Of a stretch of DNA of 34,287 nucleotides, positions 1 to 34,287 are shown piece after piece. The notes under the pieces are model-generated. The model was not told the origin of the DNA and made no database searches. It was given only the letters and a program-made list of their open reading frames with translations. The translations under genes and the position numbers were made by a program. The DNA is from Ignavibacteriota bacterium. GTDB taxonomy: Bacteria > Bacteroidota > Ignavibacteria > UBA10030 > UBA6906. How positions within the stretch are numbered: position 1 is the stretch's first letter; each line of letters starts with the position of its first letter. The stretch spans positions 1-34,287 of the forward strand of contig PMJR01000035.1 in the NCBI GenBank assembly GCA_003158475.1, in the 5' to 3' direction.

Positions 1-1516
1 TCCGGCCGTAATCGGAGGCCGCGTCGATGACTTCTTTCATGTTCACCGGGTAGGCGTCGCGCGCGAGGAGCAGCCTCCCCGTGGGATGTCCGAGCATCGT
101 CACATGTTTGTGCTTCAGCGCCGTGACGATCCTCTTTGTCATCTCCCGTTCGCTCATCTTGAAGCTGCTGTGTACCGAGACAACCACGTACTCGAACGAC
201 GCGAGCACGCTGTCGCTCCAGTCCAGCGTCCCGTCGGCGAGTATGTCGCACTCCGTCCCTTTCAGAAGCCTGAAGCCCTTCCCCCGGCTGTTCAGGAGAT
301 CGATCTCCCGAAATTGGGCGTTCAGCTTTTCCTTCGACAGCCCACCGGCATACGCCGCCACTTTGCTGTGGTCGGCAATGCCGAGGTATTCCCATCCGAG
401 AGACTTTGCCCCGGCGGCCATCTGCTCCAGTGAATTCACACCGTCGCTGTATGTGGTGTGACAGTGGAACGTCCCGCGAATGTCCCCCTGTTCGATGAGG
501 CGGGGGAGCCTGTGCGCGACTGCCGCTTCGATCTCTCCCCTGTTTTCCCGCAGCTCCGGGGGAACGTACTCCAGCTCGAGGGCCCGGTAAATCCCTTCCT
601 CGTCGTCGCACGGGACCACCTTCTTGGCTTTCCCCCGGGTCTCTTCCTCTCCGAGTCGCGAGAACCCGTATTCGTTCAGGCTCAGCCCGAATTTCCTGGC
701 CCGGGTGCGCATCTCGACATTGTGTTCCTTGCTCCCCGTAAAGTAATTCAGCGCAAACGGAAACTCGGCGTCGTCCACGATTCGCAGGTCGCAGTTGATC
801 CCGGAGGCGAGCATGACGCTCGATTTCGTTTCTCCCTGCGCAACGACCGCCGCCGCGTCCGGGTGCGTGATGAAGGCCTGCATGAGCCGCTTCCGGTCCG
901 CATCGCGGGCGCTCAGGACGATATCGATGTCGCCGATCACTTCTTTGTGCCTCCTGAGGCTCCCCGCGATCTCCCCCCGCACGACCCCTTTCTGCTTCAT
1001 CATCAGGTCGTACACCGCGCGTGCTGAATCCTGCGCGGTCGAGAAAAGGTGCTTGTCACTCCTGGAGCGGAGAGCCTGGATGCCGGCGAGTATGTTCTCC
1101 TGGGATTTCTTGCCGAACCCCTCCAGCGAGACAAGGCGGTCCGCTTTCGCCGCGGCCTCAAGCTGGTCCAGGCTCCGGATCTTCTGCTTTTCAAAAAGGA
1201 TCTTTACTTTTTTCGGCCCGAGCCCCTGGATCCGGAGCATCTCCAGGACGCCGTCCGGGAAACCTTTGCGGAGGTCGGTGTACTCCTTCGATTTTCCCTT
1301 CACGAGAAGGTCCACGATGATGGCCGCTATGCTCGTCCCGATCCCCTTCACATCCGTCAGTCCGCCTGAGGCGACAAGGGCCTGGAGATCGTCCGTGATC
1401 CCCTCGACCGCGCGGGAAGCGTTGTGGAAGGCACGAGACTTGAAGGGATTGGCCCCCTGAAGTTCGAGGAGCGTTCCCATTTCATCCAGGATGGAGGCAA
1501 TCGATTTTTTGTCCAT
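1..1516 (-). CDS. polX: DNA polymerase X family protein with PHP domain (PolX), C-terminus cut by window edge
   Basis: PolX enzymes are family X gap-filling DNA polymerases whose C-terminal PHP domain carries metal-dependent 3'-5' exonuclease activity; they act in base-excision-type repair. About 505 codons are visible. The N-terminal 150 residues hold helix-hairpin-helix segments (QGLGPKKVKILFEKQ, LEGFGKKSQENIL). The nucleotidyltransferase motif GSLRRHKEVIGDIDIV lies near residue 183, with the catalytic Asp pair in DIDIV. The PHP domain opens near residue 347 with HCHTTYSDG and continues through GIADHSK and GHPTGRLL. The reading frame leaves the window before a stop; bacterial PolX is usually about 570 aa, so roughly 65 residues are missing. 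The ATG has no good SD sequence. It sits 20 nt after the outer-membrane protein gene and is probably co-transcribed. The identification is secure. Confidence 0.95.
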   Translation of the reverse strand, partial: MDKKSIASILDEMGTLLELQGANPFKSRAFHNASRAVEGITDDLQALVASGGLTDVKGIGTSIAAIIVDLLVKGKSKEYTDLRKGFPDGVLEMLRIQGLGPKKVKILFEKQKIRSLDQLEAAAKADRLVSLEGFGKKSQENILAGIQALRSRSDKHLFSTAQDSARAVYDLMMKQKGVVRGEIAGSLRRHKEVIGDIDIVLSARDADRKRLMQAFITHPDAAAVVAQGETKSSVMLASGINCDLRIVDDAEFPFALNYFTGSKEHNVEMRTRARKFGLSLNEYGFSRLGEEETRGKAKKVVPCDDEEGIYRALELEYVPPELRENRGEIEAAVAHRLPRLIEQGDIRGTFHCHTTYSDGVNSLEQMAAGAKSLGWEYLGIADHSKVAAYAGGLSKEKLNAQFREIDLLNSRGKGFRLLKGTECDILADGTLDWSDSVLASFEYVVVSVHSSFKMSEREMTKRIVTALKHKHVTMLGHPTGRLLLARDAYPVNMKEVIDAASDYGR

Positions 1517-1536
1517 GGCGTGGGGGAGTGTACCGG

Positions 1537-2184
1537 TTACAGCCAGAGTAAAATAAGCAGGTCGACCGACTGGTTCCTGATAGTCAGCGTGGGAGCGGAG
1601 TATACGCGGGAGAAGCTCGGGGACCAGCGTCCCTCGAGAGAGACGAGGGGCTGACGACGGGGAACGATTTCGATCCCGGCCGCCACGGTGACCCCGACAT
1701 CCGATTTCTTGTAGTGGTCGAACACATGGGCCGGATCTTCCCCTTTCCCGGCAAGGAAATCGATCCTGGGTCCGATGGCGGCGTAGGGGACGAACCCGGC
1801 TCTCCCCGCGCGCACCTTCAGGAGCACTCCAAGATGGACATAGTCCAGGCGGGGCGTTCCCCCCTCGGGACCCGGAGAAAGTGCGCCGGACTGGTTCGGC
1901 GATTCTGCGACTTCCTGGGCCGTGATCTTCCGCCCCTTTTGCGCATACGCAGATTCGAGAACAAGGCTCAGATTCGGCATGTTCAGGAATTCGACAAACA
2001 CACCCGCGGAGTATCCCCACCGGAACACGTGCGGTATATCCGGGGAGGATGTCCCCCCTGTAATCGCAAGGAGCTGGTATGCCCCGGCCGCTCCCCCTTC
2101 GATACCCCAGCCCCGGATCATCTGGGCGCGGCACGGGCACGAGGCGGCAAAAAGGAGGAGGAACAGGACGGCGTGGCGCTTCAT
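1537..2184 (-). CDS. PorT-like outer-membrane beta-barrel protein
   Basis: This is a 215-residue protein with a clear Sec signal peptide: basic MKR, a hydrophobic stretch (HAVLFLLLFAASC) and a likely cleavage site after CRAQ near residue 21. The remainder alternates polar and hydrophobic residues in strand-length segments (GWGIEGGAAGAYQL, SLVLESAYAQKGRKI, YVHLGVLLKVRAG, FVPYAAIGPRIDFL, VGVTVAAGIEIV). This pattern is typical of the small 'outer membrane protein beta-barrel'/PorT family common in Bacteroidota and relatives. The last strand (SVDLLILLWL) ends in hydrophobic and aromatic residues, as barrels often do. The substrate or role is unknown. It follows the polyketide synthase gene after 65 nt and precedes polX by 20 nt. 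The family call rests on pattern, not on a catalytic motif. Confidence 0.75.
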   Translation of the reverse strand: MKRHAVLFLLLFAASCPCRAQMIRGWGIEGGAAGAYQLLAITGGTSSPDIPHVFRWGYSAGVFVEFLNMPNLSLVLESAYAQKGRKITAQEVAESPNQSGALSPGPEGGTPRLDYVHLGVLLKVRAGRAGFVPYAAIGPRIDFLAGKGEDPAHVFDHYKKSDVGVTVAAGIEIVPRRQPLVSLEGRWSPSFSRVYSAPTLTIRNQSVDLLILLWL

Positions 2185-2249
2185 GGCATCGGGCGGCTGT
2201 CAGACCAATAAGCGAAGAATCGGTCAGTTTTGCAAGACGAACATGCGCC

Positions 2250-3299
2250 TCACCAGCGGAGAACCGCCCCTTCCACGGCCAGCCCCGGGCCCATCGCAAT
2301 CATGACGCCGAGATCCCCCTTCTTCGGCCGGGAGTGCTTCAGGGTTTCATCCAGGACGAAGAGAACGGTGGGAGAGGACATGTTCCCGAAATTCCTGAGC
2401 ACGCACCTGCTGTGCGTGAGCTGATCCTCCGAAAGGCCGAGTTCGTCCCTGATGCTGTCTATGACCTTCCTCCCTCCGGAATGGATGATCCAGTGATCGA
2501 CATCTTCCCGCCGAAGTCCGCTCTCGAGGAGGAGTGAGTCCGTCAGCCGGCCGACGAGCGCGCCCGCCGCATCGCGTATGTCCTTTGAGAGGACGATCCT
2601 GAGCTTCCCCTGCCGGGTCTGAAACCCGACCGTGTGGAGGAAGGCAGGCTCCAGGAGCGTGTCAAATGCCACGATCTCCGGCCCTTTCCCATCTCCGTCA
2701 TTGGCGACGATGACCGCGGCGGCACCGTCGGCGCAAATGGCGTTCCCGACGACGGTCTCGACTGACTCATCGATGTAGTAGCAGGCCGAGCATATTTCCA
2801 CGGTCACCAGAAGTGCCTTCCGCTTCGGGTAGGCCATCACGTAGTCGTAGGCCCGCTGCAGTCCCGGCATCGCTCCCGCACACCCCATCCCCACCAGGTC
2901 CGCACGCTGCAGGTTCGTGCGGAGACCGAGGTCCCTGATGAGGATCGCGGAGAGACCGGGGCAGAGATACCCGGTACACGTGACCGCCACGATGAAATCG
3001 ACGTCGCCGGGGACCGCTCCTGCGTCCTCAAGGCACCTGAGGACCGCCTCGCCGGCGAGCGGGGCCGCATGCTCTTCGAACCGGGCGTGGAGGTCGTCCG
3101 CCGATTCGTCCGGTACGAATGTTTCTTTGTCAAACGTGAAGTGCCTGTATTCGATGTCGCTGTTCATGAAGATCTGCTCGATCCGCGAGTTGCGGTACAG
3201 CGGAACGTACTTCCGGGAGAGATCGTAAATTTCACGCTGGGAATAGCGGGTCGGGGGGTTTGCTCTGCCGATGCCGATGATACGCGGTTGCGGGGGCAT
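2250..3299 (-). CDS. Type III polyketide synthase (chalcone/stilbene synthase-like)
   Basis: This is a homodimeric thiolase-fold condensing enzyme that extends a CoA starter with malonyl-CoA units; bacterial members make alkylresorcinols, alkylpyrones or naphthalene polyketides. The full catalytic triad is visible: Cys140 in GMGCAGAMPGL, His273 in WIIHSGGRKVI and Asn306 in RNFGNMSSP. The His-Asn spacing of 33 matches plant chalcone synthase. The CTGYLCPGLS segment (about 108-117) and the C-terminal AMGPGLAVEG loop also fit. The length of 349 aa is typical. I chose the ATG preceded by GGGAG at a 5-nt spacing; a longer frame opens 57 nt upstream at a GTG without that support. No tailoring methyltransferase or oxidoreductase is adjacent, so the product cannot be predicted. 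A run of nine G lies in the upstream gap. Confidence 0.93.
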   Translation of the reverse strand: MPPQPRIIGIGRANPPTRYSQREIYDLSRKYVPLYRNSRIEQIFMNSDIEYRHFTFDKETFVPDESADDLHARFEEHAAPLAGEAVLRCLEDAGAVPGDVDFIVAVTCTGYLCPGLSAILIRDLGLRTNLQRADLVGMGCAGAMPGLQRAYDYVMAYPKRKALLVTVEICSACYYIDESVETVVGNAICADGAAAVIVANDGDGKGPEIVAFDTLLEPAFLHTVGFQTRQGKLRIVLSKDIRDAAGALVGRLTDSLLLESGLRREDVDHWIIHSGGRKVIDSIRDELGLSEDQLTHSRCVLRNFGNMSSPTVLFVLDETLKHSRPKKGDLGVMIAMGPGLAVEGAVLRW

Positions 3300-3369
3300 G
3301 AAGTCTCCCACTTTTGGATGGATGCCGGGTTCCCCGTGCGCCGGCACAGGGACCACTCAATCAACACAC

Positions 3370-3378
3370 GGGGGGGGG
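3370..3378. repeat. Homopolymer tract of nine G
   Basis: Nine consecutive G on the plus strand (C on the minus strand) lie about 70-80 nt upstream of the chosen polyketide synthase start, in the 99-nt gap after dusB. It lies outside any convincing coding region. Such tracts are slippage-prone; a role in expression is only a possibility. Confidence 0.6.
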
Positions 3379-3398
3379 AAACAATTCCCTGCTCCCGA

Positions 3399-4382
3399 TC
3401 AGGCAGGTTGAGGCCGCGGGGAATAGAGCTCGAGGAATCTCGTGAGGTGCTCGAATATGGGGGCGGCTTCCGTGAACTGCATCAGTTCCATGCGGATCCG
3501 TGAAACATGCGGCAGCCCTCTCAGAAAACCCGCATAGTGCTTCCTGAGCTCGATGACGCCGGCACGTTCTCCCTTATGCTCCACGGAGAGGCGGAGGTGG
3601 TCGCGGAGGAGATCGAGGCGTTCTTCAATCGACGCGTCCGGAAGCAGCTCGCCCGTTGCCATATAGTGTTTCGCCTGGCGGAATATCCAGGGGTTGAGGA
3701 CGGCGCCGCGGCCGATCATGACCGCATCACACCCCGTCGCGTCGAAGACCTCACGGACGTTCTCCGCCGTCATGATGTCGCCGTTCACTATGACGGGCAT
3801 CCTGACGGCGTCCTTGATTTTCGGGATCCAGCTGTAGTCCACCGAACCTTTATGCCCCTGGTCGCGCGTCCTGCAGTGCACGGTAAGTGCCGCGATCCCG
3901 GCGTTCTCGCACATCCTGGCCACATCGACGATGCGGATGCTCGACGGGTCCCACCCAAGGCGGGTCTTGAGCGTGACCGGCACCTTCACGGCGTTGACGA
4001 CGCTCGAGGCGATCCTCTCCATTTTCGGGAGGTCGCGAAGGAGCCCCGCGCCTGCTCCTCTCATGGCGACGTCGCGCACCCAGCAGCCGCAGTTGATGTC
4101 GATAAGATCCGGGGCGAGGCTTTCGGCAAGATGCGCCGCACCTTCCATCGCCGCGATATCGCCGCCGTAGATCTGTATGCCGACGGGGCGTTCCTCCTCA
4201 CGGAAGAACATTTTTTGTTGCGTCTTCCGGGAACCGCGGACGAGCCCGTCCGAATTCACAAACTCCGTGTAGACGATGTCCGCCCCCATCCGTTTGCAGA
4301 TCGAGCGGAACGGGAAATCCGTGACGTCCTCCATGGGAGCGAGGAGTATTCCCTCCTGCAAGTCTATGTCGCCGATTCTCAT
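3399..4382 (-). CDS. dusB: tRNA-dihydrouridine synthase (DusB-type)
   Basis: This FMN-dependent enzyme reduces specific uridines in tRNA to dihydrouridine with NAD(P)H. The N-terminus MRIGDIDLQEGILLAPMEDVT is the family start with the FMN-binding APM segment. INCGCWVRDV carries the conserved catalytic Cys at residue 100, where many family members have GCP rather than GCW. KTRLGW, TVHCRTRDQGHKG, VNGDI and GRGAVLNPWIF follow in canonical order along the TIM barrel. At 327 aa the length is normal. I chose the ATG matching the family N-terminus. A longer frame starts at an ATG 66 nt upstream, but it overlaps the end of the GWxTD gene by 25 nt and has an unrelated extension. The 'APMEDVTD' and 'INCGCW' wording fits DusB of the Bacteroidota/Chlorobi group as I recall it. 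Confidence 0.95.
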   Translation of the reverse strand: MRIGDIDLQEGILLAPMEDVTDFPFRSICKRMGADIVYTEFVNSDGLVRGSRKTQQKMFFREEERPVGIQIYGGDIAAMEGAAHLAESLAPDLIDINCGCWVRDVAMRGAGAGLLRDLPKMERIASSVVNAVKVPVTLKTRLGWDPSSIRIVDVARMCENAGIAALTVHCRTRDQGHKGSVDYSWIPKIKDAVRMPVIVNGDIMTAENVREVFDATGCDAVMIGRGAVLNPWIFRQAKHYMATGELLPDASIEERLDLLRDHLRLSVEHKGERAGVIELRKHYAGFLRGLPHVSRIRMELMQFTEAAPIFEHLTRFLELYSPRPQPA

Positions 4383-4423
4383 ACGTGGAAGATACTCAAA
4401 TCGCACCGCAGATTCAACGCACG

Positions 4424-5845
4424 CTACGGAGGCTCGCCGTTCCGCCATTTTGAGACGATCCGGTCCCAGATCCTCTGATACACTGCCAGCCGATAGAGGA
4501 AATAATCCTCGACCGTCAGTCCTTCGCCCGATCTGATCACGCGTTTGAAAACAAATGTATTGTCCCCCTCATTTCCCGAGAGGTCGTAGTACCAGATCTG
4601 GGTGTCACGGTCATTGCGCATCTGTGCGGGGGGACCCAGGACGCAATAGAGCATCCCCCGGTCGGTCCTCCACCCCTCCTGTTCAATCGTGAAGAGCCTG
4701 TTCGCCTCCGCCACCCTCCCGTAGTACTTTTTGATGAGGGCGGAGGCCCGCACGGGATCCCGCCCGAACCTAAGCCACAACTCTTCGAACCTCTTCCGCC
4801 GCTCCTCCGGTCCTGCGGCGCCCCTGAGCACCGACATCTCTTGACTCGTGGCAATGTACGCAACGGGCTCGACGAGCTCGCTTAATGTGACCGGGCGGGG
4901 GAACCCGGGGCCTTTGATGCAATAATACCGGGCGGCGGAGAGTACGGTGTCCGGCCCGCCCGGAATTTGCGTCGCGGCCCTGACATCGATCCTGTACATC
5001 CCCTGGCGCAAAGGGGGGATCCGGAATTCCAGCGTTGCGTCCCTCTGCGCCGGGCGCACAGACCGTTCGGCATAATACGCGGTGTCCGGACTCTCAAAGT
5101 CTCCCAGCCTGTGGACGAGGGAGATCGGGATGATGGAATAATAGAACGGAGCGACCGCAATACTTGTGTCGGTCGGGAATCTGAGGAAGCGCATTTCAAT
5201 GCGGGAGTCCGACGAGGCCGGGAAGTTGTATGCTGTAACGGTGCACTCGGTCGAATCGGTCCGCGCGGGGATGAAAAAAGAGATCTGGGGATGGGACGCA
5301 CCGTCCCTTCCGGTGGCGATGAGCGAGATCCGTCCGATGGCGGGACGCACATCGGCCGGATCAAACACCGCCACGTACTGCGCTCTGGACGCCTTCCGGC
5401 CGTTGATCAGGTCTTCCAGTGTGACATCGACACGGTACCAACCGGGGGGTGCTTCGACACGCTTGCGGATCACAACCGGCTCGAACGATTGCGTGGCCTC
5501 GTATCCTTCGGCAAACGTCGTCTCCGCCCACGACGCCTCCCGCACGAGCTGTCCCCCGTACCTGTCGATCAACCGGGCAGTGATCTCATAGCGGGAACGG
5601 AACCCTTCGGCGGCTTTTTCGAATATAAGAGAGGGGAACGGAATGCTCAGGAACAGGTCGATCCCTGAGAGGGAATCCCCGTGAGCCTGGTCGATTTCCA
5701 TTTCGAAACCCGGAGCTCCCGGCTGGTTGGAGGAGGATTTCCACACATCGACCGAATCGACCCCATGAGCGCCGGAGCATCCGGTGCACAGAAGGGGAAT
5801 GATCACGGGGAAGAGCACAGCCATCAGGGATAGAGCGCGCGGCAC
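4424..5845 (-). CDS. GWxTD domain-containing secreted protein
   Basis: This is a 473-aa exported protein. The N-terminus has a hydrophobic signal segment ending LLCTGCSG, so Cys23 may be lipidated, although the -3 position (Cys) is atypical for a lipobox. The first 300 residues look like beta-sandwich modules. The C-terminal third carries the diagnostic GWRTDRG motif near residue 390, followed by MLYCVLGPPAQM and WYYDL. GWxTD proteins occur mainly in Ignavibacteria, Chlorobi, Acidobacteria and relatives, and their biochemical function is unknown. The start is GTG, supported by GGGAGAGG six nt upstream; an ATG seven codons later is the alternative. It lies 25 nt after the methyltransferase gene and 41 nt before dusB, probably in one operon. 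Confidence 0.88.
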   Translation of the reverse strand: MPRALSLMAVLFPVIIPLLCTGCSGAHGVDSVDVWKSSSNQPGAPGFEMEIDQAHGDSLSGIDLFLSIPFPSLIFEKAAEGFRSRYEITARLIDRYGGQLVREASWAETTFAEGYEATQSFEPVVIRKRVEAPPGWYRVDVTLEDLINGRKASRAQYVAVFDPADVRPAIGRISLIATGRDGASHPQISFFIPARTDSTECTVTAYNFPASSDSRIEMRFLRFPTDTSIAVAPFYYSIIPISLVHRLGDFESPDTAYYAERSVRPAQRDATLEFRIPPLRQGMYRIDVRAATQIPGGPDTVLSAARYYCIKGPGFPRPVTLSELVEPVAYIATSQEMSVLRGAAGPEERRKRFEELWLRFGRDPVRASALIKKYYGRVAEANRLFTIEQEGWRTDRGMLYCVLGPPAQMRNDRDTQIWYYDLSGNEGDNTFVFKRVIRSGEGLTVEDYFLYRLAVYQRIWDRIVSKWRNGEPP

Positions 5846-5870
5846 TTTTTTCCTCTCCCTTATCTTTCCG

Positions 5871-6707
5871 TCATGTGCGGCCCAGGTGCTTCAGGATCCG
5901 CGTAAAGCCGGCGAAGTTGTACTTCAACAGAAGGAAAAGCCTGTACGGAACCAGCGGGCCGAGCGAAGGGATCGTGCCGAGAGCATTTTCCAGATGAGGG
6001 ATGTCGAGGAAATCCCCTTTCTGGGCGACGATGACGCTCTGGGGAGTGATCCCGAGAGCGGGAATCCCCGTCCACGCATGCGCCACCGCAAATCCGGTGT
6101 CACCGAGGAGAGTCAGCAGGTCCCTGCCATAGTTCCGGTACGTGAGCGTGTGCCCTCCGCCGCCGTGATACTCCGGCTCCATCAGGTGTATGTCTTCGCC
6201 TCCGGTGGTGTCAACGCGGCGGACCGTGACCGGTTGTGTGTGCGTGTAGGGAACGGTGAGTATGAGTTTCCCGCCGGGCTTGAGCGTGCGGAAGATCTCC
6301 CTGTATCCCGCCGCGTCGTCCCGGACATGTTCGAAAACGTCCGAAGCGATGACGACGTCGAACATACGGTCGGCGAAGTGGAGGTCCTGAAAATCCGCGA
6401 AGCGGCGGGGGTGTCTTCCCCCGTCGATCATCGCGGGATCGTACTCCGTCGCGTAGTATTCGAACTTGTCATCGAGCATCACGGGGTAGGACCCACGCGC
6501 GCTCGACTCGAGTACCGTCACCCCAGGGGTCCGCGGCCAGCCGTGGAGAGGGACACCCTCGTTCCCTGTGAACTTCCCGAGCCAGTAGATGACCGCGCGG
6601 AGGCGGGAGGAGGATGCGCAGTTCCCGCAGAGCATCCCTTCCCGTTCCCCTTCGGGTCGCAGGAACTCTCCCCTCCAGCCACATATGTTGCACTGACCTG
6701 ACGGCAT
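5871..6707 (-). CDS. SAM-dependent methyltransferase with N-terminal zinc-ribbon-like motif
   Basis: This is a class I methyltransferase of 278 aa. Two CxxC pairs at the N-terminus (Cys6/Cys9 and Cys27/Cys30, CNICG and CGNC) followed by SSSRLRAVIYWL form the zinc-ribbon-like cap seen in a methyltransferase group often found near glycan or cell-surface genes. The SAM site is suggested by VLESSARGSYP (motif I), YYATEYDP (acidic loop), FDVVIASDVFEHV and LKPGGKLILTVPY. The substrate is unknown. It is the first gene of the leftmost minus-strand group, divergent from the M16 peptidase gene across a 121-nt gap in which I see no convincing promoter. The methyltransferase fold is certain; specificity is open. 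Confidence 0.88.
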   Translation of the reverse strand: MPSGQCNICGWRGEFLRPEGEREGMLCGNCASSSRLRAVIYWLGKFTGNEGVPLHGWPRTPGVTVLESSARGSYPVMLDDKFEYYATEYDPAMIDGGRHPRRFADFQDLHFADRMFDVVIASDVFEHVRDDAAGYREIFRTLKPGGKLILTVPYTHTQPVTVRRVDTTGGEDIHLMEPEYHGGGGHTLTYRNYGRDLLTLLGDTGFAVAHAWTGIPALGITPQSVIVAQKGDFLDIPHLENALGTIPSLGPLVPYRLFLLLKYNFAGFTRILKHLGRT

Positions 6708-6828
6708 AAACTCAACCTACGGAATGCCCTCCATTTTTTCAATCCGCTTCCGGCGCTGTACGGCAGGCATTGGCTTTTCCCGGGGGAATTAGGGATATTG
6801 GACAGACAAAATCCCGAGAGACCCTCCG

Positions 6829-8178
6829 ATGAGCGGCGTGAAAGCCCTCACATACGAACAGTTTCTCCTTGCAAACGGGCTGACAGTCGTACTGCACCAT
6901 GACGGCACCTCTCCCGTCGCCGCGGTCATGGTGATGTACCATGCGGGCTCCAGGAACGAAGTGCCGGGGCGGACCGGGTTGGCACACCTGTTCGAGCACC
7001 TGATGTTCAAAGGCTCGGAACATGTCCCCGACGGGGAGCATTTCCGGCTCCTGCAGGAGATCGGGGCGGTGGTCAACGGTTCGACGTCGGAGGACAGGAC
7101 AAATTATTATGAAGTGGTCCCGTCCAACTATCTCGAGCTTGCCCTCTCCCTGGAATCGGACCGTATGGGATTCCTTCCCGGTGCCGTGGACCAGGCGAAG
7201 CTGGACAACCAGAGGGACGTGGTCAAAAACGAACGCCGCCAGAACTACGACAACGTCCCGTACGGAACCGCGTATGAAACGATCGCACGGGAGGTGTTCG
7301 GCCCCGGACATCCATACAGCTGGCCCGTGATCGGCTCAATGGAGGATCTCTCCGCGGCCTCACTGGAGGATGTGAAGGCGTTCTTCCGGAAATACTACGC
7401 ACCGAACAATGCCTGTATCGCCGTGGCGGGTGACTTCGAACGGAATCAGGTAATGGACTGGATCGGGAAATACTTCGGTCCACTCCCCCGCGGAAGCTCT
7501 CTCGCGAAATCCGCCCTCTTCCCCGCGGAGCTGCCTGAAGAGAGACACCTGGTCTCCGAGGAGAACGTGCAGCTTCCCCGGCTGTTTCTCACCTGGCCGG
7601 GGCCCCCGCGGGGCACGCGCGATGACGCGCTTCTGGACGTCCTGACGACGATACTCAGCTCGGGAAAGAACTCCCGTCTCTACCGGCCCCTCGTGTTCGA
7701 GAAGAAGATCGCGCAGGGCGTCACCGCCTACACCGAAGGGAAGGAAATTGCGGGGACGGTGACCATTGACGTGTCCGCCAAACCGGACGGGGACCTGGGG
7801 GAGATCGAGGAGTGCCTGCACGATGTGATCGAACGGGTTTTCACGGACGGGGTGACGGACAGGGAGATAGAGGCGGCGTTCAACGGGAAGGAAGCACAGC
7901 ATACCGGCCGGCTTACCACAGCGCTCGGTATCGCAAGCGGGCTGGCGACCAGTTTCACGCTTTCGGGAGATGCGGAAAATTTCAACCGGGATATTGAGCG
8001 ATTCCGGGGAATCACACCTGATGAAGTCCTCTCCGCCGGCCGCCGTGTCTTCTCCTCCCACCACGTAACGTTGAACATCGTCCCCCGCGGGAAGAGCTCA
8101 CTCGCCTCCCCGGCCACGACCCGGAATTCGGCGCATACCGGGACTCCGGCACCGCACACTGCAGCCGGAACCCCATGA
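6829..8178 (+). CDS. M16 family zinc peptidase, catalytic subunit
   Basis: This is an inverzincin metallopeptidase of the mitochondrial-processing-peptidase type. The inverted zinc motif HLFEH is at residues 53-57, with Glu56 as the catalytic base and His53/His57 as ligands. The third ligand is probably Glu135 in VVKNERRQNY. GPGHPYSWPVIGS and FFRKYYAPNNACIAVAGDF are typical downstream blocks. At 449 aa it is a single-pair M16B protein. I see no signal peptide at this start. The ATG has only a weak purine-rich region. Its stop overlaps the start of the next gene by ATGA, so the two are translationally coupled and very likely form a heterodimer with one active and one inactive partner. Confidence 0.93.
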   Translation: MSGVKALTYEQFLLANGLTVVLHHDGTSPVAAVMVMYHAGSRNEVPGRTGLAHLFEHLMFKGSEHVPDGEHFRLLQEIGAVVNGSTSEDRTNYYEVVPSNYLELALSLESDRMGFLPGAVDQAKLDNQRDVVKNERRQNYDNVPYGTAYETIAREVFGPGHPYSWPVIGSMEDLSAASLEDVKAFFRKYYAPNNACIAVAGDFERNQVMDWIGKYFGPLPRGSSLAKSALFPAELPEERHLVSEENVQLPRLFLTWPGPPRGTRDDALLDVLTTILSSGKNSRLYRPLVFEKKIAQGVTAYTEGKEIAGTVTIDVSAKPDGDLGEIEECLHDVIERVFTDGVTDREIEAAFNGKEAQHTGRLTTALGIASGLATSFTLSGDAENFNRDIERFRGITPDEVLSAGRRVFSSHHVTLNIVPRGKSSLASPATTRNSAHTGTPAPHTAAGTP

Positions 8179-9581
8179 CGGCCCGCAGCGACCCCCCGGT
8201 GCCCCTGGACAGAACCAAACGCCCGGCCGCGCTCCCCCTCCCCCGCGTCATTCTCCCTCCGGTAGAGAAAGGGGAACTCTCCAGCGGCCTCCCGGTCCGG
8301 CTTGTCGAGCAGCACAGGAACGCCCAGGTGGTCATCAGCATCGTGCTCCAGAGCGGCGCGTCCATGGACCCACGCGGAAAATCCGGGACCGCTTCGCTCA
8401 CTGCGGCGCTCCTTGACGCCGGGACGGGTTCGCGTGACGCTCTCGAGATTTCCGAGAGCGTGGAATTCATCGGCGCCTCGCTCAACTTCAACGCCGGCGC
8501 GGACGCCACGTTCGGAACCCTCCTGACGCTGAGCAGGCACCTCGGGAGGGGGATCGCGCTGTTTGCAGACGCCCTCTCGAACCCCTCGTTCCCCCTCCAG
8601 GAGTTCGAGAGGCTCAGGAGCCAGAGGCTGACGTCACTCGTGGCCCTGAAGGACAGGGCCGCCTCCGTGGCCAGCCGCGCATTCATGCGGGTCATCTACG
8701 GAGAAGAGCATCCGTACGGGAAGGATCCATCGGGGACGGAAGAGTCCGTCGGCGGACTGTCGCGCGACGACATATGCGGCTTTTACGGCGATCATTACAT
8801 CCCGGCAAACGCCACGCTCATCGTGGTCGGCGACACCACGATGGCTGAGATCCTCCCCATTCTGGAGGCAGAACTTGGAGACTGGAGAGGGGGACCGGGC
8901 CGCGCCGCCGCCGCTGTTTCCCCCCCGCCGGCGGCGCCTGCAAGCGTGTACCTGATCGACAGGCCGGACGCCCCACAGTCAGAGATCAGGATCGGTTCCC
9001 CCGCACTTGCAAGGAACAGTGCCGACTACTTTCCCGCCACCGTGATGAACCGGGTCCTGGGGGGCCAGTTCTCCAGCCGGATCAACATGAACTTGCGTGA
9101 GAAGCGGGGGCTGACATACGGCGCCCGCTCGTCGTTCGCGTTCATGAAGCAGGCCGGACCCTTCATCGTGAGCGGGGGCTTCACCGGCGCAAAGACCGGG
9201 GAGGCCGCCGGACAGTTGCTGCTGGAAATCGACGCGATGCACCGGGAGGGAGTGACCGACGAGGAGCTGGAATTCTCCAGGAAGGGACTCATCGGCGGGT
9301 TTGCGCTCAGCTTCGAGACGCCGTACCAGATGGCCGGCGCCCTGCAGAGCCTGATTCTTTACGGCCTTCCGGACGACTATTACGAACGCTACATCCCGAA
9401 CCTTGCCTCGGTGACATCCGCCGACGTGATGCGCGTGGCCCGGTCGATGCTCGACGGGCGGGGGATGGCGCTCCTGGTGGTGGCCGATGCGAACGGAACC
9501 AGGGAGGGTCTGGAATCACTCGGAAGAGGAGATGTGGTGATGCTCGACACCAGCGGGTCGCCTATGCGAGTTTCCGTATGA
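8175..9581 (+). CDS. M16 family peptidase-like protein, non-catalytic partner subunit
   Basis: This is a 468-aa homologue of the preceding M16 protein in which the zinc motif is lost: the corresponding segment reads GTASLTAALLDAGT instead of HxxEH. Retained are FYGDHYIPANATLIVVGD and the C-terminal R/Y block KRGLTYGARSSFAFM, which contacts substrate in M16 partner subunits. This matches known two-gene M16B systems in which one protein carries the zinc site and the other the R/Y pair. Translation is coupled to the upstream gene through a 4-nt overlap. The 3' end overlaps the convergent isocitrate dehydrogenase gene by 20 nt. The function is probably peptide processing or degradation; the compartment is unclear because neither gene shows a signal peptide. 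Confidence 0.9.
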   Translation: MTARSDPPVPLDRTKRPAALPLPRVILPPVEKGELSSGLPVRLVEQHRNAQVVISIVLQSGASMDPRGKSGTASLTAALLDAGTGSRDALEISESVEFIGASLNFNAGADATFGTLLTLSRHLGRGIALFADALSNPSFPLQEFERLRSQRLTSLVALKDRAASVASRAFMRVIYGEEHPYGKDPSGTEESVGGLSRDDICGFYGDHYIPANATLIVVGDTTMAEILPILEAELGDWRGGPGRAAAAVSPPPAAPASVYLIDRPDAPQSEIRIGSPALARNSADYFPATVMNRVLGGQFSSRINMNLREKRGLTYGARSSFAFMKQAGPFIVSGGFTGAKTGEAAGQLLLEIDAMHREGVTDEELEFSRKGLIGGFALSFETPYQMAGALQSLILYGLPDDYYERYIPNLASVTSADVMRVARSMLDGRGMALLVVADANGTREGLESLGRGDVVMLDTSGSPMRVSV

Positions 9582-10572
9582 TCTCCGCTCCCATTTCCGT
9601 CGTTCCGACAGGCGCCCCGGGGTTGATATCGCCCGTGACGTACATCCCCTCCCTGAGCACGGAAGCCACGGCCTCCTGTATCCGGTCGGCGGCGGCGGTT
9701 TCATTCAGGTGACGGAGCATCAGGACTCCTGCGAGTATAAGCGCAGCCGGATTTGCCAGGTTCTTCCCGGCGATGTCCGGTGCGCTGCCGTGCACCGCTT
9801 CGAATATCGCCGCGTTGTACCCGATGTTCGCCCCCGGGGCGAGCCCGAGCCCCCCAACCAGCCCCGAGGCAAGATCCGAGAGTATGTCGCCGAAGAGATT
9901 CGTCGTGACGATGACGTCGAACTGGTGGGGGTTGACGACCATCTGCATCGCCATGTTGTCGACGATCTTGTCTTCGGTCCTGATATCCGGGTATTCCGCC
10001 CCCACGGTCTTCGAGACTTCGAGAAACAGCCCGCCCGTGTACTTCAGTATGTTGGCCTTGTGCACGGTGGTTACTTTTTTCCGCCCGTGCCTGCGCGCAT
10101 ACTCATACGCATAACGGAGGATCCGCTCCGAGCCGGAGCGCGTGACCACGCCGATCGTCTCCGCGGCACTCCGGGACGGATCGATGTAGTGCTCGATCCC
10201 CGCATAGAACTCTTCCGTGTTCTCCCGTACGATGATGAGGTCGATGTCGCGGTACCGTGACGGTACCCCTTCGAACGATCGGGCGGGACGCACGTTGCTG
10301 TACAGGTCGAATTCCTTCCGGAGCGCCACGTTCACGCTCCGGAAGCCGGAACCGACCGGCGTCGTCAGGGGACCCTTCAAAGCCACGCGTGTACGGCGGA
10401 TCGACTCCAGGACATGTTCCGGGAGGGGGTCCTTGAATTTGTCGATCGCCGCCATTCCCGCTTCGACCCTCTCCCACCGGATGTCGACCCCCGCCGCTTC
10501 CATCACACGCACGGTGACTTCCGCAATGCTCGGCCCGATGCCGTCCCCGGGTATGAGGGTAACAGTGTGCAT
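9562..10572 (-). CDS. icd: Isocitrate/isopropylmalate dehydrogenase family protein, probably NAD-dependent isocitrate dehydrogenase
   Basis: This enzyme oxidatively decarboxylates isocitrate to 2-oxoglutarate in the TCA cycle, or does a homologous reaction in this family. Visible blocks are TLIPGDGIGPSIAEV (N-terminus), VRENTEEFYAGIEHYID (substrate binding), VTTVHKANILKYTGGLF (catalytic Lys), TNLFGDILSDLASGLVGGLG (metal-binding Asp residues) and FEAVHGSAPDIAGKNLANP (cofactor loop). The wording HKANILK and NMAMQMVVNPHQFD resembles the NAD-dependent, IDH3-like enzymes more than LeuB, but 3-isopropylmalate or homoisocitrate dehydrogenase cannot be fully excluded. I chose the ATG with AAAGGGGGAGA just upstream; a TTG 18 nt earlier is the longer option. 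It is last in the thrABC-proC-icd series, 52 nt after proC. Confidence 0.87.
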   Translation of the reverse strand: MHTVTLIPGDGIGPSIAEVTVRVMEAAGVDIRWERVEAGMAAIDKFKDPLPEHVLESIRRTRVALKGPLTTPVGSGFRSVNVALRKEFDLYSNVRPARSFEGVPSRYRDIDLIIVRENTEEFYAGIEHYIDPSRSAAETIGVVTRSGSERILRYAYEYARRHGRKKVTTVHKANILKYTGGLFLEVSKTVGAEYPDIRTEDKIVDNMAMQMVVNPHQFDVIVTTNLFGDILSDLASGLVGGLGLAPGANIGYNAAIFEAVHGSAPDIAGKNLANPAALILAGVLMLRHLNETAAADRIQEAVASVLREGMYVTGDINPGAPVGTTEMGAEIIRKLA

Positions 10573-10624
10573 TCTCCCCCTTTCGTTCAAAAGTCATTCA
10601 AAGTACTCAAAAGGGGGTGGAGTT

Positions 10625-11470
10625 TCAATCGTCCCTCCCGGCCGACAACGGCTTCGGCGCGTAAAGCAGAGCAGCCTTCTCCGCGGATGTCACTATCCCC
10701 TTGATAAGCGCCGAGCTGAAGCCGTGATGTTCCATCTGGTTCAGCCCTGTGATCGTGCAACCCTGGGGTGTGGTGACCCTGTCCACCTCGCCTTCCGGGT
10801 GGTTCCCCCCCTCGACAAGAAGTGACGCCGCCCCCAGCGCGGTCTGCGCCGCCATGAGGAGCGCGTCTCCGGCATGGAACCCGATCTCGATCCCTCCCTG
10901 GGATGCCGCCCGGATGGCCCGGAGAAAGAACGCGATGCCGCATGCACAGAGCGCGGTCGCCGGGATCATGAGTCCCTCGTCGACGACGAGCGTCCGTCCC
11001 AGCGCATCGAACATCCTGGCGACAAGCGAGAGTGCCTCGCGGTCGTCGCCGTCCGTCGAGAGGCATGTCATGGACTGGCGGATGGCAATCGCGGTGTTCG
11101 GCATGGCCCGGATGACGACGACGTCGTTGCCGAGGTGTTTTCGAATCTGCGCTATTGTCGCTCCGGACACGATGGAGACCACGGTGTGCCGCAGGCTCTC
11201 CACCGACGGACTGATCTCCGCGAGGAGCGCGTTCAACTGCTGGGGCGTCACCGCCAGGAATATGAGGTCGGACCCTCGCACAGCCTTTATGTTATCGGTC
11301 GTGACGTCAAATCCTTCCGACTTCAGTGCCGCGAGGCTCTCCGGTTTCCTCCTCGTGAGCGTGATCTGCCCGGCCTGTGCAATCGCCGCCGCGACCAGTC
11401 CCCTCGCGATCGCCGCGCCTATATTCCCGGCTCCGAGTATTCCGATATGCTTGCCGCCCGATTCCACCAT
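10625..11470 (-). CDS. proC: Pyrroline-5-carboxylate reductase
   Basis: ProC catalyses the last step of proline synthesis, NAD(P)H-dependent reduction of 1-pyrroline-5-carboxylate. The Rossmann motif GILGAGNIGAAIARG lies at the N-terminus, followed by TRRKPESL, LIFLAVTPQQL, VSIVSGATIAQI and VVIRAMPNTAIAI. The C-terminal helical dimerisation domain contains ALCACGIAFFLRAI and the family signature VTTPQGCTITGLNQM. I chose the ATG preceded by GGAGG with a 5-nt spacer, giving 281 aa; an upstream ATG five codons earlier lacks an SD sequence. The gene follows thrC after 48 nt and precedes icd on the same strand, so it may share the thr transcript. Confidence 0.95.
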   Translation of the reverse strand: MVESGGKHIGILGAGNIGAAIARGLVAAAIAQAGQITLTRRKPESLAALKSEGFDVTTDNIKAVRGSDLIFLAVTPQQLNALLAEISPSVESLRHTVVSIVSGATIAQIRKHLGNDVVVIRAMPNTAIAIRQSMTCLSTDGDDREALSLVARMFDALGRTLVVDEGLMIPATALCACGIAFFLRAIRAASQGGIEIGFHAGDALLMAAQTALGAASLLVEGGNHPEGEVDRVTTPQGCTITGLNQMEHHGFSSALIKGIVTSAEKAALLYAPKPLSAGRDD

Positions 11471-11518
11471 CGTTCCCTCCGACATTGGTTGCCCGTGATT
11501 CCGCGTGACCGGACAGGG

Positions 11519-12820
11519 TCACGATTCCATGAGGAACTCTTTCACTTCTTCGAATCCGGCGGGGAGTTTTACCGAATGCTTCTCCCCCTCCATGAGGTCC
11601 CGGAGCCTTCCGGGGACTTCGATCGATCCCCTCATCCGGGGGTCGTACACATCGATGAACTTCGCCGGATGGGCAGTTTCGAGCACGATGCCGGTGAACT
11701 GCCCCCGGTTTCCGGCCCGGTATTTTCCAAGGGCAGAGTAACCGACTGCCCCGTGAGGATCGAGCACATAGCCGTACCTGGTGAACGCTTCCGCAATCGC
11801 TTCCCGCGTCCCTTGATCCGTACAGGAGGCCGCGTACACCGCCTTCCGCAGCGCCCCGATATCGCCGTCAAAGAGCGCGCGTATTCTCGGGAGATTTCCG
11901 GGATCGCCGACGTCCATCGCGTTGGAGAGCGTCGTGACCGTGCGCCCCGGGGAGTAGACTCCCGTCTCGAGGTAGCGGCCGACAACGTCGTTCGCGTTTG
12001 TCGCAGCGATGAACCGCTTCACCGGAAGCCCCATTTTCCATGCAATGAGCCCGGCCGTCAGGTCCCCCAGGTTTCCGCTCGGCACGGAAAAGACGATCCC
12101 CCGGTCCCTTTCGGCCAGACGTGCAAACGCGTTGAAGTAGTAGAAGGTCTGGGGAAGGAGCCGTGCAACATTTATCGAGTTTGCCGATGTGAGGTTCCTC
12201 CCGGCGGCAAGTTCCCGGTCCGCAAATGCCTCTTTGACGAGCCGCTGGCAGTCGTCAAACGTCCCGCCGATCTCCAGGGCGCTGACGTTCCCCGAGAGGG
12301 AGGTGAGCTGGCTCTCCTGTATCTGGCTGACCCTCCCCGAGGGATACAGCAGGACCACGGACACCCCCGGCATCCCGTGGAATGCACTGGCCACCGCGCT
12401 CCCCGTGTCACCCGACGTAGCCACAAGGACCGTATAGGCGTCCCTGTCCCCCCTGTGTATGTATGCCATCATGCCCGCCATGAATCGCGCCCCGAAATCC
12501 TTGAACGCAAGCGTGGGCCCGTGAAACAGCTCGAGCACCGCAGTCTCGTCGTCCAGCCGGCGGAGCGGCGCGTCGAACGTTATCGCGTCCGCGACGATCT
12601 TTCTCAGATCCGGCTCCGGAATCTCCCCGCCGAGGAATATGCGTGCGACTTCGAAAGAGATCTCCGGGAACGCGAGGCTTCCGATTCTGCGCAGGAACTC
12701 CGGCGAACAAACGGGGATGGCCGCGGGGATGAAGAGCCCCCCGTCATCCGGGATCCCCCGGCGGACCGCCTCGGCGAAAGAGACGGAGATCCGCGGGTCT
12801 TTTGTGCTGCAGAGATTCAT
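11519..12820 (-). CDS. thrC: Threonine synthase
   Basis: This PLP enzyme converts O-phosphohomoserine to threonine. The protein of 433 aa starts MNLCSTKDPRISVSFAEAV, and the family motif RGIPDDGGLFIP follows. The PLP lysine lies in GPTLAFKDFGARFM near residue 107. LVATSGDTGSAVASAF is the phosphate/PLP-binding loop and FSVPSGNLGDLTAGLIA is the second glycine-rich block. The start ATG overlaps the thrB stop as ATGA, so a longer frame beginning 57 nt upstream inside thrB is rejected. It is the third gene of the thrABC operon. Confidence 0.96.
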   Translation of the reverse strand: MNLCSTKDPRISVSFAEAVRRGIPDDGGLFIPAAIPVCSPEFLRRIGSLAFPEISFEVARIFLGGEIPEPDLRKIVADAITFDAPLRRLDDETAVLELFHGPTLAFKDFGARFMAGMMAYIHRGDRDAYTVLVATSGDTGSAVASAFHGMPGVSVVLLYPSGRVSQIQESQLTSLSGNVSALEIGGTFDDCQRLVKEAFADRELAAGRNLTSANSINVARLLPQTFYYFNAFARLAERDRGIVFSVPSGNLGDLTAGLIAWKMGLPVKRFIAATNANDVVGRYLETGVYSPGRTVTTLSNAMDVGDPGNLPRIRALFDGDIGALRKAVYAASCTDQGTREAIAEAFTRYGYVLDPHGAVGYSALGKYRAGNRGQFTGIVLETAHPAKFIDVYDPRMRGSIEVPGRLRDLMEGEKHSVKLPAGFEEVKEFLMES

Positions 12821-13749
12821 GAAATGACCCTCGCCCCCCGGGCCCCGACGCGCGAAACCAGCGTCGCATACAGGCAACCCATTTCCTCGAGAACATTTCC
12901 CATGGCGATAACGATTTTTCCGGCCTCATCAGGTGACGAGGCAAGTGCAAAGAGTGACGGCCCCGAACCGGATATCCCGCACCCGAGGGCCCCGTGCGCG
13001 AGTGCGGCTTCTTTCATCCGTGCGAAGCCCGGTATGAGATGCGCCCGGACCGGTTCCGCGATCACGTCACGGAGCGAACGGCTGATCAAGGGGAAGTCCG
13101 CGGTGAACATCCCCGCGATAAGCCCCGCCGCGTTCCCGGTCTGCGTTATGACATCTTCCAGGGGGATGACTTTCGGGAGTATTTTCCTCGCATGAGCGGT
13201 TTTGATCTCGACCTGCGGCGAGATCACGGAGCACCAGAGCGACTCCGGGACGCTGATGGGAACAATGTCGATCGGGTGGTAGCCCCGGACAAGAACAAAA
13301 CCGCCCCGGAGGCAGGGGGAGAGATTGTCCACATGGACCGCCCCGCTGGCGATCTTCTCCCCTTCGATTGCCAGTGCAAGGAGCTTCTCCGGGGGAAGGT
13401 TCGTCCCGAGCAATGCGTCGGCGGCGACAACGGCGGCGACCGCGCTCGCAGCGCTCGAGCCGATCCCCCCGCCAACAGGAATCCCCTTGTGTATGTCGAT
13501 CTCAAGGCCCGTGCCGGGGGCGCATTCCCGGAGGAGCGCGATAACAGGGGGCCCGGCGGTGTTGGCGGAGGCTTCCGGGGGGAGTGGAGACCTGCAACCT
13601 GTAATCCTTCCAATCGTGACCCCGGGCCGCGTGCTGAACCTGGCGGTGACAGTGTCGCCGGCCCCCTCGAGTGCAAACCCCATTATGTCGAATCCGCAGG
13701 AGACGTTGGACACCGACGCCGGTGCGAACGCAGTGACTTCATTCCCCAT
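12817..13749 (-). CDS. thrB: Homoserine kinase
   Basis: This GHMP-family kinase phosphorylates homoserine with ATP, feeding threonine synthase. The N-terminus TAFAPASVSNVSCGFDIMG is the family start. The ATP-binding GHMP motif is GIPVGGGIGSSAAS near residues 88-101. The C-terminal GCGISGSGPSLFAL is the third GHMP motif. The length of 310 aa is normal. One nucleotide separates its ATG from the thrA stop codon, and its stop overlaps the thrC start by ATGA, so translation of thrA, thrB and thrC appears coupled. Confidence 0.96.
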   Translation of the reverse strand: MGNEVTAFAPASVSNVSCGFDIMGFALEGAGDTVTARFSTRPGVTIGRITGCRSPLPPEASANTAGPPVIALLRECAPGTGLEIDIHKGIPVGGGIGSSAASAVAAVVAADALLGTNLPPEKLLALAIEGEKIASGAVHVDNLSPCLRGGFVLVRGYHPIDIVPISVPESLWCSVISPQVEIKTAHARKILPKVIPLEDVITQTGNAAGLIAGMFTADFPLISRSLRDVIAEPVRAHLIPGFARMKEAALAHGALGCGISGSGPSLFALASSPDEAGKIVIAMGNVLEEMGCLYATLVSRVGARGARVIS

Positions 13750-13750
13750 G

Positions 13751-16207
13751 TCAGCCCTCGTGGTACGATATTCGGATGATGTCCGCCAGGACGCCCGTTG
13801 CCGTGACGTCGGCCCCGGCCCCCGGGCCTTTGATGACGATCGGCTGGTCCCTGCAGTTGGCTGTCGTCAGCGCGATGATGATATCGCTTCCTGAGAGTGC
13901 GTAGCAGGGGTTTTCCGGGCCGACCCGCTCGAGGGACACCCCTGCCTTCCCCCGGGAGAACGATGCGACGTAGCGGAGGACCTTTCCTTCTCCGGAGGCG
14001 GCGTCCCGTTCACGGGCATACGCAGCGTCCAGGGCAGGGAGTCTTTTCAGGAATTGATCCGCGGTCCCCCCGTGCCGGAGGGTCCGGGGGAGCAGCGGCT
14101 TCACGCTGATGTCCTTCAGCTCGAGCGGGTGGCCGGACTCCCTGGCCAGTATCAGGAGCTTCCTCCCGACGTCCGAACCGTTCAGGTCGTCCCTCGGATC
14201 GGGTTCGGTATACCCTTTCCTGCGGGCCTCCCCGACAACCTCGGCGAACGACCTTCCGGCGGTGAACGTATTGAAGATGTAGCTCAGCGTCCCGGAGAGG
14301 ACCCCGTCGATCCGGAGTATCCTGTCCCCCCCCGCGATGAGATCGTTGATCGTGTTGATGATCGGAAGACCGGCGCCGACATTCGTTTCGTACAGGAACC
14401 GGACGTTGTGACGGAGCGCGGCCCTGTGCAGCCGTTCATAGAGCGCATAGCCGCCGGCATTTGCCTTCTTGTTCGGCGTGACGATGGAGATGCTGGATTC
14501 GAGTATCGTTTCATACTGTGCCACGAGCGCATCGCTCGCCGTGCAATCGACGAAGACGCTGTTGGGGAGGTTCATATCCCTCATGCGGCGGACGAATGCG
14601 TCGAGGTTCATCGCCGTGCTCCCCCGGCCCATTTTCTTCCGCCACTCCCGCGGGAGGGAAGCGTTTGCGTCGAAGATCATCTCCCGGCTGTTGGCCACAG
14701 CCTCGACGCGCACGTCGAGGGACTGGACGCGCAGGAGGAACTCCCGCTGGGCGGCGATCTGCCTGAGCAGGGCTCCCCCGATGAGCCCCGTCCCGACGAT
14801 AAACAGGTGGAGCGATTTTGTCCCCGAGAGGAAGAACGCGTCGTGGAGCGCGTTCAGCGCCTTCGCCTCGTCCGCCTTGTCCACGATCGTGGAGATGTTC
14901 AGCTCGGAAGAGCCCTGCGCAATGGCGACCACGTTGATGCCGTTCCTCCCGAGCGCCTGGAACAGCGTTCCGGAGATCCCCGTTTTCTTGCGCATATTCC
15001 CGCCGACGACGGCCACCGCCGAGAGGTTCCTCTCGATCACCACGCTGTCGATCTGGTGGTCACGGATCTCAAACCGCAGCTCATTCTCGATCAGCCGCTT
15101 GGCCGCGGCCGAGGCTCCGGGAAGGACAGCAAGACAGAGGGAGTATTCCGACGACGCCTGCGTGACCATGAGGACATTGATCTCCTCCTCCGCCAGCGCG
15201 CTGAAGATGCGCTTCCCGATGCCGGCAATCCCCGTCATGCCGCTCCCCTGTATCCTCAGGAGCGCAACCTCGTCGATCGAGGAGATCCCCTTGATCAGGA
15301 ACCGGTCCGACGTATTCCGCTTGCCGATCAGCGTCCCCTCGAAATCCGGGTTGAACGTGTTCCTGATCCTGATGGGGATATTCCTGTCGAGCGCCGGCTG
15401 CATCGTGGGGGGATGAATGACCTTCGCGCCGAAGTGGGACATTTCCATCGCCTCTTCGTAGGTCATCCGCGAAATGGAAAACGCCTTCTCGACCTTCCTG
15501 GGGTCCGCCGTCATCACCCCGTCCACGTCCGTCCAGATCTCGATCTCCCGCGCATTGAGCGCGGCGCCGAAAATCGAGGCGGTCAGGTCCGAACCGCCCC
15601 GCCCTATGGTCACGGTATCGTTGTCCGTCGTCGAGGCGATAAACCCGCAGGCGCATTGCAGTCCCCGGTGCTTCTGGAAATGCTGCCGTATCAGGTGTGA
15701 GGTCAGGTCGTGCTTGAGCTTCCCCGCGCCGAACGTGTCGTCCGTCTTGATGAGAGTCCGGCTGTCGATATACCCGCAGGGGACGCCGGAAGCGTTCAGC
15801 GCCTCCGCGATAATGGATGTGGAGAGTATCTCCCCGAAACTCATCGTGTAGTCGAGCGTCCTGGCTGTCAGTTCTTTGGTGAAAAGGACCCCGTGGAGCA
15901 CGTTGGAGAAGTCGGCCAGTTGCTCACGGACGAATTTCTCCCCCCGCCGCCTCGCACGCCCGGGGACGAGTTCCGCGAGAGCCCGCAGATGCCGGTCCCG
16001 TATCTGCTTGAGTCCCCCCAGGTATTTTCTGTCCCCGCGCGAGGCAAGCCTGCTCGTGGCGATGATCTGGTCCGTGATCCCCTCGAACGCGGAGAAGACG
16101 ACGACAAGGTTCCGGTGGCGTGCCCGGGCCCGGGCGATGATCTTCATGACGTTCCGGACCCTGTCCGGGGTGCCGGTGGAGGAGCCGCCGAATTTCATAA
16201 CGTGCAT
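13751..16207 (-). CDS. thrA: Bifunctional aspartate kinase / homoserine dehydrogenase
   Basis: This fused enzyme catalyses the first and third steps of the Asp-to-Thr pathway. The 818-aa protein begins MHVMKFGGSSTGTPDRV, the aspartokinase signature. TIGRGGSDLTASIF and EIWTDVDGVMTADPR complete the kinase domain in the first 290 residues. Two ACT-like regulatory segments follow: one around ALLRIQGSGMTGIAGIGKRI, and one around VAVVGGNMRKKTGISGTLFQA. They suggest allosteric feedback, probably by threonine. The homoserine dehydrogenase domain starts near residue 470 with FIVGTGLIGGALLRQI and contains NKKANAGGYALY and GGDRILRIDGVLSGTLSYI. The ATG is preceded by AGGGGA at a suitable distance. The SD sequence lies directly after a terminator-like hairpin in the leader, so transcription into thrA is probably attenuated. 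Confidence 0.97.
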   Translation of the reverse strand: MHVMKFGGSSTGTPDRVRNVMKIIARARARHRNLVVVFSAFEGITDQIIATSRLASRGDRKYLGGLKQIRDRHLRALAELVPGRARRRGEKFVREQLADFSNVLHGVLFTKELTARTLDYTMSFGEILSTSIIAEALNASGVPCGYIDSRTLIKTDDTFGAGKLKHDLTSHLIRQHFQKHRGLQCACGFIASTTDNDTVTIGRGGSDLTASIFGAALNAREIEIWTDVDGVMTADPRKVEKAFSISRMTYEEAMEMSHFGAKVIHPPTMQPALDRNIPIRIRNTFNPDFEGTLIGKRNTSDRFLIKGISSIDEVALLRIQGSGMTGIAGIGKRIFSALAEEEINVLMVTQASSEYSLCLAVLPGASAAAKRLIENELRFEIRDHQIDSVVIERNLSAVAVVGGNMRKKTGISGTLFQALGRNGINVVAIAQGSSELNISTIVDKADEAKALNALHDAFFLSGTKSLHLFIVGTGLIGGALLRQIAAQREFLLRVQSLDVRVEAVANSREMIFDANASLPREWRKKMGRGSTAMNLDAFVRRMRDMNLPNSVFVDCTASDALVAQYETILESSISIVTPNKKANAGGYALYERLHRAALRHNVRFLYETNVGAGLPIINTINDLIAGGDRILRIDGVLSGTLSYIFNTFTAGRSFAEVVGEARRKGYTEPDPRDDLNGSDVGRKLLILARESGHPLELKDISVKPLLPRTLRHGGTADQFLKRLPALDAAYARERDAASGEGKVLRYVASFSRGKAGVSLERVGPENPCYALSGSDIIIALTTANCRDQPIVIKGPGAGADVTATGVLADIIRISYHEG

Positions 16208-16216
16208 GGCAATCCC

Positions 16217-16259
16217 CTGAAATGAGAAAGACCGGCTTCAGGTCGCTGAAGTCGGTCTT
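16217..16259 (-). terminator. Putative attenuator terminator hairpin upstream of thrA
   Basis: On the minus strand AAGACCG-A-CTTCAG pairs with CTGAAG-C-CGGTCTT around a CGAC loop: 13 base pairs with one A/C mismatch. A U-rich stretch (UCUCAUUUC) follows. It lies between a Thr-rich leader frame and thrA, and ends about 10 nt before the thrA SD sequence. The U-tract is interrupted, so termination efficiency is uncertain. Confidence 0.75.
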
Positions 16260-16318
16260 CCGGAGTGACAATAGGATGAGCCAACCTCAACCGTCCAATG
16301 CGGGGGACGTAGGGGTTG
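16246..16318 (-). promoter_or_regulatory. Mutually exclusive leader structures (1:2 hairpin and antiterminator) of a thr attenuator
   Basis: Two further pairings compete with the terminator hairpin. Hairpin 1:2 forms from CAAC and CGTCC (16315-16318, 16305-16309) with GGACG and GTTG (16292-16296, 16288-16291). Its 5' arm coincides with the leader codons ACA ACC CCT ACG, three of them Thr. The antiterminator 2:3 pairs UUGAGGUUGG (16281-16290) with CCGACUUCAG (16246-16255): ten consecutive pairs, three of them G-U. The antiterminator consumes the 5' arm of the terminator. By analogy with enterobacterial thr attenuation, a ribosome stalled at Thr codons would block strand 1, release strand 2 and allow readthrough. 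This is inference from pairing, not from data. Confidence 0.7.
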
Positions 16319-16364
16319 TCGGAGGGTGCGAAAGCGTGAAGCGATATGTGCTCATCGGCATCAT
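16287..16364 (-). CDS. Putative threonine-rich leader peptide of the thrABC operon
   Basis: This 25-codon frame reads MMPMSTYRFTLSHPPTTPTS then PALDG and a TGA stop. Five of the 25 residues are Thr, three of them clustered as TTPT over the 5' arm of the first leader hairpin. The stop codon falls at the start of the antiterminator strand and 27 nt before the terminator hairpin, which is the geometry of amino-acid attenuators. The start is uncertain: the same frame also offers ATGs at 16361 and 16355, and one at 16382 that would add six codons. None has a good SD sequence, which is the main weakness. No homology is claimed to enterobacterial ThrL; the resemblance is functional architecture. Confidence 0.6.
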   Translation of the reverse strand: MMPMSTYRFTLSHPPTTPTSPALDG

Positions 16365-16388
16365 GAAATCAACGTAGCACATTCGTGC

Positions 16389-16416
16389 GTCATAGTCAAA
16401 TCACCGTTCGAATCAA
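16389..16416 (-). promoter_or_regulatory. Candidate sigma70-type promoter for the thr operon
   Basis: TTGATT, a 16-nt spacer, then TATGAC on the minus strand. Each hexamer matches four of six consensus positions. Transcription would begin near 16382, a few to about 18 nt before the leader peptide start. The match is modest. Confidence 0.35.
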
Positions 16417-16441
16417 TTTCGTACGACGGCGGGGCCGTTTC

Positions 16442-16470
16442 TTGATATTCCGGGTTATTCTCCGTAGGGT
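16442..16470 (+). promoter_or_regulatory. Candidate promoter for the CADD/PqqC-like gene
   Basis: TTGATA (five of six to the -35 consensus), a 17-nt spacer and TAGGGT (three of six) lie about 50 nt upstream of the GTG start. The -10 is poor, so this is tentative. Confidence 0.28.
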
Positions 16471-16518
16471 TGAGAAGTCACCGTTCTTTCACAACGCAAC
16501 ACTAGCAGGGAGGATCCC

Positions 16519-17079
16519 GTGAGCGTACAGCCCAGAATGCTCGATCATGCCTTTTACAGGGCCTGGATGAACGGCGAAGTCCCCCTCGGGACGCTTGCCG
16601 CCTACCACAGATCCTATCACGAGTTCATCAGCCGTATCCCCGCCTACTGGCAACGCGTTGTGGATGCATTCCAGCCTGGTGAGACGGGAGAACATCCCGT
16701 CGTACGGGAAGAACGTTTCCACATACTCCTCTGGGAGAAGTGGGGGCGGCGACTGGCACCCCCCGATTCGTTCCCGCGTCTCGACTCCCTCCTCGACTCC
16801 CTTGACGCCATGACCCCTTCCGGGCTTCTCGGGGCGCTGCAGGCATTTGAGGTGCAGCAACCCGAAGTCGCACGGACGAAGAAGGAGGGGCTGATCCGTC
16901 ATTACGGGTTCAGGAGCGAAGACCTCACCTATTTCGACGAGCACCAGAAGGAGGAGGGACACATCGCCTTCGGTGCGGGACTCGCCTCACGGTTCGCGGA
17001 TCAGGGAGAATTTGCGGCGGGCATCGGGCGGGGAGCATTGCTCTGTTTCAACAGCCTCGACAGTTTTGCGGCGCCGTGA
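16519..17079 (+). CDS. CADD/PqqC/TenA-like heme-oxygenase-fold protein
   Basis: This is a 186-aa all-helical protein. MLDHAFYRAWMNGEVPLGTL and AAYHRSYHEFISRIPAYW match the start of the CADD/TenA/PqqC heme-oxygenase-like fold. RFHILLWEKWG, FEVQQPEVARTKKEGL and YFDEHQKEEGH supply candidate metal-ligand residues: His68, Glu111, Glu141 or His142, Glu145 and His148. CADD-type members are non-heme dimetal proteins implicated in p-aminobenzoate (folate) synthesis, where the protein itself is the pABA source. That role here is only a hypothesis, and PqqC/TenA-type activity is possible. The last ligand block (HxxEExH) is one residue shorter than the HxxxDxxH I recall for CADD. The GTG start is preceded by AGGGAGG with a 5-nt spacer. 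It is divergent from the thr operon. Confidence 0.75.
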   Translation: MSVQPRMLDHAFYRAWMNGEVPLGTLAAYHRSYHEFISRIPAYWQRVVDAFQPGETGEHPVVREERFHILLWEKWGRRLAPPDSFPRLDSLLDSLDAMTPSGLLGALQAFEVQQPEVARTKKEGLIRHYGFRSEDLTYFDEHQKEEGHIAFGAGLASRFADQGEFAAGIGRGALLCFNSLDSFAAP

Positions 17080-17175
17080 TTCTCTAACGGTTCGCCTCTC
17101 CGGCGACGATCGCCTCACCGGTCTCGAGATCATGGAGCGTGAGTCGGCCGCGCGCGGGCGCAAATGAGCATGAGG

Positions 17176-18726
17176 TCACATGCGCATGTCGTCGAACATG
17201 TTCCTGTCGAGACCCCTGTACTGTATCGCTTCCCCGATGTGCTCGGGGCGGATCCCGTCGGAACCGGCGAGGTCCGCGATCGTCCTCCCGACTTTGAGTA
17301 TCCTGTCGTACGCGCGCGCGGAGAGGCCGATCTTCGTAATCGCCGTCTTCAGCAGCTCCTCCCCCGCGCCGTCCAGCCGGCAGAACCGGCGGATCTCCTC
17401 CGCCTGCATCCCTGCGTTTGCATAGAGCCCCTGTCTCCCGCTGAATCGCGCAGCCTGTATCTCCCTGGCCCGCGCGACGCGCGAGCGTATCACGGCCGAG
17501 GTCTCTCCCGGCTCCCTGCTCGCGAGATCCCTGTATTTCACCGCCGGGACCTCGATATGGAGGTCGATCCGGTCGAGCAACGGGCCGGAGATCTTCGAGA
17601 GGTACTTTTGTATCTCCCCCCCCTGGCACGTGCACTCCTTTGCAGGATCGGTATAATACCCGCAGGGGCAGGGATTCATGGCACACACCAGCATGAAATT
17701 CGCGGGGAAGTCGATCGAACCCTTCAACCGGTTAATAATCACGTGCCCATCTTCAAGCGGCTGCCTCAACACCTCGAGTACGCTTCTTGCGAATTCCGGG
17801 AGCTCGTCGAGAAAGAGGACCCCGTTGTGTGAGAGCGAGATCTCACCGGCCCTGGGTACGATACCCCCGCCGACCAGCGCGGCGTCGGAAATCGTATGAT
17901 GGGGGGAGCGAAACGGACGCCTCACCACGAGCGCCTCGCCCGGCGGGAGCAGACCGGCCACGGAGTGTATCTTCGTTGTCTCCAGTGCCTCGTCGAAACT
18001 CATCGGCGGGAGTATGGTCGGGACCCGTTTTGCCAGCATGCTCTTCCCGGAACCGGGAGGGCCGATCATGATGATGTTGTGCGCCCCCGCGGCGGCGACT
18101 TCGAGCGCCCTCTTGACAGTCTCCTGCCCTTTCACGTCGGCAAAATCAGCGGAGCAGTCCGGCACGGCGGTGAACAGGTCCGCAACATCTATCCGCAGAG
18201 GGTCCGGGCGCCCCTCCCCCGCGTTCAGGAATGTCACGACTTCCCGGAGTGAGGACATCGGGTAGACACCCACCTCGCGCACCATCGAGGCCTCCCTCCC
18301 GTTCTCAGAAGGGACCAGAAGTCCGGCGATCTCCCTGCGGCGGAGTTCCAGCGCGATCGGGAGTACGCCGTGCACCGGGCGGAGAGAGCCGTCGAGGGCA
18401 AGCTCTCCGACCATAACGAACTCCTTCAGGGACGGCGTCCTCACCTGAGCGCTTGCCGCCAGTATCCCGATTGCCATCGGGAGGTCGAACGATGAGCCTT
18501 CCTTCCTGATGTCCGCGGGGGCCAGGTTCACCGTCAGCTTCCGTGCCGGGAATTCGAAACCCGAGTTGCGAACAGCCGCCGCAATCCGCCCCCGGCTTTC
18601 GCGCACCGCGTTATCGGGAAGGCCGACGATGGAAAAGGCGGGGATGGCCCGCTCAAGGTGAGTTTCGACTTCAACGACATACGCGCTCACGCCATATGTC
18701 GCACCGCTCAGAACCTTGGAGAGCAA
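17176..18726 (-). CDS. comM: YifB/ComM family Mg-chelatase-like AAA+ ATPase
   Basis: ComM is a hexameric branch-migration helicase that extends integration of incoming DNA in natural transformation; homologues are widespread even in non-competent bacteria. The N-terminal domain reads LSKVLSGATYGVSAYVVEVE and FSIVGLPDNAVRESRGRI. Walker A is GPPGSGKSMLAKRVP, and Walker B is near LFLDELPEF. RRPFRSPHHTISDAALVGGG and CAMNPCPCGYYTDP are family-diagnostic. The C-terminal Mg-chelatase helical domain ends the protein. I chose a TTG start because GGGGAGG lies about 6 nt upstream and translation begins at the family N-terminus; a further in-frame TTG lies eight codons earlier. A long palindrome sits 24 nt upstream of this start. 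The length is about 516 aa, as expected. Confidence 0.95.
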   Translation of the reverse strand: MLSKVLSGATYGVSAYVVEVETHLERAIPAFSIVGLPDNAVRESRGRIAAAVRNSGFEFPARKLTVNLAPADIRKEGSSFDLPMAIGILAASAQVRTPSLKEFVMVGELALDGSLRPVHGVLPIALELRRREIAGLLVPSENGREASMVREVGVYPMSSLREVVTFLNAGEGRPDPLRIDVADLFTAVPDCSADFADVKGQETVKRALEVAAAGAHNIIMIGPPGSGKSMLAKRVPTILPPMSFDEALETTKIHSVAGLLPPGEALVVRRPFRSPHHTISDAALVGGGIVPRAGEISLSHNGVLFLDELPEFARSVLEVLRQPLEDGHVIINRLKGSIDFPANFMLVCAMNPCPCGYYTDPAKECTCQGGEIQKYLSKISGPLLDRIDLHIEVPAVKYRDLASREPGETSAVIRSRVARAREIQAARFSGRQGLYANAGMQAEEIRRFCRLDGAGEELLKTAITKIGLSARAYDRILKVGRTIADLAGSDGIRPEHIGEAIQYRGLDRNMFDDMRM

Positions 18727-18750
18727 AGATCTCCTCCCCGGACATGGCAA

Positions 18751-18820
18751 TGCCGGGGAACAGAGGGACCGGTCTCCGTCCCGCCTGTGGTGCGGAGTTC
18801 AATCCCGTCTGTTCCCGGCA
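18751..18820. repeat. 70-nt near-perfect inverted repeat upstream of comM
   Basis: TGCCGGG-G-AACAGA at the left end pairs with TCTGTTCCCGGCA at the right end, 13 pairs with a single bulged G. GGGA/TCCC (18765-18768 with 18803-18806) continues the stem across one bulged base. CTCCG/CGGAG then closes a 14-nt apical loop after a 5x5 internal loop (CCGGT/TTCAA). Neither flank is T-rich, so it is not an ordinary intrinsic terminator. It lies in the 247-nt gap between cbiO and comM, in the comM 5' region. The rest of the gap holds no gene that I can support. Confidence 0.8.
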
Positions 18821-18973
18821 TCCTGTCCTCGTCCGATACGGGCTTCCTGAAAGTACATACACGCGAAAAGCGGGATTTGCGGAAAAATAGAGAGAGCTGC
18901 AGAGGGTGGAAAGACGGGGTGTTTTTTTATGGAGGGGGAGGGAAACGGAGATGAATCTTTGACGAGAAACCGG

Positions 18974-19723
18974 TCAGGGATGCGGATGACGATGCTGCAG
19001 GCTGTGGGGTTTCTCCAGTCCGTGCGCGAGCATCAGCTCCTCGTCCGAGAGTATCTCCACCGCCGGTCCCGAAGCGACGACCTCTCCCCCATCCAGCAGG
19101 TACACCCGGCTGCAGAGATCGACGACAAGCTCCAGATCGTGCGACGCTATCACCCGGGTCGCAGGGAGTCCCCGTATGAGGCGGGTCAGCTCTCTTCGTC
19201 CACGGGGGTCGAGGTCGCTCGTCGGCTCATCGAGGACGAGTATGCTGGGGTTGCAGGCGAGTATGCCTGCAAGGCAGACCCGCTGTTTTTCACCGCCGCT
19301 CAGATGGTGCGGAGATCTCCGCTCGAACCCTTCCAGCCCCACCTGAGCGAGAGACTCGCGGACAATCCGGTCGATCTCCCCGGCCGGGGATCCGAATTGT
19401 GCGGGACCAAACGCCACGTCCTCCTGCACGGTGGGACAGAAGAGCTGATCATCCGGGTCCTGGAAGAGGAGCCCGACCATCCTGTGCACTTCGTGGAGGT
19501 TCGCGCTCGTAATCCGGTCCCCGCAAACGACGACCTTACCGTGACGGCTGTCGTCCTCAGGGAGTATCCCGTTCAGATGGAGCAGGAGCGTCGATTTTCC
19601 GGCCCCGTTGGGACCGACGATCCCGACACATTCTCCTTCGGCGGCATGCATGGAAACACCCCGGAGCGCCGGCTTTCCGTCAGGATAGGAATACGAGAGA
19701 TCATTCACTTCGAGCATATTCAT
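18974..19723 (-). CDS. cbiO: Energy-coupling factor transporter ATP-binding protein CbiO (cobalt/nickel)
   Basis: This is the ATPase subunit of the CbiMQO cobalt/nickel ECF importer. Walker A is GPNGAGKSTLLLHL, the Q-loop is LLFQDPDDQLF, the signature is LSGGEKQRVCLAG, Walker B is ILVLDEPTSDLDP and the H-loop is IASHDLE. The C-terminus is His-rich (HSLQHRHPHP), which may bind or buffer the metal. I chose the ATG overlapping the cbiQ stop as TGATG. An ATG three codons earlier abuts the purine-rich AAGGGG with no spacer, and a later ATG (MLEVNDLSYSYPDG) is also possible. It is the last gene of the transporter cluster. Confidence 0.95.
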   Translation of the reverse strand: MNMLEVNDLSYSYPDGKPALRGVSMHAAEGECVGIVGPNGAGKSTLLLHLNGILPEDDSRHGKVVVCGDRITSANLHEVHRMVGLLFQDPDDQLFCPTVQEDVAFGPAQFGSPAGEIDRIVRESLAQVGLEGFERRSPHHLSGGEKQRVCLAGILACNPSILVLDEPTSDLDPRGRRELTRLIRGLPATRVIASHDLELVVDLCSRVYLLDGGEVVASGPAVEILSDEELMLAHGLEKPHSLQHRHPHP

Positions 19724-20334
19724 CAGCGCCATCCCCTTGCAGTCATGGCGGCATAGATCCGTTCCGCGCGTTCCGTGGACCTGACGAAAAGCTGACCCAC
19801 GATCCCGGCAGCCGATTTCCAGCGGCTTCCACGGCGGGGGACGAACGTCCTCGACTTTCGCGCGCGGGTCATCCGTTCCGACTGATCGATGAGCAGGAAC
19901 ACATACCGGTACATGAGGGCGAGGACGGTTATGAGAAGCGGCGGAACGCGGAGCGATCGGAGGACGTCGAGTATGCCGGCGAAAGGGGTTGTGTTGGCGA
20001 GGAGGACCATCGTCAGAAGACAGAGATTGGTCTTGACGAGTATGCGGATCAGCACGAACAGGCCGTCGGGCTGCATCACAGCGAGAATCGCCACGCCGGC
20101 CGCAAGGGGCTCCAGCGTGAGGAGTCTGATGGCGACGAAGGAGATGGGTAAGCGCGCCAGGAGGATCACGGAGAAAAGAAAGAGCGCGCAGGCAACGAAA
20201 TAAAGGAAGGCCGAAAAGGGGACGACCACGGTCGAGATGACGAGCGCAAGCGCGAGGGCGAGCTTCAGGGGGGCGGGGAGCCTGTGCACGGGAGAGTCGA
20301 GCCGCGCATAACGGTCGATATAGTCATGCCTCAT
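19723..20334 (-). CDS. cbiQ: Energy-coupling factor transmembrane protein CbiQ (cobalt/nickel)
   Basis: This T-component couples the substrate-binding membrane protein to the ATPase. The 203-aa protein starts MRHDYIDRYARLDSPVHRL, a typical CbiQ N-terminus. It has several hydrophobic helices (LALALALVISTVVVPFSAFL, FLYFVACALFLFSVILLARL) and the cytoplasmic coupling segment YRYVFLLIDQSERMTRARKS. The start was chosen by the family N-terminus; the frame stays open 198 nt upstream inside cbiM, but that extension is low-complexity Pro/Ser/Arg and is rejected. It overlaps the end of cbiM by 11 nt. Confidence 0.93.
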   Translation of the reverse strand: MRHDYIDRYARLDSPVHRLPAPLKLALALALVISTVVVPFSAFLYFVACALFLFSVILLARLPISFVAIRLLTLEPLAAGVAILAVMQPDGLFVLIRILVKTNLCLLTMVLLANTTPFAGILDVLRSLRVPPLLITVLALMYRYVFLLIDQSERMTRARKSRTFVPRRGSRWKSAAGIVGQLFVRSTERAERIYAAMTARGWR

Positions 20335-21271
20335 TGCGGCCCCGGCGGGTAAGCACTCGCGCAAGGAAGAAACCCCCGGTAAAGACGATGCACGTACCGG
20401 CCAGCCCTGCGATGACGGTGGCGGCCACGGGGGAGCCGAGACCGGGTATCGTGTACCCTTCGAGCGGCGAGGCGACGAGGGGGCGTGTGACGGCCGCGCT
20501 CTCGAACCCCAGTTTCGCCGCCACCGCTTCAAGGCCGTCGGGCCACCGTGAAGCGAACGGAGAAATGAACAGGACGACGCCGATCGTGATCAGGGCGCCG
20601 TACAGGAGCAGGTCCTTCCCCTCGTGCACGGGAGCGGACCGGGGTTCCTCCGCAACGATGTCGGGGCGCGCGGCGGCAATGGCAGAAAACGCAAGCGCGG
20701 AGATGACTGCTTCACCGATGGCGATCAGCATATGCACGTTGGTCATCGCGGGAAATGCCGATCTCCAGGGGACAATTCCCGACCAGGCCAGCTCTCCGGC
20801 GCAACACGCGGCGGCAAGCACGGTCGAACCCCACGCGGCGAGGACTACGGCCAGATATCGTCCGCGCTCGTTTCTGAAAAGGAGTCTTACCCCCCTGTAT
20901 ATCGCATACCCGCCGGCCGATCCTATCACCCCCATGTTGAACACGTTTGCCCCCAGCGCCACGATCCCCCCGTCGGCGAAGAGGAGACACTGGACGATCA
21001 GCACAGAAGTTATCACGACGACTCCGGCCGCCGGCCCCAGAAGCACCGCCGCCAGGACTCCTCCCATCAGGTGCCCCGAAGTCCCTCCTGCGACGGGGAA
21101 GTTCACCATCTGCGCGGCAAAAACAAACGCGCCGGCAAGGCCCATCAGGGGAACTTTTCTGCGGGGGAGGCTGCCGTTCAATCGGCGGAGGGAAATCCCG
21201 ACAGCGGCGGTGGAAAGGACACCGGTTGCGACGGCCGTCTTCAGATCCAGAAAACCATCAGGGATGTGCAT
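20324..21271 (-). CDS. cbiM: Cobalt/nickel ECF transporter substrate-binding membrane protein CbiM with C-terminal PDGLE (CbiN-like) domain
   Basis: CbiM/NikM is the metal-specific S-component. The N-terminus MHIPDGFLD provides the metal-binding His2 motif. FPVAGGTSGHLMGGVL and LGANVFNMGVIGSAGGYAIY are further family blocks across several membrane helices. After about residue 215 a second segment carries WPDGLEAVAAKLGFE and then a final hydrophobic helix (VIAGLAGTCIVFTGGFFLA), corresponding to a fused CbiN/NikN-like component. This explains why no separate cbiN is present. Cobalt versus nickel cannot be decided. The gene begins 12 nt after the kinase-TPR gene. I see no room for, or trace of, a cobalamin riboswitch directly upstream. 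Confidence 0.94.
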   Translation of the reverse strand: MHIPDGFLDLKTAVATGVLSTAAVGISLRRLNGSLPRRKVPLMGLAGAFVFAAQMVNFPVAGGTSGHLMGGVLAAVLLGPAAGVVVITSVLIVQCLLFADGGIVALGANVFNMGVIGSAGGYAIYRGVRLLFRNERGRYLAVVLAAWGSTVLAAACCAGELAWSGIVPWRSAFPAMTNVHMLIAIGEAVISALAFSAIAAARPDIVAEEPRSAPVHEGKDLLLYGALITIGVVLFISPFASRWPDGLEAVAAKLGFESAAVTRPLVASPLEGYTIPGLGSPVAATVIAGLAGTCIVFTGGFFLARVLTRRGRNEA

Positions 21272-21283
21272 CGTCTGGCTGGA

Positions 21284-22825
21284 TCAGTGCTTCTTGAGGA
21301 GAGCGAGGCGCTTCTTTGCAAACGGCACGTGTGCCTGGTACTGGACGGGGTTGAGCGCGAGGAACGCCCGGTACGATACTGCGGCGTCCGAGGGACGGCC
21401 GAGGCGCTCCTCCACGAGACCCTTGTTGAGGAGTGCCGACTCGTTCTTCGGGTCGATATCGACCGCCTTCACGAGGTCCGTGAGGGCTTCAGCATACCTG
21501 CCGAGCGTGTAGAGGCAGTTCCCCCTGTTGCTCCATGCTGATGCGTTCCGGCGGTCATTCTCCGTCGCCCTGTCGTAGCACGTGAGCGCCTGCTCGAGCT
21601 TCCCCAGCTTCCGGAAACAGACGCCTTTATTGTTCCATGCGTCCGTGTTCCCCGGTTCGAGAACGAGGACCTTGTCGTAGTAGGTGACCGCTTCATCCAG
21701 GTGTCCCAGACTCGAAAGGCTGTAGGCTTTGTTGTACAGCTCCCAGGCCTCGAGGTTGTCCCGATGGCTTGATTCGATCTTCTCCCCCCCCTGCTTTTTC
21801 AGGAGGGGCTCCAGGTCGAGCCGTAACTCCAGGAACGTCTGGTAACGGGAACTCGGGTCCTTTTCGAGGCAGCGTCGGATGACGGGGAAGAGGGGGGACG
21901 CCAGGTGCACGAGATACGCGTCGGTATGGAGCCGGTGCATCTCACGCCAGACCGTCGCGGCGCTCTTGTTCATGTCGTCAGCGCGGAGTTTGGTCTCGTA
22001 CGGGAATCTGCCGTATGAGGCCATCTGGAAGAGGACAACGCCGAAGCTGTAGATGTCGCTCCGCTGGTCGCACCGGGCGGCATTCTGGAACTGCTCGGGG
22101 GGCATGTACATCGGGGTGCCGAATCCCGAGGATCCCAGGAGTCCCCGTTTCCGCCTCCTGAGGGGATCGGTCGCATGCCGGGCCCGCGTGTGATCGATGA
22201 CGTCGGCAAAGCCGAAGTCGGTGATCTTCACGACCCCTTCCCGTGTGATCATGATGTTTGCGGGCTTCACGTCCCTGTGGCAGCGTATCCCGCAATCCTG
22301 CGCGTGTTCCATGCCATGGCAGAACTGAATTGCCCAGCGAAGCGACTGGACAAGGTCGGGCTGGCGGCGCCCCAGGTATCCTTCGAGCGAATTCAATCCC
22401 TCCTCGTCAGGCTCGATATACTCCATCCCGATGTAGATGCGCCCCGCGAGCTCTTCGATGAAATACGCCCGCACCACGTAGGGGTGCCGTTCCAGATCGA
22501 CCCAGACCTTTGCTTCCTTGCTGAACTGGTCGCGCGACTCCCTGTCCCCGAGGTACTCGTCGCGCAACGTCTTGAGTGCGTAGACACTCTTCGTGTCCCT
22601 CGAATAGACAAGGTACACCACGCTGAACCCCCCGAGTCCGAGGACCCCGAGGACTTCGTACGCGGTGCCGATGAGGTTCCCCTTTTTGTAGACGGCCCCG
22701 GGATGATCCGCCTTGACCCGGATCACCGCGCCTCCGGGGAGGCGGGTCGTCGACATCCCGAATTGCGGATCGTCGGGAGGAGTCTCCCGGAGCAGGCCAC
22801 CGAAGAGTTTTGTCAGTCTCCCCAT
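21284..22825 (-). CDS. Serine/threonine protein kinase with C-terminal TPR repeats
   Basis: This is a Hanks-type kinase of 513 aa. It has a glycine loop LGLGGFSVV (62-70), catalytic Lys85 in VYALK, HRDVKPANIM with Asp185, and DFG at 203-205. The GTPMYMPPEQ activation-segment end is at 236-245, preceded by a basic insert RRRKRG. All key residues are present, so it should be active. From about residue 350 to 500 there are roughly four TPR units (for example GHLDEAVTYYDKVLVLEPGN and GRYAEALTDLVKAVDIDPKN). No transmembrane helix is visible, so it is probably cytoplasmic, unlike PknB-type receptors. It starts 6 nt after truA and ends 12 nt before cbiM, which places a signalling protein inside an otherwise metabolic operon. 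Its substrate is unknown. Confidence 0.93.
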   Translation of the reverse strand: MGRLTKLFGGLLRETPPDDPQFGMSTTRLPGGAVIRVKADHPGAVYKKGNLIGTAYEVLGVLGLGGFSVVYLVYSRDTKSVYALKTLRDEYLGDRESRDQFSKEAKVWVDLERHPYVVRAYFIEELAGRIYIGMEYIEPDEEGLNSLEGYLGRRQPDLVQSLRWAIQFCHGMEHAQDCGIRCHRDVKPANIMITREGVVKITDFGFADVIDHTRARHATDPLRRRKRGLLGSSGFGTPMYMPPEQFQNAARCDQRSDIYSFGVVLFQMASYGRFPYETKLRADDMNKSAATVWREMHRLHTDAYLVHLASPLFPVIRRCLEKDPSSRYQTFLELRLDLEPLLKKQGGEKIESSHRDNLEAWELYNKAYSLSSLGHLDEAVTYYDKVLVLEPGNTDAWNNKGVCFRKLGKLEQALTCYDRATENDRRNASAWSNRGNCLYTLGRYAEALTDLVKAVDIDPKNESALLNKGLVEERLGRPSDAAVSYRAFLALNPVQYQAHVPFAKKRLALLKKH

Positions 22826-22831
22826 GACGAC

Positions 22832-23560
22832 CTAGTAGGTGACTTCCTCGAGAAAGAGTCCCTGCGGCGGGGCCGCCATGCCGGCCTTCCTCCGGTCTTT
22901 AGCGTTGATGATCTCGCGGAAAGTGGAGACAGGGATGAAGCCCCTCCCGACGTCGATCATGGTCCCCACAAGGGCCCGGACCATCCCGTGCAGGAACCGG
23001 TTGCCGCGGATTTCGTACACATACATCCCCGGGATCTCCTTCCATGACGAGCGGCTGATCACGCAACGATGGTGCCGGACTTCCGGTTCGAATTTGCAGA
23101 ACGACTCGAAATCGTGTTCTCCGACGATCTGAGAGGCCACGGCATTCATGGCCGTCATGTTCAGGTCGTACTTGACGTACCACTGGTAGTGGCGCCCGAT
23201 GGCGGTGGGTTTCATCGCACAGTAGTACTTGTAGAGTCGTTCCCGCGCGTCGTATCTCGCGCTGAACCCTTCGGCGACCTCTTCCACCGCGTGGATGTAA
23301 ATGTCCTCCGGCAGAATTCCGTTCAGTCCGCTCAGGATGGAGCCGACGCCGAGATGGGAGTTCGTCCTCAAGCTTGCCACCTGTCCCCGTGCATGGACCC
23401 CCGCGTCGGTGCGGCCGGCGCCGATCAGATTGATGGACTCCTGCAGAATCTGGTCGAGGACCTTGGTGATCTCGTCCTGAACGCTTCTCCCGTTGATCTG
23501 GGATTGCCAGCCGACGAAGTTCGATCCGTCATATTCAATGAGCAGCTTGATGTCGCGCAT
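22832..23560 (-). CDS. truA: tRNA pseudouridine(38-40) synthase TruA
   Basis: TruA isomerises uridines 38-40 in the tRNA anticodon stem. RDIKLLIEYDGSNFVGWQSQ is the N-terminus. The catalytic Asp52 sits in GAGRTDAGVHARGQVA. FSARYDARERLYKYYC, HDFESFCK and GNRFLHGMVRALVGTMIDVG are conserved blocks. The length of 242 aa is usual. The ATG was chosen by the family start and an upstream GGGA; the longer frame begins at a TTG inside the stop region of the upstream gene. It sits between a DUF5683-like gene and the Ser/Thr kinase gene. Confidence 0.96.
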   Translation of the reverse strand: MRDIKLLIEYDGSNFVGWQSQINGRSVQDEITKVLDQILQESINLIGAGRTDAGVHARGQVASLRTNSHLGVGSILSGLNGILPEDIYIHAVEEVAEGFSARYDARERLYKYYCAMKPTAIGRHYQWYVKYDLNMTAMNAVASQIVGEHDFESFCKFEPEVRHHRCVISRSSWKEIPGMYVYEIRGNRFLHGMVRALVGTMIDVGRGFIPVSTFREIINAKDRRKAGMAAPPQGLFLEEVTY

Positions 23561-23571
23561 GAGTTCCCGTG

Positions 23572-24342
23572 TCAAAAACCGCGTGAGACTGTTATCATGA
23601 TGCCGTGGGGTGCGGCCGGATCACCCAGAACCGACGCGCTGACGTGCAGATCCCCCAGGAGGTCCCGGGCAGCCGCGTTGTGCACAATCGCAGCGCGCGC
23701 CGCGTTGATCGCGCTCGCGACGTGATTGATGAGTATGGCGGCCGCGACGAATTTCTGGTTATTGAACATATTCTCGCTGTGCACTCTCAGGTCCCTGAAC
23801 GTCAGGCGCTGGGAGTCGGAACCCCACTGCCACCCGTACCCCGCAGCCGGATCGTAGACGAGGGAGGGGGTCCTGTCACGCAACTTCTTGTCGTTGTAGT
23901 CCGCCACGTTCAGGAAATTACCCACGTCGACGTAGAACTGGTCGTTCTTTCCCGCCGGGCTCACGCCGGCATTCGACGCGGCGTAAAGCCTGGCATCGTC
24001 CCGCACCGAGTTGCCGTAGATTTCAAACGCCGCGTACGTGAGCCAGAGGAGCCCCTCGCTGACGAGGAAGTATTTCCCCGACGAGAAATCGCCGGCGTAG
24101 AGCTCTCCCATCCCCGGAAGAACGAGCGAATAGATCGCCGCCAGACCGGTAGCCTTGCGGCTTCCCGCATCGGCCCCCTTGAGAGCCGCCCCGAAGCTTG
24201 TGTCGGGCGCACGGGGAGACGGAGCTGCAATGAGCTCGCAGCGGATGTCAGCAAGAGAACGCCGGGGGGCGGACGGAGTGTCCGCCATGAGAGGGGGGGC
24301 CAGGAGTATGAATCCTGTGATGAACCAGCGCATTGTCGCCAT
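23572..24342 (-). CDS. Exported DUF5683-like protein
   Basis: This is a protein of about 256 aa with an N-terminal signal segment (MRWFITGFILLAPPLMADT). The block AAIYSLVLPGMGELYAGDFS followed by the hydrophobic stretch YFLVSEGLLWLTYAAFEIYG resembles the DUF5683 family of Bacteroidota and Ignavibacteria, which pairs a 'lpG.G..Y.g....G' motif with membrane segments. A second hydrophobic segment (VAAAILINHVASAINAARA) lies near the C-terminus. The function is unknown; an envelope location is likely. I chose the ATG with AAGG seven nt upstream, three nt after the DUF512 gene stop. An in-frame TTG two codons earlier overlaps that stop. Downstream truA follows at once, so this is probably one transcript. 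Confidence 0.72.
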   Translation of the reverse strand: MATMRWFITGFILLAPPLMADTPSAPRRSLADIRCELIAAPSPRAPDTSFGAALKGADAGSRKATGLAAIYSLVLPGMGELYAGDFSSGKYFLVSEGLLWLTYAAFEIYGNSVRDDARLYAASNAGVSPAGKNDQFYVDVGNFLNVADYNDKKLRDRTPSLVYDPAAGYGWQWGSDSQRLTFRDLRVHSENMFNNQKFVAAAILINHVASAINAARAAIVHNAAARDLLGDLHVSASVLGDPAAPHGIMITVSRGF

Positions 24343-24344
24343 TG

Positions 24345-25706
24345 TCAAACCTTCGTTTTGGGGATCGAAGCTTTTCGAGTCGAGGACGATGGTGACAATT
24401 GCCGAATGCGGGTTCTCCTTGTTGTTTTTTTCAGGAGCCTGAATACCGCGTCCCAGCTCCCTTCGAACATCATGACGGACACATGCAGCCGTTTTTCGAC
24501 GCGGGCGATCGTTTCCTCGTCGAGCATCACGCCGTCTGCGTTCAGTACATCGGGGGGCAGGAGCAGGAGATTACCCAGCTCCTTCCCTTCCAGCGCTGAA
24601 TATAGGCATTTTCCCGAAAGAAGTCCAGCCACCGTGACGCTCCTGCCGTACAGGACGTTCGGGACGACCTCCAGGCGCACGTCGAGTCCTTCCACGCGTC
24701 GCAGAATCGGGAGGACCGACTTTTCCATGAACGATTGTGCGAGCTCACCTGTCGCAAGCGTGAGCGTGCGCCGCGCGCGGAGACGATCTGGGAACCCCGC
24801 GGACTGCCTGCGAAATTCCGAGAGAAAGTTCCGGACGATCCCGACCCCGTTTTCGATCTGGGGGAAACCGTCGTACGCGGAGGAGGGGGGGATAGCCCGC
24901 CCGGCCACGATATAAAATTCATCAGACGGATAGACAAATGCCCGCCCGGTCTTTTTTCTGAACTCCTTCTGCCAGCGTTCCGCTGCATCGAGGAGTCCCC
25001 GGGCGTATCCGGCGTCCACTTTCGCCAGGGGGGCAAGACCGAACCGGTGGTCGGTCAGACCGACGGGAACAACGGCGAGCGAGACCACGTGAGCGTGGAA
25101 GCGGAACAGGTCCCGCACCGTCTTCTCCAGGGTTTCCCCGTCGTTGATCCCCGGACAGAGCACGATCTGCGTGTGCATGTCGATCCCGTTGTCGTTCAGG
25201 AGGGCGATCTTGTCGAGTATCCTGTCATCCTTCCTGAGACCCATCAGCCGGGTCCGGACGGGAAGGTCGGTGACATGGACGGAGATATACTGAGGCGACA
25301 GGCGCTGGTCGATTATCCGCTGCAGAATTGCGGGCCCGGCGTTGGTCATCGTTGTATAGTTCCCGTACATAAACGAAAGACGGTAATCGCCGTCCCGAAA
25401 ATAGAGTCCCTTGCGGAGCCCCTCGGGGTTCTGGTCCACGAAACAGAATATACAGTCGTTGCCGCAGGAGAGGACTTTCATTTCCTCGAATTCGATCCCC
25501 AGGGTTTCCCCCTCGTCCTTCTCGATATCGAAGACGGTCAGCTCCCCATCGCGGGCGACCTTGAGCGTCAAATGGGGGTCCCCCTCCTGGAAGCGGTAGT
25601 CGATGCTGTCAAGGACACGCTTGCCGTTCACCTCCAGAAGCTCGTCCCCCTCCCGGATGCCGGCTTCACGGGCAATGCCCGACACTTCAACCGCCGTGAT
25701 CCTCAT
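24345..25706 (-). CDS. DUF512 radical SAM protein with N-terminal PDZ-like domain
   Basis: This is a 453-aa member of the DUF512 group. The N-terminal 50 residues (SGIAREAGIREGDELLEVNG) look like a PDZ segment. The radical SAM cysteine triad is CGNDCIFC (Cys81, Cys85, Cys88), followed by FVDQNPEGLRKGLYFRDGDY and RLSFMYGNYTTMTN. The DUF512 C-terminal domain contains YPSDEFYIVAGR, VEVVPNVLYG-type wording (VVPNVLYGRSVTVAGLL) and LLLPPDVLNADGVMLDE. The reaction is unknown. The start ATG overlaps the mtaB stop by ATGA, and GGAGGG lies eight nt upstream. A much longer frame extending 366 nt into mtaB is rejected. The last 25 residues are Ser/Arg/Lys-rich and not obviously part of the family. Confidence 0.92.
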   Translation of the reverse strand: MRITAVEVSGIAREAGIREGDELLEVNGKRVLDSIDYRFQEGDPHLTLKVARDGELTVFDIEKDEGETLGIEFEEMKVLSCGNDCIFCFVDQNPEGLRKGLYFRDGDYRLSFMYGNYTTMTNAGPAILQRIIDQRLSPQYISVHVTDLPVRTRLMGLRKDDRILDKIALLNDNGIDMHTQIVLCPGINDGETLEKTVRDLFRFHAHVVSLAVVPVGLTDHRFGLAPLAKVDAGYARGLLDAAERWQKEFRKKTGRAFVYPSDEFYIVAGRAIPPSSAYDGFPQIENGVGIVRNFLSEFRRQSAGFPDRLRARRTLTLATGELAQSFMEKSVLPILRRVEGLDVRLEVVPNVLYGRSVTVAGLLSGKCLYSALEGKELGNLLLLPPDVLNADGVMLDEETIARVEKRLHVSVMMFEGSWDAVFRLLKKTTRRTRIRQLSPSSSTRKASIPKTKV

Positions 25707-27010
25707 GCGCGCGCTCCCTCCCTGACCCGCCCCGTGCACCGGTCCTCTCCGAAGCCCGTGATTGCGACGTCCACAAGAGAATTCCCGGGCGCTTCGCCGG
25801 CGGGGACCGTCACGCGCACGTAGTTCCCAGTGAACCCGCACCTGCAACCGTCCTCTTCGTCCGCCTCGAGAAGGACAGGGACAGTTTTCCCCACCATGCG
25901 GCCGTAAAATTCCTGCTTTTTCCTTAGCCCGATCCCCCGGAGGATCCGGCTTCGCTCCGCTCGCACGCCCGGGTCGACAGGCAAAACGGACCGGGCCGCC
26001 AGCGTGTCCGGCCGCTCGGAATAGGTGAAGACATGGAGGTACGAGAGGGGAAGATCCGAAACAAAAGCGCACGTGGCCAGGAAATCCCCGTCTGATTCAC
26101 CCGGGAAGCCGACGATCACGTCAACGCCGATCCCGCAGTCCGGGATCCTTTCGATGACGGCGCGGATCCGTTCCGCATACCGTTCGACCGAATAGCGCCT
26201 CCGCATCCCCCGGAGAATTTCGTCGGAGCCGCTCTGCAGGGGGATGTGAAAATGCCTGCACATGACCCCCTCCGATGCGACGAACCCGATGATCTCATCG
26301 GTGAGGAGATTCGGCTCGATGGAACTGATGCGGAGTCTCCCGAGCCCCCTGACCCCGGCAAGCGCCCGGAGGAGTGAGGCGAGATCCGTTCCGTTTTTCC
26401 GTCCGTAGTCGCCGACGTTCACGCCGGTGAGGACGATCTCCCTGTACCCGCGAGCGACCAGCCCTTCCGCCTGGCGCACGGTTTCCCCGATCCCCTGGCT
26501 CCTGCTCGTTCCGCGGGCCAGGGGGATCGTGCAAAAGCTGCAGGAGTAGTCGCATCCGTCCTGCACCTTCAGGAACGCACGCGTCCTTCCCCCCGCCTCC
26601 GAGGACCACGCGGGCCCGAAATCGTCCGCCGTGCCGATGTCGCTCACGCGCACCTGAGGGGAAGACTGCTTCAGAGGAACCCCGATCGCTGCGGCGATCG
26701 AGACCTTCTCCCTCGTCCCCATCACGAAGTCCACGCCGTCGATCGAGGCCACCTCCTCGGGCTTCAACTGCGCGTAGCAGCCGGTCACGACCACGACCGA
26801 GGCCGGTGAAGCGCGGAGCGTCCGGCGGATGAGCTGCCGGCATTCGCGGTCGGCGCGTGCCGTGACGCTGCACGTGTTGATCACCGTGACGTCCGCCGGG
26901 AGACCGAAGTCGACGGGGGTGTATCCCCGGTCGGCGAACTGCTTCCCGAGCGCGGACGTCTCCGCGAAGTTGAGCTTGCAGCCGAGTGTGGCGATTGCGA
27001 TCGTTGGCAT
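25703..27010 (-). CDS. mtaB: tRNA N6-threonylcarbamoyladenosine(37) methylthiotransferase MtaB
   Basis: MtaB is a radical SAM enzyme that adds a methylthio group to t6A37 of ANN-decoding tRNAs. The N-terminal UPF0004 domain provides three cluster cysteines: Cys11 in TLGCKLNFAE, Cys47 in VINTCSVTARAD and Cys78 in VTGCYAQL. The radical SAM motif CDYSCSFC has Cys153, Cys157 and Cys160. HIPLQSGSDEILRGMRRRY follows, and a TRAM-like C-terminus (VGKTVPVLLEAD to DVAITGFGEDRCTGRV) ends the protein. The wording 'ATLGCKLN' and 'VVTGCYAQ' favours MtaB over MiaB and RimO. The ATG directly follows the U-tract of the rpsA terminator and has no SD sequence, which is unusual here. Confidence 0.93.
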   Translation of the reverse strand: MPTIAIATLGCKLNFAETSALGKQFADRGYTPVDFGLPADVTVINTCSVTARADRECRQLIRRTLRASPASVVVVTGCYAQLKPEEVASIDGVDFVMGTREKVSIAAAIGVPLKQSSPQVRVSDIGTADDFGPAWSSEAGGRTRAFLKVQDGCDYSCSFCTIPLARGTSRSQGIGETVRQAEGLVARGYREIVLTGVNVGDYGRKNGTDLASLLRALAGVRGLGRLRISSIEPNLLTDEIIGFVASEGVMCRHFHIPLQSGSDEILRGMRRRYSVERYAERIRAVIERIPDCGIGVDVIVGFPGESDGDFLATCAFVSDLPLSYLHVFTYSERPDTLAARSVLPVDPGVRAERSRILRGIGLRKKQEFYGRMVGKTVPVLLEADEEDGCRCGFTGNYVRVTVPAGEAPGNSLVDVAITGFGEDRCTGRVREGARA

Positions 27011-27019
27011 GATATATAT

Positions 27020-27050
27020 AAAAAAGAGCTGCCCGGCCTGCGGACAGCTC
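27020..27050 (-). terminator. Intrinsic terminator after rpsA
   Basis: On the minus strand GAGCTG-T-CCG pairs with CGG-G-CAGCTC around a CAGGC loop, followed directly by TTTTTT and an AT-rich run. It lies 24 nt beyond the rpsA stop and only about 10 nt before the mtaB start codon. The opposite strand also has a short T-run (CTTTTCC). Confidence 0.88.
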
Positions 27051-27073
27051 CTTTTCCTGTTCGGTTGCTGGGT

Positions 27074-28855
27074 TCAGTTCTCCGTCGGGATCGAGGTGTC
27101 GCCCGAGGGGGGGGTCCCGGTGATCGTCGCCGTATCGCCGATCGTCGACGGGGCAAGCCGATGCTCCGCCACGTAATCGTCGACGATTTTCGACTCCTTC
27201 CCCTTCAGGAACTCGACCGCCGAGAGGACGATCTTTTTGGTGTCCTTGTCGAACTCCACCACCTTCAGAGGCAGAGGGTCTCCCACTTTGAACTTGTCGG
27301 GGATGTTCTTCACCTGTGTCGTGGAAAGCTGGGACACCGGCACGAATCCGTCCACACCGAGGGGGAGCTCGACGATCACTCCTTTTTCGATGATGCGGAC
27401 GATCTTCCCCTCCACCTCCGTTCCCACCCTGTACTGGTCGCCGAACCTGTCCCAGGGATTGTCCTCGATCTGCTTGTGGCCGAGCGAGATGCGCCGCTGG
27501 GAGACGTCCACGCCGAGTATCACCACCTCAAGCTCATCCCCCTTTTTGACGATCTCTCCGGGATGGCGGACCTTCTTTGTCCATGACAGGTCGGAGATAT
27601 GCACGAGCCCGTCGACCCCCTGCTCGAGCTCGACGAACACGCCGAAGTTCGTCAGATTGCGGACGACCCCCTTGTGGCGGGAACCCTCCGGGTATTTTTG
27701 CATGAGCGTCAGCCACGGGTCCGGCTCGAGCTGCTTGATGCCCAGCGAGAGCTTCTTGGCGTCCTTGTCCAGGCTCAGGATGATCGCATCGACCATCTGC
27801 CCCATCGAAACGACCTGCGACGGATGCTTGATGTGCTGCGTCCAGCTCATTTCCGAGATATGGATCAATCCCTCGATCCCCTTCTCGATCTCGACGAAAG
27901 CGCCGTAGTCGGCCAGGGAGACGACCTTGCCGACAACCTTCGTGCCGACCGGATACTTGTTCTGAATGTTTTCCCAGGGATGCGGCTGGAGCTGCTTGTA
28001 TCCGAGCGAGATGCGTTTCTTTTCCTGGTCGAAATCCAGCACGACGACGTTGATCGTCTGGTCGAGCTTGACGATCTCGGAAGGATGGTTGATCCTCCCC
28101 CAGGAAAGGTCCGTGATATGGACGAGACCGTCCACGCCCCCCAGGTCGACGAACACGCCGAAGTCCGTGATGGCCTTGACGGTTCCTTCGAGGATCTGCC
28201 CCTTCTCCAGGCTTTCGATGATGGCCTTGCGCTGTCCCGACATCTCCTCTTCGACGAGGATCTTATGGCTGACGACGACGTTTTCTGAGGGACCGTTGAT
28301 CTTCACGACACGGAAGTCCATCGTCTTCCCGATGAACGCATCAAAATCGCGCACCGGACGGACGTCGATCTGCGAGCCGGGGAGGAACGCGTCGATCCCC
28401 AGGAGGTCCACGACGATGCCCCCCTTGATCCGTCGGACGCAGCGGCCCTGAAGGACCTCCCCCGTCTCGAAGGATTTCGTGACCCTTTCCCAGATACGCA
28501 TGAAATCCGCGCGTTTTCGGGAGAGGACCAGCACACCGTCCTTGTTTTCCACGGCCTCGAGGAACACCTCGATGATGTCGCCGACCTTGAGCTCATCCCT
28601 GTTCTTGAACTCGGCGAGCGGAACGTTGCCTTCGGATTTGAAGCCGATATCGACCGTCACTTCGGTATCGCCGATGGCGACGATCCTTCCCCTGACGATC
28701 TCCCCCTCACTGATCTTCCCGAGGGTTCCTTCGTACATTTTCACAAGATCGTTGCGTTCGGTATCGCCGTACTCATGGTCACCGATCGCCATCCGTCGCG
28801 TAAGCCCGCTCATCACCTTCGGCGCCGCTTTCATCGCGTGTGTGCTCTCAGCCAT
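27074..28855 (-). CDS. rpsA: 30S ribosomal protein S1
   Basis: S1 binds mRNA on the 30S subunit and helps initiation on structured or weakly SD-led messages. The 593-aa protein contains six S1 domains. They begin at [100 protein letters not shown] and [20 protein letters not shown]. Domains 3-5 carry the strongest RNA-binding consensus ([10 protein letters not shown] type), and domain 2 is divergent as in other S1 proteins. The ATG is preceded by AGGAGG. It follows cmk-ispH, the order common in this lineage, after a 143-nt gap that contains a hairpin, and it ends in a clear terminator. Confidence 0.97.
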
Positions 28856-28880
28856 TCATCCTCCTGCTGTGTGACATACC

Positions 28881-28901
28881 GTCCCGCTTGAGTGCCGGGA
28901 C
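28881..28901 (-). other. Hairpin in the rpsA 5' region
   Basis: GTCCCG pairs perfectly with CGGGAC around a 9-nt loop, ending 25 nt upstream of the rpsA ATG. It could affect rpsA translation, which is known to be autoregulated through leader structure in enterobacteria. Here this is only a suggestion. Confidence 0.4.
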
Positions 28902-28998
28902 TTTGCCTTCCCTCGCCGCGTTCGCACGCCGCCGCCGTCATCGATACGGCATCGTCCGCCGCGGACAGGGAAAACTCTTGTTGATTGATGGGTAAGGG

Positions 28999-29898
28999 TT
29001 ATTTAGTGATGACGGTGTGTTCCTGCATTTTCTCTATTGCCTTCCTCACGTTTTCCATGAGCCACTGCGGGGTCGATGTAGCCCCGCTGATGCCCGCCGT
29101 GGACGCCCCCTCGAACCAGCCCGGCGCGAGATCCCGTTCGTCTTCCACGAAGTGCGTGTTCGGGTTGGCCTCCCGGCAGATCCCGTAGAGCACTTTGCCG
29201 TTGGAGGACTCTTTCCCCGCAACGAACACCATGACGTCGTTCGCGCGGGCGAACTCCCTCAGTTTACCGTCACGTCCCGAGACCTGCCCGCAGATCGTGT
29301 CCTTGGCGTGGAAGTCGATCGCAGACTCCTCGAACGTCCCGACGACGAACTCCCTGATCCGGACACGGAGGACATCGGCGACCGCGTAAAAAGTCTCCTT
29401 GTCCATCGTGGTCTGCGAGAACAGGACCGTCTTTCGCGACGGGTCGACCCTTTCCGCCTCCGTAACGCTCCTGACGACAACCGCCTCGTTGTTCGTCTGT
29501 CCCAGGAGGCCTATCACCTCGGCGTGGTCCTTCTTGCCGAAAATGACAACCTGGAAACCCTGGTCGTGGAACTTCCGTATCCGTTCCTGCACCCTTGTCA
29601 CCACCGGACAGGTGGCATCCACGATCGTGACCCCGTGCGCACGTGCGGCTGCGTACGTCGAGGGGGGTTCCCCGTGGGCACGGATCAGGACACGTTTGCC
29701 CGCGAGGCGCGCAAGATCGTCGTGCCCCACGGTTTCCAGTCCCTTTTCCCGGAGACGTCCGATCTCCTTCGGGTTATGAATCACCGGACCGAGCGAATAG
29801 AGTTCCGGCGATTCTTTCAATTCTTCTTCGGCGATGTCTATCGTCCGCACCACACCCCAGCAAAAGCCGGAGTGCTGATCCACGCTCACTTTTATCAC
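28999..29898 (-). CDS. ispH: 4-hydroxy-3-methylbut-2-enyl diphosphate reductase
   Basis: IspH is the 4Fe-4S enzyme that makes IPP and DMAPP in the final step of the MEP isoprenoid pathway. The three cluster cysteines are Cys13 (SGFCWGVVRTI), Cys97 (VDATCPVVTRV) and Cys203 (DTICGQVSGRD). The diphosphate-binding His residues lie in GPVIHN (His41) and RAHGEPP (His75), and KKDHAEVIGLLGQ is the third conserved block. The length of 299 aa is normal. The start is GTG and overlaps the cmk stop as GTGA, with GGAGGG about 10 nt upstream. cmk and ispH are therefore translationally coupled. Confidence 0.96.
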   Translation of the reverse strand: MIKVSVDQHSGFCWGVVRTIDIAEEELKESPELYSLGPVIHNPKEIGRLREKGLETVGHDDLARLAGKRVLIRAHGEPPSTYAAARAHGVTIVDATCPVVTRVQERIRKFHDQGFQVVIFGKKDHAEVIGLLGQTNNEAVVVRSVTEAERVDPSRKTVLFSQTTMDKETFYAVADVLRVRIREFVVGTFEESAIDFHAKDTICGQVSGRDGKLREFARANDVMVFVAGKESSNGKVLYGICREANPNTHFVEDERDLAPGWFEGASTAGISGATSTPQWLMENVRKAIEKMQEHTVITK

Positions 29899-30608
29899 GC
29901 GTCTGTTCCCTCCACCACGCCACGCACCCTCTCAACGACAAGTCGCACCTGCTCTTCGATCGTCAGGTCCGACGTGTCGACTTCAATCGCATCCTCGGCT
30001 TTCTTCAGCGGACTCACCTCACGCGCGGAGTCCAGCGAGTCCCGCTCCTGGATTTCTTCGATCAGACCGCTCATGTCCGGGGCGATCCCGCCCGCCCGCA
30101 GCTCCTCTCCCCTCCTCCGTGCCCGGGCCTCGATCCCTGCTGTCATGAAGAACTTCAGATCGGCGTCCGGAAAGACCACGGTGCCGATATCGCGACCTTC
30201 GAGCACGATCCCTCCCTCCGATCCCATCCGCCTCTGCTCGCGGACCATCGCCTCGCGGACGGAACTGTGCCGGCTCACCGCGCTCACCGCGCGGGTGACC
30301 ACGCGGCTTCTGATTTCCGCGTTCACATCGACGCCGTCGAGAAGGACGCGCGTGACCTCTCCCTCCCGGCGCAGCGCCACATGCGTCGTCGCGAGGAGCC
30401 GCCCGACTCCTTCAGCGTCCGCGGGAGGTATGCCGGCGCGCAGAACCTTCAGCGTCAGGGCACGATACATCGCCCCGGTATCGATATGCAGGTACCCCAA
30501 AGTCTCGGCAACGAGCCTTGCGGTTGTGCTCTTTCCCGAGGCCGCGGGGCCGTCGATGGCAATAACCAGCTTCCTTGCGCTCAAATACCGTTCGCCGAAA
30601 TGGACCAT
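29895..30608 (-). CDS. cmk: Cytidylate kinase
   Basis: Cmk phosphorylates CMP and dCMP with ATP. The P-loop is IDGPAASGKSTTARLVAE. Other family blocks are GYLHIDTGAMYRALTL, VVTRAVSAVSRHSSVREAMV, GIVLEGRDIGTVVFPDADLK and ERDSLDSAREVSPLKKAEDA. The start is uncertain. The ATG used here has no SD sequence and lies only 2 nt from a good -10 element, so transcription from that promoter would begin inside the gene. A TTG at 30584 (MSARKLVIAIDG) would then fit better. The frame stays open upstream into the divergent methyltransferase gene, but that extension is not family-like. It is the first gene of cmk-ispH-rpsA. Confidence 0.94.
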   Translation of the reverse strand: MVHFGERYLSARKLVIAIDGPAASGKSTTARLVAETLGYLHIDTGAMYRALTLKVLRAGIPPADAEGVGRLLATTHVALRREGEVTRVLLDGVDVNAEIRSRVVTRAVSAVSRHSSVREAMVREQRRMGSEGGIVLEGRDIGTVVFPDADLKFFMTAGIEARARRRGEELRAGGIAPDMSGLIEEIQERDSLDSAREVSPLKKAEDAIEVDTSDLTIEEQVRLVVERVRGVVEGTDA

Positions 30609-30609
30609 A

Positions 30610-30638
30610 AATATACAAAATTTGGCATGGTGGCGCAA
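30610..30638 (-). promoter_or_regulatory. Candidate promoter for cmk-ispH-rpsA
   Basis: TTGCGC, a 17-nt spacer and TATATT on the minus strand. Transcription would begin near 30603, downstream of the annotated cmk ATG, which supports either a TTG start or a different promoter. Confidence 0.4.
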
Positions 30639-30641
30639 GAG

Positions 30642-30671
30642 CTGGAAAAAGGGGCCGGCATTCGCTATAAT
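30642..30671 (+). promoter_or_regulatory. Candidate promoter for the SpoU methyltransferase gene
   Basis: A perfect TATAAT -10 lies 22 nt before the TTG start codon, with a weak CTGGAA -35 at an 18-nt spacing. The SD sequence AAGGGGAG falls just after the expected start site. Confidence 0.5.
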
Positions 30672-30693
30672 GGGGGTCCAAAGGGGAGAGTTC

Positions 30694-31233
30694 TTGAGAA
30701 AACTGACACATGACGAGTTACTGGCCAGGAGCGTGCCCCCCGGCGAGACAGGGCTCCGTGAGCGGAACCCGGTGGCGGGGATGCTCGACAACATCAGGAG
30801 CCTCTACAACGTCGGATCCATGTTCCGGACCTCCGACGGAGCCTTCATTCGCAGGCTCTACCTCACCGGCTACACGCCCGCGCCCCCCCGGAGCGAGATC
30901 TCTAAAACCTCGCTCGGAGCGACCGAATCCGTCCCGTGGTCGCACCACCGGGATCCTCTCCAGGCCGTCGCCGAGGCAAGGGGGGAAGGGATGAGGATCT
31001 GCGTGCTGGAGCACACGACGCACAGCGTCCCCGTCTTCACGCTGACAAAAGAAGTGTTTCCCGTCTGCCTCGTGGTCGGGAATGAACTGACGGGAGTATC
31101 CCGCGCGGTCGTCGACGCTGCCGACCTGGCCGTCGAGATCCCCATGTACGGCGTAAAGCAATCGCTCAATGCCGCGGTCGCCTACGGTGTGGCGCTCTTC
31201 GAGCTGATGAGGATCCTGAAATCACCTACCTGA
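30694..31233 (+). CDS. TrmH/SpoU family RNA 2'-O-methyltransferase
   Basis: This is a SPOUT-class enzyme that methylates ribose 2'-OH in tRNA or rRNA using SAM. The three family motifs are DNIRSLYNVGSMFRTSDGAF (motif 1), VCLVVGNELTGVSRAVVD (motif 2, trefoil knot) and EIPMYGVKQSLNAAVAYGVA (motif 3). The 179-aa length means there is no extra RNA-binding domain, as in TrmL-sized enzymes; the target nucleotide is not predictable. I chose the TTG start (MRKLTHDELLARS) because GGGGAG lies about 6 nt upstream and the family often begins MRKL. The plus-strand frame stays open far upstream through cmk and ispH, but that part is antisense. The 3' end overlaps the convergent AlbA_2 gene by 8 nt. Confidence 0.9.
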   Translation: MRKLTHDELLARSVPPGETGLRERNPVAGMLDNIRSLYNVGSMFRTSDGAFIRRLYLTGYTPAPPRSEISKTSLGATESVPWSHHRDPLQAVAEARGEGMRICVLEHTTHSVPVFTLTKEVFPVCLVVGNELTGVSRAVVDAADLAVEIPMYGVKQSLNAAVAYGVALFELMRILKSPT

Positions 31234-31897
31234 AGACATCGTACGCCAGAGTGAAGAAGTCGCTTTTCTCGAGCGTGTGTATTCTGACAACACCCGCCCG
31301 GACGAGCGACACAAGGATGCGCGAGGCGCGCTGCTCCGATATGTTCACCAGGTTCGAGAATTCCCGGGCGGATATCCGCTCGTGTTCGTCCAGATAGCGG
31401 AACAACCTTTTCTCGTTCTCGCCGATTTCGAAATGCATGGGCGGGGCGTCGGGGCGGCCGTCGCGAAGGATCTTGACAACCTCTTTGCTCGCCATGATCG
31501 TCTTGTCGTTCACGCGTATGAACACCTTGGTTTCATCTTCGGTCTGCGTGCTTCCGTTGCTGTTCCCTGTGAAATAATGGGGCTTGTCGTGGCTTTCCTC
31601 CACGTACACCACGATCACGTCCTTCCCGTCGAACGCCACAATGTCGATCGAGGGTTCGATGCCCGGGAAGCAGAACTCGCCGGCCGCCTGATGAATCAGG
31701 TCCACCTCGCTCTTCTCGCTTTCCACGCCGACCACCGACCCGTCATCGTCGACCCCGAAGAGGATATGTCCCCCCTTGGTGTTCGCAAAGGCGATCAGCG
31801 CCCGGGCGATCTTCTCCGGCGTCGTGACCTTCCGCTTGAACTCGATTTCAAACCCCTCGCCTTCCTCGATGATCCTCGTGACGTCCTTATAATCCAT
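31226..31897 (-). CDS. AlbA_2 (Schlafen-type) domain protein with C-terminal winged helix
   Basis: This is a probable DNA- or RNA-binding regulator of 223 aa. The N-terminal AlbA_2 domain shows GEGFEIEFKRKVT, ARALIAFANTKGGHILFGVD and DDDGSVVGVES in the usual order. The C-terminal 65 residues (ENEKRLFRYLDEHERISARE, FSNLVNISEQRASRILVSLV) form a winged-helix pattern. Whether it binds ATP or nucleic acid is not shown by the sequence. The ATG is preceded by GGGGGGAGAG inside the end of mtgA, and the two genes overlap by 11 nt, so translation is probably coupled to the peptidoglycan glycosyltransferase. A longer frame begins six codons upstream without support. Confidence 0.85.
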   Translation of the reverse strand: MDYKDVTRIIEEGEGFEIEFKRKVTTPEKIARALIAFANTKGGHILFGVDDDGSVVGVESEKSEVDLIHQAAGEFCFPGIEPSIDIVAFDGKDVIVVYVEESHDKPHYFTGNSNGSTQTEDETKVFIRVNDKTIMASKEVVKILRDGRPDAPPMHFEIGENEKRLFRYLDEHERISAREFSNLVNISEQRASRILVSLVRAGVVRIHTLEKSDFFTLAYDVFR

Positions 31898-32777
31898 TCT
31901 CTCCCCCCTCGTCAATCTCCGTGGTGTCCTTGGCTGAAGTCTGGCCGGACGTGACCGCAGGCACGCTCACGGCACTGCGCACTGCCCGCCCCGAGTCGGC
32001 AGTGGGAGATCCGGACTGACCGGGAGCGACGGAAACCATGTTCCGGGCTTCCATTCTCCCCAGGACGATCCCCCTGCGCCGCAGGACGTACCTCCCGTCG
32101 CCGTCAGGCCTGTGCCGGAGCGGGCTGGGAATCACCGCCGCCAGGCGCGCTGCCTGGTCGAGCGTCAGATTCTCCGCGTGAGCACCGAAATAGGTCTCGG
32201 CTGCCGCTTCGATGCCGAAGATGCCCGGCCCCCATTCGACGATGTTCAGATAGATCTCCAGTATCCGGTCTTTGTCCAGTTCCCTTTCCATGAGGTAGGT
32301 GATGATAAGTTCCTTCACCTTGCGTACCGGGTCCTTGGACGTGGAGAGGAAGATGTTCTTTGCGACCTGTTGCGTGATCGTACTCCCCCCGCGGGCCGCC
32401 CGCCGCTCCTGAATGTCTTTCTCCAACGATTCCCGGACCTCAAACCAGTCGACCCCTCCGTGCGTGAAGAACGTCCCGTCCTCCGCGACAACGACCGCAT
32501 CCACAACGTGCTTCGGGATGCGCGAGAGGGCAACCCACTTCTGTGTGACAGTGAAGGGTTTTCCCACCGCCTCCGCCTCGGCCGCCCGCTGGCGCATGAG
32601 GGCAGTCCCGGCCGGGTTCTCCGTTTTCATCCCCGCCACGGAGAACCAGGGAATGGTGGCAAGTTCCGCGATCACAAAGGCGAGAATCACGAGGAGGGCC
32701 GTGGTGACCTTGTGCGTCCGGATCCAGCCGGGAATGCGGCGGGGGAAAGGCGGATGCGGCTCTGAACCGGGAGTCAT
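31887..32777 (-). CDS. mtgA: Monofunctional biosynthetic peptidoglycan transglycosylase
   Basis: This GT51 glycosyltransferase polymerises lipid II into glycan strands at the outer face of the inner membrane. There is a single N-terminal membrane anchor (ALLVILAFVIAELATIPWF, about residues 27-45). GT51 motifs follow in order: VVVAEDGTFFTHGGVDW with the catalytic Glu, RGGSTITQQVAKNIFLS, RKVKELIITYLMERELDKD, ILEIYLNIVEWGPGIFGIEA and LAAVIPSPLRHRP. No transpeptidase domain is attached. The last 45 residues are Ser/Thr/Gly-rich and look disordered. It lies 37 nt after ruvX and overlaps the AlbA_2 gene. Confidence 0.95.
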   Translation of the reverse strand: MTPGSEPHPPFPRRIPGWIRTHKVTTALLVILAFVIAELATIPWFSVAGMKTENPAGTALMRQRAAEAEAVGKPFTVTQKWVALSRIPKHVVDAVVVAEDGTFFTHGGVDWFEVRESLEKDIQERRAARGGSTITQQVAKNIFLSTSKDPVRKVKELIITYLMERELDKDRILEIYLNIVEWGPGIFGIEAAAETYFGAHAENLTLDQAARLAAVIPSPLRHRPDGDGRYVLRRRGIVLGRMEARNMVSVAPGQSGSPTADSGRAVRSAVSVPAVTSGQTSAKDTTEIDEGGENGL

Positions 32778-32814
32778 GCCGGCGGACCCTGTCTGTCCGC
32801 CGCCCTGCGTGTTT

Positions 32815-33246
32815 TCAGCGATGATTCGTACTCTCCATATATTCCCGAAGGAGAAGACGTGCCGCCATTTCGTCGACGCGCCCCTTTTCCCGTCTTTTCC
32901 GTTTCTTCATCCCCCCGTCGATGAAAGCCTGCCGCGCATCCACGGAGGTAAAGCTTTCGTCCCAAATCTCGACGGGGACAGGGACCTGTCCCCGGAGGGT
33001 GGTGATGAAGCGTCCCACCTCTTCCCCCTTTGTCCCGAGCCCTCCGTCGGGAGCGAAGGGCATCCCCACGACGACCAGGACGACCTCCTCCTCCCTTACC
33101 CTCGCGGCGATCATTGCCGGGAGCCCCGGCGTATTGTCCATCGCACCGAGCCCCCGCGTGATGATCCGCAGCGGATCGCTCACGGCGATCCCCACGCGCC
33201 TGCTCCCGTAGTCGATCCCCATCACCCTTCCGGGTTCAGCGGCCAT
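32815..33246 (-). CDS. ruvX: Putative Holliday junction resolvase RuvX/YqgF
   Basis: This is an RNase H-fold nuclease linked to pre-16S rRNA 5' processing and Holliday-junction resolution. At 143 aa it shows GIDYGSRRVGIAVSDP with the first catalytic Asp, VVVGMPFAPDGGLG, VEIWDESFTSVDARQA with the catalytic Glu/Asp, and VDEMAARLLLREYM at the C-terminus. The ATG is preceded by GAGGAG at a 6-nt spacing; this SD sequence lies within the end of the upstream RelA/SpoT gene, and the stop-to-start gap is 3 nt. The two are therefore almost certainly co-transcribed. Confidence 0.95.
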   Translation of the reverse strand: MAAEPGRVMGIDYGSRRVGIAVSDPLRIITRGLGAMDNTPGLPAMIAARVREEEVVLVVVGMPFAPDGGLGTKGEEVGRFITTLRGQVPVPVEIWDESFTSVDARQAFIDGGMKKRKRREKGRVDEMAARLLLREYMESTNHR

Positions 33247-33249
33247 GGC

Positions 33250-34287
33250 TCACTCCTCGAACCGTTCCGCCCGTTTCATCCCTCTCACCCTGCGGATCTT
33301 CTCCAGCACGCGGTTGAGGTGCTCGGTGTTCTTCACCTGCAGGATGAACGTCCCTTCAAAGAATGAATCGTGGGAATCGATGTTCACGCTCCGGATATTC
33401 GTGTCCAGCGTCGTGGATATCGCGTGCGTCAGATCGTTCAGCAGTCCGGGGCGGTCGTCGCCGGACGTCCTGATCCCGGCCACGAACATGGCCCCGTCAT
33501 CTTCGGGCCAGCGGACATCGAGGATCCGGTTGCTCTGGATCTGGAGCATGAGCCGGATATTCCGGCAGTTGCGGCGATGGATCTTCACTCCTTCCCCTGT
33601 CGTCACGAAGCCCACCACTTCGTCACCGGGGATCGGATGGCAGCACTTTGCATAGCTGTGGAGGAAATTGTCCTGTGTCCCCCCCAGCACGATGCCGGTC
33701 GCGATCCCCCGTGCGGATGTGATGAACCTGTTGAACAGCCCGTCGATTTTCCCCTCCTCCGTCACGACGGCCGACGGATGCTTCTGTTCGTCCTGGATGA
33801 TCGCGATGATCTCGTCGGGGTCGATCTTCCCCTGCCTGATCCCCAGGAAAAAGGAAGCGGTGTTCTCCAGCTTTTTTTCGTGGAGGAAATTCTCCAGGTC
33901 GTCGTTGCTGAGCGTCAGCTTCGATTTCTTCACGCGCTTCTCCCACATTTCCTTCCCTTCTTCGACCGCCTTTCTCTCCTCCTCCTTGATCCATCGCCGT
34001 ATATGCGACTTCGCCTTGTGCGTGACGGCGAATTTCTCCCAGTCGGGGTTCGGGGTCTGGTTTTTCGACGTGATGATCTCGACCTGGTCGCCGCTCTTGA
34101 GCTGTGTATCGAGCGGGACGATGCGGCCGGTGACCTTCGCGGCCAGGCAGTGGTCCCCCACCTTGGAGTGTATCTCGTAGGCGAAGTCGATCGGGGTGGA
34201 ACCCGTGGGGAGGATCTTCAGCTCACCTTTCGGTGTGAAAACGTATATCTCGTCCTGGTACAGGTTCAGCTTGAAGCTCTCCATGAG
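33250..34287 (-). CDS. RelA/SpoT family (p)ppGpp synthetase/hydrolase, C-terminal part
   Basis: The C-terminal 345 codons of a Rel/RelA/SpoT stringent-response enzyme are present; the N-terminal hydrolase and synthetase domains lie beyond the right edge, so bifunctionality cannot be judged. The TGS domain is at the visible start (YVFTPKGELKILPTGSTPID, FAYEIHSKVGDHC). A helical region and the conserved-cysteine block YAKCCHPIPGDEVVGFVTTG, with HRRNCRN, follow. A C-terminal ACT domain (FVAGIRTSGDDRPGLLNDLT to LEKIRRVRGMKRAERF) ends the protein. The Met at 34284 is internal (LMESFKLNLYQDE), not a start. It is the first visible gene upstream of ruvX. Confidence 0.95.
   Translation of the reverse strand, partial: LMESFKLNLYQDEIYVFTPKGELKILPTGSTPIDFAYEIHSKVGDHCLAAKVTGRIVPLDTQLKSGDQVEIITSKNQTPNPDWEKFAVTHKAKSHIRRWIKEEERKAVEEGKEMWEKRVKKSKLTLSNDDLENFLHEKKLENTASFFLGIRQGKIDPDEIIAIIQDEQKHPSAVVTEEGKIDGLFNRFITSARGIATGIVLGGTQDNFLHSYAKCCHPIPGDEVVGFVTTGEGVKIHRRNCRNIRLMLQIQSNRILDVRWPEDDGAMFVAGIRTSGDDRPGLLNDLTHAISTTLDTNIRSVNIDSHDSFFEGTFILQVKNTEHLNRVLEKIRRVRGMKRAERFEE

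Follow-up and report, generated by a model that had tools for sequence, protein, structure and literature searches.

A predicted threonine attenuator upstream of thrABC in the class Ignavibacteria

How thrABC is controlled is the question raised by a short leader frame and a set of alternative hairpins that lie upstream of the operon in an Ignavibacteriota genome. The window, meaning the whole stretch of DNA that was analysed, is 34,287 nucleotides long, and all three genes downstream of the leader in it are threonine synthesis genes (thrA, thrB and thrC by NCBIfam). By ThrA the closest named relatives are metagenome assemblies called 'Ignavibacteriae bacterium' (88-94% identity). On the other side a divergent gene begins at 16519 (+), so the thr promoter is expected within a gap of 310 bp; this neighbour (16519-17079, +) gave a weak match to a haem-oxygenase-like or CADD-family protein.

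The leader frame and its start

Judging from the sequence and its relatives, we consider it highly probable that a ribosome-mediated transcription attenuator controls thrABC and senses charged tRNA-Thr, perhaps also tRNA-Met. The predicted promoter, the leader frame and the 2:3 and 3:4 helices are supported by comparison; that the leader is translated, that ribosomes stall on it, that transcription ends early and that amino acid supply decides the outcome is what we infer. Transcription would start at about 16367-16364 and the leader would be translated from its extreme 5' end. With ample threonine the ribosome would reach the stop codon inside strand 2 and cover this strand, and the 3:4 terminator would form ahead of thrA. 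If Thr-tRNA runs low, stalling of the ribosome at the Thr codons would leave strand 2 free; free strand 2 would then pair with strand 3 once it is made, the terminator would be blocked and thrABC would be transcribed. The features on which this model is built are collected in Table 1.

Table 1. Coordinates of the thr leader and of the operon in the window.
Feature	Position	Strand	Basis or remark
Promoter, Bacteroidota type	16370..16400	-	TTTGAC 16400-16395, 18 nt, TACGTTG 16376-16370; predicted from sequence and relatives
Leader peptide ORF MMPMSTYRFTLSHPPTTPTSPALDG, then stop; 25 codons, five Thr	16287..16364	-	conserved frame, stop and near-leaderless start; start probable
Leader Thr codons	16349-16347, 16337-16335, 16319-16317, 16316-16314, 16310-16308	-	
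Leader extra Met codons	16361-16359, 16355-16353	-	
Leader stop TGA	16289-16287	-	inside strand 2
Strand 1 / strand 2 pairing, proposed antiantiterminator	16283..16320	-	Thr codons with GGUUG; weakest part
Strand 2 of antiterminator, UUGAGGUUGG	16281..16290	-	100% identical in sister species
Strand 3, CCGACUUCAG	16246..16255	-	common to antiterminator and terminator 5' arm
Terminator-like hairpin 3:4	16228..16259	-	AAGACCGACUUCAG-CGAC-CUGAAGCCGGUCUU, about -20.6 kcal/mol
Weak U-tract CUUUCUCAUUU	16220..16230	-	overlaps stem base
Shine-Dalgarno-like AGGGGA of thrA	16213..16218	-	sequence
thrA, bifunctional aspartate kinase / homoserine dehydrogenase I	13751..16207	-	NF006959, 983 bits; ATG at 16207
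thrB, homoserine kinase	12817..13749	-	NF002288, TIGR00191 above cut-off
thrC, threonine synthase	11519..12877, start uncertain	-	TIGR00260 above cut-off

The first-pass annotation of this DNA had described a Thr-rich short frame on the minus strand at this place, and the frame is there and is kept in relatives. Its start had been set at 16382, from where the longer frame 16382..16287 (-) translates as MCYVDFMMPMSTYRFTLSHPPTTPTSPALDG, but the likely start lies 18 nt further downstream. In sister species the ATG at 16382, which here stands shortly before the -7 element, is either lacking or in another frame. The start that is conserved, 16364 (or 16361), lies 5-6 nt past the -7 element; sister species keep the promoter and such an ATG, and retain the leader frame, the stop and the near-leaderless start. 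The leader start is probably 16364, not 16382. A TTTGACA / TAnnTTtG pair precedes the leader in relatives too, and the position of the promoter implies that the leader transcript would have hardly any sequence before its start codon. Since this would be so, the missing Shine-Dalgarno sequence at the leader, listed earlier as a weak point, is no strong objection.

Alternative helices and the output of the predicted switch

The 10-bp alternative pairing between strands 2 and 3 that had been proposed is present (three of its pairs are G-U), and it covaries in relatives. In 31 of 32 family sequences the pairing of strand 2 with strand 3 is clearly stronger than in shuffled sequences, the exception being L041; the Stouffer z versus shuffles is -14. 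For 16 dissimilar representatives the mean of the 2:3 duplex was -18.1 kcal/mol when matched versus -14.7 kcal/mol when reassorted, and none of 20,000 reassortments of strand 2 and strand 3 was as good, either for the 32 sequences or for the 16 representatives. In the first alignment terminator and antiterminator were each paired in about 91% of cells, versus about half after a slide of one column. In an alignment of 27 sequences the values were 89% for the terminator and 90% for the antiterminator, with changes on both sides at five and three pairs, respectively. Most telling is base 16252: whether it is A or G goes together with U or C at its strand 2 partner and, for the majority of lineages, at the strand 4 partner as well, which is the pattern expected for a base common to two helices.

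The earlier description of a 13-bp terminator hairpin was right as to the 13 pairs, but these are formed around one A.C mismatch (A16252.C16235), and the U-tract that follows is weak in the genus of the window. The mismatch recurs across several lineages, as if it were an intermediate between A-U and G-C that preserves the antiterminator. That the antiterminator and the 5' arm of the terminator use the same bases, and so exclude each other, had also been claimed and is supported both by covariation and by folding. The two states had been expected to have comparable energies: when strand 1 was masked and strand 4 was not yet made, the antiterminator formed (-20.1 kcal/mol), and when strand 2 was masked, the terminator formed (-21.7 kcal/mol). 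As long as strand 4 is missing, folding favours the antiterminator even if strand 1 is unmasked, so that in the absence of a ribosome a terminator is not predicted to form at once.

The 1:2 hairpin, said to have its 5' arm on three of the Thr codons, does exist, but in the window it is no stronger than the codons force it to be: encoding the peptide with randomly chosen synonymous codons gives hairpins of much the same strength (z +0.4). Whatever base stands third, Thr (ACN) and Pro (CCN) codons can largely pair with GGUUG. Across the 16 representatives the 1:2 helix had a Stouffer z of -3.5 versus synonymous codons, and 0 of 20,000 reassortments were as good. Because the 1:2 helix, the ribosome-free fold and the U-tract are weak in the window, we infer the direction of the switch from the architecture and from the relatives.

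On the 3' side of the terminator-like hairpin, UUCUCAUUU and then AGGGGA (16218-16213) lead to the ATG of thrA. An intrinsic terminator with a U-tract is clear in most relatives, whereas in the window genus the U-tract is weak and interrupted, with a T-tail score of 3.66 versus 5.3-7.1 in most relatives; the interruption had already been named as a weak point, rightly. Given the interrupted U-tract and the A.C mismatch, termination in the window genus may be inefficient. The weak U-tract would suit a switch with the same leader and the same alternative hairpins whose output, at least in this genus, is translation or RNA stability, and so would a hairpin that ends about 20 nt ahead of the thrA ATG. 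We regard such an output as unlikely. The relatives retain full U-tracts, the distance from hairpin to start codon in them ranges from tens of nt to about 140 nt, and neither state hides the Shine-Dalgarno-like AGGGGA, since it lies outside both helices.

It is less likely still that the window genus holds a decayed attenuator, an unresponsive relic. The weak U-tract and the A.C mismatch could be read as decay, as could the few clustered Thr codons that the sister L031 has within the critical stretch. Against this, strands 2, 3 and 4 are 94-100% identical within the genus versus 37-60% for the intergenic and upstream flank, and such conservation of the core amid drifting flanks indicates purifying selection. 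Moreover, the A.C pair is present alongside better U-tracts in L129, L136 and L165.

A codon-blind search and the wider family

A covariance model, R1, was built from strands 2 to 4 of 15 training sequences. It begins 10 nt before the leader stop and is therefore blind to the leader codons. The search covered 391 genomes of the class Ignavibacteria and 395 genomes drawn from the phylum. In the class, all 24 matches of at least 44 bits precede thrA, thrB or metY (13 of the 24 lie outside the training set), and each of them has a short leader ORF with matching codons, which R1 could not see. Most class matches below about 40 bits resemble ordinary terminators, with L136, L167 and L176 as true exceptions, so that counting genomes at E 0.01 gives too high a figure. 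Matches outside the class (28-41 bits) were treated as chance, those inspected having no codon-rich leader ORF in the right place.

The Thr-rich leader frame was found in about 30 relatives, and its end point is unchanged even where thrA identity is as low as about 50%. Among the 16 dissimilar representatives, Thr accounts for 96 of 320 codons in frame (30%) versus 10 of 320 (3%) in each other frame, and stop codons are absent from the leader frame versus 9 and 18 in the other two. Examples upstream of thrA in Ignavibacteria are MITLIMCTTTTTMTPSGG, MKNKKFTYKPVSCITTTTTTTPTGMPGG and MKSEKINITVSTMMYTTTTTTPTAYSG. The predicted element is widespread but patchy across the class. The first-pass annotation had looked to relatives for compensatory changes in the stems together with a conserved Thr-rich frame; the leader frame and the 2:3 and 3:4 helices bear this out, but the 1:2 stem is weak.

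A metabolite-binding riboswitch or a protein-binding leader is highly improbable: nothing specific speaks in its favour, even a threshold of E 10 brings up no Rfam family, and conservation falls on an ORF and on two mutually exclusive helices, with codons that track the downstream gene. Taken alone, the window is suggestive, with strands 2:3 at z -3.2, and it is the comparative data that firm up the attenuator. A chance meeting of a Thr-containing short frame with an ordinary terminator-like hairpin, which the window-only values would tolerate (a marginal p of about 0.06 for five Thr among 24 codons of open frame; whole leader folding somewhat better than shuffles, z -2.3; a 1:2 helix that is not special), is hardly credible when relatives do share the leader frame and the compensating helices and all comparative results are contrary.

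Sensing of threonine by the leader codons had been the original proposal; the Thr frame is borne out, but the Met codons and the wider family had been missed. In thrA leaders Met makes up 7.4% of the residues after the start (p 3e-10 versus an assumed 2.5%, in a set that is not phylogenetically independent), and the extra Met codons fit a thrA that serves both Thr and Met. The same core stands before a separate thrB (L127, L132, L138); in L132 and L138, cases within the same family in which thrB and thrA are not together, thrB is preceded by a Thr leader of its own. It also stands before a stand-alone homoserine dehydrogenase, with Thr and Met codons (L167, L194), and before metY, which encodes O-acetylhomoserine sulfhydrylase, with Met codons (MSMWMCMMIPLGS in L120 and MTLNSAMWMCMIMMFPQGS in L122, both from one family). 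The best match of the metY leaders is the thrA leader of another genus of the same family (L041/L125), in which TGACGTCGGCTGCG is identical, and it scores above 2,000 shuffles. By sequence this suggests that the metY leader is a recoded copy of a thr leader. In other genera a SAM riboswitch often precedes metY instead (L238, L239, L240, L250, L253). Met-rich ORFs ahead of metY are not general, with one among 39 loci screened besides the two found by the model. At L241 a Met-rich leader ORF before metY has the same plan as the leaders of cysK.

Upstream of cysK, leaders with Cys-rich stretches were found at 13 of 30 loci (L261, L262, L263, L265, L267, L271, L272, L278, L280-L283, L288) versus 0.22 expected from shuffles. 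In those leaders that were read, the terminator is of the GCCCUUCC type and the ORF contains a GGAAGG-like complement; the cysK leaders are apparently Cys attenuators. Another type of Thr-run leader lies upstream of stand-alone aspartate kinase in L027, L028 and L029; each of the three has RALSC close to its end, and the terminator, GAAGCCTCG...CGAGGCTTTTTT, is of another kind.

We hold it possible, if on balance slightly doubtful, that Ignavibacteria possess a re-codable attenuator. A conserved strand 2-3-4 switch would carry Thr codons before thrB, Thr and Met codons before thrA and the stand-alone homoserine dehydrogenase, and Met codons before metY, where a recoded copy would replace the SAM riboswitch of other genera; Cys-run attenuators of similar plan would serve cysK.

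Relation to known attenuators

By its anatomy the predicted thrABC element would be a classical attenuator, with a 1:2 pairing and a U-tract that are weak in the window. It resembles enterobacterial thrL (E. coli; Rfam RF00506 Thr_leader) in its Thr-rich leader peptide, in the mutually exclusive antiterminator and terminator, and in the thrABC operon. Unlike thrL, the Ignavibacterial leader has its stop inside strand 2, is probably almost leaderless and follows a predicted promoter of the Bacteroidota type, and its second enriched codon is Met, whereas that of thrL is Ile. The covariance model of RF00506 had no match in the window or in the genome, so by model the element is not a member of Thr_leader, and descent from a gammaproteobacterial leader is not supported. 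Of the idea that the same control evolved or was inherited in this lineage, what stands is an element of the class Ignavibacteria. The thr leaders of Bacteroidota (L068, L072, L073, L086, L092) likewise have a Thr-rich ORF ahead of thrA, but with Thr and Ile codons and an ITTITTTITG-like end, and they are unmatched by R1. In these leaders, from Cytophagales and other Bacteroidota, a strongly conserved ATTACGGGGTAGC lies at the stop codon.

The 2004 study of Vitreschak and colleagues is said to include threonine among the regulated operons and Bacteroidetes/Chlorobi among the groups named, and Met control of thrA was reportedly predicted there in Pasteurellales. For threonine-operon attenuators, Vitreschak et al. 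2004 (FEMS Microbiol Lett 234:357) is the work cited in PMC1262725. As such attenuators were predicted earlier, the Ignavibacterial element adds a member to a known kind of control. The papers covered by a literature search contained no description of the Ignavibacterial element.

It would be unusual for methionine to be sensed via translation, as by a metY leader whose Met codons stand where a SAM riboswitch is found elsewhere. Experimental knowledge of classical attenuation comes mostly from Proteobacteria, and the predicted elements would make it a control that recurs across a class of mostly uncultured bacteria. As one switch is represented by about 30 natural versions that can be aligned, both sequence comparison and reporters can address how attenuators arise and how they change the amino acid that is sensed.
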